NCBI GenBank assembly: GCA_017461625.1 | Contig: JAFTXJ010000007.1 | Coordinates: forward strand, 38,240-102,239 | DNA length: 64,000 nt | Direction: 5' to 3' | Origin: Clostridia bacterium | Lineage (GTDB): Bacteria; Bacillota; Clostridia; Oscillospirales; Acutalibacteraceae | Part shown: piece by piece, positions 1 through 64,000 of the stretch | Layout of the letters: every line of letters begins with the position of its first letter | Position numbering within the stretch: position 1 is the first letter of the stretch | Notes under the pieces: generated by a model | The model's input: the letters and a program-made list of their open reading frames with translations, nothing else | Database searches by the model: none | What the model was told of the DNA's origin: nothing | Position numbers and translations under genes: made by a program

Positions 1-656
1 GTGATTTTAATATTGAAAACCTCACCTTTAACAAGGCTTACAGGCTCACATTTTAGGGTGTAAATCTTACAAGCGTCTGTGAGGATCTCTTTCTCTGCTT
101 CTGTAAGTGATCCGCAAACTTCTTTAAGCCTTTTTGCCTTAAAGCTTTGAGGAGTCTGTCCCTGATACATATTCTTTCTCTCAGGGATATTGCTGATAAC
201 TTCACCGTCAACACTTTCAACAATTGTATCGGTTGCTCCCCATACGGTATCACAAGCACCGTATTTGCGAACAGCTTCAATATTATCATTTATAATTCTG
301 TGAGTAACAAACGGACGAACAGCATCATGAGTGATAAGTATTGTGTCATCATCAAGGCCATAATTCGTTTCCACAAAATCAATTGCACACATAAGAGTGT
401 CATTACGGCTGGCACCGCCGCTGATAACAGAAATCTTATCAGTGTCACCGATATATTTGTTGATTAAATCTTTGGTCTGTTTAACCCACACATCCGGGCA
501 CAGAACAACCACTTTATCAATATCCGGGTTTACAAAAAACTTTTCAACAGTGTGAACAATAATGGGTCTTGAACCTAACATCATATACTGTTTGGGAGTC
601 TCTGTATTCCCCATACGGCTGCCTTTGCCACCTGCTAAAACTGCTGCAATAATCAT
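1..656 (-). CDS. tarI: Ribitol-5-phosphate cytidylyltransferase TarI (partial, C-terminus beyond window)
   Basis: Translating the minus strand from the ATG at 656 gives an open frame to the window edge, about 218 residues. The N-terminus carries the nucleotidyltransferase signature LAGGKGSRMGN followed by TPKQY, then ITHDAVRPF near residue 110 and MYQGQTPQSF near residue 150. The whole pattern is closer to TarI, which makes CDP-ribitol from ribitol-5-phosphate and CTP for wall teichoic acid, than to its relative IspD. It is the last visible gene of an operon with glycosyltransferases and a TagGH-type exporter, 10 bp downstream of the ATPase gene. That context supports a wall-polymer role; IspD (isoprenoid synthesis) is the less likely alternative. 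The last roughly 20 residues lie outside the window. Confidence 0.85.
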   Translation of the reverse strand, partial: MIIAAVLAGGKGSRMGNTETPKQYMMLGSRPIIVHTVEKFFVNPDIDKVVVLCPDVWVKQTKDLINKYIGDTDKISVISGGASRNDTLMCAIDFVETNYGLDDDTILITHDAVRPFVTHRIINDNIEAVRKYGACDTVWGATDTIVESVDGEVISNIPERKNMYQGQTPQSFKAKRLKEVCGSLTEAEKEILTDACKIYTLKCEPVSLVKGEVFNIKI

Positions 657-666
657 AAAATCAACC

Positions 667-1410
667 TCACTTATTATTTACAAGTGCATCATATTTATCA
701 CAAACTTCATTAACCTCACCCTGAGCTATAATCTGACCGTGGTCAAGGATAATAGCCTTGTTGCAAAGTCGTCTGACCTGTGCCGTTGAGTGAGAAACAA
801 ACAAAACGGTTACACCTTTATCAAACATTGAGCGAACTTTAGCTTCACTCTTGTTTCTGAATTTAGCATCACCAACCGACAAAACCTCATCAAGAATCAA
901 AACTTCAGGGTCAACTGCTGTTGCAATAGCAAAACCAAGCCTTGCTCTCATACCTGATGAATAGTTTTTGACGGGAACATCAATAAATTCTTTAAGCTCA
1001 GAAAATTCTACAATTTCGTTATATCTTTCTTCAATATACTTTCTGGAATATCCCATAGTTGCGCCATAAAGATAAATATTTTCTTTACCTGAATAATTCA
1101 TATCAAAGCCGGCACCAAGCTCAAGCAACGGAGCAATAACACCGTGAACCGACACACTGCCCTTTGTGGGTTTAAGCACACCTGCGATTGTTTTAAGAAG
1201 TGTACTTTTGCCCGCACCGTTAAAGCCGAGAACACCTACTCTTTCACCCTTTTCAACGGTGAAAGAAATATCTTTTAGTGCCCAGAACTCATTAAACATC
1301 AGCTTTCTGGTAACAAGCTTTACAACATATTCTTTTAAATTGTCAACTTTTTCTTTATTGAGGTTAAATAATATGCTGACATTTTTAACCTCTATTGCAG
1401 GTTTTGCCAT
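667..1410 (-). CDS. tagH: Polysaccharide/teichoic acid export ABC transporter, ATP-binding protein (TagH/Wzt type)
   Basis: A 247-residue cytosolic ABC ATPase. The Walker A motif GFNGAGKST sits near residue 62, the ABC signature YSSGMRARLGF near 146 and Walker B VLILDEVLSVGDA near 170, with the switch His in FVSHS. Members of this family drive export of lipid-linked teichoic acid or O-antigen-like glycans through a two-subunit ABC-2 permease. It follows the permease gene by 12 bp and precedes tarI by 10 bp in the same operon. It lacks the long C-terminal extension of Bacillus TagH and the carbohydrate-binding C-domain of some Wzt proteins, so substrate recognition probably depends on the permease. 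The exact polymer is inferred from tarI and the two glycosyltransferases. Confidence 0.87.
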   Translation of the reverse strand: MAKPAIEVKNVSILFNLNKEKVDNLKEYVVKLVTRKLMFNEFWALKDISFTVEKGERVGVLGFNGAGKSTLLKTIAGVLKPTKGSVSVHGVIAPLLELGAGFDMNYSGKENIYLYGATMGYSRKYIEERYNEIVEFSELKEFIDVPVKNYSSGMRARLGFAIATAVDPEVLILDEVLSVGDAKFRNKSEAKVRSMFDKGVTVLFVSHSTAQVRRLCNKAIILDHGQIIAQGEVNEVCDKYDALVNNK

Positions 1411-1422
1411 ATTATTACCTCC

Positions 1423-2259
1423 TTAAATGTGAAGAATAAACTTGTCCTGCTTCTTATAAAAAATTACAAGACCCACAACAAGTATTACAACAGATGAGCC
1501 GGCAGCATAAGCGAAATATTTCCAATCCCACATTTCACAATAAAGCACACAGGAACGGAACATTTCAATAATACTGTAAAGGGGATTAATCTTAAGAATT
1601 TGAAGAACTGCAGCGTTGATTCCGCTTCTTTCAAGAGTATCAAGCTTATACATAATCGGTGTAACATAAAATAACATCATACACACAACTTCATAGATAT
1701 ACTCAATATCTTTAAAGAAAACATTAAGAACAGAAAGAATTAGACCAACACCAAGACTTAAAACACACAAAATTAAAATCGGAACTCCCGATAACAAAAC
1801 GTACCAAGAAAGATGCAAATCAGGATAATTACCTTTGATAAGGAAAAACGCCATAACCGCAACAAGCACAAGCAAAGAAATCAAAAACGTAATAAAGTTT
1901 GACATTACATTGGCAAGCGGATAAATATATTTGGGGACATAAACCTTTTTAATAACCGATGCACTTAATCTGATTGAGCGCATCGCCCTTTTTGTTGACT
2001 GGGTGAAAAATTCATAAATCAAACGACCGGTAAGCAAAAACACAGGGTAGCAAACCACACCGTCATTTGATTTACCAAAAATTGTGCCAAAAATAAACAC
2101 AAGCACAATCATCGTAAGCAACGGCTGAAGAAAAGTCCAGAAAATTCCCAAAAATGAGTTTCTGTATTGAAGTTTAACATTTTTTCTGACAATTTCCTGC
2201 ATTAAGAATCTGTATTTATATGCGTTTTGCAAATACTTTTTTGCAGTAGGTTTACTCAT
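1423..2259 (-). CDS. tagG: Polysaccharide/teichoic acid export ABC transporter, permease (TagG/Wzm type)
   Basis: A 278-residue ABC-2 type membrane protein with six predicted transmembrane stretches. The family-typical N-terminal cytoplasmic segment includes VRKNVKLQYRNSFLG and is followed by the first membrane helix WTFLQPLLTMIVLVFIFG. The C-terminal half has the INPLYSIIEMFR motif before the last helix, as in TagG/Wzm permeases. It would form the channel with the ATPase encoded 12 bp downstream and flip or export a lipid-linked wall glycan. The gene starts 9 bp after the upstream glycosyltransferase stop, consistent with one transcript. Confidence 0.87.
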   Translation of the reverse strand: MSKPTAKKYLQNAYKYRFLMQEIVRKNVKLQYRNSFLGIFWTFLQPLLTMIVLVFIFGTIFGKSNDGVVCYPVFLLTGRLIYEFFTQSTKRAMRSIRLSASVIKKVYVPKYIYPLANVMSNFITFLISLLVLVAVMAFFLIKGNYPDLHLSWYVLLSGVPILILCVLSLGVGLILSVLNVFFKDIEYIYEVVCMMLFYVTPIMYKLDTLERSGINAAVLQILKINPLYSIIEMFRSCVLYCEMWDWKYFAYAAGSSVVILVVGLVIFYKKQDKFILHI

Positions 2260-2268
2260 ATTTTCACC

Positions 2269-3036
2269 TCATATAGTTTTCCATTTTAAGAAATATTTAA
2301 GCATTGAAAAAATATGTATTTTCATCAGCTTAAGGTTACGTTTACTGTCCCTTCCCCATACGTGATAAACCACTGCACCGGGATAATAAACAACCCTCTT
2401 ATGCTTTTTAGCTTCTCTTGAAATATCAGCATCTTCAAAATACATAAAATATCTTTCATCAAATCCGCCGATAGCTTTAAAAAGCTCTGTTCTGAATGCC
2501 ATAAAACAGCCCGATGCATTTTCAATATCGGTTACAACGCTTAAATCTTTGTCAAGCATTGCATATTCTTTAAGCAAGGAGCTGATTTCGCCCTCTTTTC
2601 TCAATCGGCTGGCAACAAGATATTTAAGGTGTGGATTACGCTTACCTAAAATCTGGTCACGGCCGTCAGGGAAACAAATTCTTGGTGAAACCAAGCCGAC
2701 ATCATCATTGTTTTCAAAAAAATCAACTATATTTTTAATCGCATTATCTTTAAGAACAATATCGGGATTGATAATAAGATGATATTTTGATTTTATCATC
2801 GGCAAAACAGTGTTGTGACCCGTTCCGAAACCTTTGTTAGTCATCGGTTCAATCACATTCACCTGAGGATAATTCTTCTTAATAAAATCGGGGGTACCGT
2901 CAGTCGAAAGGTTGTCCACAACATAGAGTTTAAAATCAACATCTTTTGTGTATTTAAAAATTGTGTCAAGGGTTTCTTTAATTGTTCTCATATTATTGTG
3001 AGTAACAATACACCCTGTAACAAACGGACTAATCAT
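2269..3036 (-). CDS. Family 2 glycosyltransferase, rhamnosyltransferase-like
   Basis: A 255-residue GT2 enzyme with no membrane segment. It has the GT-A fold N-terminus TGCIVTHNN, the nucleotide-sugar acidic motif INPDIV near residue 92, ASGCFMAFRTELF near 172 and the ED motif FMYFEDADISREAKK near 195. The GGFDERYFMYFEDADI pattern is typical of dTDP-rhamnosyltransferases (RfbF/WbbL type). It would add a sugar to the lipid-linked polymer exported by the adjacent ABC transporter. Rhamnose as donor is inferred from family resemblance only. It lies 8 bp after the upstream GT2 gene. Confidence 0.82.
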   Translation of the reverse strand: MISPFVTGCIVTHNNMRTIKETLDTIFKYTKDVDFKLYVVDNLSTDGTPDFIKKNYPQVNVIEPMTNKGFGTGHNTVLPMIKSKYHLIINPDIVLKDNAIKNIVDFFENNDDVGLVSPRICFPDGRDQILGKRNPHLKYLVASRLRKEGEISSLLKEYAMLDKDLSVVTDIENASGCFMAFRTELFKAIGGFDERYFMYFEDADISREAKKHKRVVYYPGAVVYHVWGRDSKRNLKLMKIHIFSMLKYFLKWKTI

Positions 3037-3044
3037 AAGCTAAC

Positions 3045-3737
3045 CTACTTTCTGATTAAAGCGCTGATAATTGCAATTCGCCATTTCAGCTTTTGAGAAA
3101 AGGATGTTTCACCGCCTGTGGCTGTACCGTCGTGTCGGCGATAAAGCAAATAAGGCTTATCAATAAGGCTGACCTTACCAACCTTTTCACCCTTGAGACC
3201 AATCCATTGGTCGTGCATAGGCAATTTATCGGGGAACGGCAGAATGTGAGGCTTCAACTCTTTGCTGAAAGCCATACAGCAGCCGATATATGTGTTTCTT
3301 ATAACATTTTTAAGAGTGCCCGTACCGCTTCCGTGAGAAGCGAAAAAGGATTTTTCAATAACATCAAGGTCGTTGTTGACAACCTTCGCATCGTGCATAA
3401 CCACAACTGCACCTTTTTTAAGCTCTGCCACAACGGCATCCACCTTGCCGTCAAGCCAAATATCGTCCTGGTCGCAAAGAAAGATATAATCCCCTTTTGC
3501 ATTTTTGATAGCGTGTTCAAAGTTTTTGATAACACCTTTGCCGGGACCTTCAATATATTTTACCCTCGAGTCAGAAGTTAAAATTTCTTCTATTGCAGGC
3601 TTTGTTGTGCCCGACGGTTTATCATCAGAAATTATAACTTCATCATCTACGCCCAACTGACTCAAAACAGAATCGAGCTGAGCCTTTATATATTCACCGC
3701 CGTTATATGCGGCAAGAACCACCGAAATCATTTTCAT
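3045..3737 (-). CDS. Family 2 glycosyltransferase
   Basis: A 230-residue GT2 protein and the first gene of the wall-polymer operon. The N-terminus SVVLAAYNGGEYI with DEVIISDD is the GT-A nucleotide-binding part. FLCDQDDIW near residue 85 carries the DXD-like metal site, and the MHDQWIGL motif near 180 is seen in RfbG/WbbL-like rhamnosyl and glucosyl transferases. It probably acts in the cytoplasm on an undecaprenyl-linked acceptor. The ATG lies about 50 bp from a strong promoter. The acceptor and sugar cannot be read from the sequence. Confidence 0.82.
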   Translation of the reverse strand: MKMISVVLAAYNGGEYIKAQLDSVLSQLGVDDEVIISDDKPSGTTKPAIEEILTSDSRVKYIEGPGKGVIKNFEHAIKNAKGDYIFLCDQDDIWLDGKVDAVVAELKKGAVVVMHDAKVVNNDLDVIEKSFFASHGSGTGTLKNVIRNTYIGCCMAFSKELKPHILPFPDKLPMHDQWIGLKGEKVGKVSLIDKPYLLYRRHDGTATGGETSFSQKLKWRIAIISALIRK

Positions 3738-3786
3738 TCCTCTTTTTGGAAATTTTGTTAAACAAAGACATTCCTATACAAAGTAT

Positions 3787-3815
3787 ATTATAACTTTACC
3801 AAGTCTTATTGTCAA
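3787..3815 (-). promoter_or_regulatory. Sigma-A-type promoter of the wall-polymer operon
   Basis: On the minus strand, TTGACA (3810-3815) and TATAAT (3787-3792) are separated by 17 bp. The match to the vegetative consensus is perfect and it lies about 50 bp upstream of the first GT2 gene. A weaker plus-strand pair (TTGACT about 3821, TAAAAT about 3843) faces the other way toward the GH43-like gene. Confidence 0.8.
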
Positions 3816-3870
3816 GCAATTTGACTTATCTGAATTCTGTGTTAAAATAATCATGAAAGGAAGTGGTGCA

Positions 3871-4875
3871 ATGAGTATCATACGTTATATCACTGCAATC
3901 GTTATGATTGGCTTCAATTTATTCAATTATCTTTTCAGCGGCTACGCTTACCCTGCCGTTTCAACTAAGGGAGCATATCTTTTCTGCTACTTTGTAGGTA
4001 ATTCACCTGAGGAACAGAGAATCCACCTTGCCGTCAGCTCTGACGGCTACAATTTCAAAGCACTTAACAACAACGAGCCGATTATCATTCAGACTAAGGG
4101 TAAAAAATGCTGCCGCGACCCGTATATTCTCAAAGGTCAGGACGGCTGTTATTACATAATTGCCACCGATATGAATGCAGAAGAGGGTTGGACATCAAAC
4201 CACGCACTTGTCACCTGGAAATCTGAGGATTTAATAAACTGGACTGATGAAACGATTATTGACATCCGCGATTTGGGCGGTGAATTTACCAACACAACCA
4301 GAGCATGGGCACCTCAGGCAATATGGGATGAAAGTGTGGGTATGTATATGGTGTATTGGGCACATTCAACTGTTGAGAATGACATTGCAGGTCACTACTA
4401 TGCTTACACCAAGGACTTTAAAACCTTTGAAACCACACCCAAGCCCCTTTACGGCAGAGAGGGTATTCAGTGCATTGACGGTGATATAGTTTACAACAAA
4501 AAAGACAGCTACTATTACCTTTATTTCAAATATGATGAAACGCAGAAAATTGCCTATGTAAAATCCAAAAATCTCACAGGACCTTATGACACGGAGCCTG
4601 TTGTATGCTCCCTTGGTTATTGGGGTGTTGAGGGCAGTTCAATGTATAACATCACAGGCACCGATGCCTGGATGATGGTTATGGATGAATACGGTACAGG
4701 CCATTTCTTTGCTCAAATGACAAGGGATTTTAAAACATTCCGCAAGGTCAACCGTCAGGTTTATGCAATGGACCACCTGAAGCCTCGCCACGGCTCAGTG
4801 GTTGCCATAAGTGAAAAAGAATACCGCACTTTAGTAAAAGCCTATGGAGTTCAACCAATTCCGAGAGGTGAATAA
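3871..4875 (+). CDS. Membrane-anchored glycoside hydrolase family 43-like protein
   Basis: About 334 residues from the ATG at 3871, chosen because AAAGGAAG lies 7 bp upstream; an in-frame ATG at 3853 has no such site. A hydrophobic N-terminal stretch serves as signal or anchor. The remainder looks like a five-bladed GH43/GH62-type propeller: CCRDPYIL holds the putative catalytic base Asp, AWAPQAIWDE the middle acidic residue and VEGSSMYNI the putative acid Glu. GH43 enzymes remove arabinose or xylose from plant glycans, and a GH51 arabinofuranosidase in this window fits that diet. The gene is monocistronic, between a divergent promoter and a terminator. Substrate is inferred. Confidence 0.72.
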   Translation: MSIIRYITAIVMIGFNLFNYLFSGYAYPAVSTKGAYLFCYFVGNSPEEQRIHLAVSSDGYNFKALNNNEPIIIQTKGKKCCRDPYILKGQDGCYYIIATDMNAEEGWTSNHALVTWKSEDLINWTDETIIDIRDLGGEFTNTTRAWAPQAIWDESVGMYMVYWAHSTVENDIAGHYYAYTKDFKTFETTPKPLYGREGIQCIDGDIVYNKKDSYYYLYFKYDETQKIAYVKSKNLTGPYDTEPVVCSLGYWGVEGSSMYNITGTDAWMMVMDEYGTGHFFAQMTRDFKTFRKVNRQVYAMDHLKPRHGSVVAISEKEYRTLVKAYGVQPIPRGE

Positions 4876-4882
4876 ATAGCAA

Positions 4883-4920
4883 AAGACCTTGAGAGTTATC
4901 TCTCAAGGTCTTAATTTTTT
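4883..4920 (+). terminator. Rho-independent terminator after the GH43-like gene
   Basis: A 13-bp perfect stem AAGACCTTGAGAG / CTCTCAAGGTCTT with loop TTAT is followed by TTAATTTTTTAAT. Confidence 0.88.
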
Positions 4921-4997
4921 AATCAAGTGAACTCATCATAGGTTAACTTTTATTACAATGTTTTTCCAATTTAAATACTAATCTTTTAATTTTTGTT

Positions 4998-6239
4998 TTA
5001 GTTATCGTTATACCCAAAATTTCTGCTCTGTAAAGTGTCTTTCCACCATGATTCTCTATCTAATACTATACAGTCATCAACTCTTGCATTGTAATTTTCT
5101 AAAATTGAATATTGGAAGTTTTGCTTTATGTATTCAAATCCACTTTCATCGACAATCTTTTTAAACTCTACATTTCCACCATGACCATTCTTTACATAGT
5201 CTGACCAACGGGATAATAACATACCGTTGATACTCGTGGCTGAGCCAACATACAGTTTTCCGTTATTTTTATCAGTAATAAGATATATCGCTTTTTGATT
5301 TTCCAAAGCAGCTATCCAACTTTTCTTTTTGCGTTCAAAAATGTATTGTAATTGTGTGAAAGAGAGACGAACCTTATCATATCCAGGAAATTCATCTCCA
5401 TCGTAAATACCAGGGAGGACTTCTAGCACTTCCAACTCATCACAAACCGTATTATAAAACATACCTTGTGTTTGTGCTGTCTTATGATATTTAACAATTA
5501 CCCTTCCGAAATACTGTCTATATTCAGAAAGCTCTTCTCCTATATAATTTATGCCGTTCAATACATCAAGTTCTTTTGTCACTTTTTTAATTGTAGTTAA
5601 AAGCCAAGTATCATAAGCTAAATTCAAGAGACAAATAGCAATCTGTCCAACATTAAAATATCTTTGCTTTTTTCGCCAAAATAACCATTGTGAATTTACA
5701 ATTTCAGGATTTTTTAAATATAAATCCATCGGATCGTTATTACCATCATTTTGATTGAATCTGATTTTAACATTATTCCCATTTGAATCAGCAATTCTCA
5801 AAAGGTCATTCAATTTTATTTTATTCATATTCTCGTTCCTATCAAATTCTTTCAATTTCATTAACCACTTTTTGATACTTCCGTTTTTCAAAAAGCCTAA
5901 CAGAGCACCATCACAATATTTTTCTGCTCGCACAGCCCCCAACAAAAGTGCACATATCGCATTAGGAGGCAAATTATCAACATTAGCATTATGCATTGAT
6001 TCTATATTCCACTCTATGCCATTGTCATTTAAAATCGCAGCATAATTTTTAAAATCTAAGTTTTCAGCACAACTATACACATCTTTAATAAAAGCATTTA
6101 CTACTCTGGAATATATTATAGACGGTATTCTAATGGTTTTCTGAATCGAGCCATTGTTTATATTATCTGTTGACCATTCTCCTAAATAGTCAGTCATAAA
6201 CAGTTCAATATATTTCGTTAACACATCATACTTACCCAT
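4998..6239 (-). CDS. GIY-YIG nuclease-domain protein with unrecognised N-terminal region
   Basis: About 413 residues from the ATG at 6239 (MGKYDVLTKY), chosen because GGTGGG lies about 7 bp upstream. Longer in-frame starts run into the lysS terminator hairpin. The last ~100 residues resemble GIY-YIG endonucleases: AIYLITDKNNGKLYVGSA holds the two short strands, followed by a conserved Arg (RWSDY) and a Glu near the end (DRESWW). The first 300 residues match nothing I recognise. The gene appears richer in A+T than its neighbours and stands alone between GH43 and lysS, suggesting recent acquisition as a defence or selfish-element gene. A restriction-like role is possible but unproven. Confidence 0.62.
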   Translation of the reverse strand: MGKYDVLTKYIELFMTDYLGEWSTDNINNGSIQKTIRIPSIIYSRVVNAFIKDVYSCAENLDFKNYAAILNDNGIEWNIESMHNANVDNLPPNAICALLLGAVRAEKYCDGALLGFLKNGSIKKWLMKLKEFDRNENMNKIKLNDLLRIADSNGNNVKIRFNQNDGNNDPMDLYLKNPEIVNSQWLFWRKKQRYFNVGQIAICLLNLAYDTWLLTTIKKVTKELDVLNGINYIGEELSEYRQYFGRVIVKYHKTAQTQGMFYNTVCDELEVLEVLPGIYDGDEFPGYDKVRLSFTQLQYIFERKKKSWIAALENQKAIYLITDKNNGKLYVGSATSINGMLLSRWSDYVKNGHGGNVEFKKIVDESGFEYIKQNFQYSILENYNARVDDCIVLDRESWWKDTLQSRNFGYNDN

Positions 6240-6272
6240 ACAATATCCCACCATTCCTAATCTTATCAAACA

Positions 6273-6300
6273 GCCCAAGATACCGTAAGATATCTTGGGC
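6273..6300 (-). terminator. Hairpin after lysS
   Basis: A 10-bp perfect stem GCCCAAGATA / TATCTTGGGC lies 13 bp past the lysS stop. The following T content on the minus strand is weak. A near-identical 14-mer TACCGTAAG(A/T)TATC is repeated 20 bp apart across it (6281 and 6301). Confidence 0.55.
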
Positions 6301-6312
6301 TACCGTAAGTTA

Positions 6313-7818
6313 TCAGTCTAAAGATTTCATCGTGGGGAAAAGGAGAACATCTCTTATTGCCGCTGAATTGGTGAGGAGCATCACCATTCTGTCGATACCA
6401 AAGCCGATACCTCCTGTTGGTGGCATACCGTATTCAAGAGCACGAAGGAAGTCTTCATCAGTTGTGTTAGCCTCTTCGTCACCCTGTGCAAGAAGTGCTT
6501 CCTGAGCCTTAAAGCGTTCTCTCTGGTCAATGGGGTCATTAAGCTCTGAATAAGCGTTAGCCATTTCCCAGCCGTTCATAAAGAACTCAAAGCGTTCAAC
6601 ATAGTCGGGATCTTCCGGCTTTTTCTTTGTAAGGGGTGAAATTTCGATAGGATGATCCATAACGAAAGTGGGCTGAATAAGGTGTTCCTCAGCAAACTCT
6701 TCAAAGAAGAGAGAAAGAATATCGCCTTTGCCGTGTCTGTCTTCATATTCAACATGGTGCTTGTCAGCCAAAGCTCTTGCATCTTCAAGAGTTTTAACTT
6801 CATTCCAGTCAATACCTGCATATTTTTTAACAGCGTCAACCATTGTGATGCGTTCAAAGGGCTTACCAAGGTCCATTTCAATACCGTTATAAACGATTGT
6901 GGTTGTGCCGAGCACTTCCTGTGCAACGTGACGGTAAAGATTTTCTGTTAAATCCATCATACCGTGGTAATCGGTGTATGCCTGGTATAACTCCATAAGA
7001 GTAAATTCAGGGTTATGGCGTGTGTCAAGACCTTCATTACGGAACACTCTGCCGATTTCATAAACCTTTTCAAGACCGCCTACAATGAGTCTCTTAAGAT
7101 AAAGTTCAAGAGATATACGAAGCTTGAAATCTTCACTCAAAGCGTTGAAATGAGTTTCAAAAGGTCTTGCGGCAGCACCGCCCGCATTAGCAACAAGCAT
7201 AGGGGTTTCAACCTCAAGGAATCCCTGTGAATCAAGGTAGTTTCTTACGGCTCTGATGATAAGTGAGCGCTTCATAAGAGCATCTTTAGAATCTTTATTC
7301 ATAATGAGGTCAACATAACGCTGACGGTATCTTGTGTCTGTATTGGTAAGACCGTGGAACTTTTCGGGAAGAGGGAGAAGTGACTTTGTAAGAAGAGTAA
7401 TCTTCTCAGCATGGATAGAGATTTCGCCTGTTTTTGTTTTGAAAACAGAGCCCTCAATACCGATAATATCACCTATATCAAGCTTTTTGAAATCCTTATA
7501 TTCGTCTTCACCGATGCTGTCACGAGCTACATAGGACTGGATATTACCCTTAAGATCCTGAATATTACAGAATGAAGCCTTACCCATAATACGCTTTGAC
7601 ATCATACGTCCTGCCACGCAGACAGTCTTACCCTCAAGCTCGTCAAAATTTTCTTTAACACATACACTGTGATGAGTCTGATTAAATTTTGTGATTACAA
7701 ACGGGTCTCTGCCATCAGCCTGAAGTGCCTCGAGCTTATCTACTCTTATCTGTCTCAATTCGTTAATATCCTGCTGTGCCTCCTGCTGAGGTGCATTAAC
7801 GTTCTTTTCTTCTGCCAT
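6313..7818 (-). CDS. lysS: Lysyl-tRNA synthetase, class II
   Basis: A 501-residue class II LysRS, the normal length. An N-terminal OB-fold anticodon-binding domain (residues ~50-150, with GKTVCVAGRMMSKR) precedes the catalytic core. Motif 1 (FLEVETPML), motif 2 (FRNEGLDTRHNPEFT) and motif 3 (GIGFGIDRMVMLL) are all present. It charges tRNA-Lys with lysine. It lies about 70 bp downstream of greA in the same orientation, and the greA promoter probably serves both. No T-box leader is seen between them. Confidence 0.97.
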   Translation of the reverse strand: MAEEKNVNAPQQEAQQDINELRQIRVDKLEALQADGRDPFVITKFNQTHHSVCVKENFDELEGKTVCVAGRMMSKRIMGKASFCNIQDLKGNIQSYVARDSIGEDEYKDFKKLDIGDIIGIEGSVFKTKTGEISIHAEKITLLTKSLLPLPEKFHGLTNTDTRYRQRYVDLIMNKDSKDALMKRSLIIRAVRNYLDSQGFLEVETPMLVANAGGAAARPFETHFNALSEDFKLRISLELYLKRLIVGGLEKVYEIGRVFRNEGLDTRHNPEFTLMELYQAYTDYHGMMDLTENLYRHVAQEVLGTTTIVYNGIEMDLGKPFERITMVDAVKKYAGIDWNEVKTLEDARALADKHHVEYEDRHGKGDILSLFFEEFAEEHLIQPTFVMDHPIEISPLTKKKPEDPDYVERFEFFMNGWEMANAYSELNDPIDQRERFKAQEALLAQGDEEANTTDEDFLRALEYGMPPTGGIGFGIDRMVMLLTNSAAIRDVLLFPTMKSLD

Positions 7819-7891
7819 AATTTAAAACTCCTTTGCTGTAGGGTTGCGAATAAATTTTATACGCACAAAACGGGCGTTACCGCCCGAGAAA

Positions 7892-8368
7892 TTATTTAGA
7901 AATTTCCAAAATTTTGAAAGTAATTGTTGCACCGTTGGGCAATGCAACATCAACAACATCGCCTGCCTTGTGACCCATAAGAGCCTTACCTACTGCAGAC
8001 TGGTCTGAAATAATGCCTTCATCGGGGTTAGCCTGAGATTCACCGAGGATTTTATATTCCTCAACCTCTTCATATTCTTCGTCAAGAATTTTAACCTTTG
8101 AACCAAAATGAACAATCTCGGTATTGATTGCACTTTCGTCAAGAATCTGAACATCTTTAAGGTCGTCTTCAAGTTGGCTGATTTTAGCCTCAAGTTTAGC
8201 CTGGTCGTTAAGAGCCTCATCATATTCGCTGTTTTCTGACAAATCTCCAAATGAGCGAGCTTCTTTAATTCTTTCGGCAATCTGATCTCTGCCTGTTGTT
8301 TTAAGCTCCTCAAGCTCTGCCTTTTTCTTATCGAAAGCAGCTTGTGTCATAACGTTTCCCTGTGCCAT
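7892..8368 (-). CDS. greA: Transcription elongation factor GreA
   Basis: A 158-residue protein, the standard GreA length. The N-terminal antiparallel coiled coil (residues ~10-75, including FGDLSENSEYDEAL with the acidic tip residues) precedes the FKBP-like C-domain with the VGKALMGHKAGDVV motif. GreA enters the RNA polymerase secondary channel and stimulates transcript cleavage in backtracked complexes. It heads the greA-lysS unit behind a good promoter. Confidence 0.96.
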   Translation of the reverse strand: MAQGNVMTQAAFDKKKAELEELKTTGRDQIAERIKEARSFGDLSENSEYDEALNDQAKLEAKISQLEDDLKDVQILDESAINTEIVHFGSKVKILDEEYEEVEEYKILGESQANPDEGIISDQSAVGKALMGHKAGDVVDVALPNGATITFKILEISK

Positions 8369-8425
8369 TTTATTTCTTTCTTCCTTTCAACTATATAATC
8401 ATTTTGCTGAAAATAGTGATATATT

Positions 8426-8454
8426 ATTATATCTAAAATAATCAAAAAAGTCAA
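8426..8454 (-). promoter_or_regulatory. Promoter of greA-lysS
   Basis: Minus strand TTGACT (8449-8454), 17-bp spacer, TATAAT (8426-8431), about 60 bp before the greA start. Confidence 0.72.
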
Positions 8455-8463
8455 GTTAATGTT

Positions 8464-9219
8464 TTACAATATGTGATTCAATTCACCCATATCTTTAAAA
8501 CACGGTATGTGTGGCAGATGATAACCGCAGGTTTCATACAGAGCACAAATAAAAGTAAATTTATCTATTCCGTATCGCTCACAATCAAATTTTGCGTAAT
8601 TTAAATCACTTTGTGACAGTGTGAAAACATTTTTATTTTGGGTCTGCTTTTTGTAACAAATAATTTTACCACGGTCAAAGTTGCTCAATCCAGCATCATC
8701 AACTGAAATCACCACATCACTGCCATAAGCCGAGGCAACATTATCACTTAAATCTATACTTATGCCATATGACGCAAAAATTTCTGATGCACAGATTTCA
8801 TAGCGGTCAAATCTTGATGTGATTACTCTGACATAACGCACATTTTCAGCAAGAGTTGACATCGTATCGCAAGCTCTTGCCGATTTATCAATAACCGCCA
8901 CACTCAAATTACATCTTTCACTTTGCCTTGCAAAAAATTCACCAACTGTTTTTATAAGCATTTTAAGCGGTAACACTGTCGGGGTGAAAGCCACAGGTGT
9001 TAATTTTTGTGTCAGAATATCATTTTGTGCAAACAGTGCAACCCCGTAACGTGAAACAATCTTTTTTAATTCATCAAAATCGGTGTAATCCCTATGACAA
9101 TGAGCCACAAAAAACGGAGCACATCCTTTAACATCGTGCCGTTTTAGCTCAATTTCGTGCTTACGAAACTTCTCAAAAATCCGTTTTTGCCCGTCTGACA
9201 TATCAACAATAACAAACAT
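8464..9219 (-). CDS. Conserved-looking protein of unknown function
   Basis: A 251-residue soluble protein I do not recognise. The ATG at 9219 is preferred over a TTG 12 bp upstream because GGAGAGG overlaps that TTG and is correctly spaced for the ATG. The composition is alternating alpha/beta with no signal peptide or membrane helix. HCHRDYTDFDEL near residue 40 and the central VRVITSRFDRYEICASEIFASYGISIDL suggest a Rossmann-like fold, and a C-terminal segment carries several Cys residues. It stands between the greA promoter and a pseudouridine synthase gene. No function is proposed. Confidence 0.7.
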   Translation of the reverse strand: MFVIVDMSDGQKRIFEKFRKHEIELKRHDVKGCAPFFVAHCHRDYTDFDELKKIVSRYGVALFAQNDILTQKLTPVAFTPTVLPLKMLIKTVGEFFARQSERCNLSVAVIDKSARACDTMSTLAENVRYVRVITSRFDRYEICASEIFASYGISIDLSDNVASAYGSDVVISVDDAGLSNFDRGKIICYKKQTQNKNVFTLSQSDLNYAKFDCERYGIDKFTFICALYETCGYHLPHIPCFKDMGELNHIL

Positions 9220-9271
9220 AAACCTCTCCAAAGCAATGATGTTTTATGATATGCAGACTACGCTTATATTA

Positions 9272-9982
9272 TTACTTTTGTATTAAATTCACTTCATCTT
9301 TTGAAAGAACTTTACACTCACCCGGGGCAAGACTTTCATCAAGAGGAAGTTCCCCCATTTTCACTCGTTTGAGTTCGATAACCGCGTTGCCCACAGCCGC
9401 AAACATTCTTTTAATCTGATGATATTTTCCTTCACAAATTTTGATTTCAACCAAGGGATTATCACCGCCTTCGAGCACTTTCACTTTTGCCGGTAGGCAT
9501 TCAGTGCCGTCACCAAGTGTTATTCCCTCTGCAACCTTTTGTAACGATAAATCATCAATCGCCTCTGCAAGACGTGCTTCATAAGTTTTTTCAATATGGT
9601 TTTTTGGTGAGAGAATTTTGTGAGCAAAGTCACCGTTATCAGTTATAAGAACAAAACCTGTTGTGTTTCTGTCAAGCCTGCCGGCGGGAAAAAGATTTTT
9701 CTTTTTAAATTCAGCAGGAACCAAATCCACAACAGTTTTTTCTGTCGGGTCCTTTGTTGCGCTGACAACACCCTCAGGTTTATTGAGCATTATATAAACA
9801 TACTTTTCAAGATTTATCACTTGACCGTTTATTTTAATAACGGCTGTTTCTGGTTCAATGCAAAAGCCTCTGTCTTTAGTTGTTATACCGTTAACAGAAA
9901 CCGCACCTGACTTTATCAGCCTATGAACCTCTTTGCGAGAAAGAGTGCCGCTATTTGCAATAATTTTATCAAGTCTTTCCAT
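9272..9982 (-). CDS. 16S rRNA pseudouridine synthase, RsuA/RluB family
   Basis: A 236-residue protein. The ATG at 9982 is chosen because GGAGG lies 5 bp upstream and the longer open frame runs back through a terminator hairpin. An N-terminal S4 RNA-binding domain (MERLDKIIANSGTLSRKEV) is followed by the catalytic domain with the pseudouridine synthase motif PAGRLDRNTTGFVLITDNG, whose Asp is the catalytic residue, and KTYEARL. The family isomerises a uridine in 16S or 23S rRNA; RsuA (16S U516) is most likely by length and motifs, with RluB as alternative. Confidence 0.9.
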   Translation of the reverse strand: MERLDKIIANSGTLSRKEVHRLIKSGAVSVNGITTKDRGFCIEPETAVIKINGQVINLEKYVYIMLNKPEGVVSATKDPTEKTVVDLVPAEFKKKNLFPAGRLDRNTTGFVLITDNGDFAHKILSPKNHIEKTYEARLAEAIDDLSLQKVAEGITLGDGTECLPAKVKVLEGGDNPLVEIKICEGKYHQIKRMFAAVGNAVIELKRVKMGELPLDESLAPGECKVLSKDEVNLIQK

Positions 9983-9991
9983 TTTTCCTCC

Positions 9992-10025
9992 AAAAAACAA
10001 ACCGTCGGACAAAATCCAACGGTTT
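9992..10025 (-). terminator. Terminator after the phosphodiester glycosidase-like gene
   Basis: The stem AAACCGTTGGA / TCCGACGGTTT (one G-T pair) with loop TTTTG is followed by TTTTTT on the minus strand. It overlaps the spurious N-terminal extension of the pseudouridine synthase frame. Confidence 0.8.
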
Positions 10026-10035
10026 TACTATTTAA

Positions 10036-11232
10036 TTATCTGACGCAGAAGAAATCGCCATGAACAACATAGTCATGTGGGGTAACAATTCCGTAACCCT
10101 TAACATACATTGCTGCCGCAGCACCTCCGTTGCCCCAATATGCATATTCAACACCTAAATCGTTGAGCATAATCTCGGCAAGGTAACCCATTCCGCAACC
10201 TTCACCAACGATAACGTAATACTTGTCAGTACCTATTTTACCGATAAGTGAGTGGTTTGTTTCAGGGTCAAGAGAATGATTGAGCCAAATGCCTGTATTA
10301 ACGCCACATTCGGGGTGGTTATACTTTTTGCCTTCCCAAATTACGGGATATGTATAAGAAACAGAAGCAATTGCACCTGACTTTATAAGCTCTTCAGCTG
10401 AAGACATTGAAACACTGACAGGATACTTCCATGTGCCGTCTTTATACATAACAAGTGAATCCTTGCTTGCATCGCCACGCTGAGCAATAACACCGTTTTT
10501 GATAACGGTAGCTGTAAGAGAATCATCACCGTTATAGAAGATGTTTTTCATCGGGTTATCATAGTTTCTTGCACACATTTCATTGTTTGATGCAAAGAGG
10601 ATATCCTGATTCATTTCATCTTCATAGCCTTTAACAAAGCTTCTGATGTCAGCAACTTTGTTGCTTGTGAACTGGCTTGCTGCAACCACACTTACTCGTG
10701 AAGGTCTTGTGTTGATTTCAGCAATGTAAACATTTCTGGATTTAGTCTGTGATGTTTTAACTCCGTCTTCATACACAGGAAGTGAAACAGCAATTTTTTC
10801 AACAACAACCTTTGAGATAACACTTGAAACTTCCCAACGCTTTGCAGCCTTTAATCCGTTGATAAGCTTTGAGCTGACATTTGTTTTAACGCTTTCTTTA
10901 TCGGATAACGGTTTGCTTGTGGGGACTTGCTGAGTTGTTGTAACTTCTGAGCTGTCTGAATTCTGGTCAACAATATTGCTATCAGCAATATCGTTATATT
11001 TTGAAGTGGTTTCAGCTTCACTGCTGGGTGCAGTTGTTTCACTGTTTTGAGGTGCAGTTGTCTGTGCATCCGCATCCTGCACTATACCCGGAGTTGTGGT
11101 ATTTTCTGAGGGATTATCTTCATCAACAAAACTGCTTACAATAAAGAAAGCCGCAACTATTACTAAAACAGCTACAACGGCAACAATAACCGGCTTGATA
11201 TTCTTTTTCGAAGCAGAATTTTCATTACCCAT
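10036..11232 (-). CDS. Membrane-anchored phosphodiester glycosidase (NAGPA/DUF2233)-like protein
   Basis: A 398-residue protein with a short cytoplasmic N-terminus, one membrane helix (residues ~14-33), a Thr/Ser-rich linker (~40-110) and an extracytoplasmic C-domain from about 150. The C-domain resembles the NAGPA-type phosphodiester glycosidase fold: SNNEMCARNYDNP, the GVNTGIW region and the late YWGNGGAAAAMYVKG, which occupies the place of the usual DGGGS motif. Family members cleave sugar-1-phosphodiesters, and bacterial ones sit in exopolysaccharide clusters. Here the canonical Asp of DGGG is Asn-like (GNGGA), so activity is uncertain. It has its own promoter and terminator. Confidence 0.62.
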   Translation of the reverse strand: MGNENSASKKNIKPVIVAVVAVLVIVAAFFIVSSFVDEDNPSENTTTPGIVQDADAQTTAPQNSETTAPSSEAETTSKYNDIADSNIVDQNSDSSEVTTTQQVPTSKPLSDKESVKTNVSSKLINGLKAAKRWEVSSVISKVVVEKIAVSLPVYEDGVKTSQTKSRNVYIAEINTRPSRVSVVAASQFTSNKVADIRSFVKGYEDEMNQDILFASNNEMCARNYDNPMKNIFYNGDDSLTATVIKNGVIAQRGDASKDSLVMYKDGTWKYPVSVSMSSAEELIKSGAIASVSYTYPVIWEGKKYNHPECGVNTGIWLNHSLDPETNHSLIGKIGTDKYYVIVGEGCGMGYLAEIMLNDLGVEYAYWGNGGAAAAMYVKGYGIVTPHDYVVHGDFFCVR

Positions 11233-11270
11233 CAGAAGTCACTCCCCTTTTTCCGTATTTATACAGATTT

Positions 11271-11298
11271 ATTATATCACTAAAAATTCAACTGTCAA
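11271..11298 (-). promoter_or_regulatory. Promoter of the phosphodiester glycosidase-like gene
   Basis: Minus strand TTGACA (11293-11298), 16-bp spacer, TATAAT (11271-11276). Confidence 0.75.
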
Positions 11299-11323
11299 GA
11301 GTATTTCTATAAATAAAAATAAG

Positions 11324-11357
11324 AAAAGCTGTATTTTTTTGTCAAAATACAGCTTTT
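11324..11357 (-). terminator. Terminator after the WG-repeat gene
   Basis: A 14-bp inverted repeat AAAAGCTGTATTTT / AAAATACAGCTTTT immediately follows the stop codon. The arms are A/T-rich at both ends, so it may work in either direction. Confidence 0.75.
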
Positions 11358-11361
11358 ATCT

Positions 11362-12339
11362 TTATTCTTCTGTCTGAGATGTGGATTGTTTATCAGTTAT
11401 TCCGTTTGAAATCTGCTCATCAATAAGTAATATACCCCAAACTCCACCGTCATTTGAAGCAAACGCTCGTCCGTCATGAACAGTAGTAAGGGCTGTATAC
11501 TGGCAAGGAACCACTTGCGTTCCGTCAGCTTTGAAAATGCCGTACTTTCCGCCTTTTAAAACAGTTACATAGCCTTCACTGCATTCGTAGGGTGTGGTTG
11601 AATTGCCCAATGCACCGTAGCCGTCAATAGCATCGTATTCAAAAGGAATAACTTCTTCACCTTTTGAATTTATATAACCCCATTTACCGCCTTCAGACAT
11701 TGAAACTAGTCCGCCCGTAAACACACCTGCAGCATCATATTCGGTTGAGCTTACAAGCTTTTCACCCGAAACTAATCCGTACTTTCCGCTGTCAAGCTGA
11801 ACAGCCTCCGGCAAAAAACTGCCGCCGTCAGCCTGAACGTCACCGTTTTGAATGCTGACTTTTTCCAATGCAGAGTTCCACAAGTAAGTATAACCGCTGA
11901 AGTCCTCACACTTATGCGGGTAACTCCAGGTTTCACTCAAAGATGAATCAATTACATAAGTTGTTCTGTAAGAGCCTTCGGGCTTAATTGTTGCAATATA
12001 TCCTTCGGTACAAATACAGGTTTCAACAGTATCATACTTAGGCTCAATAACAATCTTTCCGTTTGAGTCTATAAATCCGAATTTACCGTCTTTTTGAATA
12101 ACATAGCAATCTCCAAAAGTAACATCATAGTGATTGGTTTTGTCATTAAAGGTTGTCTTCGGCAGAGCAAATATATTATCAGCTTCAATAGACGGTTCAA
12201 CAACCCATGTTTCGGTATATTCAATTTTCTGCTCAGAATCTGTTTCAGTTTTTGCGTCTTCATCATTGCCGCAAGCACACAAGCCAATCAGCAAAGCAAC
12301 ACAAAGAAGAACCGCAAATATACTTCTAAAACTCTTCAT
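11362..12339 (-). CDS. WG-repeat lipoprotein
   Basis: A 325-residue protein with a lipoprotein signal peptide: a hydrophobic stretch ending in LIGLCACG, with Cys-21 or Cys-23 the likely lipidated residue. At least four WG-type repeats follow, each of the form GK(F/Y/W)G(F/L/Y/I)hNSxGxxVhPxxYD, for example GKFGFIDSNGKIVIEPKYD near residue 85 and GKWGYINSKGEEVIPFEYD near 225. WG proteins are beta-propeller-like surface modules, often with unknown binding partners. It starts 24 bp downstream of the GPH transporter gene and may be co-transcribed with it. Confidence 0.85.
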   Translation of the reverse strand: MKSFRSIFAVLLCVALLIGLCACGNDEDAKTETDSEQKIEYTETWVVEPSIEADNIFALPKTTFNDKTNHYDVTFGDCYVIQKDGKFGFIDSNGKIVIEPKYDTVETCICTEGYIATIKPEGSYRTTYVIDSSLSETWSYPHKCEDFSGYTYLWNSALEKVSIQNGDVQADGGSFLPEAVQLDSGKYGLVSGEKLVSSTEYDAAGVFTGGLVSMSEGGKWGYINSKGEEVIPFEYDAIDGYGALGNSTTPYECSEGYVTVLKGGKYGIFKADGTQVVPCQYTALTTVHDGRAFASNDGGVWGILLIDEQISNGITDKQSTSQTEE

Positions 12340-12363
12340 TACATACTCCTTTGAAAGTCGGGC

Positions 12364-13926
12364 TTATTTCTTCAAAGCCTTTCTTGCTTCAATCTCAGCA
12401 ACCATCTGAGCCTGCTTCTTTTCAGTAATTGTATAGAAAAGCATCGGGATGATTGTACCTACCATGCTGATAGCACCGGCAAGGATAAGAACATTCCAGA
12501 GAAGCTGTTCGCCCTCAGGCTGAATTGCAGGAGTTGCTTCGGGGTTAATGCCTGCCCAGCTGAACGCCATAACGCCAATGAAAGCACCAACAGCCATACC
12601 AACTTTATTGATAAGGGTCTGCATTGCAAAGCAGATGCCTTCGCCTCTTTCACCTGTTTTCCACTCAAGGTAGTCAACAGTGTCACCAATCATAGCGTAA
12701 GTGATAATGTTGTTAACACCCTGAGGAATACCGAGAAGAACAAGTCCGATTGCACAAACAACAAGCTTCCACGGAGCATCGTAACCGATGAAATACATAG
12801 CAAACATTACTACTGCACCGAGAGCGTGAACACCGATATATGCCCATTTCTTGGTGAATTTCTTTGACATCCAGGGAACAAGAATTGAAGCAACAAGGCC
12901 ACCGGGAACAACAAGAAGAGTGATAAGACCATACAAACCTTCATCTTTAAGAACGTACTTGGCAAAGTAAAGACCGCCTGTGTATGTATAAACCATTCTT
13001 GCGCCACCGAGAACACCTGAAATAACAATAAGAAGAAGCTCTTTGTTTTTGAAAAGGAGCTTTAAATTGTGACCAAGGCTGGGTGGTGCATCTGTTGTTG
13101 TGAAACGTTCTTTTGTGTGTTTGAAACCATAATAGAACATAGGGATAGCAACAACTGTGAATACAACAGCACAAATGAAATATGTCCACTTAAGAGTATC
13201 AGCGTTATCCTGAATAAACTCAGGCATAACTGTGCCAACATAAGAAGCAGCATTTTCAACTGATACACCAAGGTCAGCAACAATTTTATCAATATCTTCT
13301 GCAGTATATTTGAATTTTGATGTGATAGCATCTGTAAGAATCGGAACACCAATTGTTACAATACCTGCACCGAGCGTACAAACAAGACGCGTGATTGTAA
13401 GCATATTACCGCGAACAACGGTGTTGTTTGTAAGGCAGGTTGAAAGTCCCCAATAAGGAACATCGGCAACTGTATAAGCTACTGACCAGAGAGTGTAGAT
13501 AACAGATACAATAATGAATGTCGTAAGTGACTTTGCCGGGAAAGGCAAGAAACAAGCAATAGTCATCACTGCGATGGGAAGAGCCATCCACTTAAGATAA
13601 GGACGGCATTTACCCCACTTGGTACGGGTTTTATCAACAATCGAACCCATAATCGGATCATTAAGTGCGTCAAAAATACGAACACCGAGCATCAAAAATG
13701 CAACAGCCATAGCACCGTCAAGTGCACCAAAGATGCCACCTTTTTCAACACTACCGAAAAGCAGTGCATCTGTGAGAAAAATAGTAAGGTATGAACCTAT
13801 AATTGTGCAGATAAAGTTCTGACCGAATCCTGTAATGGCATAAGCAATAGCTTCTTTAGGCTGAAGGCTACCCTTATCATTTGGATTTGTACCATAAACT
13901 TTATGCAACAAATCGTTGATTTTCAT
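12364..13926 (-). CDS. Glycoside-pentoside-hexuronide (GPH) family sugar:cation symporter
   Basis: A 520-residue, twelve-helix MFS transporter of the MelB/GPH group. The N-terminal half shows the typical DALNDPIMGSIVDKTRTKWGKCRPYLKW pattern, with the conserved Asp/Arg/Lys loop between helices 2 and 3. The second half carries a comparable GDTVDYLEWKTGERGEG loop. GPH proteins import oligosaccharides, pentosides or hexuronides with Na+ or H+. A loop insertion near residues 215-245 is longer than in MelB. With GH43 and GH51 enzymes elsewhere in the window, an arabino- or xylo-oligosaccharide is a reasonable guess for the substrate. Confidence 0.88.
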   Translation of the reverse strand: MKINDLLHKVYGTNPNDKGSLQPKEAIAYAITGFGQNFICTIIGSYLTIFLTDALLFGSVEKGGIFGALDGAMAVAFLMLGVRIFDALNDPIMGSIVDKTRTKWGKCRPYLKWMALPIAVMTIACFLPFPAKSLTTFIIVSVIYTLWSVAYTVADVPYWGLSTCLTNNTVVRGNMLTITRLVCTLGAGIVTIGVPILTDAITSKFKYTAEDIDKIVADLGVSVENAASYVGTVMPEFIQDNADTLKWTYFICAVVFTVVAIPMFYYGFKHTKERFTTTDAPPSLGHNLKLLFKNKELLLIVISGVLGGARMVYTYTGGLYFAKYVLKDEGLYGLITLLVVPGGLVASILVPWMSKKFTKKWAYIGVHALGAVVMFAMYFIGYDAPWKLVVCAIGLVLLGIPQGVNNIITYAMIGDTVDYLEWKTGERGEGICFAMQTLINKVGMAVGAFIGVMAFSWAGINPEATPAIQPEGEQLLWNVLILAGAISMVGTIIPMLFYTITEKKQAQMVAEIEARKALKK

Positions 13927-14000
13927 AGAAAACCCTCCAATTTATTATAATATATTGATTTTATCACATATTTTTATTTTTTTCAATCTGTAATATACAT

Positions 14001-14034
14001 AAAAAAGAGGCAAACTACTTCAGCAGTTTGCCTC
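14001..14034 (-). terminator. Terminator of pckG
   Basis: A 10-bp stem GAGGCAAACT / AGTTTGCCTC with an 8-nt loop is followed by TTTTTT on the minus strand, 19 bp after the pckG stop. Confidence 0.88.
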
Positions 14035-14052
14035 AAAATCTATTTCTATTAA

Positions 14053-15834
14053 TTAGCCAAGGTTTGCCTTAAGAGTATCAAGCTCTTTTGCAAGCTCTGA
14101 AGGAAGGGTTTTTCCGAATTTACCGTAGAACTCTTCAATACCCTTAGCTTCTTCTTTCCAAAGAGCCTTGTCAACATCAAGAATCTTCTTAAGTGAGTCA
14201 ACAGAAACTTCACCTTCAAGACCTTCAATGTTGATGTCTTCAGCCTTTGGAAGGTAACCGATAGCTGTTTCATCAGCATCTACTTCACCGTCACAACGCT
14301 TGATGATCCATTCAAGAACACGAAGGTTGTCACCGAATCCGGGCCACATGAAGTTGCCGTCTTCGTCTTTACGGAACCAGTTAACGTTAAAGATTTTGGG
14401 AGCCTTGTCAGCATCAAGTGTTTCACCGATGTTGATCCAGTGCTGCCAGTAGTCACCCATATCATAGCCACAGAAAGGAAGCATAGCCATTGGGTCACGG
14501 CGAACAACACCTACTGCACCTGTTGCAGCTGCTGTTGTTTCAGAAGCCATAATTGAACCAACGAATACACCATGGTTCCAGTCTCTTGACTGATATACAA
14601 GAGGAGTAAGAGCTGCACGACGGCCACCGAATACGAAAGCTGAAATGGGAACACCTGCAGGATTTTCAAATTCGCTTGAAATGCAGGGGCAGTTCTTTGC
14701 GGGAGCTGTGAAACGGCTGTTTGGATGAGCACCTTTGATCTCGTCAACCTTACCGTTCCAGGGCTTACCTGTCCATTCAATTGCATTCTCGGGTGGATTC
14801 TTATCAAGACCTTCCCACCAAACTGTATTATTATCAAGGTTATGAGCAACGTTTGTGAAGATTGTGCCCTGCTTTGTTGATGCAAGAGCGTTGGGGTTTG
14901 ATTTTTCGTTTGTGCCGGGGGCAACACCGAAGAAACCGTTTTCAGGGTTGATAGCATAAAGTCTTCCGTCTTCGCCCTTACGGATCCAAGCGATATCGTC
15001 ACCTACGCACCAAACTTTGTAGCCTGCCTTTTTGTATCCCTCGGGAGGAACCATCATAGCAAGGTTTGTTTTACCGCAAGCTGAGGGGAATGCAGCACAG
15101 ATGTACTTAACTTCACCTTTGGGATTTTCAACGCCGAGGATGAGCATATGCTCTGCCTGCCAACCTTCGTGTTTGCCCTGATATGAAGCAATACGAAGTG
15201 CGAAGCATTTCTTACCGAGAAGAACGTTTCCGCCGTAGCCTGAGTTTACAGAAATAATTGTGTTATCCTGTGGGAAGTGGCAGATGTATCTGTTGTTTTC
15301 ATCAATGTCACATTTGCAGTGAAGACCGCGAACCCAGTCATTGCTCTCATCGCCGAAACAATCAAGAACAGCTTTACCTACTCTTGTCATAATAGCCATA
15401 TTGAGAACAACATAGATTGAGTCAGTAACTTCGATACCAACCTTTGAAAGCTTTGAGCCGATGGGACCCATTGAGTAAGGGATAACGTACATTGTGCGAC
15501 CCTTGTAGCTGTCTCTTGCGATGTCGAAGAGCTTTTTATACATTACATCAGGATCTTCCCAGTTATTTGTGGGACCAGCTTCTTCCTTTGTCTTTGTGCA
15601 GATAAAGGTACGACCCTCAACACGAGCAACGTCGTTGGGGTTAGTTCTGTGAAGTAAGCAACCGGGGAGAAGGTCCTCGTTAAGTCTTTCCATTTCGCCT
15701 GTTGCACAAGCTTCGTTACGAAGAGCCTCAAGCTGCTCCTCTGAGCCGTCAATCCAAACAACGCTGTCGGGCTTAACAAGAGCTACCTGCTCGTCAACCC
15801 AATCAAGAATTGTTTTGTTATTTGTAAGTGCCAT
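14053..15834 (-). CDS. pckG: Phosphoenolpyruvate carboxykinase (GTP)
   Basis: A 593-residue enzyme, the length of GTP-type PEPCK. The P-loop FPSACGKTNLAMM near residue 270 contains the hyper-reactive Cys characteristic of the GTP family and distinguishes it from the ATP-type PckA common in enterobacteria. The substrate-binding YGGN motif (SGYGGNVLLGKK) and EGWQAEHM are also present. It interconverts oxaloacetate plus GTP with PEP plus CO2. In gut anaerobes it often runs toward oxaloacetate in succinate or propionate production, though direction cannot be read here. It is monocistronic. Confidence 0.96.
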   Translation of the reverse strand: MALTNNKTILDWVDEQVALVKPDSVVWIDGSEEQLEALRNEACATGEMERLNEDLLPGCLLHRTNPNDVARVEGRTFICTKTKEEAGPTNNWEDPDVMYKKLFDIARDSYKGRTMYVIPYSMGPIGSKLSKVGIEVTDSIYVVLNMAIMTRVGKAVLDCFGDESNDWVRGLHCKCDIDENNRYICHFPQDNTIISVNSGYGGNVLLGKKCFALRIASYQGKHEGWQAEHMLILGVENPKGEVKYICAAFPSACGKTNLAMMVPPEGYKKAGYKVWCVGDDIAWIRKGEDGRLYAINPENGFFGVAPGTNEKSNPNALASTKQGTIFTNVAHNLDNNTVWWEGLDKNPPENAIEWTGKPWNGKVDEIKGAHPNSRFTAPAKNCPCISSEFENPAGVPISAFVFGGRRAALTPLVYQSRDWNHGVFVGSIMASETTAAATGAVGVVRRDPMAMLPFCGYDMGDYWQHWINIGETLDADKAPKIFNVNWFRKDEDGNFMWPGFGDNLRVLEWIIKRCDGEVDADETAIGYLPKAEDINIEGLEGEVSVDSLKKILDVDKALWKEEAKGIEEFYGKFGKTLPSELAKELDTLKANLG

Positions 15835-15880
15835 ATGAAAATTCTCCTTTCAGAATTTTATTCAACGTATGTCGTTATAT

Positions 15881-15909
15881 ATTATAATCGATTTTTTGTA
15901 AAATTTCAA
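15881..15909 (-). promoter_or_regulatory. Promoter of pckG
   Basis: Minus strand TTGAAA (15904-15909), 17-bp spacer, TATAAT (15881-15886), about 47 bp before the start codon. Confidence 0.7.
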
Positions 15910-16040
15910 CCTTAAAATATATAATAAACAAGAACAAAATGTTAATTTTTTGTCATTATTTACAAAACAAAACTGAATAATACTGTTTTCGGCTGACTAT
16001 ACTTATTTTAAAACATATTTTATAAAGAAAGGCTGTTATT

Positions 16041-16370
16041 ATGAAAGACCTCCGAACAGAAAGCCAGAAGCTTTTTCACACATTTGTTACTCTTGCTGTT
16101 ATCATTATGAGTGTAACTTTGATTATTATGGGTGTTTTTGCCGCTAAAAATAACACTGCAATGATTGATTCGGGTATTACCCCTGCAATGATTTATGCAA
16201 GAAGAGAAAACACGCAGATTTCTGTGCAGATTGGTGAATCGCTTTATGAAAACACGCCCAAAAAAGAAATTCCGCTAACAAAGCTGGCATCTTTTGCACC
16301 TGCACCCATTAACGGAATTTATATTATTTATAAAAATATTTGTGAATTAACCGATTCATTTCTTCCTTGA
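16041..16370 (+). CDS. Small single-pass membrane protein, unknown function
   Basis: A 109-residue protein preceded by AAAGAAAGG. One hydrophobic helix spans about residues 14-35 ([22 protein letters not shown]) and is followed by a polar, probably external region. I recognise no domain. Its 3' end overlaps the 3' end of the convergent XRE regulator gene by 15 bp. Coding potential is supported by the ribosome-binding site and sensible codon use, but it could be species-restricted. Confidence 0.6.
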
Positions 16371-17294
16371 AAAAAGCACAACCAATCCGCCGTAAAGCAC
16401 CGCTGCACAAGGCCAGATTACCCACGTTGTACGCCAATCTGAAGAAATAAAGCTCCAAGCTAAATAAGCGGCAAGCACAACCGACCAATACACGCCTGCT
16501 ATTTTTTCAAGTTTATTTTCGGCCTCTTTTCTTTGCGGAGTGTAGTCACCCTGTTGCAAAAGCTGTTGATATGAGCCGTGAGTCATCCCTGCCTTTATAA
16601 AAAGAGCCACCGCAACACTGACTATTATAAAAAGCAACAGAACACTTATAATCACACCTCGGTCACTGTCATCAAAAGCGGCACAAATAACAGTAGGTAC
16701 AATGCTCACAATGCACAAAACAACACCTGCTACTATATACGAAGCAAAGGTTTTGCTGTAAGCCGACCTACCTTTTTCCAGAAAGTCCTCAGTACGCATA
16801 TCAATGCTGAACTGCTCTTTTGTGATATGGTTATATTTCCCGAGGTTTAATCCGCTATAGATAAAAAGACCGACGGCTGTTGCAATTATAACAAGAAACA
16901 ACGGCACACCTACACCTGCCATAACGGCATCACTTAAGCTAAATCCCTCCAAAGCAACAAGAACACACGGGGATAAAATGCACAACATAACACCTATTGC
17001 AATTGAAGATGAAAACTTTTTAACCACCTCAAGATAAGCCGATGCTTCTTCTATAGAAACCGTTCTTAAAAGCTTAGTTGGCGATTCTTGCTCTTCCGGC
17101 GGTTGATTTTTGAGAAGATAATCGGTGCTTACACCAAAAATCTCACTCAATTTAACTATGCGGTCAAGGTCGGGAATCGACTCCCCCGTTTCCCATTTAG
17201 AAACCGATTGCCTCGAAACATCAAGCTTTTCAGCTAATGCCTCTTGAGAAAGACCGTTTCTTTTTCTTAATTCAAAAATTTTATCTGACAACAT
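16356..17294 (-). CDS. XRE-family transcriptional regulator with a multi-pass membrane domain
   Basis: A 312-residue protein from the ATG at 17294, which has AAAGGAG 8 bp upstream. Residues 1-60 form a Cro/CI helix-turn-helix with the classic [28 protein letters not shown] linker then leads to about six hydrophobic helices from residue ~90 to the C-terminus. DNA-binding domains tethered to the membrane in this way are common in Clostridia and may sense envelope or peptide stress. No target operon is evident; it could be autoregulated. It stands alone between carB and a small membrane-protein gene. Confidence 0.85.
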
Positions 17295-17361
17295 ATAATC
17301 AGCTCCTTTCATCACCTGTATTATACAACATTTTCAGGTTGACAACTACCAAGTGCGGTTG

Positions 17362-17396
17362 AAAAAACGGCAACCAACAGTTGCGGTTGCCGTTTT
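17362..17396 (-). terminator. Terminator of argF-carA-carB
   Basis: A 12-bp stem AAAACGGCAACC / GGTTGCCGTTTT with a 9-nt loop and a T-run, 18 bp after the carB stop. Confidence 0.87.
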
Positions 17397-17413
17397 CTTT
17401 AGCTTAAAGCTTT

Positions 17414-20400
17414 TTAATATTCTACTACGCCTTCATAAACCTTGTTTGCATCACCAAGGAGGTAAATGTTTTCACCGTCATATCTTACGGTTACATCGCC
17501 GCCACGCATTTTAACTGTGATGTCTTCGTTAAGGTTACAAAGACCTTTTTCAATTGCTGCTACAACAGTTGCACAAGCACCTGTACCGCATCCAAGGCTT
17601 TCACCGTTGATAGCACGCTCGTAGCAACGCATCTTAATTGTATTTTTGTTAACAACCCTTGCAATTTCTGTGTTGATATATTCGGGGAGGAAACCTGAGT
17701 TTCTCATTGTGTCGCCCAATTCGTTCATATCAACATCTTCAATTCTGTCACCGAAGATTACGCAGTGAGAGTTGCATACAGTTACGCAGTTGATCTTATA
17801 TTCCTTGCCGTCAACAGTGAGAGGATAATCGATAATCTTATCCATATCCACGTTAACGGGAATGTTTTTGGGATCAAGGTCGGGCTTACCGAGGTTTACT
17901 CTTGCAGAGCGGATTTCACCGTTGTATGAGTAAAGCTTAACCTCAATAACACCGCTTGCTGTTTCAATTTTCATCTCTTTCTTAGGAACAAGACCCTGGT
18001 CATAGAGATATTTTGCGGCGCAACGGATGCTGTTAGCAGCCATAAGAGTAACAGTACCGTCGGTGTTGAATACTCTCATTTTTGCATCGGCAATATCAGA
18101 CTTTTCAAGGAATACCGTGCCGTCAGCACCGATACCGTAGTTACGGTCAATGAAGTTGATTGTGAGTGATTCGGGTGAATCAATATCACCGTCAAAATTA
18201 TTGAAGTAAATATCGTCGTTACCTGAAGCCTGCATCTTTGTGAAGTTGATGCGTTTCTTTGTTTCTCTCATTCTGTTGATGTCAACAAGCTCAGTATTCT
18301 TCTGAGTGAAGCGGCTTGCAATAATATCTGCAAGAGCATTGGCTGTATCAAGAGAAGTAAGGCAGGTGATTGAAAGCTGAACAGCTCTTCTGTGAAGTCT
18401 GATGAAGTTTTCAATAGACTTTTCTTTAGTTGAGCCTGTGTAAACAATGTAGTTTACTGCACCTGTTTCAAGGAGCTTAATCATATCATCGCCCTTGTTG
18501 ATGCTGCTTACAACCTCAACATCTACGCCAAGGCTTCTAATTGCGTTAGCAGTGCCGTCAGTAGCATAAATCTTGAGACCGACATCGCTGAACTTCTTGG
18601 CAAGGGGGATAACTTCGTCCTTGTCCTTATCCTGAACGGTGATGAGAACACCACCGTTGTGATGCATATGGTGATATGTGCTTCTTTCGCAAAGCTTGAA
18701 GCCTGCTGAAACAAGACCCTTGAAAAGTGCTTCATTAAGGCTTCTTGCCAAGCCGAGCACTTCACCTGTTGATTTCATCTGCGGGCCAAGCTCTGAGTTA
18801 ACATCACTAAGCTTTTCAAATGAGAATACGGGAACCTTAATTGCAAAGTAAGGCGGAGTTTTATAAAGGCCTGTGCCAAAACCAAGGTCACGGAGCTTCT
18901 GACCAACCATAACCTTTGTTGCAAGCTCAACCATAGGTACATTTGTAACCTTACTGATGTAAGGGATTGTTCTTGAAGCTCTGGGGTTAACCTCGATAAC
19001 ATAAAGCTCGTTCTGATAGAAGAGATACTGAATATTAACAAGACCCTTTGTGCCCAGTGAAAGAGCAAGATTTGTTGAGCATTCAACAACCTTTTCAATC
19101 ATTGTATCGGTAAGAGTAAAGGGTGGGTAAACTGCGATTGAGTCACCACTGTGAACACCCGCACGCTCGATATGTTCCATAATACCGGGGATAAGAATAT
19201 CTTCACCGTCGGAAATTACGTCAACTTCGAGTTCTTTGCCCATCATATATTTGTCAACAAGTACAGGGTTTTCAATCTTCTGTGAAAGAATGATGTCCAT
19301 ATACTGTCTAACATCGTTTTCGTTATAAGCGATTGTCATATTCTGACCGCCGATAACATAAGAAGGACGTAGAAGAACAGGATAGCCAAGCTCTTCAGCA
19401 GCTTCAAGGGCTCCGTCAACATTCATAATTGTGTGAGCCTTTGGTCTGCGGATATTGAAAGATTCAAGAAGAGCTTCAAAACGCTCTCTGTCTTCTGCGA
19501 TGTCGATACCCTCAGCAGATGTGCCGAGAATCTGAATTCCGTTGTCATCAAGGAACTTTGTAAGCTTGATAGCAGTCTGACCACCAAAGGCAACAACTAC
19601 ACCGATGGGATTTTCAACCTTGATAACGTTCATAACATCTTCTTCGCTCAACGGCTCAAAATAAAGCCTGTCAGCAGTGTCGAAGTCGGTTGAAACTGTT
19701 TCGGGGTTATTGTTGATAATAACAACCTCGTAGCCAAGCTCCTTAAGAGTCCATACGCAGTGAACGGAAGAGTAGTCAAATTCAATACCCTGACCGATAC
19801 GGATAGGACCTGAACCAAGAACGATAATCTTCTCTTTATCGGACTTAGGAAGAGCCCTTGATTCGCAGTGATTATCGTATGTTGAGTAGAAATAAGGTGT
19901 TTCTGCGGCAAACTCTGCAGCACAGGTGTCAACCATTTTATAAACTGCATCTCTGGTTTCTTCAGGCAATTTGCCTGCAAGGCGTTTAATAGCCTCGTCG
20001 GTATATCCGTACTTCTTACCTTTGATGTAATAATCTTCATCAAGGTTGCCTGACTCAAGCATTTTTTCGTAATTTACGAGATTGAGAAGCTTTGAAAGGA
20101 ACCATTTGTCGATTCTTGTGATTTCATTGATTTTATCAATGCTTACGCCCTCTTTAAGAGCTCTGAAAACAGTAAACAAACGAAGGTCATCGCAAACACC
20201 GAGGCGCTCAACAACATCCATTCCATCAGGGAACTTTTTATAGTTAAGAGTATCAAGTGAAATTTCCGCACCACGAACAGCCTTCATAATTGCCATTTCA
20301 AATGAGGGGGCAATAGCCATAACCTCACCTGTGGCTTTCATCTGTGTGCCCAACTTACGGTTAGACTGAACAAATTTTTCAAAAGGCCATTTGGGGAACT

Positions 20401-21466
20401 TAACAACAACATAGTCAATTGTCGGCTCAAAGCAAGCACAGGTTTTGCCTGTGATGTCATTTCTGATTTCATCAAGGGTATAGCCCAAAGCGATTTTGGA
20501 TGTAACCTTAGCAATGGGGAAACCTGTTGCCTTACTTGCAAGAGCAGATGAACGTGAAACACGAGGGTTAACCTCAATAACAGCGTATTCAAAGCTGTCG
20601 GGGTTAAGAGCGAACTGGCAGTTACAACCGCCCTCGATTCCAAGCTCGGTAATAATATCAAGAGAAGCTTTGCGAAGCATCTCATATTCTTTTATTGAAA
20701 GAGTAACAGCAGGAGCAATAACAATACTGTCACCTGTATGAACACCTACTGGGTCAATATTTTCCATTGAGCAGATTGCGATAGCGTTACCAACGCTGTC
20801 ACGCATAACCTCAAACTCAACTTCTTTCCATCCGTAGATATATTTTTCAACAAGTACCTGTGTGATCGGTGAAAGAAGAAGACCGTTTTTAGCGATAATT
20901 TTAAGCTCTTCAACGTTATTGGCAACACCGCCGCCTGCACCGCCAAGAGTGAAAGCAGGGCGAATGATAACGGGATAACCGATTTTTTCAGCGATTGCAA
21001 TTGAATCTTCAAGAGTTTCAGCAATGTCTGAAGGGATGCAAGGCTGACCGATTTTAACCATTGTGTCACGGAACATCTGACGGTCTTCAGCCTTGTCAAT
21101 AGCTTCATAGTTAGTGCCGAGAAGCTTAACGTTCATTTTGTCAAGATAGCCGCTTTTTGAAAGCTGCATAGCAATGGTAAGACCTGTCTGACCGCCCAAA
21201 CCTGCAAGCAAGCTGTCGGGGCGTTCTTTTTCGATAATACGCATTACTGTATCTTCTGTAAGAGGCTCAAGATAAATTTCGTCAGCAAGAGCCTTGTCTG
21301 TCATAATTGTTGCAGGGTTTGAGTTAACGAGAACAACATCAAGACCTGCATCTTTAAGAACACGGCAAGCCTGAGCACCTGCATAGTCAAACTCAGCAGC
21401 CTGACCGATAACGATAGGACCGGAACCTATAACTAATACTTTTTTAATATCTTTATTTAACGGCAT
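17414..21466 (-). CDS. carB: Carbamoyl-phosphate synthase large subunit fused to a diaminopimelate epimerase-like domain
   Basis: A 1350-residue protein. Residues 1-~1065 form a complete CarB: two ATP-grasp halves (GGAGGGVANN region near 170; LLRPSYVIGGQNM in the second half) and the C-terminal MGS-like allosteric domain (IYATDGTANAIRSLG near 960). The last ~285 residues, from MRETKKRINFTKMQ, are homologous to DapF: NYGIGADGT, HCVIFGDRIEDVD and GCGTGACATVV are recognisable. DapF uses two Cys. The second (Cys-1293) is present, but the first position is Ala-1143 (LMAANSIRC instead of MCGNGIRC). The epimerase domain may be inactive, regulatory or repurposed. No stop or frameshift separates the domains. 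It overlaps carA by 1 bp. Confidence 0.93.
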   Translation of the reverse strand: MPLNKDIKKVLVIGSGPIVIGQAAEFDYAGAQACRVLKDAGLDVVLVNSNPATIMTDKALADEIYLEPLTEDTVMRIIEKERPDSLLAGLGGQTGLTIAMQLSKSGYLDKMNVKLLGTNYEAIDKAEDRQMFRDTMVKIGQPCIPSDIAETLEDSIAIAEKIGYPVIIRPAFTLGGAGGGVANNVEELKIIAKNGLLLSPITQVLVEKYIYGWKEVEFEVMRDSVGNAIAICSMENIDPVGVHTGDSIVIAPAVTLSIKEYEMLRKASLDIITELGIEGGCNCQFALNPDSFEYAVIEVNPRVSRSSALASKATGFPIAKVTSKIALGYTLDEIRNDITGKTCACFEPTIDYVVVKFPKWPFEKFVQSNRKLGTQMKATGEVMAIAPSFEMAIMKAVRGAEISLDTLNYKKFPDGMDVVERLGVCDDLRLFTVFRALKEGVSIDKINEITRIDKWFLSKLLNLVNYEKMLESGNLDEDYYIKGKKYGYTDEAIKRLAGKLPEETRDAVYKMVDTCAAEFAAETPYFYSTYDNHCESRALPKSDKEKIIVLGSGPIRIGQGIEFDYSSVHCVWTLKELGYEVVIINNNPETVSTDFDTADRLYFEPLSEEDVMNVIKVENPIGVVVAFGGQTAIKLTKFLDDNGIQILGTSAEGIDIAEDRERFEALLESFNIRRPKAHTIMNVDGALEAAEELGYPVLLRPSYVIGGQNMTIAYNENDVRQYMDIILSQKIENPVLVDKYMMGKELEVDVISDGEDILIPGIMEHIERAGVHSGDSIAVYPPFTLTDTMIEKVVECSTNLALSLGTKGLVNIQYLFYQNELYVIEVNPRASRTIPYISKVTNVPMVELATKVMVGQKLRDLGFGTGLYKTPPYFAIKVPVFSFEKLSDVNSELGPQMKSTGEVLGLARSLNEALFKGLVSAGFKLCERSTYHHMHHNGGVLITVQDKDKDEVIPLAKKFSDVGLKIYATDGTANAIRSLGVDVEVVSSINKGDDMIKLLETGAVNYIVYTGSTKEKSIENFIRLHRRAVQLSITCLTSLDTANALADIIASRFTQKNTELVDINRMRETKKRINFTKMQASGNDDIYFNNFDGDIDSPESLTINFIDRNYGIGADGTVFLEKSDIADAKMRVFNTDGTVTLMAANSIRCAAKYLYDQGLVPKKEMKIETASGVIEVKLYSYNGEIRSARVNLGKPDLDPKNIPVNVDMDKIIDYPLTVDGKEYKINCVTVCNSHCVIFGDRIEDVDMNELGDTMRNSGFLPEYINTEIARVVNKNTIKMRCYERAINGESLGCGTGACATVVAAIEKGLCNLNEDITVKMRGGDVTVRYDGENIYLLGDANKVYEGVVEY

Positions 21467-22536
21467 TAGTTTTTACCTCCCATCATTTTAACAAATTCAT
21501 CATATAAAAACTCTGTATCCATCGGACCTGAACCGGCTGCAGGATGGAACTGAACTGAAAAAGCTTTTTTATCAGGATATTTAACACCTTCACAAGTGCC
21601 GTCGTTAGCATTTACAAATGCCAACTCGCCAACACCGTTGAGGCTATCAGCATTAACAACATAGCCGTGGTTCTGGCTTGTGATGTAAGTCTGACCGATT
21701 GCAAGGTTTTTAACCGGCTGATTTGCACCACGGTGACCGTATTTGTGTTTTTCGGTTTTACCACCGTTGGCAAGTGCCATAATCTGATGACCGAGGCTGA
21801 TACCAAACATAGGAGTTTTGCCCATAACAGCCTTAATCTGCTCAATTGAATAAGCATTGTCGGCAGGGTTTCCGGGACCGTCTGAAAGAACAACACCATC
21901 AGCACCGAGAGCGAGAATATCGTCAGCAGATGTGTCACAAGGAACACTCACTACTTTGCAACCACGCTTTGTGAGTTGCTTTACGATGTCACTCTTTTCA
22001 CCGTAATCAACAACAGCCACTGTATAATTTGAGTCGCCTTCAGCTTCATAAGTTTCTGTTTCACCGCTTGAAACAGTCTTAACAGCGTCAACAACTTTAT
22101 AATTTTTAAGTTCTTCTTTAATCTCATCTGTGATTTCATCAACGATTTTTGCGTTCATAACACCCTTTTCACGAATAATCTGTGTAATCTCACGGGTATC
22201 AACATCGCAAATACCAACTATACCTTCTTTTTTGAGGTACTCGTCAATATCACCGTCACAGCGGAAGTTTGAGGGAGTGTCACACCACTCTCTGACTACA
22301 ACGCCTTTAACATAGCTCTTTTTACCCTCGGTATCTTCATAAATCATACCGTAGTTACCGAGAAGAGGGAAGGTCTGAACCACAATCTGACCGCAATAGC
22401 AAGGGTCAGTTAATGTTTCTATGTAACCAACCATACCTGTTGTGAAAACGAGCTCACCAAGGGTTTCGCCTTCTGCACCAAAGCGTTTACCCTCAAAAAT
22501 GTGACCGTCTTCAAGAACAATAAAAGCTTTTTTCAT
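21466..22536 (-). CDS. carA: Carbamoyl-phosphate synthase small subunit with degenerate glutaminase site
   Basis: A 356-residue protein starting at the ATG at 22536 (MKKAFIVLEDG), which fits the family N-terminus. The N-terminal CarA domain (GELVFTTGMVGYIETLTDP, GNYG) and the class I amidotransferase domain are intact in length. However, the nucleophile-elbow Cys is replaced: MFGISLGHQ with Ser-247 (codon AGC, 21796-21798). The catalytic triad motif reads QFHPAAGSGPMD, keeping His-331 but with Ala-333 in place of Glu (codon GCA, 21538-21540). CarA normally hydrolyses glutamine and passes ammonia to CarB. With both changes glutaminase activity is unlikely, so the complex may use free ammonia. 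It lies between argF and carB. Confidence 0.93.
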   Translation of the reverse strand: MKKAFIVLEDGHIFEGKRFGAEGETLGELVFTTGMVGYIETLTDPCYCGQIVVQTFPLLGNYGMIYEDTEGKKSYVKGVVVREWCDTPSNFRCDGDIDEYLKKEGIVGICDVDTREITQIIREKGVMNAKIVDEITDEIKEELKNYKVVDAVKTVSSGETETYEAEGDSNYTVAVVDYGEKSDIVKQLTKRGCKVVSVPCDTSADDILALGADGVVLSDGPGNPADNAYSIEQIKAVMGKTPMFGISLGHQIMALANGGKTEKHKYGHRGANQPVKNLAIGQTYITSQNHGYVVNADSLNGVGELAFVNANDGTCEGVKYPDKKAFSVQFHPAAGSGPMDTEFLYDEFVKMMGGKN

Positions 22537-22570
22537 ATCCATCATCCTTTTATAAAAATCCTGAACTGAA

Positions 22571-23476
22571 TTAATCTGCCATTAACTTTACCATAATTGC
22601 TTTCTGAACGTGTAAACGATTTTCTGTCTGTTCAAAAATCTCATCTGCGTGCTGTTCAAAAACCTTTTTGGTAATTTCTTCTTCCTTGTGAGCAGGAAGA
22701 CAGTGAAGCACAATGGCATTACTCTTGGCAACTTCCGTTACATTATCGTTAATCTGATAGCCCTCAAAAGCTACCCGTCTTTCTTTAATTTCATTTTCCA
22801 TACCCATTGAAGCCCAAACATCGGTATAAAGAACATCTGCATTTTCTGCAGCCTCTTTAACATCGGTTGTTAAATGAAATCTTCCTGTTGAAAGTGCCCA
22901 TTTCACTACATCGTCATCAGGCATATAATCTTCCGGGCAGGCAATACTCACATCCATACCCACTTTAAGTCCGCCGACGATAAGTGAATTCGCCACGTTG
23001 TTACCGTCACCGATAAAACACAGCTTTTTATTTTCAAAAGAACCCTTATATTCCCTTATAGTCTGCAAGTCAGCCATAGTCTGGCAAGGGTGAGAGTAAT
23101 CGGTAAGTCCGTTGATAACAGGCACTGAAGAATATTGAGCGAGTGTCTCTGCCTCTTCATGCTCAAAGGTTCTGATAACGATACCATCAAGGTAGCGTGA
23201 AAGAACTCTTGCAGTGTCTTCAATCGGCTCTCCCCTGCCCATCTGAGTGTTGGTGGAGCTTAAGAATAAAGCACTGCCGCCAAGCTCGTACATACCAACC
23301 TCAAAAGAAACTCGGGTTCTTGTTGATGACTTAGTAAAAATCATACCCAAGGACTTGTCCTGTAAATATTTATGAGGGATTTTTTTACGCTTTTTATCTT
23401 TAAGTTCATCAGCTAAATTGAGAATAGAAATAATCTCATCATAGCTTAAATCTGACATTTTTAAAAAGTGTTTCAT
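22571..23476 (-). CDS. argF: Ornithine carbamoyltransferase
   Basis: A 301-residue enzyme from the ATG at 23476, which has GGAG 8 bp upstream; a GTG nine bases earlier is less well placed. The carbamoyl-phosphate site STRTRVSFE is near residue 52, HPCQTMADL near 130, and the ornithine-binding loop with the catalytic Cys reads VLHCLPAHKEEEI near 268. It makes citrulline from ornithine and carbamoyl phosphate in arginine synthesis. It is the first gene of argF-carA-carB, so the carbamoyl phosphate made by this atypical synthase is probably destined for arginine. Confidence 0.96.
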   Translation of the reverse strand: MKHFLKMSDLSYDEIISILNLADELKDKKRKKIPHKYLQDKSLGMIFTKSSTRTRVSFEVGMYELGGSALFLSSTNTQMGRGEPIEDTARVLSRYLDGIVIRTFEHEEAETLAQYSSVPVINGLTDYSHPCQTMADLQTIREYKGSFENKKLCFIGDGNNVANSLIVGGLKVGMDVSIACPEDYMPDDDVVKWALSTGRFHLTTDVKEAAENADVLYTDVWASMGMENEIKERRVAFEGYQINDNVTEVAKSNAIVLHCLPAHKEEEITKKVFEQHADEIFEQTENRLHVQKAIMVKLMAD

Positions 23477-23531
23477 AGGTTTCACTCCAAAGGGGCAACT
23501 AACAAATTGACCCTAAAATCCTTTTCATAAT

Positions 23532-23560
23532 ATTATACAATTACAGGAACTTATTGTCAA
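23532..23560 (-). promoter_or_regulatory. Promoter of argF-carA-carB
   Basis: Perfect TTGACA (23555-23560) and TATAAT (23532-23537) with a 17-bp spacer on the minus strand, about 55 bp before the argF start. Confidence 0.82.
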
Positions 23561-23590
23561 TAAAATTATTTTATCTTCTAAAAAGTTTTT

Positions 23591-23604
23591 TGTATAAATA
23601 TTCA
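23591..23604. promoter_or_regulatory. Candidate ArgR/AhrC operator (ARG box)
   Basis: TGTATAAATATTCA fits the ARG-box pattern TGNATWWWWATNCA and lies about 30 bp upstream of the argF -35 hexamer. Its position upstream of, rather than on, the promoter is slightly unusual for simple repression. Confidence 0.45.
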
Positions 23605-23628
23605 TTGAATTTCAGTAAATATACATTG

Positions 23629-23650
23629 ATATACATCAAAATATGTATAT
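23629..23650. repeat. Perfect inverted repeat upstream of argF
   Basis: ATATACAT and ATGTATAT arms (8 bp each) are separated by CAAAAT, 25 bp from the candidate ARG box. It could be a second operator half or simply AT-rich chance. Confidence 0.4.
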
Positions 23651-23681
23651 ATTCATTTTTGCAATTATCTGTAAACATTCC

Positions 23682-23717
23682 AAAACAGCGTACACCGGTT
23701 AAAGTGTACGCTGTTTT
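23682..23717 (-). terminator. Terminator of the PFOR gene
   Basis: A 14-bp perfect stem AAAACAGCGTACAC / GTGTACGCTGTTTT with an 8-nt loop, 9 bp after the PFOR stop. Confidence 0.85.
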
Positions 23718-23725
23718 ACAGTTAA

Positions 23726-26700
23726 TTATTCAGCGTCAGGAGCGTAGAGAGCCTGGAGCTTAACAAGATGGTCATATCTTGCCATAGCAGTAGCCTCTGC
23801 CTGACTGAAGAGAGTTTCTGCTCTTTCGGGGAATGAGCGAAGGAGAGAAGCATAACGGCTTTCGTTCTTGATGAAGTCCTGATAGCCGGCTGATGGAGCC
23901 TTGCTGTCGAGAACGAAAGGATTCTTGCCTTCTGCTGCAAGAGCAGGATTATATCTGAAGAGGTTCCAATAACCACAGTCAACAGCCTTCTTCATTTCTG
24001 CCTGGCAGTTCATCATTCCGCCGCCCTTGATACCATGCATTTCGCAAGGTGAGTAGCAGATGATGATAGAAGGTCCGTTGTAAGCTTCAGCTTCTTTGAT
24101 TGCTTTGAGAGTCTGATTCTGGTCAGCACCCATAGCGATCTGAGCAACGTAAACGTAACCGTAGCTCATAGCGATTTCTGAAAGGCTCTTCTTAGCAATA
24201 GCCTTACCTGAAGCTGCGAACTGAGCAACCTGGCCGATGTTTGAAGCCTTAGAAGCCTGACCGCCTGTGTTAGAGTAAACTTCTGTGTCGAATACCATAA
24301 TGTTTACATCTTCATGAGCAGCGAGAACGTGGTCAACACCGCCGAAACCGATGTCGTATGCCCAACCGTCACCACCGAAGATCCAAACAGATTTCTTTGA
24401 AAGGTATTCTTTATTCTTAAGGATAGATGCACAATGATCGCAACCTGTAACTTTTTCAAGTTCAGCAACAAGAGCGTCAGTAGCAGCAGCATTCTTTTCA
24501 CCGTCGTTAACAGTGTCAAGGTATGCAGTTGCAGCTGCCTTGAGTTCGTCAGAAGCCTTGTCAGAATCAAGGATTTCGCCAACCTTAGCGATAAGGTTAT
24601 CACGGATAGCCTTCTGACCAAGGAACATACCGAAACCATGCTCTGCGTTATCTTCAAAGAGTGAGTTTGCCCATGCAGGACCCTGACCCTTGCTGTTTAC
24701 AGTGTAGGGAGATGTTGCTGCAGGACCACCCCAGATTGAAGAACAACCTGTTGCGTTTGAAATATACATTCTGTCACCGAAGAGCTGAGTAACAAGACGA
24801 GCATAAGCTGTTTCAGCACAACCTGCGCAAGAACCTGAGAACTCAAGCAAGGGTTTCTTATACTGGCTGTTGATAACAGTCATATTAGCTGTTGTTTCAG
24901 GCTTTTCAGTTACGTTTGCTACACAGTAATCAAATACTGCCTGCTCAGCATCCTGTGATTCACGAGCAACCATCTTAAGTGAGTTTGTGGGACATACGCC
25001 AACACAAACGCCACAACCCATACAATCCATAGGAGATACTGCAAGAGTATATGTGTAGTTAGTTTTAACGATAGGTTTAGCTGATGTTTTGATGTTTGCA
25101 GGAGCATCTGCAAGCTCTTCTTCGTTCATAGCGAATGGACGAATTGTAGCATGAGGACATACGAATGAGCACTTATTACATTTTGCACAAGTTGCTGCAT
25201 CCCATTCAGGAACGAGAACTGCAACGCCTCTCTTTTCGTAAGCAGATGCACCGTGTTCAAAAGTACCGTCAGCATGGTCAACGAAAGCAGAAACAGGAAG
25301 TGAGTCACCGTCCATCTTAGAAACGGGCTTCATAATACCGTCTACCATCTTAACAAGCTTTGCGGGACCTTCTGCTGCTTCTTCAGCGGCACCGTCAACA
25401 GCGTTAGCCCAATCAGCAGGAACATCAACCTTAACGAAAGCAGAAACACCGGCATCGATAGCCTTGTGGTTCATGTCAACAACATCCTGGCCCTTCTTGA
25501 GGTAAGATCTTGTTGCAGCGTCTTTCATATACTGAACAGCTTCTTCAATAGGCATAACCTTTGCAAGAGCAAAGAAAGCAGCCTGAAGAATTGTGTTAGT
25601 ACGCTTGCCCATACCGATCTGAGCAGCAAGGTCAATAGCATTAACAGTGTAAAGCTGAATGTTGTTGTTAGCGATATAACGCTTTGCTTCAGCAGGCATA
25701 TGCTTATCAAGCTCGTCTGCTGACCACTGGCAGTTAATAAGGAATACACCGCCGGGCTTAACGTCGTTAACCATCTTGTAGCCCTTCATAACGTATGAGG
25801 GGTTGTGGCAAGCTACGAAGTCAGCCTTGTTGATATAATAGGGGCTCTTAATCTGCTTATCACCAAAACGAAGGTGAGAAACAGTGATACCACCTGTTTT
25901 CTTTGAGTCATACTGGAAGTATGCCTGAACATATTTATCAGTGTGGTCACCGATGATTTTGATTGAGTTCTTATTAGCACCAACAGTACCGTCACCGCCA
26001 AGACCCCAGAATTTGCACTCGATTGTGCCTTCTGCTGCAGTGTTAGGAGCGTTGTCCATCTCTTCAAGTGAAAGATGAGTAACGTCATCGTTGATACCCA
26101 TTGTGAACTGTTTCTTAGGAGCGTCTTTCTTGAGCTCATCATAAACAGCGAAGATGCTTGCAGGAGGAGTATCCTTTGAACCGAGACCGTAACGGCCGCC
26201 GATTACCTGAGCCTGTCTGCCTGTTGCAGCAAGAGCGGCAACAACATCAAGGAAGAGAGGTTCACCAAGTGAGCCGGGTTCCTTAGTTCTGTCAAGAACA
26301 GCAATCTTCTTAACTGTTGAAGGAATAGCTTCAACAAGCTTTTCTGCTGAGAAAGGTCTGTAAAGACGAACTTTAACAAGACCAACCTTTTCACCCTTAG
26401 CGGTAAGGTAATCAATAACTTCTTCTGCTACGTCGCAGATTGAACCCATAGCAACGATGATGTTTTCAGCGTCGGGAGCACCGTAGTAGTTGAAGAGTTT
26501 GTAGTCTGTGCCAAGTTTAGCGTTAACCTTGTCCATATATTCTTCAACAATGCCGGGAACTGCATCGTAATATTCATTACATGCTTCTCTGTGCTGGAAG
26601 AAGATATCGCCGTTTTCGTGTGAACCACGCATTACGGGGCGGTCAGGGTTAAGAGCACGTTTACGGAATGCATCAACTGCATCCATATCGCACATTTCTT

Positions 26701-27274
26701 TAAGATCATCATAATCCCAGATAGCAATCTTCTGGATTTCATGAGATGTGCGGAAACCGTCAAAGAAGTTGATGAAAGGAACACGGCTCTTGATTGTTGC
26801 AAGGTGAGCAACTGCACCGAGGTCCATAACTTCCTGAGTGTTTGTTTCAGCGAGCATTGCAAAACCTGTCTGACGGCATGCATAAACGTCAGAATGGTCG
26901 CCGAAAATATTAAGAGCATGAGAAGCTACGCAACGAGCTGATACGTGGAAAACTGAAGGTAAAAGCTCACCTGCAATCTTATACATATTGGGGATCATAA
27001 GAAGAAGACCCTGAGAAGCTGTATAAGTTGTGGTAAGAGCACCGGCTGCCAATGAGCCGTGAACTGTACCTGCAGCACCTGCTTCTGACTGCATTTCTGC
27101 TACTTTAACTGTTGTGCCGAAAATGTTCTTCACACCCTGTGCAGACCACTGGTCAACATAGTCAGCCATGGGGCTTGAAGGGGTGATGGGGTAAATACCT
27201 GCAACTTCTGTGAAAGCATATGACACATAAGCAGCGGCATTATTACCATCCATGGTTTTCATTTTTCTTGCCAT
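23726..27274 (-). CDS. nifJ: Pyruvate:ferredoxin (flavodoxin) oxidoreductase
   Basis: A 1182-residue homodimer-type PFOR with all domains in one chain: the N-terminal pyrimidine-binding domain (YPITPSSPMADYVD), the transketolase-C-like domain, a gamma domain, the two-cluster ferredoxin domain (CAKCNKCSFVCP and CMGCGVCVGVCP, residues ~685-760) and the C-terminal thiamine-diphosphate domain with GCSSIWGG and its own cluster-ligating Cys pair (GSCAGCAE). It oxidises pyruvate plus CoA to acetyl-CoA and CO2, reducing ferredoxin, the central step of clostridial fermentation. It is monocistronic with its own promoter and terminator. Confidence 0.97.
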   Translation of the reverse strand: MARKMKTMDGNNAAAYVSYAFTEVAGIYPITPSSPMADYVDQWSAQGVKNIFGTTVKVAEMQSEAGAAGTVHGSLAAGALTTTYTASQGLLLMIPNMYKIAGELLPSVFHVSARCVASHALNIFGDHSDVYACRQTGFAMLAETNTQEVMDLGAVAHLATIKSRVPFINFFDGFRTSHEIQKIAIWDYDDLKEMCDMDAVDAFRKRALNPDRPVMRGSHENGDIFFQHREACNEYYDAVPGIVEEYMDKVNAKLGTDYKLFNYYGAPDAENIIVAMGSICDVAEEVIDYLTAKGEKVGLVKVRLYRPFSAEKLVEAIPSTVKKIAVLDRTKEPGSLGEPLFLDVVAALAATGRQAQVIGGRYGLGSKDTPPASIFAVYDELKKDAPKKQFTMGINDDVTHLSLEEMDNAPNTAAEGTIECKFWGLGGDGTVGANKNSIKIIGDHTDKYVQAYFQYDSKKTGGITVSHLRFGDKQIKSPYYINKADFVACHNPSYVMKGYKMVNDVKPGGVFLINCQWSADELDKHMPAEAKRYIANNNIQLYTVNAIDLAAQIGMGKRTNTILQAAFFALAKVMPIEEAVQYMKDAATRSYLKKGQDVVDMNHKAIDAGVSAFVKVDVPADWANAVDGAAEEAAEGPAKLVKMVDGIMKPVSKMDGDSLPVSAFVDHADGTFEHGASAYEKRGVAVLVPEWDAATCAKCNKCSFVCPHATIRPFAMNEEELADAPANIKTSAKPIVKTNYTYTLAVSPMDCMGCGVCVGVCPTNSLKMVARESQDAEQAVFDYCVANVTEKPETTANMTVINSQYKKPLLEFSGSCAGCAETAYARLVTQLFGDRMYISNATGCSSIWGGPAATSPYTVNSKGQGPAWANSLFEDNAEHGFGMFLGQKAIRDNLIAKVGEILDSDKASDELKAAATAYLDTVNDGEKNAAATDALVAELEKVTGCDHCASILKNKEYLSKKSVWIFGGDGWAYDIGFGGVDHVLAAHEDVNIMVFDTEVYSNTGGQASKASNIGQVAQFAASGKAIAKKSLSEIAMSYGYVYVAQIAMGADQNQTLKAIKEAEAYNGPSIIICYSPCEMHGIKGGGMMNCQAEMKKAVDCGYWNLFRYNPALAAEGKNPFVLDSKAPSAGYQDFIKNESRYASLLRSFPERAETLFSQAEATAMARYDHLVKLQALYAPDAE

Positions 27275-27333
27275 TTTGATTGTCCTCCTTTAAAGTATAT
27301 ACCAGTAAATAGCGTTCATTTACACCACCAACA

Positions 27334-27362
27334 ATAATAACACTTTTAAATCGAATTGTAAA
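27334..27362 (-). promoter_or_regulatory. Promoter of the PFOR gene
   Basis: Minus strand TTTACA (27357-27362), 17-bp spacer, TATTAT (27334-27339), 60 bp before the start. Confidence 0.6.
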
Positions 27363-27466
27363 CATAAAAAAACAATTTTTTTGTCAAAAATTTAACTAAT
27401 TCAGGAAAATCTTTTGTAAAAAAGAAATAATTATCTTCCTTTATTGAACATTATCAACTTTTTTAC

Positions 27467-27494
27467 TTGATTTTGATATTTTGTTTGTTATACT
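27467..27494 (+). promoter_or_regulatory. Promoter of the O-antigen-ligase-like gene
   Basis: TTGATT (27467-27472), 16-bp spacer, TATACT (27489-27494), with TATAAT overlapping just downstream (27494-27499). Confidence 0.55.
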
Positions 27495-27521
27495 ATAATT
27501 AGTAAGAAAGGGGGTATTTCC

Positions 27522-28928
27522 TTGACTCTTAAACTTCAAAACAAAATGGATTCAAACAAATTCGTTTTAGCTTTGCGAAGCTTTTTTATGTCAAAGCTAT
27601 GTGTACTGCTCCAGCTGATAGCAGCAATAGCAATTATCATAATCAGATTCAAAGGCAACAATATGCCCATTGTTTACGGCATTGCCGGGTTCGTTATTTT
27701 GGAGTCACTCATTCTCGTCTTTTGTGATGACATAATAGCTACCCTACCCTCTTTTATGATGGTCTCGGTTATTTCGCTGAAATGCTACGACTCATTCAAT
27801 CAGTTTATGACAGTATGGTGGATTCTTCTTTTTGCAATACCTGCTGTTATATTTCATTTCACCGTTTACAAAAAGAAGCTTCAGTTCGGGAAACTTACGA
27901 TACCATATGTTGTGATGTCTTTTGTGTTTTCCCTTGGTGGCGTAGGCATCATTTCGGCAGAGGATTATTTTAACGGAGCCTCACTTTATCACTCATTCGG
28001 TCTTGGTTTCGGTATGCTGATAATGTATGTGATTTTAAGTTCACATCTTCACACAAGCAAAAATTACAGCTTGCGAATGAGAGTATCTTACATAATGATG
28101 GCGGCAGGTATTCTTTGCTCTTTTATGGTACTTTTTCAATATTATATGTACAGAGACATCGTTTTCAGCGAATTCAGAATCATCTATATGCAATGGCGAA
28201 ACAACGTTTCAACCATTCTTATGCTGGTAATGCCGTTTTCGTTTTATATTTCAACGAGAAAGTATCCTTACTTTTTCCTCGGTCTTATTGAGTATGCCGC
28301 CCTTTTGCTTTCGGGCTCACGTGGTGGAGCAATGTTCGGCACCATTGAGCTTGCCCTGTGCCTTATTGTTCTTATTTATACTGATAAAAAAAATCGCAGC
28401 AAAAACATTGCCATTATCACAGCATGCACCGTTTTGCTTTGCACCTTTGCCAGAACAATTGTTGAATTTTTTATGCCCACGCTCCAACGTTTTCTTGACG
28501 GTGACAGCATAAGAAGCAACCTTATCCAAAGAGCACTCAGCGATTTTAAAGCAAACATCTTTTTCGGCAGAGGTATCGGCTATTCAGGTAACAGTGATGT
28601 TTATGAAGGCAAAAGTATGGCAATAAACTGGTATCATTCATCACCGTTTCAGGTTATCGGCAGCTTTGGCATTATGGGAATTTTAGGATTCGCCTATCAA
28701 TTTATTGCCCGTTGTAAGCTTTTTGCATCAAAGGTTACTCATTTTAATCTTACTTTATTTATAGCTTTCATCGGTCTTACAATGATGTCAACGGTAAATC
28801 CCGGTGAATTCTGCCCCATTCCTTACGGTTTTCTTATAACATATTTCTTTGTGGTGTGCGAAAAATGCAACATCGCCTCTGTAAGAGAAAACGGAAATGA
28901 AACCGAAGAAACATACATAAAACTTTAA
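27522..28928 (+). CDS. O-antigen ligase/polymerase-like membrane protein (Wzy/WaaL superfamily)
   Basis: A 468-residue integral membrane protein with about 11-12 helices. The TTG at 27522 is taken as start because AAAGGGGG lies 8 bp upstream, while the next ATG has no site. The large external loop between late helices (residues ~310-390) and the SGSRGGAMFG motif just before it match the O-antigen ligase/polymerase group; FGRGIGYSGNS and the following NWYHSSPFQ His are typical of it. Members polymerise or transfer lipid-linked glycans on the outer membrane face. It lies far from the wall-polymer operon at 1-3.7 kb, so the partner pathway is unknown. Confidence 0.75.
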   Translation: MTLKLQNKMDSNKFVLALRSFFMSKLCVLLQLIAAIAIIIIRFKGNNMPIVYGIAGFVILESLILVFCDDIIATLPSFMMVSVISLKCYDSFNQFMTVWWILLFAIPAVIFHFTVYKKKLQFGKLTIPYVVMSFVFSLGGVGIISAEDYFNGASLYHSFGLGFGMLIMYVILSSHLHTSKNYSLRMRVSYIMMAAGILCSFMVLFQYYMYRDIVFSEFRIIYMQWRNNVSTILMLVMPFSFYISTRKYPYFFLGLIEYAALLLSGSRGGAMFGTIELALCLIVLIYTDKKNRSKNIAIITACTVLLCTFARTIVEFFMPTLQRFLDGDSIRSNLIQRALSDFKANIFFGRGIGYSGNSDVYEGKSMAINWYHSSPFQVIGSFGIMGILGFAYQFIARCKLFASKVTHFNLTLFIAFIGLTMMSTVNPGEFCPIPYGFLITYFFVVCEKCNIASVRENGNETEETYIKL

Positions 28929-28929
28929 A

Positions 28930-28968
28930 AAAATCGACGGAACTCAAAGCTCCGTCGATTTAATTTTT
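28930..28968. terminator. Bidirectional terminator between convergent genes
   Basis: An 11-bp stem AAATCGACGGA / TCCGTCGATTT with a 9-nt loop and T/A runs on both sides. The stem contains the last codons and stop of the phosphopantetheinyl transferase gene. Confidence 0.82.
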
Positions 28969-29555
28969 TGAATTTTATAATCAGGAAATTCTCCGCATAC
29001 GCTGATCACAGAATTTTCATATACGAAAGAAATAAAATGATTGCCGTAAGCACAAAAATCCTCACCGATTATCGGGAACTCATATTTACCGTAATCGGCT
29101 ATTGTTTCTCCGTTTTTTTTGATAACACTTTCCTTAAGGGTCCACAACCGGGTAAACGCTATACTGTTATTTGAAACTGCTTTCAACTCTGATTGGGAGC
29201 AAACTTTTTTCACCGTTGTATCCCGGGGAATTACAATCTCCTGAAAATCTACACCGATTTTCCGAACATCCAATGCACAGGCAAAACCGTTTTTGCTGTG
29301 AGACAGGTTGAAATACACCGGGTTTCCTTTAATATAAGGCTTACCGTTTTCACCGTATTCAAGCTCAAAACCGTCGATACCAAAATCTTTAAGACCTTTT
29401 AAAAGCAAAAGATAAGCACCGACACAGTTCTTCTTATCACGTTCAAGTTTAATACGGTGGTATTTTTCAAGCCTTTCAGTGGGCAACAGACTCAAAAACT
29501 TTTCGCATTCAAAGTCATAGTCATTGCAATAATAAATTACAGCACAGTTTGTCAT
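28944..29555 (-). CDS. 4'-phosphopantetheinyl transferase, Sfp family
   Basis: A 203-residue protein, slightly short for Sfp (about 224). The second-half signature is clear: IGVDFQEIV near residue 100 gives the metal-binding Asp, and FTRLWTLKESVIKKNG near 140 gives the WxxKE motif. In the first motif the usual DxE reads D-F-Q, so one metal ligand is Gln as in some group II enzymes. The family moves phosphopantetheine from CoA to carrier proteins. No NRPS or PKS gene is present in this window, so the carrier could be the fatty-acid ACP or a distant cluster. It overlaps the upstream foldase gene by 4 bp. Confidence 0.85.
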   Translation of the reverse strand: MTNCAVIYYCNDYDFECEKFLSLLPTERLEKYHRIKLERDKKNCVGAYLLLLKGLKDFGIDGFELEYGENGKPYIKGNPVYFNLSHSKNGFACALDVRKIGVDFQEIVIPRDTTVKKVCSQSELKAVSNNSIAFTRLWTLKESVIKKNGETIADYGKYEFPIIGEDFCAYGNHFISFVYENSVISVCGEFPDYKIQKIKSTEL

Positions 29556-31327
29556 TTAGACTCAATCCCTAAATAGATTTTTGAAATTCTGCTGATAAAT
29601 GAGCTTTCAACATCATCAATCACTTCTTCACTGTAGCTGATTGAGTAAGATTTTTCTTTGGTTTCGGTCATTTTTTCATCGGCAGCCTTGCTTGCCTTTT
29701 CTGCTCTGATAGTGTAGTTCCAATAATGATCATATCCGCTGATATAATAAAGGATTGTATATGCCTCATCAGTTTCAACAATTTCTGTATCGCCTGCTTT
29801 TCTTTCTGCTGAAAGCAACCAGTCTTTAACGGCTCCGTCTGTCATCTCGGTGCTGACTTTTCCGGCATTTAGTCCGCCTGCAGATGCAGTGCTTCCTTGA
29901 GATTCTGCCATAGCAAAATAGGTAAATGTGGCTTCGTTGGCATCACCGTCATCCCATTCATCATAAATATCTTTTGCCTTTTTCTCAATCTTAGCGAGTT
30001 CTTCTCCTTCATAGCTTTTACCGTTTGCGTCAGATTTATTAAACACAATTTCACGGTAGCTGACGCACTCACCTTTTGAATAAACAGGTGTATTAACCAA
30101 CACAACCGTGTAGCCGTTCTGCGTTTTGAACACGCCAACATCATTCTGCTTTCTGGCTTTGTCAAAGGCCCATTCGCCTGCCTCTTTAGAATAATTGCTG
30201 TCAATGTAATACTTCGGCACTGCAGGATACGTTTCTTTGTCAGCTCCGTTTCCTACATTGGCTGAAATTGAATTGGTGAAAGCATCAAGATTTACAGATT
30301 CACTTGCAATTTTATCGGCAACAGCCTTTGCATCATCACCCTTTGCTTCATAAACGTAAAGGTCGGCAAAATCATAGTTTTTATAATCCGCATCATAAGC
30401 AGATTTTATTTCTTGCTCAGAATACTCTGACATAAGGCGCGCATTAATCTCGGTATCATATTTTGTTGCCATATATTCTCTGATAAGCTCGTTTTTAAAG
30501 AATTCTTCATCACAGGCTTCACCAAAGAGGATTTTCAGATATTCATCAAGAGTAGGATAACCGCCCTCACGCACGGCACTGCGTAAGCCTTCTATATGGT
30601 CATACACCTGAAGTCTTACATCATCGGTGAGTTCAAGGTCCATTTCTCTTGCAAGTTCAAACTTAACTCTGTAAGCAAGCATTGAATTTATGGCATCATT
30701 GCGGATATAATCCTGCCACGAAATCTCTTTGCCTGTTTCACTGTCAACGGCCATAACAATCTGCCTGTCAATAGGTCTTGTGAAATCAAATGTGTTGGGG
30801 TTAGCCTGAGCATATTCCTGATAATACTCACTATAATAATCTTTACTTTCATCAAATTCAGCTCCAAGTTTTTTACCCATATAGTCTTTGAAAGAAAGCT
30901 GTGCACTGTTTCTCAAAGTTGAATAGCTCTGACGGTAAAAGAACTCATACTCATCCTCACTGATTTCAACATCACCGAATTTCATAACAATTGAGTCATC
31001 TTCATCAACCTCAAATGTATACTCAATGTCAAGAGGACCTTTTTCTTCAACACGGTTTGGATTACGGCTTCCGATTATATCAAAGTGAAAAAGCAGCACC
31101 AAAGCTACAGATATAACGGCAACCGCAGCAACAATACCGATTACAAGACCTTTGTTGACCGTTTTTTTATTTTTAAGCTTTGCGTTTTTCTTGGCAGCCT
31201 TCTCTTTTTCTTTTTTTAAATAGGCATCCATTTCCGCATTGCCTTTATTTTCTTTAAATATCGTACCACATTTTTTGCAGTTTGCAGCGTTATCCGGCAA
31301 ATCTTTGCCGCATTTAGGGCATTTCAT
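29552..31327 (-). CDS. Membrane-anchored foldase with N-terminal zinc ribbon and parvulin-like region
   Basis: About 591 residues from the ATG at 31327, which has AAAGGGG 8 bp upstream. The first 25 residues form a four-Cys zinc ribbon (MKCPKCGKDL and CKKCG). A charged stretch and one membrane helix (residues ~60-85, GLVIGIVAAVAVISVALVLLF) follow. The external part has a SurA/PrsA-like N-domain and a peptidyl-prolyl isomerase-like segment around residues 320-500 (GNGADKETYPAVPKYY, GEWAFDKARKQNDVGVFKTQNGYTVVLV). PrsA-type proteins fold exported proteins; this one is anchored by a helix rather than lipid. The zinc-ribbon combination is seen in Clostridia but its role is unclear. Confidence 0.72.
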   Translation of the reverse strand: MKCPKCGKDLPDNAANCKKCGTIFKENKGNAEMDAYLKKEKEKAAKKNAKLKNKKTVNKGLVIGIVAAVAVISVALVLLFHFDIIGSRNPNRVEEKGPLDIEYTFEVDEDDSIVMKFGDVEISEDEYEFFYRQSYSTLRNSAQLSFKDYMGKKLGAEFDESKDYYSEYYQEYAQANPNTFDFTRPIDRQIVMAVDSETGKEISWQDYIRNDAINSMLAYRVKFELAREMDLELTDDVRLQVYDHIEGLRSAVREGGYPTLDEYLKILFGEACDEEFFKNELIREYMATKYDTEINARLMSEYSEQEIKSAYDADYKNYDFADLYVYEAKGDDAKAVADKIASESVNLDAFTNSISANVGNGADKETYPAVPKYYIDSNYSKEAGEWAFDKARKQNDVGVFKTQNGYTVVLVNTPVYSKGECVSYREIVFNKSDANGKSYEGEELAKIEKKAKDIYDEWDDGDANEATFTYFAMAESQGSTASAGGLNAGKVSTEMTDGAVKDWLLSAERKAGDTEIVETDEAYTILYYISGYDHYWNYTIRAEKASKAADEKMTETKEKSYSISYSEEVIDDVESSFISRISKIYLGIESK

Positions 31328-31423
31328 AGGGCTAACCCCTTTCAAAGTTTTATTTGTTTCACATTCTAACATTAAATATGATGTTTTTCAACAGAGTATT
31401 TGTAAATTTTTTTAAATTTCTTA

Positions 31424-31453
31424 TTGACAAGGTGTAATTATATGTGTTAGAAT
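31424..31453 (+). promoter_or_regulatory. Promoter of rpsU
   Basis: TTGACA (31424-31429), 18-bp spacer, TAGAAT (31448-31453), about 50 bp before rpsU. Confidence 0.7.
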
Positions 31454-31506
31454 GTATCGTACATTAATAAAAATACCCCTTGCAATAAGCGGAGGGAGGG
31501 AACAAA

Positions 31507-31683
31507 ATGAGTCAGGTAAAAGTTAAAGAAGGCGAATCATTAGATAACGCTCTCAGAAGATTCAAGAGACAGACTTCAAGAGACGGCGTTATCCAAGAGG
31601 TTCGTAAAAGAGAGCATTATGAAAAGCCTTCCGTAAAGCGTAAGAAAAAGTCTGAAGCTGCTCGTAAGCGCAAGTTCAAATAA
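31507..31683 (+). CDS. rpsU: Small ribosomal subunit protein bS21
   Basis: A 58-residue basic protein read directly from the sequence: it begins [20 protein letters not shown] and ends in a Lys/Arg-rich tail RKRKFK. Length and sequence are standard for S21, which sits near the anti-Shine-Dalgarno region of the 30S subunit. The site GGAGGGAGGG lies upstream of the ATG. It has its own promoter and terminator and is not fused to the lon transcript. Confidence 0.96.
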
Positions 31684-31693
31684 TGACTTACAT

Positions 31694-31727
31694 ACAGGGT
31701 GCAAGTTATGCACCCTGTTCTTTTTTT
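31694..31727 (+). terminator. Terminator of rpsU
   Basis: A 10-bp stem ACAGGGTGCA / TGCACCCTGT with loop AGTTA, then TCTTTTTTT. Confidence 0.92.
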
Positions 31728-31740
31728 AACAGAATATATG

Positions 31741-31769
31741 TTGAAAAAACATATTATTTGTATTATAAT
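31741..31769 (+). promoter_or_regulatory. Promoter of lon-engB-lysA
   Basis: TTGAAA (31741-31746), 17-bp spacer, TATAAT (31764-31769), 30 bp before the lon start. No CIRCE-type heat-shock inverted repeat is visible nearby. Confidence 0.72.
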
Positions 31770-31799
31770 GATTGTAATTTTCCTTTGGAGTTGATTTAT

Positions 31800-34223
31800 T
31801 TGATTACACCGTCACCTGTCTCTTTTTCAATGCCCACTGTGGCATTAAGAGGATTGGTCGTTTTTCCCGGTATGAATATAAGCTTTGACGTTGGCAGAGA
31901 AAAGTCTGTCAACGCTCTTAAAGCTACTATGGCAGATAAGCAGGAGATTTTTCTTGTTACCCAAAAAGATATCCGTGACGATGACCCTGACTATGAGCAG
32001 CTATATAAAGTTGGCACTATAGCAAGGGTTAACCACATTGTGCGAATCCCCAACAGCGACAACATCCGTATTTCGGTTGAGGGTATTCGCAGGGCGAAGC
32101 TTTGCTCTGTTTTGTTCAGCAAAGAATACCTTGTTTGTGAAGTTAAGCCGAGAAACGATACTTCAATCAAACCAGAAAAGCACGATTATTCTCAGGCTCT
32201 TGTTCGCCACGCTAAAGATCTGTTTGAGGAGTACGCTGAATATGCTCCCCAGCTTCCGCCCGATATTATTCTCAACATCCTTGAAACTCACGACCCCGGC
32301 AAAATAGCTGACTATATCGCAGGCAACATTATGCTTGAATATACCGACAGGCAAAAAATTCTCAACGAATTTGACCCCGTCACAAGGCTTGAAAAGATGT
32401 GTTACCGCCTCGCTAAGGAAGGCGACCTTTTGAAGCTTGAAAATGAAATCAGCGACAAGGTTCAGGAACAAATAGACAAAGGTCAGCGTGAATATTATCT
32501 TCACGAACAGATGAAGATAATTTCAAAAGAGCTTAACGACGGCGGTTCACCTGAAGAAGAAAGCAATGAACTGAAAGAAAAAATCTTATCACTTTCTCTT
32601 ATTGCAGAGAGTGAAGAAAAGCTTCTCAAAGAATGCTCGCGCCTTGAAAAAATGCAGTATCAATCCCCCGAAGCAAACGTTTTGAGAGTTTACCTTGAAA
32701 CTTGCGTTGCTTTGCCGTGGAATATCAATACAACCGACAACCTTGATTTGGTTAACGCACAAAAGGTGCTTGACCGTGACCACACAGGACTTGAAAAGGT
32801 CAAGGAGCGTATAATTGAATCGCTGGCAGTTAAAAATCTGACCGACTCATCTTCAGCGCAGATTCTTTGCCTTGTCGGCCCTCCCGGTGTCGGTAAAACT
32901 TCTATCGCAAAATCTGTGTCAGAGGCTCTCGGCAGAAAGTTTGCCAGAATTTCTTTGGGCGGTGTTTCTGACGAGGCTGAAATCAGAGGTCACAGAAAAA
33001 CTTATATCGGCTCAATGCCGGGCAGAATTATCGCTGCAATTCAGCAGACAAAGGTCAACAACCCACTCATTCTTCTTGATGAAATTGACAAGCTCGGTGC
33101 TGATTACAAAGGTGACCCCGCTTCAGCACTTCTCGAGGTGCTTGACCCCGAACAAAACAAAACATTTACTGACAGATATATTGAAATCCCCTTTGATTTA
33201 AGTAAGGTAATGTTTATTACAACAGCCAACGACAAATCAACCATCCCCTCACCTTTGCTTGACAGAATGGAAATCATTGAGCTTTCAAGCTACACGAGGG
33301 AAGAAAAATTCAGAATTGCTAAAAATCACCTTGTGAATAAGCAAAAGAAACTTCACGGACTTAACGGCAACAATTTGAGAATCACAGACAAGGCACTTTA
33401 CGCTTTGATTGACGGATATACACGTGAAGCCGGTGTGAGAAAGCTTGAACAGAAAATAGCTGCCCTTTGCCGTAAAGCCACCGTTAAAATCGTTAAAGAC
33501 GGTGAGAAGAGGGTTTCGGTCAAAGACACTGACCTTGAATCACTTCTCGGTGCGGCAAAATTCACGCAGGAATCTGTTGAAGAAAGCCCTGTTGTGGGTG
33601 TTGTCAACGGACTTGCATGGACTGCTGTCGGCGGTGAACTGCTTCAGGCAGAGGTTGCCGTGCTTGACGGCAGCGGCAAAATAGAACTTACAGGCTCTTT
33701 GGGCGACGTTATGAAAGAATCTGCCATGGCAGCAGTGAGCTTCATCAGAGCTAATGCTGACAAATATAGCATTGACAGCAAATTTTATAAAGAGAAAGAT
33801 ATTCACATTCACTTCCCTGAAGGTGCCGTTCCCAAAGACGGTCCGTCAGCAGGTGTAACTATGGCAACAGCCCTCGTTTCTGCTCTTTCAGGTATTCCCG
33901 TTAATCAGAAGGTGGCAATGACAGGCGAAATTTCTTTAAGGGGCAGGGTTCTTCCAATCGGCGGACTTAAAGAAAAAACAATGGCAGCCTACAGAGCAGG
34001 AATCAAAACTGTTATCATTCCTCAAAAAAATATTCCTGACCTTACAGAGGTTGACCATGTTGTTAAATCAGCCATTGAGTTTGTGCCCGTTAGTGAACTG
34101 AGTGAAGTTTTTGACACTGCCCTTTGCAAAAGTGAAAGCAAGGCAGTGGCTGCCGCTTCATTGAATATTAAAAATGAAAAAACCTACACTACAATAAGAG
34201 CAGGTGGATTAAATGAATTTTAA
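31800..34223 (+). CDS. lon: ATP-dependent protease Lon (LonA)
   Basis: About 807 residues from a TTG at 31800, which has TTTGGAG about 9 bp upstream. An ATG at 31830 is the alternative; the long upstream frame runs through the rpsU terminator and is rejected. Domains are the N-terminal substrate domain ([14 protein letters not shown]), the AAA+ module (Walker [10 protein letters not shown] near residue 360, Walker [12 protein letters not shown]) and the C-terminal peptidase with the catalytic Ser in [14 protein letters not shown] and the Lys about 43 residues later ([10 protein letters not shown]). It degrades misfolded and regulatory proteins. It overlaps engB by 11 bp. Confidence 0.97.
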
Positions 34224-34797
34224 TAACGTTAAATTTGAAACTTCTTTCGGTGTTTCGGCTCAGTTACCTAAAACCGATAACATTGAAATCGCCTTTGCCG
34301 GCCGTTCCAATGTTGGTAAATCCTCTTTGCTCAACAAAATTTTCAACCGCAAAAATCTCGCAAGAGTCAGCTCTGTTCCCGGCAAAACCGTTACAATCAA
34401 CTTCTTCGACTGTGACGGAGTGAAAATGGTTGACCTTCCCGGTTACGGTTACGCTAAAGTTTCTTTTGATGAAAAACGTCGGTGGTCTGACCTTATGGAA
34501 AGCTATTTCAGCTCAGGCAGAAACATTAAATTAGTAGTTCAGCTGACTGATATGCGTCACAGCGTTACAGAACAGGATTTAGAAATGATGCGATTTTTAA
34601 AGCATTACAATTATCCTTTTATTGTTGTTATGACAAAAAGCGACAAGCTCAATAAATCAGAAACAGCAAAAAGACTTGAAGATATAAAAGCTGAGCTTGC
34701 CGAATTCGGCGACGTGTTGGCAATTCCTTTTTCTGCCACCAAAGGCACAGGAGCTGAAGAAATCAAAGCAGTTATTTCAAAAGCTGTAGGAGGTTAA
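34213..34797 (+). CDS. engB: Ribosome biogenesis GTPase YsxC/EngB
   Basis: A 194-residue TRAFAC GTPase of normal length: G1 GRSNVGKSS, G2 around KTVTI, G3 DLPGYGYA, G4 TKSDK and G5 FSATKG. It assists 50S subunit assembly. It overlaps lon, the order lon-ysxC also seen in Bacillus, and is followed 3 bp later by lysA. Confidence 0.96.
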   Translation: MNFNNVKFETSFGVSAQLPKTDNIEIAFAGRSNVGKSSLLNKIFNRKNLARVSSVPGKTVTINFFDCDGVKMVDLPGYGYAKVSFDEKRRWSDLMESYFSSGRNIKLVVQLTDMRHSVTEQDLEMMRFLKHYNYPFIVVMTKSDKLNKSETAKRLEDIKAELAEFGDVLAIPFSATKGTGAEEIKAVISKAVGG

Positions 34798-34800
34798 ATT

Positions 34801-36099
34801 ATGTTTGTTTCAGACTGTTTAAATATAAACGAGCAAAATCATCTTACAATCGGCGGTTGTGACACAACCGAGCTTACAAATCAGTTCGGCACCCCGGTGA
34901 TTGTTTATGATGAAAATGAAATCCGCAAAAATTGCAGAGCTTTTGTTGGCTCAATTCAAAAAAACTATAACGGCAACGGCAGAGTGCTTTACGCAAGCAA
35001 GGCCTTCAGCTGTAAAGAGATCTATCGCATTGTGAACAGCGAAAACATGGGTATTGACGTTGTTTCGGGCGGTGAGCTTTACACAGCTCTCAGTGTCGGT
35101 TTCCCTGCAGAAAAAATCTGTTTTCACGGCAATAATAAAAAATATTCAGAACTTGAGGAGGCTGTCGAAGCGGGTGTCGGCAGAATCGTGGTTGACAACC
35201 TTACAGAGCTTGAAGCTCTTAATGCTATCGCAGGTGAAAAGGGTAAAAAAGTAAGCATAATGTTCCGCATCAAGCCGGGCATTGATGCTCATACTCATGA
35301 CTTTGTTAAAACAGGTCAGATCGACTCAAAATTCGGTCTTGCACTTGAAACAGGCGAAGCAATGCACGGTGTTAAAACTGCATTAGCTATGGAAAACGTT
35401 GAGCTTAAAGGGGTTCATTGCCACATCGGCTCACAGATTTTTGACATTGACCCATTTGAGCTTGCCGCAGAGGTAATGATGAATTTCATCAAAGATATTA
35501 AAACTGAAACAGGCGTTACCATAACCGAGCTTAATCTCGGCGGTGGATTCGGTATCAAATATCTTGTTGATGACAAGCCTGAGGCTTATGAAAATTATAT
35601 GGACAATGTGGCAAAAGTGGTCAACACTAAAGCAGATGAATACGGTCTTCCTGTTCCGTTTATTTATATTGAGCCCGGCCGTTCAATCGTGGGTGCAACC
35701 GCAATTACACTCTACACTATCGGCTCTGTGAAGAAAATTCCCGACATCAGAAATTATGTTTCGGTAGACGGTGGAATGGCAGATAATCCGAGATACATTC
35801 TTTATCAATCCGATTATGAAATCGTCTGTGCAAATAAAATAAACAACACAAAGTCTCTCACTGCAACTGTTGCAGGTAAATGCTGTGAAAGCGGCGACTT
35901 GCTTCAGGAAAATATCTGCTTACCTGAGGTTGAGCCGAGTGATATTCTCGCTGTTCTTTCAACGGGAGCATACAACTACTCCATGGCTTCAAATTACAAC
36001 AGAATCCCCCGCCCACCCGTTGTTATGGTAAAGGACGGACAAGCAAAGTTAATAATCAAAGGCGAAAGCTACGAAGATATTATTAAAAACGATATATAA
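34801..36099 (+). CDS. lysA: Diaminopimelate decarboxylase
   Basis: A 432-residue fold-type III PLP enzyme. YASKAFSCKEI near residue 65 contains the PLP Lys, HCHIGSQIFD the dimer-interface His, GGGFGI and EPGRSIVG the phosphate-binding loops, and GKCCESGDLL the Cys-Glu-Ser substrate motif. It converts meso-diaminopimelate to lysine in the last step of lysine synthesis. It is translationally close to engB (3-bp gap). There is no lysine riboswitch directly upstream. A DapF-like domain, the preceding step in the pathway, is fused to carB in this same window. Confidence 0.96.
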   Translation: MFVSDCLNINEQNHLTIGGCDTTELTNQFGTPVIVYDENEIRKNCRAFVGSIQKNYNGNGRVLYASKAFSCKEIYRIVNSENMGIDVVSGGELYTALSVGFPAEKICFHGNNKKYSELEEAVEAGVGRIVVDNLTELEALNAIAGEKGKKVSIMFRIKPGIDAHTHDFVKTGQIDSKFGLALETGEAMHGVKTALAMENVELKGVHCHIGSQIFDIDPFELAAEVMMNFIKDIKTETGVTITELNLGGGFGIKYLVDDKPEAYENYMDNVAKVVNTKADEYGLPVPFIYIEPGRSIVGATAITLYTIGSVKKIPDIRNYVSVDGGMADNPRYILYQSDYEIVCANKINNTKSLTATVAGKCCESGDLLQENICLPEVEPSDILAVLSTGAYNYSMASNYNRIPRPPVVMVKDGQAKLIIKGESYEDIIKNDI

Positions 36100-36102
36100 C
36101 AC

Positions 36103-36140
36103 AAAGACTGTCTTGGCAAAAGCTAAGGCAGTCTTTTTTG
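36103..36140 (+). terminator. Terminator of lon-engB-lysA
   Basis: A 12-bp stem AAAGACTGTCTT / AAGGCAGTCTTT with one G-T pair, then TTTTTT just after the lysA stop. Confidence 0.87.
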
Positions 36141-36336
36141 GCAAAAATGAGATTTTTGCATATATTGAATTGGGAAGTAAAGAATAAAGACATGCGGATA
36201 TAAACGGTGCAGCGGCATAAGCCCTGAGGGAACTGCACCTGCGTAAGCAATTATCCGCTTAATATACCCCGTCTGTTGCAGTAACAATTCAGGCGGGGAT
36301 AAAAAGAAAAGCACCCGTTTTGGGTGCTTTATTTTT
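36141..36336 (+). ncRNA. Candidate structured small RNA of unknown family
   Basis: About 196 nt without a plausible ORF, between the lysA terminator and a shared terminator. In order: hairpin GCAAAAAT/ATTTTTGC (36141-36159); a closing stem GCGGATA/TATCCGC (36194-36200 with 36252-36258) enclosing stem GGTGCAG/CTGCACC and a mini-hairpin TGC-GTAA-GCA, which together make a three-way junction; a 9-bp stem CCCCGTCTG/CAGGCGGGG (36267-36298); and the terminator at 36308. Plus-strand transcription is favoured by the T-run, but no strong promoter is seen. It does not match tmRNA, RNase P, SRP RNA or a riboswitch I know; 6S RNA was considered by size but does not fold like it. Confidence 0.4.
36308..36336. 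terminator. Bidirectional terminator (rpmA on minus; candidate RNA on plus)
   Basis: A 9-bp stem AAAGCACCC / GGGTGCTTT with loop GTTTT, T-rich on both strands. Confidence 0.85.
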
Positions 36337-36341
36337 TGCAA

Positions 36342-36626
36342 TTACTGCTCAACTGCGTAAACGCTAACCTTTTTGCGGTCTTTGCCTACACGCTCAAACT
36401 TAACCTTACCATCGATAAGAGCGAAGAGTGTGTCGTCAGAACCTCTGCCAACGTTGTTGCCGGGGTGAATGTGTGTTCCGCGCTGTTTAACAAGAATGTT
36501 ACCTGCAAGAACAAACTGACCGTCAGCACGCTTTACGCCGAGTCTTTTTGATTCAGAATCACGGCCGTTACGGGTTGAACCCATACCTTTTTTATGAGCA
36601 AAAAGCTGAATGTTGATTTTAAGCAT
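36342..36626 (-). CDS. rpmA: Large ribosomal subunit protein bL27 (with Prp-cleaved N-terminal extension)
   Basis: A 94-residue protein. It starts [14 protein letters not shown]: the MLKxNIQLF peptide is the Firmicutes-type extension removed by Prp between Phe-9 and Ala-10, exposing the AHKKG tail that reaches the peptidyl transferase centre. It is the third gene of rplU-prp-rpmA. Confidence 0.96.
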
Positions 36627-36640
36627 TATGGCACCTCCGT

Positions 36641-36946
36641 TTAGATGTTTGTAACTTTAATGTTTTTAGGATAATCCTGTGATAGGCTTATCAAATGCAG
36701 TTGTAAGCCTTTGAGAATCGCTTGTGTTTCACTCAACGGTTTAACTTTTAAATAAAGATATCCGTCTTCAACTCTGATATCAGCATCAACTGATAAAATC
36801 TCGGTAATTGTGTTGGCAGCCATATACGCTGCTGAAGAAACTGCTGAACAGATAATATCTTCACCATACTCTGCACTGTCACTGTGACCGGAAAATTCAA
36901 AGCCTGTGAGCAAATCACCATGATTGAAAAATCTGGCTTTAATCAT
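36641..36946 (-). CDS. prp: Ribosomal-processing cysteine protease Prp
   Basis: A 101-residue protein of the YsxB/Prp family. It has the catalytic His in FSGHSD near residue 21 and the catalytic Cys in IICSAVSSA near residue 33. Prp cuts the N-terminal extension of L27, whose gene lies immediately downstream. It lies between rplU (6 bp) and rpmA (14 bp), the conserved Firmicutes order. Confidence 0.93.
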
Positions 36947-36952
36947 ACCAAA

Positions 36953-37264
36953 TTAAGCGTTAATTGCTGAAATTTCAACCTTTGTGTAGGGCTGTCTGTG
37001 ACCCTTCTTACGCTTCTCGTTTTTCTTTGCTTTGTAGGTGAAAACAACAACTTTCTTAGCTTTGCCGTTCTTTTCAACCTTTGCTGTAACTGTTGCACCT
37101 TCAACATAAGGAGCACCTACAACAATACCGTCGTCTTTACCAACTGCAACAACTTTGTCAAAAACAACTTCGTCGCCTGCTTCAACGTCAAGCTTTTCGA
37201 TGTAAACAGTTTCACCTGCTTCAACCTTATACTGCTTGCCGCCTGTAACAATGATTGCGTACAT
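36953..37264 (-). CDS. rplU: Large ribosomal subunit protein bL21
   Basis: A 103-residue protein: [18 protein letters not shown] at the N-terminus and the [20 protein letters not shown]-terminal signature. It binds 23S rRNA and L20. It is the first gene of rplU-prp-rpmA behind a leader of about 86 nt. Confidence 0.97.
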
Positions 37265-37385
37265 TTTTCTTACCTTCCTTTATTATGGACTCGCTACTGT
37301 GGGGCGGATAAATCACTTGTGTTGCATAGCAACGCCCGAAATATGCGGTATAAATGAGTATATCACAATGCACAAATTTTGTCAA
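37265..37385 (-). promoter_or_regulatory. rplU promoter and 5' leader (candidate L21 leader)
   Basis: Minus strand TTGACA (37380-37385), 17-bp spacer, TATACT (37357-37362). The resulting ~86-nt leader contains the inverted repeat GTTGCTATGCAAC (37322-37333) and GC-rich segments, in the place of the known L21 leader that regulates this operon in Firmicutes. Identity as that Rfam family is not proven. Confidence 0.6.
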
Positions 37386-37395
37386 CACTTTTTAC

Positions 37396-37425
37396 AAAAA
37401 ATCAGGTGCACTTTTGTGCACCTGA
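37396..37425 (-). terminator. Terminator of the distal DUF4474-like gene
   Basis: A 10-bp perfect stem TCAGGTGCAC / GTGCACCTGA with a 4-nt loop, then TTTTTT on the minus strand, 6 bp after the stop. Confidence 0.9.
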
Positions 37426-37430
37426 AATAA

Positions 37431-38618
37431 TTACCAAACAAAAGCTACATTAACTCCGTTCTGAGTTGTTTCAACTTCACCTGTTGCAGCAGCTGATGCT
37501 ACAAAGAGGTCTGCCATTTCCTGAGAATGAAATTCAAATGTGCCTTTCATTGTAAGATTTTCGGGCAAATATGTTTTCGGTCCGAATTTGAATCCTGTAA
37601 GCCACCAGTGTTTCATTGGTCCGCGCTGAAGAAGAAGGTCATCGTGATGATAAATTTCCATTGTCATAACCATCATTTCTTCATCGTTAGCGCAGTTGTA
37701 AAATGTTCCGGGAGCTCCGATTTCACGAGTATAAATTCCCATTTCGCCACCGGGAACAATGAGGTATCTGCCGCCCTTCCAGAGCTGAATCATCCATTCT
37801 TTGTTGTCATAAACAAACTTGATTCTGACTGTTTCATAATCAAGGAAGCTGGTAGCATAGCAGAAAAGGTCATAAGCAAGTGTAAAGCCCATATATCTCT
37901 GCCATGACTTTACAACTGTTGTGAGAACATAATTCTCTGTATCAAGCTCAAATCCGAAACCAAGGATACCTGTATCATCAACGTTATCAAGGGTGTTTTC
38001 TCTTGCGTTGTACTGAAGGCCTGTGAATGCAGTTTCTTCACTGCCGTCAAGGTATTTGATGTCGATGCAAATATTATAAATATCGGCATCTGTTTCAGAC
38101 TGCATAGAGTAAAGCTCAACCTCAACCATTGATTTGAGATATACTCTTATAATAAACACGATTGTTGCACCAAGAGCACTGCCTTCTGCGAAAAGCTCTT
38201 TAGATTTTTCTCTGAGAACAGGTTCAAGTGTTTCCATATCAATTTTGAAAATTGATTTGATTTTTTCAGAGCTTCCGGCAACAGCAGGAAGACTGTTGGC
38301 AATAAGTTCACAGTCAAGAACACCGCCGCTAACTTCTTTAAGGTCAGCAAAAATATCACTAAGGTGACCTGTAACAGAAACAGCAAGCTTTTCTTCCGGA
38401 ATAAGTCTGACACCAAGAAGAACTTCAATGGCATCATTTAATGAATCCACCTGATCGATGAACTGCTGGGTTGTTAAAGGTATGTAACCGTTCAAATTAA
38501 GCTCTTCATCTGAAAGCTCATCACGGTTACCGTTCAATGCAAAAGTTGGCACCATTGCAGATGTGAAAACTAAAATAATAATCATAAGTGCCGAAATAGG
38601 CTTTTTGAGTAATGACAT
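37431..38618 (-). CDS. Secreted DUF4474-like protein, copy 2
   Basis: A 395-residue exported protein from the ATG at 38618, which has GGAGGGAT 5 bp upstream; the longer frame overlaps the neighbouring terminator and is rejected. A signal peptide of ~28 residues ends near PTFALN. The C-terminal half resembles DUF4474: WQRYMGFTLAYDLFCY, FVYDNKEWMIQLWKGG, GGEMGIYTREIGAPGTFYNCA and HWWLTGFKFG. It is a tandem paralogue of the next gene, with the same length and an identical QNG(V/A)NVAFVW C-terminus. The repeated LTTxQFxxxxDxxNxAxExLLGxxLIPEEKL block near residues 50-85 is also shared. The function of the family is unknown. Confidence 0.8.
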   Translation of the reverse strand: MSLLKKPISALMIIILVFTSAMVPTFALNGNRDELSDEELNLNGYIPLTTQQFIDQVDSLNDAIEVLLGVRLIPEEKLAVSVTGHLSDIFADLKEVSGGVLDCELIANSLPAVAGSSEKIKSIFKIDMETLEPVLREKSKELFAEGSALGATIVFIIRVYLKSMVEVELYSMQSETDADIYNICIDIKYLDGSEETAFTGLQYNARENTLDNVDDTGILGFGFELDTENYVLTTVVKSWQRYMGFTLAYDLFCYATSFLDYETVRIKFVYDNKEWMIQLWKGGRYLIVPGGEMGIYTREIGAPGTFYNCANDEEMMVMTMEIYHHDDLLLQRGPMKHWWLTGFKFGPKTYLPENLTMKGTFEFHSQEMADLFVASAAATGEVETTQNGVNVAFVW

Positions 38619-38646
38619 AATATCCCTCCAAAAAATCAGTGTGAAC

Positions 38647-38675
38647 ATTCTATCACTATTTTTCAAATAAATCAA
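38647..38675 (-). promoter_or_regulatory. Promoter of DUF4474-like copy 2
   Basis: Minus strand TTGATT (38670-38675), 17-bp spacer, TAGAAT (38647-38652). Confidence 0.6.
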
Positions 38676-38688
38676 TAAACGATATATA

Positions 38689-38724
38689 CAAAAATTCGGA
38701 TATGCATATCTGCATATCCGAATT
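38689..38724 (-). terminator. Terminator of DUF4474-like copy 1
   Basis: A 14-bp perfect stem AATTCGGATATGCA / TGCATATCCGAATT with loop GATA on the minus strand and TTTT following, 3 bp after the stop. Confidence 0.82.
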
Positions 38725-38727
38725 AAA

Positions 38728-39906
38728 TTACCAAACAAATGCAACATTTGCACCATTTTGTGTTGTTTTAATCTCGCCGGTTTCAGCCGCTGAGGTAACA
38801 AAAAGGTTTGCCATTTCAACTGTCGGGAAGTCAATCGTGCCGTGAAGTGTAAGACTTTCCGGTGCATATGCTTTGGGGTGAAGTTTAAATCCCGTAAGCC
38901 ACCAGTGAAGCGTCGGCTCCATTTCAAAGAGCAAATCATCATGATGATAAAGTTTCATGCTCATAACCATCATATCTTCATCAGCGGCACAGTTATAAAA
39001 TGTGCCCGGTGCTCCGATTTCACGAGTGTAAATTCCGATTTCGCCACCGGGGGCAACAAGATACTTACCCTTCCAAAGCTGAACCATCCACTCACGGTTA
39101 TCATATTCAAACTTAACTCTTACTGTTACATAATCAAAAATTTTGGTTATGTAGCAAAAAATGTCATAAACCATAGTAAAACCGAAGTTTCTCTGCCATG
39201 AATTAACAGCAGTTGAAATTAAATAATCTTCAGTGTCAAGAACAAAACCGAGGTCTAAAACGCCTGTATTATTTTTGCTGTTAAGTGTACCGTTTACAGA
39301 GTCATAAACAATTCCCGTTGAAAATCCGTCAGGCTCACCATATTCATAATTAACAGTTAAAAACAGCTCAAATTTACCGTTTTCACCTTCAACAGGAACG
39401 GAATAAAGCTCGCAACTGTCAATAGTTTTAAGATAGGCTCTTAAAAAAGTTATTACAAAACCTGCAATAACATTGTCCTGAGCATAATATTCATCTGCCA
39501 TCTTTTTAAGGGCAGGGTCAACAACAGACATATCAATCTTAAGCAAAGATTTAATTTCATTTGAATTGCCTTTAAGAGAAGGTAAGCTGTCAATTATCAA
39601 CTGGCAGTCAACCACGCTGCCGGTTGATTCAGTAATTCCGGCTAAAATCTCATTTAAAAATCCGTTTACTTCAACCTTAAGCTTCTCTTCAGGAATAAGT
39701 TTAATTCCCAGAAGGGCCTCAAAAGCATTGTTAATTGTGTCACAATACGAAACGAACTGCACCGTTGTAAGTGGGGTGTGACCCTCATCATAAACATAGT
39801 CGCTCCCTGCTTCACCTGTGGTTGCATAACCGGGAACAATAACAGCTCCGCACAGAATCACTAATGACAAAACAACAGACATTACCCTCTGTAAAATTTT
39901 GTTCAT
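38728..39906 (-). CDS. Secreted DUF4474-like protein, copy 1
   Basis: A 392-residue exported protein from the ATG at 39906 (GGAGGGATATGCT upstream). The signal peptide MNKILQRVMSVVLSLVILCG ends near VPGYA. Residues ~50-90 carry LTTVQFVSYCDTINNAFEALLGIKLIPEEKL and the C-terminal half the DUF4474-like block (WQRNFGFTMVYD, EYDNREWMVQLWKGK, GGEIGIYTREIGAPGTFYNC, HWWLTGFKL). It is closely related to copy 2, which lies 110 bp downstream with its own promoter, so the pair arose by tandem duplication and has since diverged. No catalytic motif is obvious. Confidence 0.8.
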   Translation of the reverse strand: MNKILQRVMSVVLSLVILCGAVIVPGYATTGEAGSDYVYDEGHTPLTTVQFVSYCDTINNAFEALLGIKLIPEEKLKVEVNGFLNEILAGITESTGSVVDCQLIIDSLPSLKGNSNEIKSLLKIDMSVVDPALKKMADEYYAQDNVIAGFVITFLRAYLKTIDSCELYSVPVEGENGKFELFLTVNYEYGEPDGFSTGIVYDSVNGTLNSKNNTGVLDLGFVLDTEDYLISTAVNSWQRNFGFTMVYDIFCYITKIFDYVTVRVKFEYDNREWMVQLWKGKYLVAPGGEIGIYTREIGAPGTFYNCAADEDMMVMSMKLYHHDDLLFEMEPTLHWWLTGFKLHPKAYAPESLTLHGTIDFPTVEMANLFVTSAAETGEIKTTQNGANVAFVW

Positions 39907-39938
39907 AGCATATCCCTCCAAAAATTCCATTTTGATAC

Positions 39939-39966
39939 ATTATATCATTGTTTCAAAAAATTTCAA
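39939..39966 (-). promoter_or_regulatory. Promoter of DUF4474-like copy 1
   Basis: Minus strand TTGAAA (39961-39966), 16-bp spacer, TATAAT (39939-39944). Confidence 0.6.
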
Positions 39967-39975
39967 TATAAATTT

Positions 39976-40200
39976 TTATTTACTATTAAAATCATCATCC
40001 ATATCTGACACAGGATTTTCAGGAATAATAAAAGCAAGGATGATATAAAGAATTATACCGGGAAAACCCACTGAAAAAACGGTAAGCAACGCATAAATAA
40101 TTCTTATGATAGTGGGGTCAATATCAAAATATTCGCCAACACCTGCACATACACCGCAAAACTTTTTATCTTTTACACTTCTATAAAGTTTCTTTTTCAT
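39976..40200 (-). CDS. PspC-domain membrane protein
   Basis: A 74-residue protein from the ATG at 40200, whose GGAGG site lies inside the end of lgt. MKKKLYRSVKDKKFCGVCAGVGEYFDIDPTIIRIIYALLTVF is a textbook PspC domain: a short positively charged N-terminus, one glycine-rich turn and a membrane helix or helical hairpin. PspC proteins contribute to envelope-stress responses; small stand-alone versions are common in Clostridia. It overlaps lgt by 20 bp. Confidence 0.88.
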   Translation of the reverse strand: MKKKLYRSVKDKKFCGVCAGVGEYFDIDPTIIRIIYALLTVFSVGFPGIILYIILAFIIPENPVSDMDDDFNSK

Positions 40201-41194
40201 TTTCGTTTCCTCCATTCACTGTTATTTCAACTTCTGTTTCAACACTGTGAAGCGTCTCTTCCGCTTCTTTTTCAGCCTTGAGCTTTTCTTCCATAAAAAA
40301 GTCTATACCATCAATAGGCCGAGGGTTCTTTTTGTATTTCATTGTTAAAACAATCAATGTAACAACACAGACCATAACAATAGCAAAAGATAAAAGCTGT
40401 GACACTCTGATGGTTGTGTCACCAACATAAAGGCTGTCTGTTCTGAAGCCCTCAATAATAGTTCTGCCTGTTCCGTACCAAATGCCATAGCAAAGGAAGG
40501 TTTGACCGCTGAAAATTCTTAATTTTTTTGTAATAAAAAACAATACAAAAAATCCGACAATACACCATATTGATTCATACAAAAACGTGGGATGAACAGG
40601 AAGATCAGGATCCATCTCAATACCCTTTTCAGCAAAAACATCCTGATGATCTATAATGTAAAGGGCAGTTTTTTTGCTCCACATACCCCATGGCAAATCG
40701 GTGTTTGTTCCGAATGCCTCCTGATTGGCAAAGTTGCCCCAACGGCCTATGCCTTGACCTATGAGAAGGCTCATACCTGCAATATCAAGCAGGTTATAAA
40801 AATTAAGTTTTCTTACTTTGCATACAACAAAAGCTGCCGCAATTCCGCCGATAATTCCGCCATAAATTGCAAGTCCGCCGTTCCAGATTGCAAAAATTTC
40901 AAGCGGGTTATCTTTGTATCTGTCCCATTCAAAAATGCAATAATAAAGTCTTGCACCTATAATGGCGAAAATTGTGCCGTAAATTAGCACGTCAATCATT
41001 TTATCAAGGCTCATTTTCCATTTGTATGCCGTTCTGCCGCCAAAAAGAACGGCAAGCAAAAAGCCAAATGCAATAATCGCACCGTACCAACGGATTGTTA
41101 TATCATTACCAAAAAGATTAAACTGAGCAAGAATTGACGAAACGGTAAAGCCCCTGTCAATCCCCGTAAAATAAACAACTGCAGAATCCATCAA
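40181..41194 (-). CDS. lgt: Prolipoprotein diacylglyceryl transferase
   Basis: A 337-residue, seven-helix membrane enzyme. IRWYGAIIAFGFLLA, the NGGLAIYGGIIGG motif near residue 105, the signature IGQGIGRWGNFANQEAFG near 145 and the late GTGRTIIEGFRTD are all diagnostic. It transfers diacylglyceryl from phosphatidylglycerol to the lipobox Cys of prelipoproteins such as the WG-repeat lipoprotein in this window. A charged cytoplasmic tail of ~45 residues extends past the family core. It lies 1 bp downstream of the ymfH-like gene. Confidence 0.95.
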   Translation of the reverse strand: MMDSAVVYFTGIDRGFTVSSILAQFNLFGNDITIRWYGAIIAFGFLLAVLFGGRTAYKWKMSLDKMIDVLIYGTIFAIIGARLYYCIFEWDRYKDNPLEIFAIWNGGLAIYGGIIGGIAAAFVVCKVRKLNFYNLLDIAGMSLLIGQGIGRWGNFANQEAFGTNTDLPWGMWSKKTALYIIDHQDVFAEKGIEMDPDLPVHPTFLYESIWCIVGFFVLFFITKKLRIFSGQTFLCYGIWYGTGRTIIEGFRTDSLYVGDTTIRVSQLLSFAIVMVCVVTLIVLTMKYKKNPRPIDGIDFFMEEKLKAEKEAEETLHSVETEVEITVNGGNENEKETL

Positions 41195-41195
41195 A

Positions 41196-42479
41196 TCACT
41201 CCTCTATTGGCGAAATTACAGAAAGCACACTGTATTCATCAAGCATAATTTCTTTAAGCAAAGAATTGAGATATTGGGCGGTGATTTTTTCATATTCTTC
41301 AAAATCAGTGAAAACATCTTCACCCCAGAAATATGAAATCGCCATATTATTTGCAATTTCATCAACGTCATTGAGCCCCATAATCATTCTGCCGTAAAGC
41401 TTTTTGCGAGTTCTGTTAAACTCTTTTTCGCTGATTCCGTTTTCTCTGAACCGCTGAATTTCTGCTTTTATCTCTGCTTCAACCGCTTTCGGGTCAGAGC
41501 TTTCACCGCCAAAAAGAACGGCACTGTAACCGAACCCCGTAAAATATTCATAAGAAAAAGTTGTGTTAATCAACTTTTTATCAAGCAGTCTCTTATAAAG
41601 CTGTGAAGACGGACTTGCGATTATATCAAGAATCATATCAATTGCAAGCTCACGCTTTGTGGGCTGAGCAGGGTCAGGGTAATTCTCTTTAAAGCCAAGC
41701 ATAAACTGAGGAGCTGAAACAGAAAGCTTTTCTTCTGTATAATGAGTAACAATCTCTTTTGGCTCATCAATTACCTTTCTTTCAATCATTCCGCCGTCAC
41801 CGTTTTTATCAATCACTCGGTCAGCAACCTCAATAACATCATCAACACTTACATTACCTGCAATTGCAAGCACCATATTGCCAAGATTGTAGAAGCTGTT
41901 ATAGCAATCATAAAGCATATCGGCAGTAATTTCTGCAATTGATTCACAAGTGCCTGCAATATCTGTTCTCAACGGATGATTATGATACATTGCCCTGAAA
42001 AGGTTAAACATAATCTCCCAATCGGGAACATCTTTATACATCATAATTTCCTGGCCGATAATCCCCTGCTCTTTTTCAACAGTTTGCTGAGTAAAATAGG
42101 GATGCTGAACAAAATCGAGAAGAATTTCAAGATTCTGCCTGAAATTGCCTGAGCACGAGAAGAGATAGCCTGTTCTGTCAAAGCTTGTGTAAGCGTTGGC
42201 AGAAGCTCCTGTTTTGGCAAAGCGTTCAAAAGCGTCAAGATCTTCACTTTCAAATAGCTTATGCTCCAAAAAATGTGCAGTGCCTTCAGGGATTGTTTTA
42301 TATGAGCCGTCAGTCAGAGGAATCTGAGTATCAATTGAGCCGTACTTTGTCATAAAAACAGCATACGCACCTGAATATCCGTTTTTGGGCATAACAAGAA
42401 TTTTAAGGCCTGACGGATGAGTTATGTCATAATACATTTCATCAAGTCCGTCATTACGGATTTCTTTAATTTCCATCAT
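41196..42479 (-). CDS. M16-family zinc peptidase, YmfH-like
   Basis: About 427 residues from the ATG at 42479 (GGGGAGGGTGAAG upstream; a second ATG follows directly). The inverted zinc motif HFLEH at residues 69-73 and a downstream Glu (about 76 residues later) make this the catalytically competent partner. Its neighbour upstream lacks the motif. In Bacillus the YmfF/YmfH pair lies in a conserved locus and is thought to process peptides. It overlaps the ymfF-like gene by 14 bp, suggesting translational coupling and a heterodimer. Confidence 0.9.
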   Translation of the reverse strand: MMEIKEIRNDGLDEMYYDITHPSGLKILVMPKNGYSGAYAVFMTKYGSIDTQIPLTDGSYKTIPEGTAHFLEHKLFESEDLDAFERFAKTGASANAYTSFDRTGYLFSCSGNFRQNLEILLDFVQHPYFTQQTVEKEQGIIGQEIMMYKDVPDWEIMFNLFRAMYHNHPLRTDIAGTCESIAEITADMLYDCYNSFYNLGNMVLAIAGNVSVDDVIEVADRVIDKNGDGGMIERKVIDEPKEIVTHYTEEKLSVSAPQFMLGFKENYPDPAQPTKRELAIDMILDIIASPSSQLYKRLLDKKLINTTFSYEYFTGFGYSAVLFGGESSDPKAVEAEIKAEIQRFRENGISEKEFNRTRKKLYGRMIMGLNDVDEIANNMAISYFWGEDVFTDFEEYEKITAQYLNSLLKEIMLDEYSVLSVISPIEE

Positions 42480-43743
42480 CTTCACCCTCCCCTGTTCCTT
42501 TGAGCATATAAACTGTATCAAGCATAATAGTCTTGGCGGCTCTTATAACCTGAGCCTTATCAACTTCCTTAAACTTTTCAACCTGCTCTTCAGGTGAAAT
42601 AAGCTCATCTCTTAAGATCTGAGCAGTGTACCAACTGCAAAGGCTTTCAGGAATATCATTAACACTGAGTCTGCCGTCGCAGATGCTCTTTATTGATGAA
42701 GAAAAAACTTCATTGGTGAAGTTACCTTCGCTCACCTCTTTAAGCTGATTTAAAATTTCACTTTTTGCCTTTTCTTCGTTTGCATTTTCAATACCGCTTT
42801 GAATCATCATAACGCCCTTCTGAGCAAAAAGACTTGCAGAGCAATAATAGCAAAGGCTCATTTTTTCACGCACAACGCTGAAAAGCTTTGAATAAGTTCC
42901 TCCACCAAAAATATCAACAGCAACCTTCATGGGGTAAACATTGTCATCTTCATTTCTCATACCAACTCTGAAGCCCATAACAAGCTTACCCTGCTTAACA
43001 GGCAGAGTTTCGCAAACATAGTTTGGCTTTGGGAAGCCTGCAAAAAATTCAGTTTCTCTCACAACAGGATTACGTTCAATTTTTGAAAACTTTTCTGTAA
43101 GAATGTCTTTTATCATATCAGGCTCACTGCTGCCAACCATGGTGAGCTGCATTTTTGCTGTTTTTAACAAATCGAGCCACTGAAGATAAATATCTCTACC
43201 GGTGAGAGCTGAAATTTCTTCAACAGTTCCCAATCTGTTTTTACCGTATGCTTCATTGGCAAACATAATCTGCTCACAACGGTCAAAGGCATAATGACGC
43301 TTGTCATTCTGTTCAGCCTCAAGCTTTTCAATAAGAAGACGCTTTTCTTCCTCAACAATATCATCAGGGAAAGCTTCATTCACAACAATCGGCTCAAACA
43401 CAAGCTTTGTAAGCAGACGAACACATTCGTCGGTAACCTTGTCACCGTTTAAAGCAAAGCGGTCATCAACCGCTGTCATATTTATTGATAAAATAAGATT
43501 TTCTCCCAATTTAACAACAGAAGAAGAAACAACTGCACCGTAAAGCTCATCAAGCACACCGTTAAATGCGGTGAAGTCAGGATATTCGGCACACCTGCGA
43601 CGAAGAAGATACGGCAAAATCGCCTTAGCAGAAATATTGCCCTCAAGGGGAGTTGCCATAGTGAAGCTGAGTCGGCTTGTTTTAAATTTGTCTGTTTTAA
43701 TGCTGACAAGCCTTACGCCATCGGCAATTTCAAAAACTGTCAT
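42466..43743 (-). CDS. M16-family peptidase-like protein, YmfF-like (no zinc motif)
   Basis: A 425-residue protein from the ATG at 43743, which has GGAGG 5 bp upstream. It has the M16 fold pattern (LPYLLRRRCAEYPDF in the place of HxxEH; GGGTYSKLFSVVREKMSLCYYC in the second half, the R/Y motif of the partner domain). The lack of zinc ligands is usual for YmfF, which would complete the substrate chamber of the YmfH-like enzyme encoded next. First gene of ymfF-ymfH-lgt-pspC. Confidence 0.9.
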   Translation of the reverse strand: MTVFEIADGVRLVSIKTDKFKTSRLSFTMATPLEGNISAKAILPYLLRRRCAEYPDFTAFNGVLDELYGAVVSSSVVKLGENLILSINMTAVDDRFALNGDKVTDECVRLLTKLVFEPIVVNEAFPDDIVEEEKRLLIEKLEAEQNDKRHYAFDRCEQIMFANEAYGKNRLGTVEEISALTGRDIYLQWLDLLKTAKMQLTMVGSSEPDMIKDILTEKFSKIERNPVVRETEFFAGFPKPNYVCETLPVKQGKLVMGFRVGMRNEDDNVYPMKVAVDIFGGGTYSKLFSVVREKMSLCYYCSASLFAQKGVMMIQSGIENANEEKAKSEILNQLKEVSEGNFTNEVFSSSIKSICDGRLSVNDIPESLCSWYTAQILRDELISPEEQVEKFKEVDKAQVIRAAKTIMLDTVYMLKGTGEGEDDGN

Positions 43744-43780
43744 ACTGACCTCCAAAAATGAGCAAAATATTGATATTACT

Positions 43781-43809
43781 ATTTTACCATAAAAAAATCA
43801 AAAATACAA
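43781..43809 (-). promoter_or_regulatory. Promoter of ymfF-ymfH-lgt
   Basis: Minus strand TTGTAT (43804-43809), 17-bp spacer, TAAAAT (43781-43786). Confidence 0.55.
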
Positions 43810-43827
43810 TACGCCAACAAATTAACA

Positions 43828-43853
43828 AAGGTGCCGCCCATAAGCGACACCTT
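43828..43853 (-). terminator. Terminator of the GH51 gene
   Basis: A 10-bp stem AAGGTGTCGC / GCGGCACCTT with one G-T pair and a 6-nt loop. The following T content is modest. Confidence 0.7.
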
Positions 43854-43867
43854 CAAATCCAATTAAA

Positions 43868-45358
<1,491 letters not shown>

Positions 45359-45388
45359 CTAAATCACCTATTAAAACTTAGTGTTTTT

Positions 45389-45417
45389 ATTTTATCAACT
45401 TTATCTGAATAAAGCAA
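45389..45417 (-). promoter_or_regulatory. Promoter of the GH51 gene
   Basis: Minus strand TTGCTT (45412-45417), 17-bp spacer, TAAAAT (45389-45394). Confidence 0.5.
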
Positions 45418-45426
45418 TAGAAAAAA

Positions 45427-45450
45427 GCAAAACCCTCCTTGCGGAGGGTT
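45427..45450 (-). terminator. Terminator of glgP
   Basis: An 8-bp stem AACCCTCC / GGAGGGTT with loop GCAA, then TTTTGC and TTTTTT on the minus strand. Confidence 0.87.
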
Positions 45451-45456
45451 AGAAAA

Positions 45457-47889
45457 TTACTTTTTCTTTTTGGTTGTTTCGCTGAAAACAACAGGTTTTG
45501 TGTGCCAGATGTTTTCTGCATACTCGTTAACTGCACGGTCAGCAGCAAAGCGACCTGCACCGGCAATATTCATAAGCATCATCTTATTCCACTTATCTTT
45601 ATCGGTGAAGAGCTTTTCGGCATCGTTCTGTGCACGCTTATAATCAGCAAAATCAGCAAGCACCATATACGGGTCATGGTGAGTGATTGTTGCACCGATT
45701 TCAGGGAAGGTCTTTCCGTTGATACCTGCGTTGATAAAGTCAATCACCTTTTTAAGCTCGGGGCTGTTCTGATAATAATTCATAGGTGAGTAACCGTCAC
45801 GCTTAAGGTTATTAACCTCAGGAGTGCTCATACCGAAAATCATAATGTTGTCATCACCCACTGCCTCGTGGATTTCAACATTTGCACCGTCCATTGTGCC
45901 CAGGGTAACAGCACCGTTAATCATAAGCTTCATGTTACCCGTACCGCTTGCCTCAGTGCCTGAAAGCGAAATCTGTTCACTGATATCTGCCGCAGGCATA
46001 AGCTTTTCTGCAAGGGTAACGTTATAATCTTCAAGATAAACCACCTTGAGCCTGCCACGCATATCAGGGTCATTGTTGATTAAATCTGCCAAAGCACAAA
46101 TGAAGCTGATAATTTTCTTTGCCATAAAGTAACCCGAGGCAGCTTTTGCAGCAAAGATATATGTGTGAGGAATGAAATCACCGTCGGGATTTTCTTTAAT
46201 TGCAAGGTATTTTGAAACAATGTGAAAAGCGTTAAGATGCTGACGCTTATATTCGTGAAGACGCTTAACCTGAACATCAAAAATCGAGTTGGGGTCAAGG
46301 TCAACACCGTTTGTCTTCTTAACAAGCTTTGCAAACTCTTTTTTGTTGTTGAACTTGATTTGGGCAAGTTTATCAAGAACTTCTTTATCCTCAGCAAAAG
46401 CTGTGAGCTTTGTGAGAGTTGAAGCGTTATATACAAAGTCACCGCCGATGAGCTTTGTGAGGTATTCGGTAAGCTCGGGGTTTGACTGGCAAAGCCAACG
46501 TCTGTGAGCGATGCCGTTTGTTACATTCTTAAACTTATCGGGTGTTACTGTATAGAAATCGTTAAACACACTGTCTTTAAGAATCTGTGAATGAAGAGCA
46601 GAAACGCCATTAACACTGTGACTGCCTGCAACACAGAGGTTTGCCATTCTGATAACACCGTTTGAAACGATAGCCATTCTTTCAACCTTACCTGCATCAC
46701 CTGTTGCATTCCAGATAAAGCTACGGAAACGGTTATCAATTTCTTTGGTAATTTCATAAATTCTGGGAAGAAGTCTTTTATACAAATCCTCAGGCCAGCA
46801 TTCAAGAGCCTCTGCCATAACGGTATGGTTGGTATAAGCAACTGTTTTTGTAACGATATCCCATGCATCGTCCCATTTATATCCGCACTCATCAAGGAAA
46901 ATTCTCATAAGCTCGGGGATTGCGAGTGTGGGGTGAGTATCATTAATATGAATTGCTGTTTTCTGAGCAAAGTTTTCAAGTGTTCCGTGATGACGGAGGT
47001 GGTTATTAACAATATCCTGAATTGAAGCAGAAACAAGGAAATACTGCTGACGAAGGCGAAGGCTCTTACCTTCTGAATGATTGTCTGCAGGGTAAAGCAC
47101 CTTGCTGATAACCTCAGCCATAGCATTCTGCTCCATAGCTCTCATGTAGTCACCCTGATTGAACATATCCATATCAAGTCCGGGAGCTTTTGCACTCCAA
47201 AGGCGAAGCACGCTTACACCCTTACCGTCTTTACCGGCAACATACATATCGTGAGGAATAGCTTTAACAATTTTGTTATCGTGAATTGTTACTGAATGAT
47301 AAGCCTGATCCCAATGGTCTTCAATCCAACCTTCAAAGCTGATGTCAACAGCCTCATCCTCTCTTGGTACAAGCCAGCTTTCACCGCCGGGGAGCCAAAA
47401 ATCAGGAAGCTCGGTCTGCCAACCGTCAACCAATTTCTGACGGAAGATGCCATATTCATACATAATTGAATAGCCTGTTGCATAATAATTGTCGGTTGCG
47501 AGACCGTCAAGGTAGCAAGCAGCAAGACGACCGAGACCACCGTTACCGAGTCCTGCGTCAGGCTCACAGTCATAAAGCTTTTCAAGGTTAATACCAAAAT
47601 CCTTAAGTGCTGAAGCAAAAGTGTTTGTAAGATTAAGATTATAGAGGTTATTCTTTAAAGAACGGCCCATAAGAAATTCCATACAAAGATAATAAACCTT
47701 TTTGGAATCGGACTTTTTATGTTGCTCATAAAAATCTTTTCTGCCCTGCATCATCATTTCACGCACAATAAGTGCAATCGCCTTATAATAATGCTCATAA
47801 GTAGCTTCTTCGGCTGTTACGCCAAAATAATGTGAGAGCTTGCCCTCAATAAGGTCTTTAGCCTGTTTTTTTGTAAGCTTATAGTTCAT
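45457..47889 (-). CDS. glgP: Glycogen/maltodextrin phosphorylase
   Basis: An 810-residue GT35 phosphorylase. GLGNGGLGRLAACYLDGLA near residue 113, the PLP-binding motif EASGTGNMKLMINGAVTLGTMDGANVEI near 640 (its Lys carries the cofactor) and DVQVKRLHEYKRQHLN near 545 are all present. It releases glucose-1-phosphate from alpha-1,4-glucans with phosphate. The GGAGG site lies close to the start. No other glycogen gene is adjacent, so whether it serves stored glycogen or imported maltodextrin is open. Confidence 0.96.
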   Translation of the reverse strand: MNYKLTKKQAKDLIEGKLSHYFGVTAEEATYEHYYKAIALIVREMMMQGRKDFYEQHKKSDSKKVYYLCMEFLMGRSLKNNLYNLNLTNTFASALKDFGINLEKLYDCEPDAGLGNGGLGRLAACYLDGLATDNYYATGYSIMYEYGIFRQKLVDGWQTELPDFWLPGGESWLVPREDEAVDISFEGWIEDHWDQAYHSVTIHDNKIVKAIPHDMYVAGKDGKGVSVLRLWSAKAPGLDMDMFNQGDYMRAMEQNAMAEVISKVLYPADNHSEGKSLRLRQQYFLVSASIQDIVNNHLRHHGTLENFAQKTAIHINDTHPTLAIPELMRIFLDECGYKWDDAWDIVTKTVAYTNHTVMAEALECWPEDLYKRLLPRIYEITKEIDNRFRSFIWNATGDAGKVERMAIVSNGVIRMANLCVAGSHSVNGVSALHSQILKDSVFNDFYTVTPDKFKNVTNGIAHRRWLCQSNPELTEYLTKLIGGDFVYNASTLTKLTAFAEDKEVLDKLAQIKFNNKKEFAKLVKKTNGVDLDPNSIFDVQVKRLHEYKRQHLNAFHIVSKYLAIKENPDGDFIPHTYIFAAKAASGYFMAKKIISFICALADLINNDPDMRGRLKVVYLEDYNVTLAEKLMPAADISEQISLSGTEASGTGNMKLMINGAVTLGTMDGANVEIHEAVGDDNIMIFGMSTPEVNNLKRDGYSPMNYYQNSPELKKVIDFINAGINGKTFPEIGATITHHDPYMVLADFADYKRAQNDAEKLFTDKDKWNKMMLMNIAGAGRFAADRAVNEYAENIWHTKPVVFSETTKKKK

Positions 47890-48129
47890 AGATTTGACCT
47901 CCTGTCAAGATATCCAATGTTATTTTATACTAAAGTTATATAAATTACAACACTTATTTATAAAAATAATTTGATTGTTTTTTGTATCTTTTGCCAAAAA
48001 GAGCTTGTCATTTTAGCGAATTTTAATATTTTTATGGATAATTTTCACAAATTAACCTATTTTTTCATCTGTAAGTAGCTGTAATCACAGAAAAGCAATC
48101 ACTTTTTTGATGAATTTTCACATATGCTA

Positions 48130-48158
48130 TTGACCGAAGAAACGCAAAAGAGTACAAT
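48130..48158 (+). promoter_or_regulatory. Promoter of the glycerophosphodiesterase gene; note on the 47890-48185 intergenic region
   Basis: TTGACC (48130-48135), 17-bp spacer, TACAAT (48153-48158). The rest of this 296-bp divergent spacer is very AT-rich, holds a weak reverse promoter for glgP (TTGTAA/TAAAAT) and two copies of ATTTTCACA. No small gene is evident. Confidence 0.65.
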
Positions 48159-48185
48159 TCATGTATCACAGTTAAGGAGTTTATT

Positions 48186-49031
48186 ATGAAAAGCAAATCG
48201 AAAAAGCTGATTGCCATTCTTTTAAGTATAATAATCATAATTGTTGGTGGCGGAACATACCTTTATTTCAGATTTTACAGAACACCCGCCAAGGAAACGG
48301 TAAAGCTCAGTGAAATTACCGATGCCGACGACATAACCCTCACAGCTCACCGAGGTCTTTCGGCACTTGCACCCGAAAATACCATACCGGCTATTGAGCT
48401 TGCGGGCAAAAACGGATACAAATACGCTGAGTTTGACATTCATCTCACCGAAGACGGTGTATGGATTTTAAACCACGAAGAGCACCTTATCAGAATGACG
48501 GGCAAGCTCGGCTACATAAAAGACTACACATATTTTGAGCTTGCGGAATACAACATTAATAACGGTGCAAATCACAAAGAATATCCGAATCTTAAAATGC
48601 CGTCACTTGACGATGCACTCGATGCCTGCCTTAAACATAATATAATCCCGATGATTGAAATCAAAGATTACACCGACAGCGGAATTGAAAGCCTTGTTAA
48701 TTCAATCACCGAGCACGGATTTGAGGAATCTTGCTATGTTATCTCTTTTAAATATGATGCAATCGAAGCTGTTGAAAAAATAAATGCAAATATCGATATT
48801 TTATATCTCGTTGAAAAACTTGATGAAGAACATCTTAAACAGTGCCTTGACAATCCTCACAGAGGTGTAAGCTTCAAAGCTGACCCGAAGGTCAACACTT
48901 CAGAGGAAATTAATCAACTTAAAGAAAAAGGAATTGAACTTTTCACCTGGACAGTTGATGAAAAAGATACCATTGATTATTATTACCCGTTAGGTGTCAA
49001 AAATTTTGTAACCAACAGAATATTGCCATAA
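48186..49031 (+). CDS. Membrane-anchored glycerophosphodiester phosphodiesterase
   Basis: A 281-residue protein with an N-terminal membrane helix (residues ~8-30) and an extracytoplasmic GDPD TIM barrel. LTAHRGLSALAPENT near residue 54 holds the catalytic His/Arg and metal Glu, FDIHLTEDGVWILNHEE the second acidic and His set, and PMIEIKD the third metal-binding Glu. It cleaves glycerophosphodiesters to glycerol-3-phosphate, either from lipids or possibly from teichoic acid. Single gene with its own promoter. Confidence 0.92.
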   Translation: MKSKSKKLIAILLSIIIIIVGGGTYLYFRFYRTPAKETVKLSEITDADDITLTAHRGLSALAPENTIPAIELAGKNGYKYAEFDIHLTEDGVWILNHEEHLIRMTGKLGYIKDYTYFELAEYNINNGANHKEYPNLKMPSLDDALDACLKHNIIPMIEIKDYTDSGIESLVNSITEHGFEESCYVISFKYDAIEAVEKINANIDILYLVEKLDEEHLKQCLDNPHRGVSFKADPKVNTSEEINQLKEKGIELFTWTVDEKDTIDYYYPLGVKNFVTNRILP

Positions 49032-49037
49032 AAGCCA

Positions 49038-49078
49038 ACAACACCAAAGCTTAAAGCCAAGGTGTTGTTTCTTTTTTA
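49038..49078. terminator. Bidirectional terminator overlapping the kinase stop codon
   Basis: A 9-bp stem AACAACACC / GGTGTTGTT with an inner AAGC..GCTT pair and T-run TTTCTTTTTT. The TAA of the convergent P-loop gene (49051) lies within the loop. Confidence 0.82.
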
Positions 49079-49569
49079 TAATCTTTATCTATCAAAATGT
49101 ATTCATTTTTATATTTCTGACACATTTTCAAATTATATTCATTCTCTTTTATTAATTCATCTTTTGAAAGGTAAAAATCATATAATCTTTTTTCAATTAC
49201 ATTTGCAAATTCAACTATTTTTGCAAAATTATTTTCAATATAGCTCTTAGTCATAATTAAGCAAATATATTTGATTTCTTTCAGATATTTTTCATCAAGA
49301 CCATCTCTCCAATTAAAGGGAACATAACAGCCCTCTACGATTAAGTTTTGATTATTTTCCACCGCTGTTTTTATCATCTCTCTTACAATGGGCCATAAAT
49401 AATCAACAAGCTTTTCATCGTCTTCAACAGTCAATTCAGTCTGGTTGCTTCTTATCAGCCCCATTTTTAAATGGTCGACAGAAAGATATGGAAACGCATA
49501 TTTTTCAAGTAAACTTTGTGCCAGGGCAGTTTTGCCGGTATGTGTGGCACCTGTAATCAGAATAATCAT
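49051..49569 (-). CDS. P-loop kinase-like ATPase, unknown substrate
   Basis: A 172-residue protein from the ATG at 49569, which has AGGTG 5 bp upstream. The Walker A is GATHTGKTAL at residues 8-17. The lid and substrate region have DHLKMGLIRS, and LIVEGCYVPFNWRDGL resembles small-molecule kinases (adenylate or shikimate kinase fold, zeta-toxin-like). It probably phosphorylates a metabolite or nucleotide. It is somewhat more AT-rich than the flanks and stands between two terminators. Confidence 0.7.
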   Translation of the reverse strand: MIILITGATHTGKTALAQSLLEKYAFPYLSVDHLKMGLIRSNQTELTVEDDEKLVDYLWPIVREMIKTAVENNQNLIVEGCYVPFNWRDGLDEKYLKEIKYICLIMTKSYIENNFAKIVEFANVIEKRLYDFYLSKDELIKENEYNLKMCQKYKNEYILIDKDYKKETTPWL

Positions 49570-49583
49570 TTTTTCACCTATGC

Positions 49584-49614
49584 AAAAGAGAAGCCTCATT
49601 GAAGCTTCTCTTTT
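49584..49614 (-). terminator. Terminator of the ceramidase-like gene
   Basis: An 11-bp stem AAAAGAGAAGC / GCTTCTCTTTT with a 9-nt loop. Confidence 0.82.
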
Positions 49615-49619
49615 TAAAA

Positions 49620-51050
49620 TTATACTCTTTTAAGGATGTCCTCAAAGGTTTCTTTAATCACTTTCTGAGTGTTTGGTCCCATTGAGTTGGTTTCATGGTA
49701 ATGTCTTCTGTCAAAACGGTCACGAGCTGTATTGAGGTACGGCTGAGTTTTGTTAAGAACAAAGTCATTTGGTGGAACGCAGTAGCCTGTCATATCATTA
49801 CTTACACCAAACACAACAAGATTGGGATCGTTAGCAACCTCAACTAAAGGTGTCGGGTTTGCCTCTTCACCAAGACCTGTTGAAGAAATATCTGCTTCAT
49901 CATATCCACCGAAAACTGCCGATTGGAACATTTCACCGGGAAGAAGAAGAATCTTCTGCGAACCAATTTGCATATATGTCATTTCAGACTTAAGAGCAAC
50001 ACCAAGCTCACTATTTTTCGACGGATACGGGTCATTGCTGAAAGTTTGACGCATACCGAGAAGCATAAGAACATTGTTATCAACAGGGAGATAAAACTTC
50101 TGCTGAACAATTTTCATCTCAGGCTCAAGTTCTTTATCATTATCAATGGCTAGCGCACCTTCGGCAAGAGCCTTACCCTGAAGCTTAATATTATTTACGT
50201 TGTCATTTTCATCAAAATCAGCCATATCAACGCCACCGATTGCGCCGATACCGTAAAGCACGTTTGCACCACAAGCTTCTTTGATTTTTTCACGCATAAA
50301 GTAAGGGTACTCACCACTGAGCATTCTGTTGCCGCCACCCAATGAGTTAGGATGAGCTGCAAAGTTCATAATCCATGTTTCAGTGCTTCCGTCATCAGGC
50401 ACAAAGCGAAGACGGGTGAGGGTTTCATTAAGCCCCTTTGTTGCTCGACCGGTTTGCTGTGCTCCCTTAAGATATTTTGTACCAAGATAAAGTTTACCTG
50501 ATTTTTTATTGGCATAAGCCTCTTTGCACACCTTGACCATGGTGTTCATAAGCATATTCATATAATCAGGGTCTTTACCGTCAGAGGGAATGGAAGCAAA
50601 AGGCTTGCCCCAATATCCGAGAGTATCAATGCCCGAATGGCTGTGTGTTGCACTGATGTTGATGCACTTACAACCAACCTCTTTTGCAAAGTCAGCAAGC
50701 ATTGAGCGCACTTTCATAACCTCAATATTGGTCATGCCGACAATATCTGCTCCAATCCAGAGCATACCTTCATCATTACCGCAGTCAATCCATACAGCTG
50801 AAGCATAAACCGGGGTAAGAACGCCCTCCATTTTATGACCTGAACCGTGACCTGCAATCCAATATGTAATGCCTTTTGTCAAATCAGGCATAATCTCGGC
50901 TGTTGAAAAGCCTACATTATATCCGTTACCTTTAATAACTGTCGGCTGAACTTTTTCAATAGGTTCAGCAACCTTGGTTTTACTGATTTTTTTGCCGTAG
51001 CCATTTACTATTTTAACTATGCCTTTTGAAACAATGTCCATAATATCCAT
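49620..51050 (-). CDS. Neutral/alkaline ceramidase-like (N-terminal domain) protein
   Basis: A 476-residue protein with no clear signal peptide. Residues ~45-330 resemble the N-terminal catalytic domain of neutral ceramidases: VGFSTAEIMPD, the zinc ligands in ISATHSHSGID near residue 132, FAAHPNSLGGGNRMLSGEYP near 236 with the second His, and GIGAIGGVDM. In ceramidases the nucleophile is a Ser in this last region. Such proteins are widespread in Clostridia, often without proof that the substrate is ceramide; an amide or ester lipid in the gut is an alternative. It lies 13 bp after the LCP gene, so both are likely co-transcribed. Confidence 0.75.
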   Translation of the reverse strand: MDIMDIVSKGIVKIVNGYGKKISKTKVAEPIEKVQPTVIKGNGYNVGFSTAEIMPDLTKGITYWIAGHGSGHKMEGVLTPVYASAVWIDCGNDEGMLWIGADIVGMTNIEVMKVRSMLADFAKEVGCKCINISATHSHSGIDTLGYWGKPFASIPSDGKDPDYMNMLMNTMVKVCKEAYANKKSGKLYLGTKYLKGAQQTGRATKGLNETLTRLRFVPDDGSTETWIMNFAAHPNSLGGGNRMLSGEYPYFMREKIKEACGANVLYGIGAIGGVDMADFDENDNVNNIKLQGKALAEGALAIDNDKELEPEMKIVQQKFYLPVDNNVLMLLGMRQTFSNDPYPSKNSELGVALKSEMTYMQIGSQKILLLPGEMFQSAVFGGYDEADISSTGLGEEANPTPLVEVANDPNLVVFGVSNDMTGYCVPPNDFVLNKTQPYLNTARDRFDRRHYHETNSMGPNTQKVIKETFEDILKRV

Positions 51051-51062
51051 AAATAAGCCTCC

Positions 51063-52736
51063 TTATTCTGCTGTATCTGTGTTATCAGGAGCAGGCTCCT
51101 GAGGTTGCTCGGGGGTGCCCGTTGTATTTGTAGGGTCGTTATTTGTAGGTCTTGACGGAATAAGATTTTCAAGTCCGCTTGAAATACCGGGTATCAGACC
51201 TTCAATGGGATTTGTGCTGCTTTCACTCGGATTTTCTTCTGTGGATGAAGTAGATTCTGAAATATCTGCAGATGTTGAGCTGTAATCACCGATAGTTGTT
51301 GTGCTTGTTATATAGCTTGAACCACCTGAGCTTGACGATGATGATGAACCACCTGACGGATTTCTCTTAGCATTTGTGTAGTCAAGAGCTGACTGTCTGT
51401 CAGATTCAAGAACAATATTGGTTTCACCGTATACTGCAATCTGAAGTTTCTGAGCACAAATCGGATAGTCAACAATCCATACCCACTGATTGCGTGCAGA
51501 AGATGTGTTAACATAAGCCGAAGCCATTTCAACACCCTGCTCTTCCGGAAGGGTAATTTCCGTAATTTCATATTTCATCCAACCCTGAGTAACTGCCGTT
51601 GCAAGAAGGGAAATTACTTCAGACTGTGTGTAACCTGTTCTTATAAATTCAGCTGTCTGCCTGTATGCATTAACAAGCTGACCGCTTGATGCGGATTTTG
51701 CACTGGCAAGCAAAGCTTTAATAATTTTGCGCTGACGCTCAGTTCTGTTAATGTCACTGTCAAGCTTTCTGATTCGGCTGTAAATCAAAGCCTCAGAGCC
51801 TTTGAGTTTAACATCATTACCGTACGGGAAGTTTTTGTGAGAAGATGTTCTGCGAATAAACATTGCCTCATTCTGTTCAACATCAACCGTTACACCGCCC
51901 AATGCATCAATAAGCTTTTTAAATGATGCAAAGTCAACCGCAATGTATTCATCAATTTCAACTTTAAAATTCTTTTCAATAGTGTCAATCAGCGTTGCAG
52001 GACCGCCAAGGCTGTAAGCTGCATTGATTTTTTCGTATCTGCCCTTCGTTCCTCCTGACTGACGCGGAATGTCCATATAAATATAACTGTCTCTGAAAAA
52101 TGAGGTAAGTGTAATCTTTTCGGTCTTTTTATTAATTGAAACAAGCATAATAGCATCTGCTCTGCCTGAGCTTGCAGTACCTGTTTCTGAGTCAACACCG
52201 CAAAGCAAAACATTGAGAACATTTTTGCTGTGCATTTTGTCGCCATCATTATTTGCCCAGCTATAGAGAAAATCGTTAAGCGAATTAGCATCAGTAACGT
52301 CACCCATTGCCTCAAGGTTTACATCCTCTTCTTCAATAATTACGTCAGAGTTGTAATCAACACCCGAATCACCGTAATCCGCACCGTCTGTAATATGGAA
52401 AAGATATGCAACAGCTGCACCAAAAAGCAGAATAATTGCAACGATTATTGAAATAAGAAGAATTTTTAAGTTTTTATAGTTGTTCCTTTTAAAGAAAGAT
52501 CCGTTGTTTTTCTGTTTCATAGGCTCTTCATATTCTTCCGGTTCATTATTATAATCTTCAATAATATCTTCGTCATCTTCATCGTAATTAATATATTTGC
52601 CGTATTTCTCCGTCAGGTCTCCTATTTCTGAACTATCGGGCACACCACGCACTTCTCCATTGGCTGCCTTTTTATTATATTCATCCTGAGTGCTGAAGAA
52701 ATTTTGATCATCTTTATTGTTCAAACTTCTCGCCAA
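51063..52736 (-). CDS. LytR-CpsA-Psr (LCP) family cell-wall glycopolymer ligase
   Basis: A 557-residue protein with an acidic cytoplasmic N-terminus (~90 residues), one membrane helix (~90-113) and the LCP domain (~165-400). NVLLCGVDSETGTASSGRADAIMLVSI, TSFFRDSYIYMD and NAAYSLGGPATLIDTIEKNF are the classic pyrophosphate-binding stretches with conserved Asp/Arg residues. A Ser/Thr/Pro-rich tail (last ~110 residues) follows. LCP proteins attach teichoic acids or capsule to peptidoglycan, matching the export operon at the window start. A TTG at 52736 is the apparent start; a TTG 12 bp downstream is possible. Confidence 0.9.
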   Translation of the reverse strand: MARSLNNKDDQNFFSTQDEYNKKAANGEVRGVPDSSEIGDLTEKYGKYINYDEDDEDIIEDYNNEPEEYEEPMKQKNNGSFFKRNNYKNLKILLISIIVAIILLFGAAVAYLFHITDGADYGDSGVDYNSDVIIEEEDVNLEAMGDVTDANSLNDFLYSWANNDGDKMHSKNVLNVLLCGVDSETGTASSGRADAIMLVSINKKTEKITLTSFFRDSYIYMDIPRQSGGTKGRYEKINAAYSLGGPATLIDTIEKNFKVEIDEYIAVDFASFKKLIDALGGVTVDVEQNEAMFIRRTSSHKNFPYGNDVKLKGSEALIYSRIRKLDSDINRTERQRKIIKALLASAKSASSGQLVNAYRQTAEFIRTGYTQSEVISLLATAVTQGWMKYEITEITLPEEQGVEMASAYVNTSSARNQWVWIVDYPICAQKLQIAVYGETNIVLESDRQSALDYTNAKRNPSGGSSSSSSSGGSSYITSTTTIGDYSSTSADISESTSSTEENPSESSTNPIEGLIPGISSGLENLIPSRPTNNDPTNTTGTPEQPQEPAPDNTDTAE

Positions 52737-52758
52737 CTTTCATTCTTAATCATTATAT

Positions 52759-52787
52759 ATTATAACACTCTGCATCATAAAAGACAA
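52759..52787 (-). promoter_or_regulatory. Promoter of the LCP-ceramidase unit
   Basis: Minus strand TTGTCT (52782-52787), 17-bp spacer, TATAAT (52759-52764). Confidence 0.6.
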
Positions 52788-52827
52788 CAACATAATGTAA
52801 AATAAATATGAATTTTGTCAAACAAAA

Positions 52828-52856
52828 AGGCCTGCACCAAAATGGTACAAGCCTTA
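52828..52856 (-). terminator. Terminator of the MFS gene
   Basis: A 13-bp stem AAGGCTTGTACCA / TGGTGCAGGCCTT with two G-T pairs and a 3-nt loop, then TTTTTG. Confidence 0.8.
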
Positions 52857-52867
52857 TAAGCTTATTA

Positions 52868-54736
52868 TCAGTCAGCTGCCTCTTCAGCTTTGTCAATAAG
52901 ATCCTGAGGAATAGCCTCACCATGCTTAACAAATAAGAGCATTATAATTGCAGCTGCAAACACAATCGGGCTGTAATAGAACAGTGACATATATGTGCCT
53001 GCCAGCATTCTGATAAAGCCGTAAACAATCGGAGAAGCAATCTGAGCTGAGAATGTTGCGGTGTAATAATAGCCTGTGAATGTTCCCACTTTTTCAACAC
53101 CACCGATTTCAAGAACAAGAGGCAATGTGTTAACAGTGATAAACATATTGGCTGCACCGCCAAGAATAAGAACAGGATAAATAAGAATACCAAGGATTTT
53201 GGTAATATCTTTAACAGCATCTGAAAGTGCCTGCAATGCCATTCCGAAAGATGCATTTGCATCAGTTTCAAGGATTGAGCTTGAAACACTTATAACACCT
53301 GAATAAATGCTCTCACCTGCATTTTCTTTAAGATACTCATCAAACACAGCGTAATTTTCATAAGCTGAAACATCAGCGTTACTTTCAAGGGCATTTCTGT
53401 ATTCAATGTATCCGTCCATGCTGAGAACCGAACCTTCGGCAAGCTCAACACCCTCTGCCTTAGCTTTATCTGAAAGTTCTGAATTATAATTGTTAATCTG
53501 GTCATTAACAGCAATGTAAGCATTGTTTACGGTAACATAATCGTTAATTGAAAGATTATTATTACCAAGCATTGAAACAAAAACGCCAAAGAATACTACA
53601 AATGCAGAAAGGAAAATTGCAAGACCTGCAAGAATAGTCTTTTTTCTGCCGAACTTCTTACCAAACTTACCTGCAGGAAGAGCTGCAGCAGCTGAAACAA
53701 CAGCAAAGATAAGCATAAGAATTGTAGCTTCTGATGTGATTTTATGAAGAATTTCTTCAGCAAAAAGTGAGAAGAATGTGGTGATTGCGTTTGTACCGCA
53801 GAAAAGGAAGAAAAGGCAAGCAAGCATAAAGATAAGGCTCTTCTTTTCGCCCTTTGAAAGTTTGATTGCTTTCTTGGCAGCTTTTTCAGCCTTCTTAGCT
53901 TCTTTTTCAGCCTGTTTTCTTGCTTTAGCGTCGGCATACTGATTGGCTTCACCCTTAAGCTTGATGCTTGTATCTTCTTCTTTAACAAAGAAAAGGAGAA
54001 CGAGCATACCTGCAATCATAACGATTGAGCCGATAAGGAAAACATATGGGAAAGAGAGTGTTTCATCAGCTTTAATCTGTTCGCTTGTATAGCCCGCAAA
54101 AAGTGAACACAAAGCAATACCGATTGTGCCTGCGATCATACCGATTGCACTACCGAGACCACCCATAAGGTTGATAACGGCATTGCCCTCTGAACGAAGC
54201 TCGGGAGGTGTGAGGTCAGGCATCAACGCAACAACAGGAGCACGCCACAATGACATTGAAAATACAAAAAGAATAACGCAAATCATTGTCAATGCAAGGT
54301 TGCTTGTGTTGAGAGCAACAATGGGAATAAGGAAAAACAGCAAAGCAGAAATAGGAGCGCAAGAAACAATAAACGGACGACGCTTGCCTAATTTTGAATG
54401 GCAGTTGTCCGAAAGTTTACCGAAAGCGGGCTGAAAAATAACACCAAAGATGTTATCAAAAGTCATAATAATACCGATAAATAACGGAACAAGTGTAAAT
54501 CCGCCGCCAACAAGGGCAACCTCTTCACCCTGAGCTTCGGCAAACTTTGTTAAAAACGGCATTTTTTCAACAAGAAAGTTGCTCCAGCTTTGAACCATAT
54601 CACTGCCCGAAAGCAGTTTGTTCAAAATTTTAGTAATATATGGGTCATAAATTGCCCATGCGATTGATGTAGCCAAAAAACCGAAGCCGGTTAAAATAGT
54701 TTTAGGGTAATTAAGCTTCTTAACTTTTTCTGACAA
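52868..54736 (-). CDS. MFS transporter, SLC45/GPH-like sugar carrier
   Basis: A 622-residue membrane protein starting at a TTG with GGAG 9 bp upstream. It has two six-helix halves: the first contains FGKLSDNCHSKLGKRRPFI (MFS motif A) and the second GKFGKKFGRKKTIL. A cytoplasmic linker rich in Ala/Lys/Glu (about residues 265-295) joins them, and an unusual ~100-residue extracytoplasmic insertion lies in the second half (residues ~395-500). The SLC45-type pattern suggests a di- or oligosaccharide. No sugar-metabolism gene is adjacent. Confidence 0.83.
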   Translation of the reverse strand: MSEKVKKLNYPKTILTGFGFLATSIAWAIYDPYITKILNKLLSGSDMVQSWSNFLVEKMPFLTKFAEAQGEEVALVGGGFTLVPLFIGIIMTFDNIFGVIFQPAFGKLSDNCHSKLGKRRPFIVSCAPISALLFFLIPIVALNTSNLALTMICVILFVFSMSLWRAPVVALMPDLTPPELRSEGNAVINLMGGLGSAIGMIAGTIGIALCSLFAGYTSEQIKADETLSFPYVFLIGSIVMIAGMLVLLFFVKEEDTSIKLKGEANQYADAKARKQAEKEAKKAEKAAKKAIKLSKGEKKSLIFMLACLFFLFCGTNAITTFFSLFAEEILHKITSEATILMLIFAVVSAAAALPAGKFGKKFGRKKTILAGLAIFLSAFVVFFGVFVSMLGNNNLSINDYVTVNNAYIAVNDQINNYNSELSDKAKAEGVELAEGSVLSMDGYIEYRNALESNADVSAYENYAVFDEYLKENAGESIYSGVISVSSSILETDANASFGMALQALSDAVKDITKILGILIYPVLILGGAANMFITVNTLPLVLEIGGVEKVGTFTGYYYTATFSAQIASPIVYGFIRMLAGTYMSLFYYSPIVFAAAIIMLLFVKHGEAIPQDLIDKAEEAAD

Positions 54737-54768
54737 GGTACATCACTCCTTTTCTTTTTGATGAATTT

Positions 54769-54797
54769 ATAATAACAGAAATTTAAAAATTTGGCAA
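54769..54797 (-). promoter_or_regulatory. Promoter of the SLC45-like MFS gene
   Basis: Minus strand TTGCCA (54792-54797), 17-bp spacer, TATTAT (54769-54774). Confidence 0.55.
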
Positions 54798-54859
54798 TAC
54801 TCTTTTTCTTTTTCATAAAATATTACTGTTTTATTATGCCCGATATAAGCATTTCTTAC

Positions 54860-54891
54860 AAAAAAAAGACGACGTGATTTTCACGCCGTCT
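54860..54891 (-). terminator. Terminator of rpmH-rnpA-yidD-yidC-jag
   Basis: A 10-bp stem AGACGGCGTG / CACGTCGTCT (one G-T pair) with a 5-nt loop, then TTTTTTT on the minus strand. Confidence 0.88.
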
Positions 54892-54900
54892 GAGTTTTTC

Positions 54901-55833
54901 TTATTCCTGTGGCTTTTTAGGCTCAATTTTGCCGTAAAGACTTCCGCCGATATCTGAACGGGGAGCTCTTGCGGGCTTAGATTCAGATGAAGAATAATTA
55001 TTATTTCTTCTTCTGTAATCATTTCTGCCGTTTCTGCCACGGCCTGGGTTTGTGGGCTTAAAGCCTTCAGCAAGGGTAATAACGACCTTGCGATCTGACT
55101 CGCTGCCAACAGAATGAGAGCTTACACCTTCAATTTCCTGAACGGTTGTGTGAATAATTCTTCTCTCGTAAGGATTCATAGGGTCAAGAACAACATTTCT
55201 TCCGTATTTCTTAACTCTTTCTGACTGCTTTTTAGCAAGCTCACGGAGAGTGTCTTCACGCTTCTGGCGGTAGTTGCCTGCGTTGATTGAAACTCTTCTG
55301 TAATCATCCTTGCCTTTGTTGATAACAAGTCTTGTAAGGTACTGGATTGCATCAAGTGTTTCACCGCGACGGCCGATGATATAGCCATAACCGTTACCGC
55401 AATCAAGGTCAAGGCTGATGCTTTCATCATCTTCTGTTACGTTAATTTCAACATCTTCAACGCCCATACCTTTGAGGATTGATGAAACATAATCCTTGGC
55501 AACCTTGCCCATATCGGTTGTAACGCCTGTGTATGCTTTAGGTTCTTTTGCTTCTGCCTTTTCAACGGGTGCAGGAGCAACCTTTTTTTCTTCTTTTTTC
55601 TGAACCGGTTTTTCTTTTGCAACCTTTTCAACAGGTGCTTTCTTTTCTTCGGGAGCTTCATAATAAGCTCTTGCCTTAGCGGGTGCACCGCCAAAAAGAC
55701 CCAATGTCTTTTTCTTGGGGAGCTCTAAAATCTCGGTGCTTACATCTGCATCCCAGGGTGCACCAAGAGCTGATTTAGCTGCTTCAATAGCCTCTTCAAC
55801 GGTAGCTCCGGTTCCAATAGCTTCTTTTATCAA
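54901..55833 (-). CDS. jag: RNA-binding protein Jag/KhpB (SpoIIIJ-associated)
   Basis: A 310-residue protein. A TTG at 55833 with AGGTGGTG upstream fits the conserved start (IKEAIGTGATVEEAIEAAKSAL); the longer frame runs into yidC. Domains are Jag-N (residues 1-55, ending GLFGGAPAKARAYYE), a Lys/Pro/Glu-rich linker (~60-110), a KH domain with IIGRRGETLDAIQYL near 175, an R3H domain with RRIIHTTVQ near 250, and a basic Gly/Arg/Asn-rich tail. KhpB binds RNA with KhpA and affects cell elongation. Last gene of the rpmH operon. Confidence 0.92.
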   Translation of the reverse strand: MIKEAIGTGATVEEAIEAAKSALGAPWDADVSTEILELPKKKTLGLFGGAPAKARAYYEAPEEKKAPVEKVAKEKPVQKKEEKKVAPAPVEKAEAKEPKAYTGVTTDMGKVAKDYVSSILKGMGVEDVEINVTEDDESISLDLDCGNGYGYIIGRRGETLDAIQYLTRLVINKGKDDYRRVSINAGNYRQKREDTLRELAKKQSERVKKYGRNVVLDPMNPYERRIIHTTVQEIEGVSSHSVGSESDRKVVITLAEGFKPTNPGRGRNGRNDYRRRNNNYSSSESKPARAPRSDIGGSLYGKIEPKKPQE

Positions 55834-55864
55834 AATTACACCACCTATGATGATTATTGTCTGA

Positions 55865-56863
55865 TTATTTGTTTTCGGTGTAGTCTGCTGTCTGTTTAAG
55901 GCTGTTTTCTCTTGAACGGCGTTCAATGGTTTCTTTAACCATAAGCTTTGCAATTTCAACCTGCGGACCGCGGAATTTCTTCATAAGGTAGCTCTGAATG
56001 GTTGAATAGATGTTTGAAACAATCCAGTAAACACCGATACCTGCAGGGAACATAAATGTGAATACTACAGAAGTAATCGGCATAAATAAATTCATACAAC
56101 CACTACCGGGAGCTTTAGCCATTGCCGGGTTCAACTTCTTCTGCTGAGCCTGCATAATATAAGTCTGAGCAAATGAAGTCAAGCCTGAAAGAATCGGAAT
56201 AATCCAATATCTGCTGAATTCCTTGTAATTTGGTCTTACGCCCAATTGCAAACCAAAAATTTCAAACTTCTTTTCAGCAACAAATTCGCTGATTGCACTT
56301 ATAGTCTCACCACTAATTTTTCCTGCAAGAGAGTCCTTAAATGAATCAAAGTGTTGAATTATATACATTGGATAGTAATGAGAACTGCTTTTCAACAATG
56401 AACTGATGCTTTCATCAGGTGAGTTTTGTGCAAACTGAATGAAAACTTCTTTAATTACATTGATTTCATCAACACCCAAGCCCAATGCATAGCGCAACGG
56501 GTTATACATAACACCGAAAAGGCCGATAATAATCGGCATCTGAATAAGCATGGGAAGACAACCGGCTGACATGGGGTTATAACCCTCACGCTGATACAAA
56601 GCCTGTGTTTCTTCCTGAATCTTCTGCTGATTGCCTGCATATCTTTCCTGAATTCTTCTGATTTTAGGAGCAAGGCGCTGCTGCTTTGCCATACCTCTCT
56701 GCTGAGAGATTGTGGTCGGCAATGTGATGGTACGCGCCAGAATAGTAAACAAAATAAGAGCCAGGCCATAACCGCCTACACCACCTACAAATTTGTAGAT
56801 AGCTAACATTATATAGCCGAAAATCGGGCTGATGTAATCGTAAAACCAGTTGTATATGGCCAT
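55865..56863 (-). CDS. yidC: Membrane protein insertase YidC/SpoIIIJ
   Basis: A 332-residue protein with five membrane helices. It lacks a lipoprotein signal and the large periplasmic domain of Gram-negative YidC. The core has RTITLPTTISQQR with the groove Arg, GCLPMLIQMPIIIGLFGV and IGVYWIVSNIYSTIQSYLM. A ~90-residue extracytoplasmic loop (about 145-225) is longer than in SpoIIIJ. It inserts membrane proteins with or without Sec. Two bp separate it from yidD. Confidence 0.95.
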   Translation of the reverse strand: MAIYNWFYDYISPIFGYIMLAIYKFVGGVGGYGLALILFTILARTITLPTTISQQRGMAKQQRLAPKIRRIQERYAGNQQKIQEETQALYQREGYNPMSAGCLPMLIQMPIIIGLFGVMYNPLRYALGLGVDEINVIKEVFIQFAQNSPDESISSLLKSSSHYYPMYIIQHFDSFKDSLAGKISGETISAISEFVAEKKFEIFGLQLGVRPNYKEFSRYWIIPILSGLTSFAQTYIMQAQQKKLNPAMAKAPGSGCMNLFMPITSVVFTFMFPAGIGVYWIVSNIYSTIQSYLMKKFRGPQVEIAKLMVKETIERRSRENSLKQTADYTENK

Positions 56864-56865
56864 GT

Positions 56866-57120
56866 TTAAACTCCTTTATGTCTATGCTTGCAATCGCACT
56901 TTTCTTTTTTGGGAGGGACCGGGTCATATCCGCCCTTAAAAAGTCGGTTGCAGCGCAAAATCCTCCACGCCGCAAGCAATGACCCTTTTATCGGTCCGTG
57001 AATCTCAATTGCCTCAACCGCATAATGAGAGCAGGTGGGATAATACCTGCACATAGGAGGCAATATGGGGGAAATAAATTTCTGGTAGAAGCGAATTATT
57101 GCAATAAGCACTTTTTTCAT
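56866..57120 (-). CDS. yidD: Membrane protein insertion efficiency factor YidD
   Basis: An 84-residue protein from the ATG at 57120, which overlaps the rnpA stop by [38 protein letters not shown] is the DUF37/YidD signature with three conserved Cys. A His/Lys/Cys-rich C-terminus follows. It assists YidC-dependent insertion. Confidence 0.95.
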
Positions 57121-57464
57121 CTTATCACACCTGCACTTTTGAGTTGTTTTCGCATTATTTCCCTTACTTTGGTGCTTTTGGATACACCTGTTTTGTATCT
57201 TGCTACAAACACAATATCCCAACCGCCACTGACTTCTTCTTCCAAACCACGGAAGGCTGCGGCGATGACTCTTCGGCATCTGTTTCTGACAACAGCATTG
57301 CCGATTTTTTTACCTGTGGTTATTCCAATACGGCAAACGCCCGCGCGGTTATTTTTCAAAACATAGGTAACCAACGCAGGTTCGGAAAACGACTTTCCTC
57401 TTCCGTAAGCACGGCGGAAGTCGGTATTTTGCTTTAATTTAACTGTTTGGGGCAAATTACTCAT
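57117..57464 (-). CDS. rnpA: Ribonuclease P protein component
   Basis: A 115-residue basic protein of standard length. [13 protein letters not shown] and the RNR motif [15 protein letters not shown] near residue 56 identify it. It supports RNase P RNA in tRNA 5' processing. It lies 24 bp downstream of rpmH, the universal order. Confidence 0.96.
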
Positions 57465-57488
57465 CCGTTCACCGCAGAATTTCAGGTA

Positions 57489-57623
57489 TTAGTAAGTAAG
57501 CTGCTTTCTGCCCTTAGCTCTGCGACGAGAGAGAACCTTACGGCCGTTTCTGTCTGCCATTCTTTTACGGAAACCGTGTTCCATCTTTCTGTGACGCTTC
57601 TTTGGTTGATAAGTTCTTTTCAT
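57489..57623 (-). CDS. rpmH: Large ribosomal subunit protein bL34
   Basis: A 44-residue protein read directly from the sequence: [20 protein letters not shown] at the start and [10 protein letters not shown] at the end. First gene of the rpmH-rnpA-yidD-yidC-jag operon, divergent from dnaA. Confidence 0.97.
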
Positions 57624-57715
57624 TCTTCTGACCTCCAATCAAATTAAGTTATCTCCAACGCCTGAGGTGTTCAAGCGTGAAAAAGCATACTGATAACCAG
57701 TATTCGCAGTTTAGT

Positions 57716-57744
57716 ATTATATAACATTGTTTGTCCATTGTCAA
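57716..57744 (-). promoter_or_regulatory. Promoter of the rpmH operon
   Basis: Perfect TTGACA (57739-57744) and TATAAT (57716-57721) with a 17-bp spacer on the minus strand. Confidence 0.85.
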
Positions 57745-57860
57745 TCTTTTTTTATTTTAAGGAGGGTTTATTTCCTTTTTATTTGCTTTTAAAAATATTA
57801 AAGCTGAAAAATCACACTTACTACAGTTAATTTTCATATATTTTGTATATAAGATTTTAA

Positions 57861-57889
57861 TTGAAAAAAGCTTTCGGTTATGATATAAT
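57861..57889 (+). promoter_or_regulatory. Promoter of dnaA; note on the rpmH/dnaA spacer
   Basis: TTGAAA (57861-57866), 17-bp spacer, TATAAT (57884-57889), 57 bp before dnaA. The whole 322-bp spacer (57624-57945) is AT-rich, but no TTATNCACA-type DnaA box is seen on either strand, so an origin here is not supported by boxes. Confidence 0.75.
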
Positions 57890-57945
57890 AAATCAGTATC
57901 GCCCAAAAGTATGTTCAAAATATTAAAACGAGGAGGAAAAGTTAA

Positions 57946-59250
57946 ATGAACTCATTCAATGAGTTGTGGGAAATGGTTAAAGCTGAATGCCAGGCTCTTG
58001 TTTCAGAATCCATTTATAACGTATGGTTTAAAGATATTGAACTTATCAGCTTTAATGAAGAAAAAGTTGTGCTCGCCATCTCGGGCTTTAAGAAGAAAAT
58101 TGTTGAAACTCGCTTTATCGACAAGCTTAACCAAGCTTTCTATAATATTATGGGCTTTGAAATTCCAATTGAATTTGTTGACTCCCTTGGCTATTCACAG
58201 CCTGAAGAAGAAAAAATCGAAGTTGATGACAAGGCCGATGCCGACACATTTGATTCTTTCGTTGTCGGCTCATCCAATAAATTTGCCCATGCCGCCGCAA
58301 TTGCCGTTGCTGCCAACCCCGGCGGCTCATACAATCCGCTTTTTATTCACGGTAATTCAGGACTTGGCAAAACCCATTTGCTCAACGCTATCTGCCACGA
58401 AATTAAAAAGAACGACCCTGACGCTAACATAGTTTATACAAGAGGTGAAAATTTCACCAATGACCTTATTCGTCACCTTGCTCAGAAGAATATGGTTGAA
58501 TTCCATAATAAATACCGCAATGCAGATATTCTTCTTGTGGATGACGTTCAGTTCATTGCAGGCAAAGAATCAACTCAGGAAGAATTCTTCCACACCTTCA
58601 ATGCAGTTGCAACAGCAGGCAATCAGATCGTTCTCACATCAGATATGCCTCCCAAGATGATTGAAACTCTTGACGACAGACTTCGTAACCGCTTTGAGTG
58701 GGGCTTGATTGCTGATATTCAGCCACCCGATCTTGAAACAAGAATGGCTATCATTAAGAGAAAAGCTGTTAAATTGGGGCTTGATATTCCTGATGATGTT
58801 ATTCAGTACATCGCTCAGAGGTTAAAAGATAACATCCGTCAGCTTGAAGGTGCAGTTAAAAAGATGCAGGCTTATGTTACAATGCAGGGCCTTCCCATCA
58901 GCATCACCACCGCTCAGGCTGCCATTAAAGATATTATGGTTGACACACAGCCTCAGCCTATCACCGTTGACAAAATTGTTCAGGAGGTTGCAAGAACCTA
59001 CGGTGTTTCTGCTGATGATATCCGTTCAAAACGTCAGGATGCAGGCACTGTTGAAATGCGTCAGATGTCAATATACCTTGTGCGTGAATTAACCGGTATG
59101 TCAACCAACGCAATCGGTAAAGCTTTCGGCGGTAAAAATCATACCACCATCCTTTACAGCATCTCTCAATTTGAAGATAAACTAAAGAACCGTTCTGACC
59201 TTCGTGAAAAGGTTGAAAATATTAAAAAGAACGTATCTGATAAACATTAA
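57946..59250 (+). CDS. dnaA: Chromosomal replication initiator protein DnaA
   Basis: A 434-residue protein. Domain I (residues 1-~75) has SEPIYNVWFKDIE-like features, domain II is short, the AAA+ domain III has Walker A GNSGLGKTHLLNA near 143 and Walker B ILLVDDVQF near 200, and domain IV ends in the DnaA signature TVEMRQMSIYLVRELTGMS and GKNHTTILYS. It opens the origin. It is preceded by AGGAGG and followed by ftsY rather than the usual dnaN. Confidence 0.96.
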   Translation: MNSFNELWEMVKAECQALVSESIYNVWFKDIELISFNEEKVVLAISGFKKKIVETRFIDKLNQAFYNIMGFEIPIEFVDSLGYSQPEEEKIEVDDKADADTFDSFVVGSSNKFAHAAAIAVAANPGGSYNPLFIHGNSGLGKTHLLNAICHEIKKNDPDANIVYTRGENFTNDLIRHLAQKNMVEFHNKYRNADILLVDDVQFIAGKESTQEEFFHTFNAVATAGNQIVLTSDMPPKMIETLDDRLRNRFEWGLIADIQPPDLETRMAIIKRKAVKLGLDIPDDVIQYIAQRLKDNIRQLEGAVKKMQAYVTMQGLPISITTAQAAIKDIMVDTQPQPITVDKIVQEVARTYGVSADDIRSKRQDAGTVEMRQMSIYLVRELTGMSTNAIGKAFGGKNHTTILYSISQFEDKLKNRSDLREKVENIKKNVSDKH

Positions 59251-59276
59251 AATCCACTCCCTTTGGAGGTAATACC

Positions 59277-60230
59277 ATGGGACTTTTTGAAAAGTTTAAC
59301 AAAGGACTCAGAAAAACAAGAAACAGTATGTCGGGAGCTATTGATGTTATGCTCCACGGTAAAAATGAAATAGACGAAGACCTTTATGAGGAGCTTGAAG
59401 AAATCCTCATAATGGGTGACGTAGGTATGAACACCGCAGTTGAAATATGCGAAAAGCTTCGTGACTACGTTGCTAAAAAGAATCTTCGCAAACCTGCCCA
59501 GGTTAAAGATGCCATCCGTGACATTGTTGCAGAAATGCTTCAGGGCGGTGAGGATATGGGTCTTATCACCCTACCCTCCGTTATCCTTGTTATCGGTGTT
59601 AACGGAGTTGGTAAAACCACCACCATCGGCAAAATGGCGTCTATGTATAAGGCTCAGGGCAAAAAGGTTATCCTCGGTGCTGCCGACACCTTCAGGGCCG
59701 CCGCTATTGAACAGCTTGAAGAGTGGGCAAACAGAGCCGGTGTTGATATCATCAAACACAAAGAGGGTGCGGACCCCGCAGCAGTTATTTTTGATACAAT
59801 TCAGGCAGGTAAAGCAAGAGATTGCGATATTATCATTTGTGACACCGCAGGCAGGCTTCATAACAAAAAGAATCTTATGGATGAGCTTGCAAAAATTTAC
59901 AAGGTTATTGACCGCGAGCTTCCTTATAACGACCGTGAAAGCTTGCTTGTTCTTGATGCAACCACAGGTCAGAACGCCGTTAATCAGGCAAGAGAATTTA
60001 AAAATGTTGCCGAGATTACAGGTATCGTTCTTACAAAGCTTGACGGCTCTGCAAAGGGCGGCGTTGTTCTCAATATCAAAAACGATCTTAAGGTTCCCGT
60101 TAAGTTTGTTGGTGTAGGCGAACAGATTGACGACCTTCAGCCGTTTAATCCCGATGCATTTGCAAAAGGACTTTTTGAAAATGAAGTTGAGCGTGACGAA
60201 GAAGATGATGAAAGCGGTGACGATGAATGA
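59277..60230 (+). CDS. ftsY: Signal recognition particle receptor FtsY
   Basis: A 317-residue NG-domain protein with almost no acidic A domain, as in many Firmicutes. GVNGVGKTTTIGKMA (G1) is near residue 108, DTAGRLHNKKNLMDEL (G3) near 185, and TKLDGSAKGGVV and GVGEQIDDLQPF near the end. A short acidic C-terminal tail follows. It docks SRP-ribosome complexes at the Sec translocon. It overlaps rdgB by 4 bp. Confidence 0.96.
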   Translation: MGLFEKFNKGLRKTRNSMSGAIDVMLHGKNEIDEDLYEELEEILIMGDVGMNTAVEICEKLRDYVAKKNLRKPAQVKDAIRDIVAEMLQGGEDMGLITLPSVILVIGVNGVGKTTTIGKMASMYKAQGKKVILGAADTFRAAAIEQLEEWANRAGVDIIKHKEGADPAAVIFDTIQAGKARDCDIIICDTAGRLHNKKNLMDELAKIYKVIDRELPYNDRESLLVLDATTGQNAVNQAREFKNVAEITGIVLTKLDGSAKGGVVLNIKNDLKVPVKFVGVGEQIDDLQPFNPDAFAKGLFENEVERDEEDDESGDDE

Positions 60231-60817
60231 AAGTTCTTATAGCCACCCATAATTTAAAAAAGAAGGCGGAGCTTCAGCGAATCCTCACTCCCCTTGGCAT
60301 TGAAGTTGTTACTGCTGATGACATTGGCATTGACCTTACCGATGTTGAAGAAACAGGCACAACCTTTGAAGAAAATTCACTTCTCAAAGCACAAAGCGGT
60401 TGTGATGAAAGCGGTCTTCCCTGCGTTGCAGATGACTCAGGTCTTGCAGTTGATTGTTTAAACGGTGCGCCCGGTGTTTATTCTGCAAGATATGCAGGTG
60501 AACACGGCGATGACGAAAAAAATAATGATAAGCTTTTAGCCGAACTCGACGGAGTTCCCCTTGAAAAAAGGACCGCAAGATTCGTAAGCGTTGTTACATG
60601 TGTTTTCCCTGACGGTAAAAAAATCGCCGTAAGAGGTGAATGTGAAGGTAAAATCGCTTTTGAAAGATCAGGCAACGGTGGATTCGGTTATGACCCATTG
60701 TTCTTGTTTGAAGACGGCAGAAGCTTTGGCGAATTTACAGCAGAAGAAAAAGATAAAGTCAGCCACAGAGGTAAAGCACTTCGCTTATTGGCTGACGAAT
60801 TGGAGAAAATTATATGA
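60227..60817 (+). CDS. rdgB: XTP/dITP diphosphatase (RdgB/HAM1 family)
   Basis: A 196-residue enzyme. IATHNLKKKAEL at the start, TGTTFEENSLLKAQ near 43, ADDSGLAVDCLNGAPGVYSARYAG near 65 and SHRGKAL near the end form the full family pattern. It removes non-canonical purine nucleotides. Coupled by 4-bp overlaps to ftsY and yhbY. Confidence 0.95.
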   Translation: MKVLIATHNLKKKAELQRILTPLGIEVVTADDIGIDLTDVEETGTTFEENSLLKAQSGCDESGLPCVADDSGLAVDCLNGAPGVYSARYAGEHGDDEKNNDKLLAELDGVPLEKRTARFVSVVTCVFPDGKKIAVRGECEGKIAFERSGNGGFGYDPLFLFEDGRSFGEFTAEEKDKVSHRGKALRLLADELEKII

Positions 60818-61221
60818 CAGATAAAATGACAGGCAAAGAAAGAGCAGCTTTCAGAGCAAAGGCAAATTCCCTGGAACCGCTTTTTCAGCTCGGCAAGGGC
60901 GGAATGAGCGATGCAATTATTGCTCAGGTTGACGATGCTCTCAGAGCCAGAGAGCTGATTAAGGTTAAGGTGCTTCTTGAATCCACCCCAATCACTCCCC
61001 GCGAGGCGGCAGACCAGCTTGCAGAGGCAACAAATGCCCACGTTATTCAGGTAATCGGCGGAGTTATTGTTCTTTACAGAGAAAACCCCGAGCTCAGAGA
61101 GCTTGAAGCAAAAAAGAAAAAAGAAGCCAAGAAAAATCTTGCTACTTCAAAGGGTGCAAAGGATTTTGCAAAAAAATACAAATCTGCCAAGAATAAAGGG
61201 CTTCCATCAAGGCGAAAATAA
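60814..61221 (+). CDS. yhbY: CRS1/YhbY (CRM) domain RNA-binding protein
   Basis: A 135-residue protein. The CRM domain spans residues ~5-95 with FQLGKGGMSDAII (GxxG loop) and ELIKVKVL. A Lys-rich tail of ~40 residues follows. YhbY associates with pre-50S particles. It is embedded in the dnaA-ftsY-rdgB-yhbY-smpB run. Confidence 0.92.
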   Translation: MTDKMTGKERAAFRAKANSLEPLFQLGKGGMSDAIIAQVDDALRARELIKVKVLLESTPITPREAADQLAEATNAHVIQVIGGVIVLYRENPELRELEAKKKKEAKKNLATSKGAKDFAKKYKSAKNKGLPSRRK

Positions 61222-61249
61222 TTATATAATACGAAAGGAGTTGTGATGG

Positions 61250-61714
61250 GTGAGCAACGATAAAAACACACCTGTTATCCAAAACAGAAAAGCCTATCAC
61301 GACTACTTTGTTTTGGAAGAATATGAAGCAGGTATTGAGCTTTTCGGCACAGAGGTTAAATCAATCCGCCAGGGCAAGGTTAATTTAAAGGATGCTTGGT
61401 GCAACATTGTCAACGGTGAAATTTTTGCCAATGGTATGCATATCAGCCCTTATGAGCAGGGTAACATCTTTAACCGTGACCCATTACGAGTTAAAAAACT
61501 TCTGATGCACAAAAAAGAAATCAATAGGCTTTACGGCACCGTTAAGCAAGACGGACTTTCACTTATCCCTCTTTCCGTTTACTTTTCCAAAGGCAAGGCA
61601 AAGGTTAAAATCGGCCTTTGTAAAGGTAAAAAGCTTTATGACAAACGCGATGTGGCTGCAAAGAAAGAAGCTGCACGCAATATTGAGCGTTCTATGAAAG
61701 AGAGGATGAGATAA
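61250..61714 (+). CDS. smpB: SsrA-binding protein SmpB
   Basis: A 154-residue protein from a GTG at 61250 with AAAGGAG 9 bp upstream. [40 protein letters not shown] and the basic C-terminal tail that mimics the anticodon arm are typical. It escorts tmRNA to stalled ribosomes, and the tmRNA gene follows 49 bp downstream, a common clostridial arrangement. Confidence 0.96.
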
Positions 61715-61763
61715 CCTCTTCACTTTTCACTATTCGTTCTTCACTTGAGCGAAGCGAATATAT

Positions 61764-62111
61764 GGGGATGAAAGGATTTCGACGGGGATTTTGAACCCGG
61801 GTAAGCGAGCAGTGGTGTGGGACCACTTTAAAACTCACAACTTTTAAAATTAAACGACAACAATAAAGTTGCATTAGCTGCTTAAAGCAGCTCGTCCTGA
61901 CTGAAAGTACCACGGTTTAGTTAAGGGCGTCGATTAGTGGTGAACGTGAACGGAGGAGTAGCCTTGCAATCCGTCATGCATCAAAGGATACCGAAGCGGA
62001 CAGCCTGTTTATCGGCGGTCCGTCGGGGGAATCTTAAAAGATAACCTACGCTCGTAGAAAGCTCGGAGAATGAGTTTTCGGACGCGGTTTCGATTACCGC
62101 CATCTCCACCA
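61764..62111 (+). ncRNA. ssrA: Transfer-messenger RNA (tmRNA)
   Basis: About 348 nt. The 5' end GGGGATGAAAGGATTTCGACGG and the 3' TCTCCACCA pair in the tRNA-like acceptor stem, with a T-loop GGTTTCGATTACC near the end. The tag frame runs 61856-61885: GAC AAC AAT AAA GTT GCA TTA GCT GCT TAA, giving DNNKVALAA after the charged Ala. The resume codon is thus GAC, not the usual GCN. The CCA is encoded. It is immediately followed by a terminator and by a partial copy of its 3' end. Confidence 0.95.
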
Positions 62112-62114
62112 TAT

Positions 62115-62155
62115 AGCCCAAGCATTACACACTTGTGTGATGTTTGGGCTTTTTT
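62115..62155 (+). terminator. Terminator of ssrA
   Basis: A long stem AGCCCAAGCATTACACA / TGTGATGTTTGGGCT (one bulge) with loop CTTG and TTTTTT. Confidence 0.9.
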
Positions 62156-62163
62156 GTAAATAA

Positions 62164-62178
62164 GGTAATCGAAACCGC
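62164..62178. repeat. Inverted copy of the tmRNA T-arm sequence
   Basis: GGTAATCGAAACCGC is the exact reverse complement of 62084-62098 in ssrA (15 bp). With the direct copy at 62259 it marks rearrangement at the tmRNA end. Confidence 0.7.
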
Positions 62179-62258
62179 AATAGTCCATCTTTTGTGTCAG
62201 CAAAAGGGACATAAAATGCGAAGGTCGCGAAGCGACGAACGAAGCGTAGCTTCGGTTT

Positions 62259-62273
62259 CCGCCATCTCCACCA
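62259..62273 (+). repeat. Direct copy of the tmRNA 3' end (putative attachment site remnant)
   Basis: CCGCCATCTCCACCA repeats 62097-62111 exactly, and the preceding CGGTTTC also matches. Tyrosine integrases commonly use the ssrA 3' end as attB, so the pair (62097 and 62259) looks like attL/attR of a small or mostly lost element. Two short hairpins (62224-62236, 62240-62254) directly precede this copy. Confidence 0.65.
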
Positions 62274-62282
62274 AAAGCAAAT

Positions 62283-62325
62283 AATCCGAAACTATTGCCA
62301 ATCGGCGACGGTTTCGGATTTTTTG
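62283..62325 (+). terminator. Second terminator after the duplicated tmRNA end
   Basis: A 10-bp stem AATCCGAAAC / GTTTCGGATT with TTTTTG, placed after the 62259 copy just as a terminator follows the intact ssrA. Confidence 0.8.
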
Positions 62326-62365
62326 TTTATATCTGATATTAACTTTTAATGCTTAGTAAAAATAA

Positions 62366-62386
62366 TTTCGGTAGCGGCTACCGAAA
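62366..62386. repeat. 21-bp perfect palindrome, possible operator
   Basis: TTTCGGTAGC G GCTACCGAAA. It has no T-run and lies 70 bp upstream of the small broken ORF. It could be a regulator-binding site of the former mobile element or an excision-related site. Confidence 0.45.
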
Positions 62387-62458
62387 ATAAATTCACACAT
62401 TCGACTAACCTCTTGTTATAAGGTAAAATGTAATTACCAAGTAACAGGAGGTTTTGTT

Positions 62459-62613
62459 ATGGAAAGGAAAACTAAAATAAGTTTACGGATTTTGAGTGTA
62501 ATTTGCTTATCAATGGCATGAATGAGTTCCGCAATATGCTTTTGGCAGAAGATTTACCTACTGAAGATGTAGATGAGCTGTTGCTGAAAATCATTGATAA
62601 GAGTGAAAAATAA
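62459..62613 (+). pseudogene. Frameshifted small ORF of a mobile element
   Basis: AACAGGAGG precedes an ATG at 62459 that opens MERKTKISLRILSV and stops at 62521. The continuation is in another frame (NLLINGMNEFRNMLLAEDLPTEDVDELLLKIID, ending 62613). Joined, it resembles the short basic proteins that accompany tnpV in clostridial integrative elements. A one-base loss or two-base gain around 62500 explains the break. Confidence 0.55.
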
Positions 62614-62626
62614 GGAGGTAAGAATT

Positions 62627-62917
62627 ATGAAATCATCCTTTGAACAAAACGGCGGTACATACAGACTGGTTGGAGATTTCAACATTCCTAACCTCAGCTT
62701 GCCACCCGAAGAAATAAAAATAAGGCTCGGAAAATGGGGACTGTTGCATAAGGATTATCTATTGAAAAACAATAAAGTTCTTTTTACAACCCTTATTGCT
62801 GAAGGCAAACTGTGGCAACATCTCTCGGTTATTGATATTCAGGCACAGCAAATGTTTGATTCTCTTGTTGAACAGATGAAAACAACAGAAGACTTAACCG
62901 AGCAACTGAAAGAATAA
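62627..62917 (+). CDS. tnpV: Transposon-encoded protein TnpV
   Basis: A 96-residue protein from the ATG at 62627, which has AAGGAGG 8 bp upstream. FEQNGGTYRLVGDFNIPNL, the GKWGLLHKDYL segment and LIAEGKLWQHL with VEQMKTTEDLTEQLKE match the TnpV family found in Tn4451-like and related integrative elements. Its function is unknown. No recombinase gene accompanies it here, so it is part of a remnant or the edge of an element. Confidence 0.85.
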   Translation: MKSSFEQNGGTYRLVGDFNIPNLSLPPEEIKIRLGKWGLLHKDYLLKNNKVLFTTLIAEGKLWQHLSVIDIQAQQMFDSLVEQMKTTEDLTEQLKE

Positions 62918-63366
62918 AATCAGATGGAATGGGTGTGCCGTGTAAACAATATCTGTGAAAGAGTAACAGAAATAGTTACTCGAAAGTTAATTTAAACATA
63001 GGGTATGAGTTTTTTTGCTCCCCTTTGTCATCAGTGCTCTCTGAAAAATGATAATGCGACTTGGTAAACACACTGCCAAGTCGCATTGTTTTTTATTCAA
63101 TTATAATCACAATCCGAACGCTTCACCAATGGGTAAAGAATTCGAATTATTTATTTCTGGCTGTTACGAACCATTATGATGCCACTTTGTTTTTAGAAAA
63201 AAGAGTTAAAATTAGCAATTTTTTATTATTTTTCAAAAAAATTTTCAGTTCGACAAACTCTTATTTGACATTATCAAACTGCTTGATTTCATTGGCAATC
63301 ATAACCACGCTTTTTTCGTTGTATCAATTTTTATGGTGCTGAGCGTTTGATATAGCGGTATTCTTA
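62918..63366. other. Gene-poor spacer between tnpV and the LysR gene
   Basis: About 450 bp, AT-rich. It contains a hairpin terminator at 63053. Nothing else is convincing; a 93-codon open frame (63061-63342) begins inside that hairpin, lacks a ribosome-binding site and has random-looking composition. Confidence 0.6.
63053..63094 (+). terminator. Terminator downstream of tnpV
   Basis: A 12-bp perfect stem AATGCGACTTGG / CCAAGTCGCATT with an 11-nt loop, followed by GTTTTTTATT. Confidence 0.88.
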
Positions 63367-64000
63367 CTACACTTTCGGTTTACTTAACTGTGAACTTGCT
63401 TTAACGCCACAAAGCATATCGACAAGTTTCTTGGTAGCTATGCTTGGACTGCGATCCTTTTTTGTCACAAGGCATATCGAGCCGTTCGGAATCTTTTCTT
63501 TAAGACCGAGCCGAATAATACGTTCTTTTTCGTTATCGTTTTCCACGAACATTTCGGGTACAAATCCGATGCCGAGATTATGTTTTATCATCGGTAATAA
63601 CTGATCGGTCGTTGCGGCTTCTATATCAGGAGAAAATACAAGCCCGTTATCCGAAAACCACTTGGAATAAAGCTCATAGGTCTTTGTTTTCGAATCAAGG
63701 CTTACAATAGGATATTCGGTAATCTCTTTAAGAGTCACTTCCTTGTTTTTTAGCTTGGAATATGCCATTCCGCATACAGCGACAGATGAAAAAGATTTGA
63801 TATTCACGGACTTCATATCATCTTTAATTCCTGTCGGCGTAGTTACCAAAGCAAAATCAGCAAGACCGTTTTTCAGTTCTGTAATTGCCTGCGGAGTAGA
63901 GCAGTTTGATATTTTTATTCGGACACCGGGATATGAAATGTGATAATTTTCAAGCACGGGCAGAAGTAAGCCGTGAAGTGCTACTTCGCTCACAGCAATA
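63367..64000 (-). CDS. LysR-family transcriptional regulator (partial, N-terminus beyond window)
   Basis: About 211 residues of the C-terminal substrate-binding domain. The frame stays open to the window edge, so the GTG at 63993 is not the true start. LHGLLLPVLENYHISYPGVRIKI, GLADFALVT, and VAATTDQLLPMIKHNLGIGFVPEMFV-like segments are typical LysR periplasmic-binding-fold patterns. The N-terminal helix-turn-helix must lie to the right. LysR genes are usually divergent from their targets, which would also lie outside. Slightly higher GC than the adjacent spacer. Confidence 0.88.
   Translation of the reverse strand, partial: IAVSEVALHGLLLPVLENYHISYPGVRIKISNCSTPQAITELKNGLADFALVTTPTGIKDDMKSVNIKSFSSVAVCGMAYSKLKNKEVTLKEITEYPIVSLDSKTKTYELYSKWFSDNGLVFSPDIEAATTDQLLPMIKHNLGIGFVPEMFVENDNEKERIIRLGLKEKIPNGSICLVTKKDRSPSIATKKLVDMLCGVKASSQLSKPKV

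What the first reader, a model, noticed from the sequence alone, without database searches (positions are those of the whole stretch)
21466..22536. CarA with natural loss of the glutaminase nucleophile (Cys to Ser) and the catalytic Glu (to Ala)
Seen: MFGISLGHQ has Ser-247 (AGC, 21796-21798) where class I amidotransferases have the nucleophile Cys, and QFHPAAGSGPMD has Ala-333 (GCA, 21538-21540) where the triad Glu belongs; His-331 remains. Known: replacing this Cys by Ser abolishes glutamine use in E. coli CPS, and vertebrate CPS1 carries the same Cys-to-Ser change and uses free ammonia. Inference: this operon encodes a bacterial ammonia-dependent carbamoyl-phosphate synthase, dedicated to arginine through the co-transcribed argF. 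In an ammonia-rich gut this would be sensible and convergent with the urea-cycle enzyme.
Basis: partly seen in the sequence, partly recalled or inferred. Interest (0 to 1): 0.88.

Follow-up and report, generated by a model that had tools for sequence, protein, structure and literature searches.

The report
Bacterial carbamoyl-phosphate synthase, glutaminase lost
A gut bacterium's arginine-linked carbamoyl-phosphate synthase has lost the parts needed to take nitrogen from glutamine, as have many relatives independently, which suggests that it runs on free ammonia like the human urea-cycle enzyme.

Summary
Window CarA has Ser-247 (AGC) for the nucleophilic Cys and Ala-333 (GCA) for the triad Glu; His-331 remains. 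Two same-genus genomes carry the same pair, so it is not a sequencing error.

It is one case of a recurrent change. Among 184 related loci with a CarB-DapF fusion and readable CarA status, 127 have an intact triad, 49 a broken one and 8 no adjacent CarA. The CarB tree needs about 20-26 separate losses. The nucleophile is usually replaced by Gly. Broken CarAs stay full length under purifying selection, and CarB's catalytic residues are kept.

In 14 genomes at least 93% complete, the only carbamoyl-phosphate synthase found has a broken or missing CarA, although aspartate carbamoyltransferase is present and no carbamate kinase was found. Free ammonia is then the likeliest nitrogen donor.

The window genome also has an intact purF-linked CarAB, suggesting a vertebrate-like split (CPS1/CAD). 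Ammonia use itself is inferred, not measured.

The parts
22571..23485 (-). argF, ornithine carbamoyltransferase (304 aa), first gene of the argF-carA-carB::dapF cluster
   Evidence: TIGR00658 412 bits against cut-off 280.85
21466..22536 (-). carA, CPS small subunit with broken glutaminase triad (356 aa; alternative start at 22545)
21796..21798 (-). Ser-247 codon (AGC) at the position of the catalytic nucleophile Cys (E. coli C269)
21544..21546 (-). His-331 codon (CAT), retained triad His (E. coli H353)
21538..21540 (-). Ala-333 codon (GCA) at the position of the triad Glu (E. coli E355)
17414..21466 (-). carB::dapF, one 1350-aa open frame; its ATG overlaps the carA stop codon (TAATG)
18317..21466 (-). 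CarB part (residues 1-1050): two ATP-grasp halves, oligomerisation and MGS allosteric domains
   Evidence: NF003671 1443 bits, residues 1-1052; Pfam domains; catalytic residues
17423..18250 (-). fused DapF domain (residues 1073-1348), pseudo-epimerase
   Evidence: TIGR00652 215.6 bits against cut-off 114.65; motif MAANSIRC where the separate DapFs read MCGNGIRC
18038..18040 (-). Ala-1143 codon at the position of the first catalytic Cys of DapF (Cys73, H. influenzae numbering, recalled)
17588..17590 (-). Cys-1293 codon, second catalytic Cys of DapF, retained (GCGTGACA)

Best explanation
The operon encodes a carbamoyl-phosphate synthase that no longer hydrolyses glutamine. CarA is kept as a structural, catalytically dead small subunit that holds CarB in its working form. 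CarB takes up free NH3 from the cell, makes carbamate and phosphorylates it to carbamoyl phosphate for the adjacent ArgF. In this genome pyrimidine carbamoyl phosphate is presumably still made from glutamine by the second, intact purF-linked CarAB. The layout therefore parallels vertebrate CPS1 (ammonia, arginine/urea) and CAD (glutamine, pyrimidines). Glutaminase loss has happened many times in related gut Clostridia, plausibly because ammonia is plentiful there, and in some lineages CarA has been deleted outright. Shown from sequence: loss of triad residues, its recurrence, purifying selection, the intact synthetase, and genomes in which no other CPS was found. Inferred: that NH3 is the donor, that CarA still binds CarB, the arginine dedication, and the ecological cause.
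For: Two of three triad residues are lost in the window. Of 49 broken CarAs, 40 have lost two or three triad residues, and glutamine-site Ser47 and neighbouring Asn240 (E. coli numbering, roles recalled) are also relaxed: Ser47 is kept in 12 of 49 broken and 131 of 137 intact CarAs. Losses number 26 on the full tree, 22 with branches under 90 collapsed and 20 under 95; 24 changes if regain is allowed. In pairs where both triads are broken dN/dS is 0.04-0.24 for the GATase domain and 0.03-0.11 for the N-domain. Of 27 CarB active-site positions checked, 23 are identical in all 58 broken/absent rows apart from one N301T; the other four vary in intact rows too. Ammonia-gate positions C232 and A314 are kept in 58 of 58 and A251 in 57. 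Fourteen of the 20 genomes that are at least 90% complete and at most 5% contaminated have one CarB, only a broken CarA (12) or none (2), and PyrB; carbamate kinase was found in 0 of 21 genomes. In six loci argF ends 9-24 bp before the CarB match with no CarA between. Relatives of the window genome's purF-linked CarA (64-100% identity) are intact in 11 of 11. Human CPS1's inability to use glutamine is explained by Ser294 in place of this Cys (PMC4655335, passages). E. coli CarB makes carbamoyl phosphate from NH3 in vivo (title of Rubino 1987, seen in a reference list).
Against: No biochemistry was possible. A review states that glutamine is the physiological donor for E. coli CPS and by extension all bacterial CPSs, and that ammonia needs very high concentrations (PMC6245113, passages). 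In the window genome the intact CarA from the other locus could in principle pair with this CarB. Genomes G145 and G244 carry a broken CarA beside their only CarB plus an intact orphan CarA elsewhere, so loss does not always mean ammonia alone. The genomes are draft assemblies and a second CPS may be missed; the window genome is 86.6% complete. Loss is not associated with an argF neighbour once phylogeny is considered. Nine of 49 broken CarAs lack only one triad residue and might keep weak activity. dN/dS of broken GATase domains tends to be higher than in intact pairs (0.04-0.09, apart from one outlier at 0.30), so some relaxation is likely; several pairs have dS above 1.
Confidence: 0.85

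Rival explanations
1. CarB-DapF of this operon is supplied with glutamine-derived ammonia by the intact purF-linked CarA encoded elsewhere in the genome; the local CarA is a regulatory or vestigial partner.
For: The window genome has an intact CarA at C13. G145 and G244 have an intact orphan CarA and a single CarB.
Against: In 14 of 20 near-complete broken/absent genomes no other CarA was found. The local CarA is full length, overlaps the carB start codon and is under purifying selection. The two window-genome CarAs are only 47% identical.
Confidence: 0.07
2. CarA is a decaying pseudogene with no remaining function, and CarB works alone on ammonia.
For: CarA is missing between argF and carB in six loci. 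CarA evolves faster than CarB in the window trio (CarA 92-94% against CarB 99% identity). GATase dN/dS is somewhat raised in several broken pairs.
Against: dN/dS of broken CarA domains is 0.03-0.24, far below 1. 48 of 49 broken CarAs align over essentially the full length in one open frame; the other is cut by a contig end. The commonest replacement, Gly, is what a strained nucleophile-elbow backbone would favour (recalled structural argument, not tested), suggesting that the fold is maintained.
Confidence: 0.08
3. The dead triad still yields a working amidotransferase with another donor or alternative nucleophile.
For: Some broken CarAs keep part of the triad (window His-331; nine lack only one residue).
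Against: Forty of 49 have lost two or three triad residues, with many different replacements of His, and the nucleophile is Gly in 36, which cannot act as one. Human CPS1 with the same Cys-to-Ser change does not use glutamine.
Confidence: 0.03
4. The enzyme runs in reverse, making ATP from carbamoyl phosphate released from citrulline by ArgF, in place of carbamate kinase.
For: No carbamate kinase found in 21 genomes; argF adjacency; CPS partial back-reaction is known (recalled). The ornithine carbamoyltransferase match does not tell the direction.
Against: PyrB is above cut-off in 32 of 33 genomes, so carbamoyl phosphate is presumably needed, and in 14 near-complete genomes this is the only CPS found.
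Confidence: 0.03

Closest known systems
Vertebrate CPS1 (carbamoyl-phosphate synthase [ammonia])
   Same: Synthetase halves intact; small-subunit-like domain kept but glutaminase dead; the same Cys-to-Ser change as the window CarA (Ser294, PMC4655335, passages; PDB 5dot/6uel matched at E about 4e-60); feeds ornithine carbamoyltransferase; a separate glutamine CPS serves pyrimidines (PMC6022934, passages).
   Different: Bacterial, two chains; N-acetylglutamate control was not tested; separate origin, with many origins in bacteria; usual replacement is Gly; a DapF domain follows CarB; in some genomes it is the only CPS found.
Engineered E. coli CPS C269S (PDB 1c30/1c3o)
   Same: Ser at the same aligned position; closest PDB sequence to window CarA.
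   Different: Laboratory mutant (recalled) with His and Glu kept in the printed sequence; the window protein is natural and has also lost the Glu.
Ordinary bacterial CarAB (CPS II)
   Same: CarA and CarB families and gene order; catalytic residues of CarB.
   Different: Glutaminase triad broken; CarB carries a DapF domain.
Alcolapia fish CPS III (convergent ammonia preference)
   Same: A CPS said to have shifted from glutamine to ammonia (PMC7657897, passages).
   Different: Catalytic triad kept there; a glutamine-binding residue is changed instead.
Free-standing DapF (diaminopimelate epimerase)
   Same: Family match, most substrate-site motifs, second catalytic Cys.
   Different: First catalytic Cys replaced by Ala; fused to CarB.

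Membership tests
CarA / CPS small subunit family | Full-length match to curated CarA models | tested here: met
   TIGR01368 418.7 bits (cut-off 307.35), NF009475 427.2 bits (cut-off 221)
Glutamine-hydrolysing CPS (CPS II) | Cys-His-Glu triad in CarA | tested here: not met
   Ser-247 / His-331 / Ala-333
Glutamine-hydrolysing CPS (CPS II) | Glutamine-dependent activity | not testable with these tools
   needs enzyme assay
Ammonia-type CPS (works like CPS1) | Both ATP-grasp sites of the synthetase intact | tested here: met
   Of 27 active-site positions (list recalled) 23 match E. coli in the window and in 58 of 58 broken/absent rows except one N301T; the other four vary in intact rows too
Ammonia-type CPS (works like CPS1) | Glutaminase nucleophile lost while the small-subunit domain is retained | tested here: met
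Ammonia-type CPS (works like CPS1) | Uses only NH3 as donor | not testable with these tools
   needs enzyme assay; supported indirectly by genomes with no other CPS found
CPS I (CPS1) proper | N-acetylglutamate as essential activator | not tested
   E. coli effector positions vary (window K954, T974, T977 kept; K993 to S, N1015 to Y), which says nothing definite about N-acetylglutamate
CPS I (CPS1) proper | Single chain joining small and large parts | tested here: not met
   carA and carB are separate open frames
DapF epimerase | Match to DapF family model | tested here: met
   TIGR00652 215.6 bits, cut-off 114.65
DapF epimerase | Both catalytic cysteines | tested here: not met
   first Cys is Ala (MAANSIRC), second kept

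The most novel reading that the evidence does not exclude
Gut and rumen Clostridia have converted carbamoyl-phosphate synthase from glutamine to ammonia some twenty or more times, giving a bacterial counterpart of vertebrate CPS1 that is sometimes the cell's only CPS. In the window lineage the fused DapF, which has lost its first catalytic Cys but keeps most of the ligand-site motifs and is under strong purifying selection, acts as an amino-acid-sensing switch on the synthase, in the role that N-acetylglutamate binding has in CPS1.
Probability: 0.25. Interest if true: 0.92.

Novelty: new variant of a known kind. Interest (0 to 1): 0.82.

Why it matters
A review holds that glutamine is the physiological nitrogen donor of E. 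coli CPS and by extension of all bacterial CPSs, and that ammonia use needs very high, likely irrelevant concentrations (PMC6245113, passages). If the reading is right, many gut bacteria break this rule and came to do so repeatedly, providing independent replicates of the change that made the vertebrate urea-cycle enzyme. The replicates would let one ask which changes elsewhere in the enzyme follow loss of the glutaminase. It would also mark bacteria that put free gut or rumen ammonia straight into arginine and pyrimidines, of interest for nitrogen use in ruminants. The replaced residues can be read in any genome, so ammonia-CPS bacteria could be predicted from sequence.

Tried and rejected
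Sequencing error or chimaera: rejected because same-genus genomes share the S/A pair and many other lineages have different breaks. A gene in free decay: rejected by dN/dS and full-length frames. S/A pair as an order-wide trait: rejected for the loci seen; it occurs only in the window, G005/L191 and G009, other lineages having Gly and other changes. Association of glutaminase loss with an argF neighbour: no signal in phylogenetically independent pairs (1.4 same against 1.2 opposite of 15). Association with loss of the first DapF Cys: suggestive only (2.7 against 0.2 of 20, median p 0.25). Association with ruminant samples: broken/absent in 18 of 25 ruminant-labelled loci against 4 of 33 others, but independent pairs give 3.7 against 0.1 of 5, too few to reach significance. 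That the RUG isolate prefix means rumen is recalled, RGIG titles name the animal, and the 33 others may include ruminants. Rfam scan of window 16000-24500: no match. Literature: nine full-text searches listed no paper whose title or abstract beginning describes a natural bacterial CarA without its nucleophile or a CarB-DapF fusion; passages of seven papers were read, so this is weak evidence of absence.

Faults that I corrected: the first letter of the triad column is the residue after the nucleophile (the motif text is right); searches use the right column. In one search the branch-support cut was on the wrong scale, so nothing was collapsed; one search replaces it. One search's 31 clades include rows without CarA and L190, an unfused CarB whose CarA lies elsewhere; one search uses only intact against broken. 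L190 is still among the 58 broken/absent rows. I first took the 12 CarAs as unfused to DapF; their 3-kb loci end inside CarB, so their fusion status was not seen.

Rows dropped: of 208 fused loci, 24 were left out of the status counts because the contig ends before or within CarA, or the CarA match was incomplete. Three pairs of loci with identical CarB probably count one genome twice; without the duplicates the fused counts are 127 intact, 46 broken, 8 absent. One search listed only part of its matches. Loci were chosen by similarity to the window protein, so the proportions are not population frequencies. Of 46 pattern matches, 16 were not fetched, and what the 15 fetched loci without CarA encode was not identified.
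Full report
OBSERVATION. The window's minus strand carries argF (23485-22571), carA (22536-21466) and a 1350-aa carB frame (21466-17414); the carA stop overlaps the carB ATG. CarA matches the curated CarA models over its length. Ser-247 (AGC, 21796-21798) stands where E. coli has Cys-269, Ala-333 (GCA, 21538-21540) where E. coli has Glu-355, and His-331 is kept. The best PDB match by sequence is 1c30/1c3o, whose printed sequence has Ser at the same position; that this is the engineered C269S mutant is recalled.

NOT AN ERROR. Same-genus genomes G005 and G009 carry the same S/A pair in CarAs 94% and 92% identical to the window's. The named record L191 (roe deer colon MAG) does too, but its CarB is identical to that of G005, so it is probably the same genome. 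Other genomes of the same genus show other states: intact (G003, G012, G014, G015, G017), Cys-to-Gly with His-to-Gln (G002), Cys-to-Gly (G006), His-to-Gln (G010, G013).

The carB frame is CarB (residues 1 to about 1050) fused to DapF (1073-1348). Where the separate DapFs read MCGNGIRC around the first catalytic Cys, the window reads MAANSIRC; the second motif, GCGTGACA, is intact. The fusion is common in the window's family: more than 100 frames listed and fetched afterwards carry it. It occurs in forms with the first Cys intact (for example G015/L047) and in forms where it is Ala, Gly or another residue. In the window genome's other operon carB and dapF are neighbouring separate genes, which suggests how the fusion arose.

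THE SECOND CPS. Contig C13 of the window genome holds guaA-pyrG-purF-carA-carB-dapF-aminotransferase, with an intact CarA (ICLGHQ, YHPES) and an intact DapF (gene names other than carA, carB and dapF are by eye from the translations). Eleven CarAs at 64-100% identity to this one were fetched from the genomes searched, and all 11 have an intact triad; their neighbours were not all checked for purF. The window genome therefore pairs a broken, argF-linked CPS with an intact, purF-linked one, as vertebrates pair CPS1 with CAD (PMC6022934, passages).

RECURRENCE. I collected 220 loci with a CarB relative (own, genus and family searches, five region fetches, and the named-genome scan); 208 are fused to DapF. 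CarA status could be read in 184: 127 intact, 49 broken, 8 with no CarA upstream; removing three probable duplicates gives 127, 46 and 8. On a FastTree of CarB (195 rows), with no regain allowed, the broken triads need 26 losses; collapsing branches with support under 90 and pooling gives 22, under 95 gives 20; with regain allowed 24 changes. In the 49 broken CarAs the nucleophile is Gly in 36, Ser in 6 and still Cys in 7; 16 have lost all three triad residues, 24 two and 9 one. The tree is a quick one, and the loci were chosen by similarity to the window, so these are counts in this sample.

CarA MISSING. In six loci (L085, L093, L204, L210, L250, L266) argF ends 9-24 bp before the CarB match starts and there is no CarA between them. 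These fall in two places on the tree. In two of these genomes, G328 (95% complete) and G184 (97%), no CarA was found anywhere at E 1e-30.

RETAINED FUNCTION. In pairs with both triads broken the GATase domain has dN/dS 0.04-0.24 and the N-domain 0.03-0.11; in intact pairs the GATase domain has 0.04-0.09, with one outlier pair at 0.30 and one with no nonsynonymous change, so broken GATase domains look somewhat relaxed but far from neutral. In broken pairs CarB is at 0.014-0.054 and the DapF domain at 0.006-0.074. One broken pair with identical sequences gave no value, one pair repeats another, and several pairs have dS above 1. Of 27 CarB active-site positions (list recalled), 23 are identical in all 58 broken or absent rows except one N301T; the remaining four (208, 754, 756, 787) vary in intact rows as well. 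The ammonia-gate residues (C232, A251, A314 in E. coli, numbers recalled; PMC4655335 names the CPS1 equivalents) are kept in 58, 57 and 58 of 58. Ser47 is kept in 12 of 49 broken and 131 of 137 intact CarAs.

GENOMES WITH ONE CPS. Thirty-six genomes with broken or absent CarA were searched for any CarA; 33 of them also for CarB and PyrB. Twenty of the 33 are at least 90% complete with at most 5% contamination. Fourteen of the 20 have one CarB, no intact CarA found and PyrB over its cut-off: G172, G401, G228, G225, G262, G177, G120, G146, G215, G170, G290, G171 (broken CarA) and G328, G184 (no CarA). Carbamate kinase, the other plausible source of carbamoyl phosphate, gave no hit in 21 genomes including these 14, while it rang in two of 14 control genomes. 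The other six of the 20 are G018, G298 and G072 (a second CPS), G005 (a second CarB cut by a contig end), G145 (an intact orphan CarA) and G153 (an unfused CarB with an intact CarA elsewhere, not a loss).

BEYOND THE FAMILY. A DNA pattern for the motif G-[IVM]-[GSR]-L-G-H-Q, in 391 genomes drawn from the class, matched 46 places in 44 genomes; the reversed pattern matched five. Of the 30 loci fetched, one is the window. Of the other 29, 12 are CarA followed by CarB, with Gly at the nucleophile, from ten other families of the class; two are other class I amidotransferase matches without CarB; 15 hold no CarA. These 3-kb loci end inside CarB, so whether a DapF domain follows is unknown. Glutaminase loss is thus not limited to the window's family.

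ECOLOGY. Among 58 named fused loci, CarA is broken or absent in 18 of 25 whose titles point to ruminants and in 4 of 33 others, but only five phylogenetically independent pairs exist, so this is a hint.

MECHANISM. Most likely CarB makes carbamoyl phosphate from free NH3 and dead CarA remains as structural partner. Human CPS1 carries the same Cys-to-Ser change and takes external ammonia; the same paper notes that other factors may contribute, since bullfrog CPS1 keeps the triad and still cannot use glutamine (PMC4655335, passages). E. coli CarB makes carbamoyl phosphate from NH3 in vivo (title of Rubino et al. 1987 in a reference list), although a review holds the concentrations needed to be likely irrelevant physiologically (PMC6245113, passages). 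The preference for Gly is consistent with relief of the strained nucleophile-elbow backbone when catalysis is no longer selected (recalled argument, not tested).

THE PSEUDO-DapF. In 11 of 30 genomes searched the fused domain without the first Cys is the only DapF found: G172, G401, G228, G225, G262, G177, G120, G171, G328, G184, G205 (with motifs). Those cells must do without the epimerase, use another route to meso-DAP, or have an epimerase that works differently. The domain's low dN/dS and kept ligand motifs (alignment) suggest a binding or regulatory role; this is a guess.

VERDICT. It is a new variant of a known enzyme rather than a new kind of system.

Noticed in passing
window 17423-18250: C-terminal DapF domain fused to CarB with the first catalytic Cys replaced (MAANSIRC) but under strong purifying selection; the fusion is common in the family, with intact and broken versions.
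   Followed up: partly
genomes G172, G401, G228, G225, G262, G177, G120, G171, G328, G184, G205: The CarB-fused DapF lacking its first Cys is the only DapF detected, so these cells seem to lack a canonical diaminopimelate epimerase.
   Followed up: no
L276, L277 (genomes G145, G244): A second, intact CarA with no CarB beside it, in genomes whose only CarB sits next to a broken CarA; in G145 this orphan lies close to a separate dapF.
   Followed up: partly
L333, L335, L337, L338, L341-L346, L354, L357: CarA with Gly at the nucleophile, followed by CarB, in ten other families of the class; whether a DapF domain follows is not visible in these short loci.
   Followed up: partly
named loci L191-L270: Broken or missing CarA is commoner in MAGs labelled from ruminants (18 of 25) than in others (4 of 33), with too few independent contrasts to be sure.
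   Followed up: partly
L339, L340: Two other class I amidotransferase domains without a CarB neighbour also have Gly at the nucleophile position.
   Followed up: no
window CarB residues aligned to E. coli K993 and N1015: Effector-site positions of the MGS domain differ from E. coli and from the window genome's other CarB (Ser and Tyr in the window CarB), suggesting changed allosteric control.
   Followed up: no
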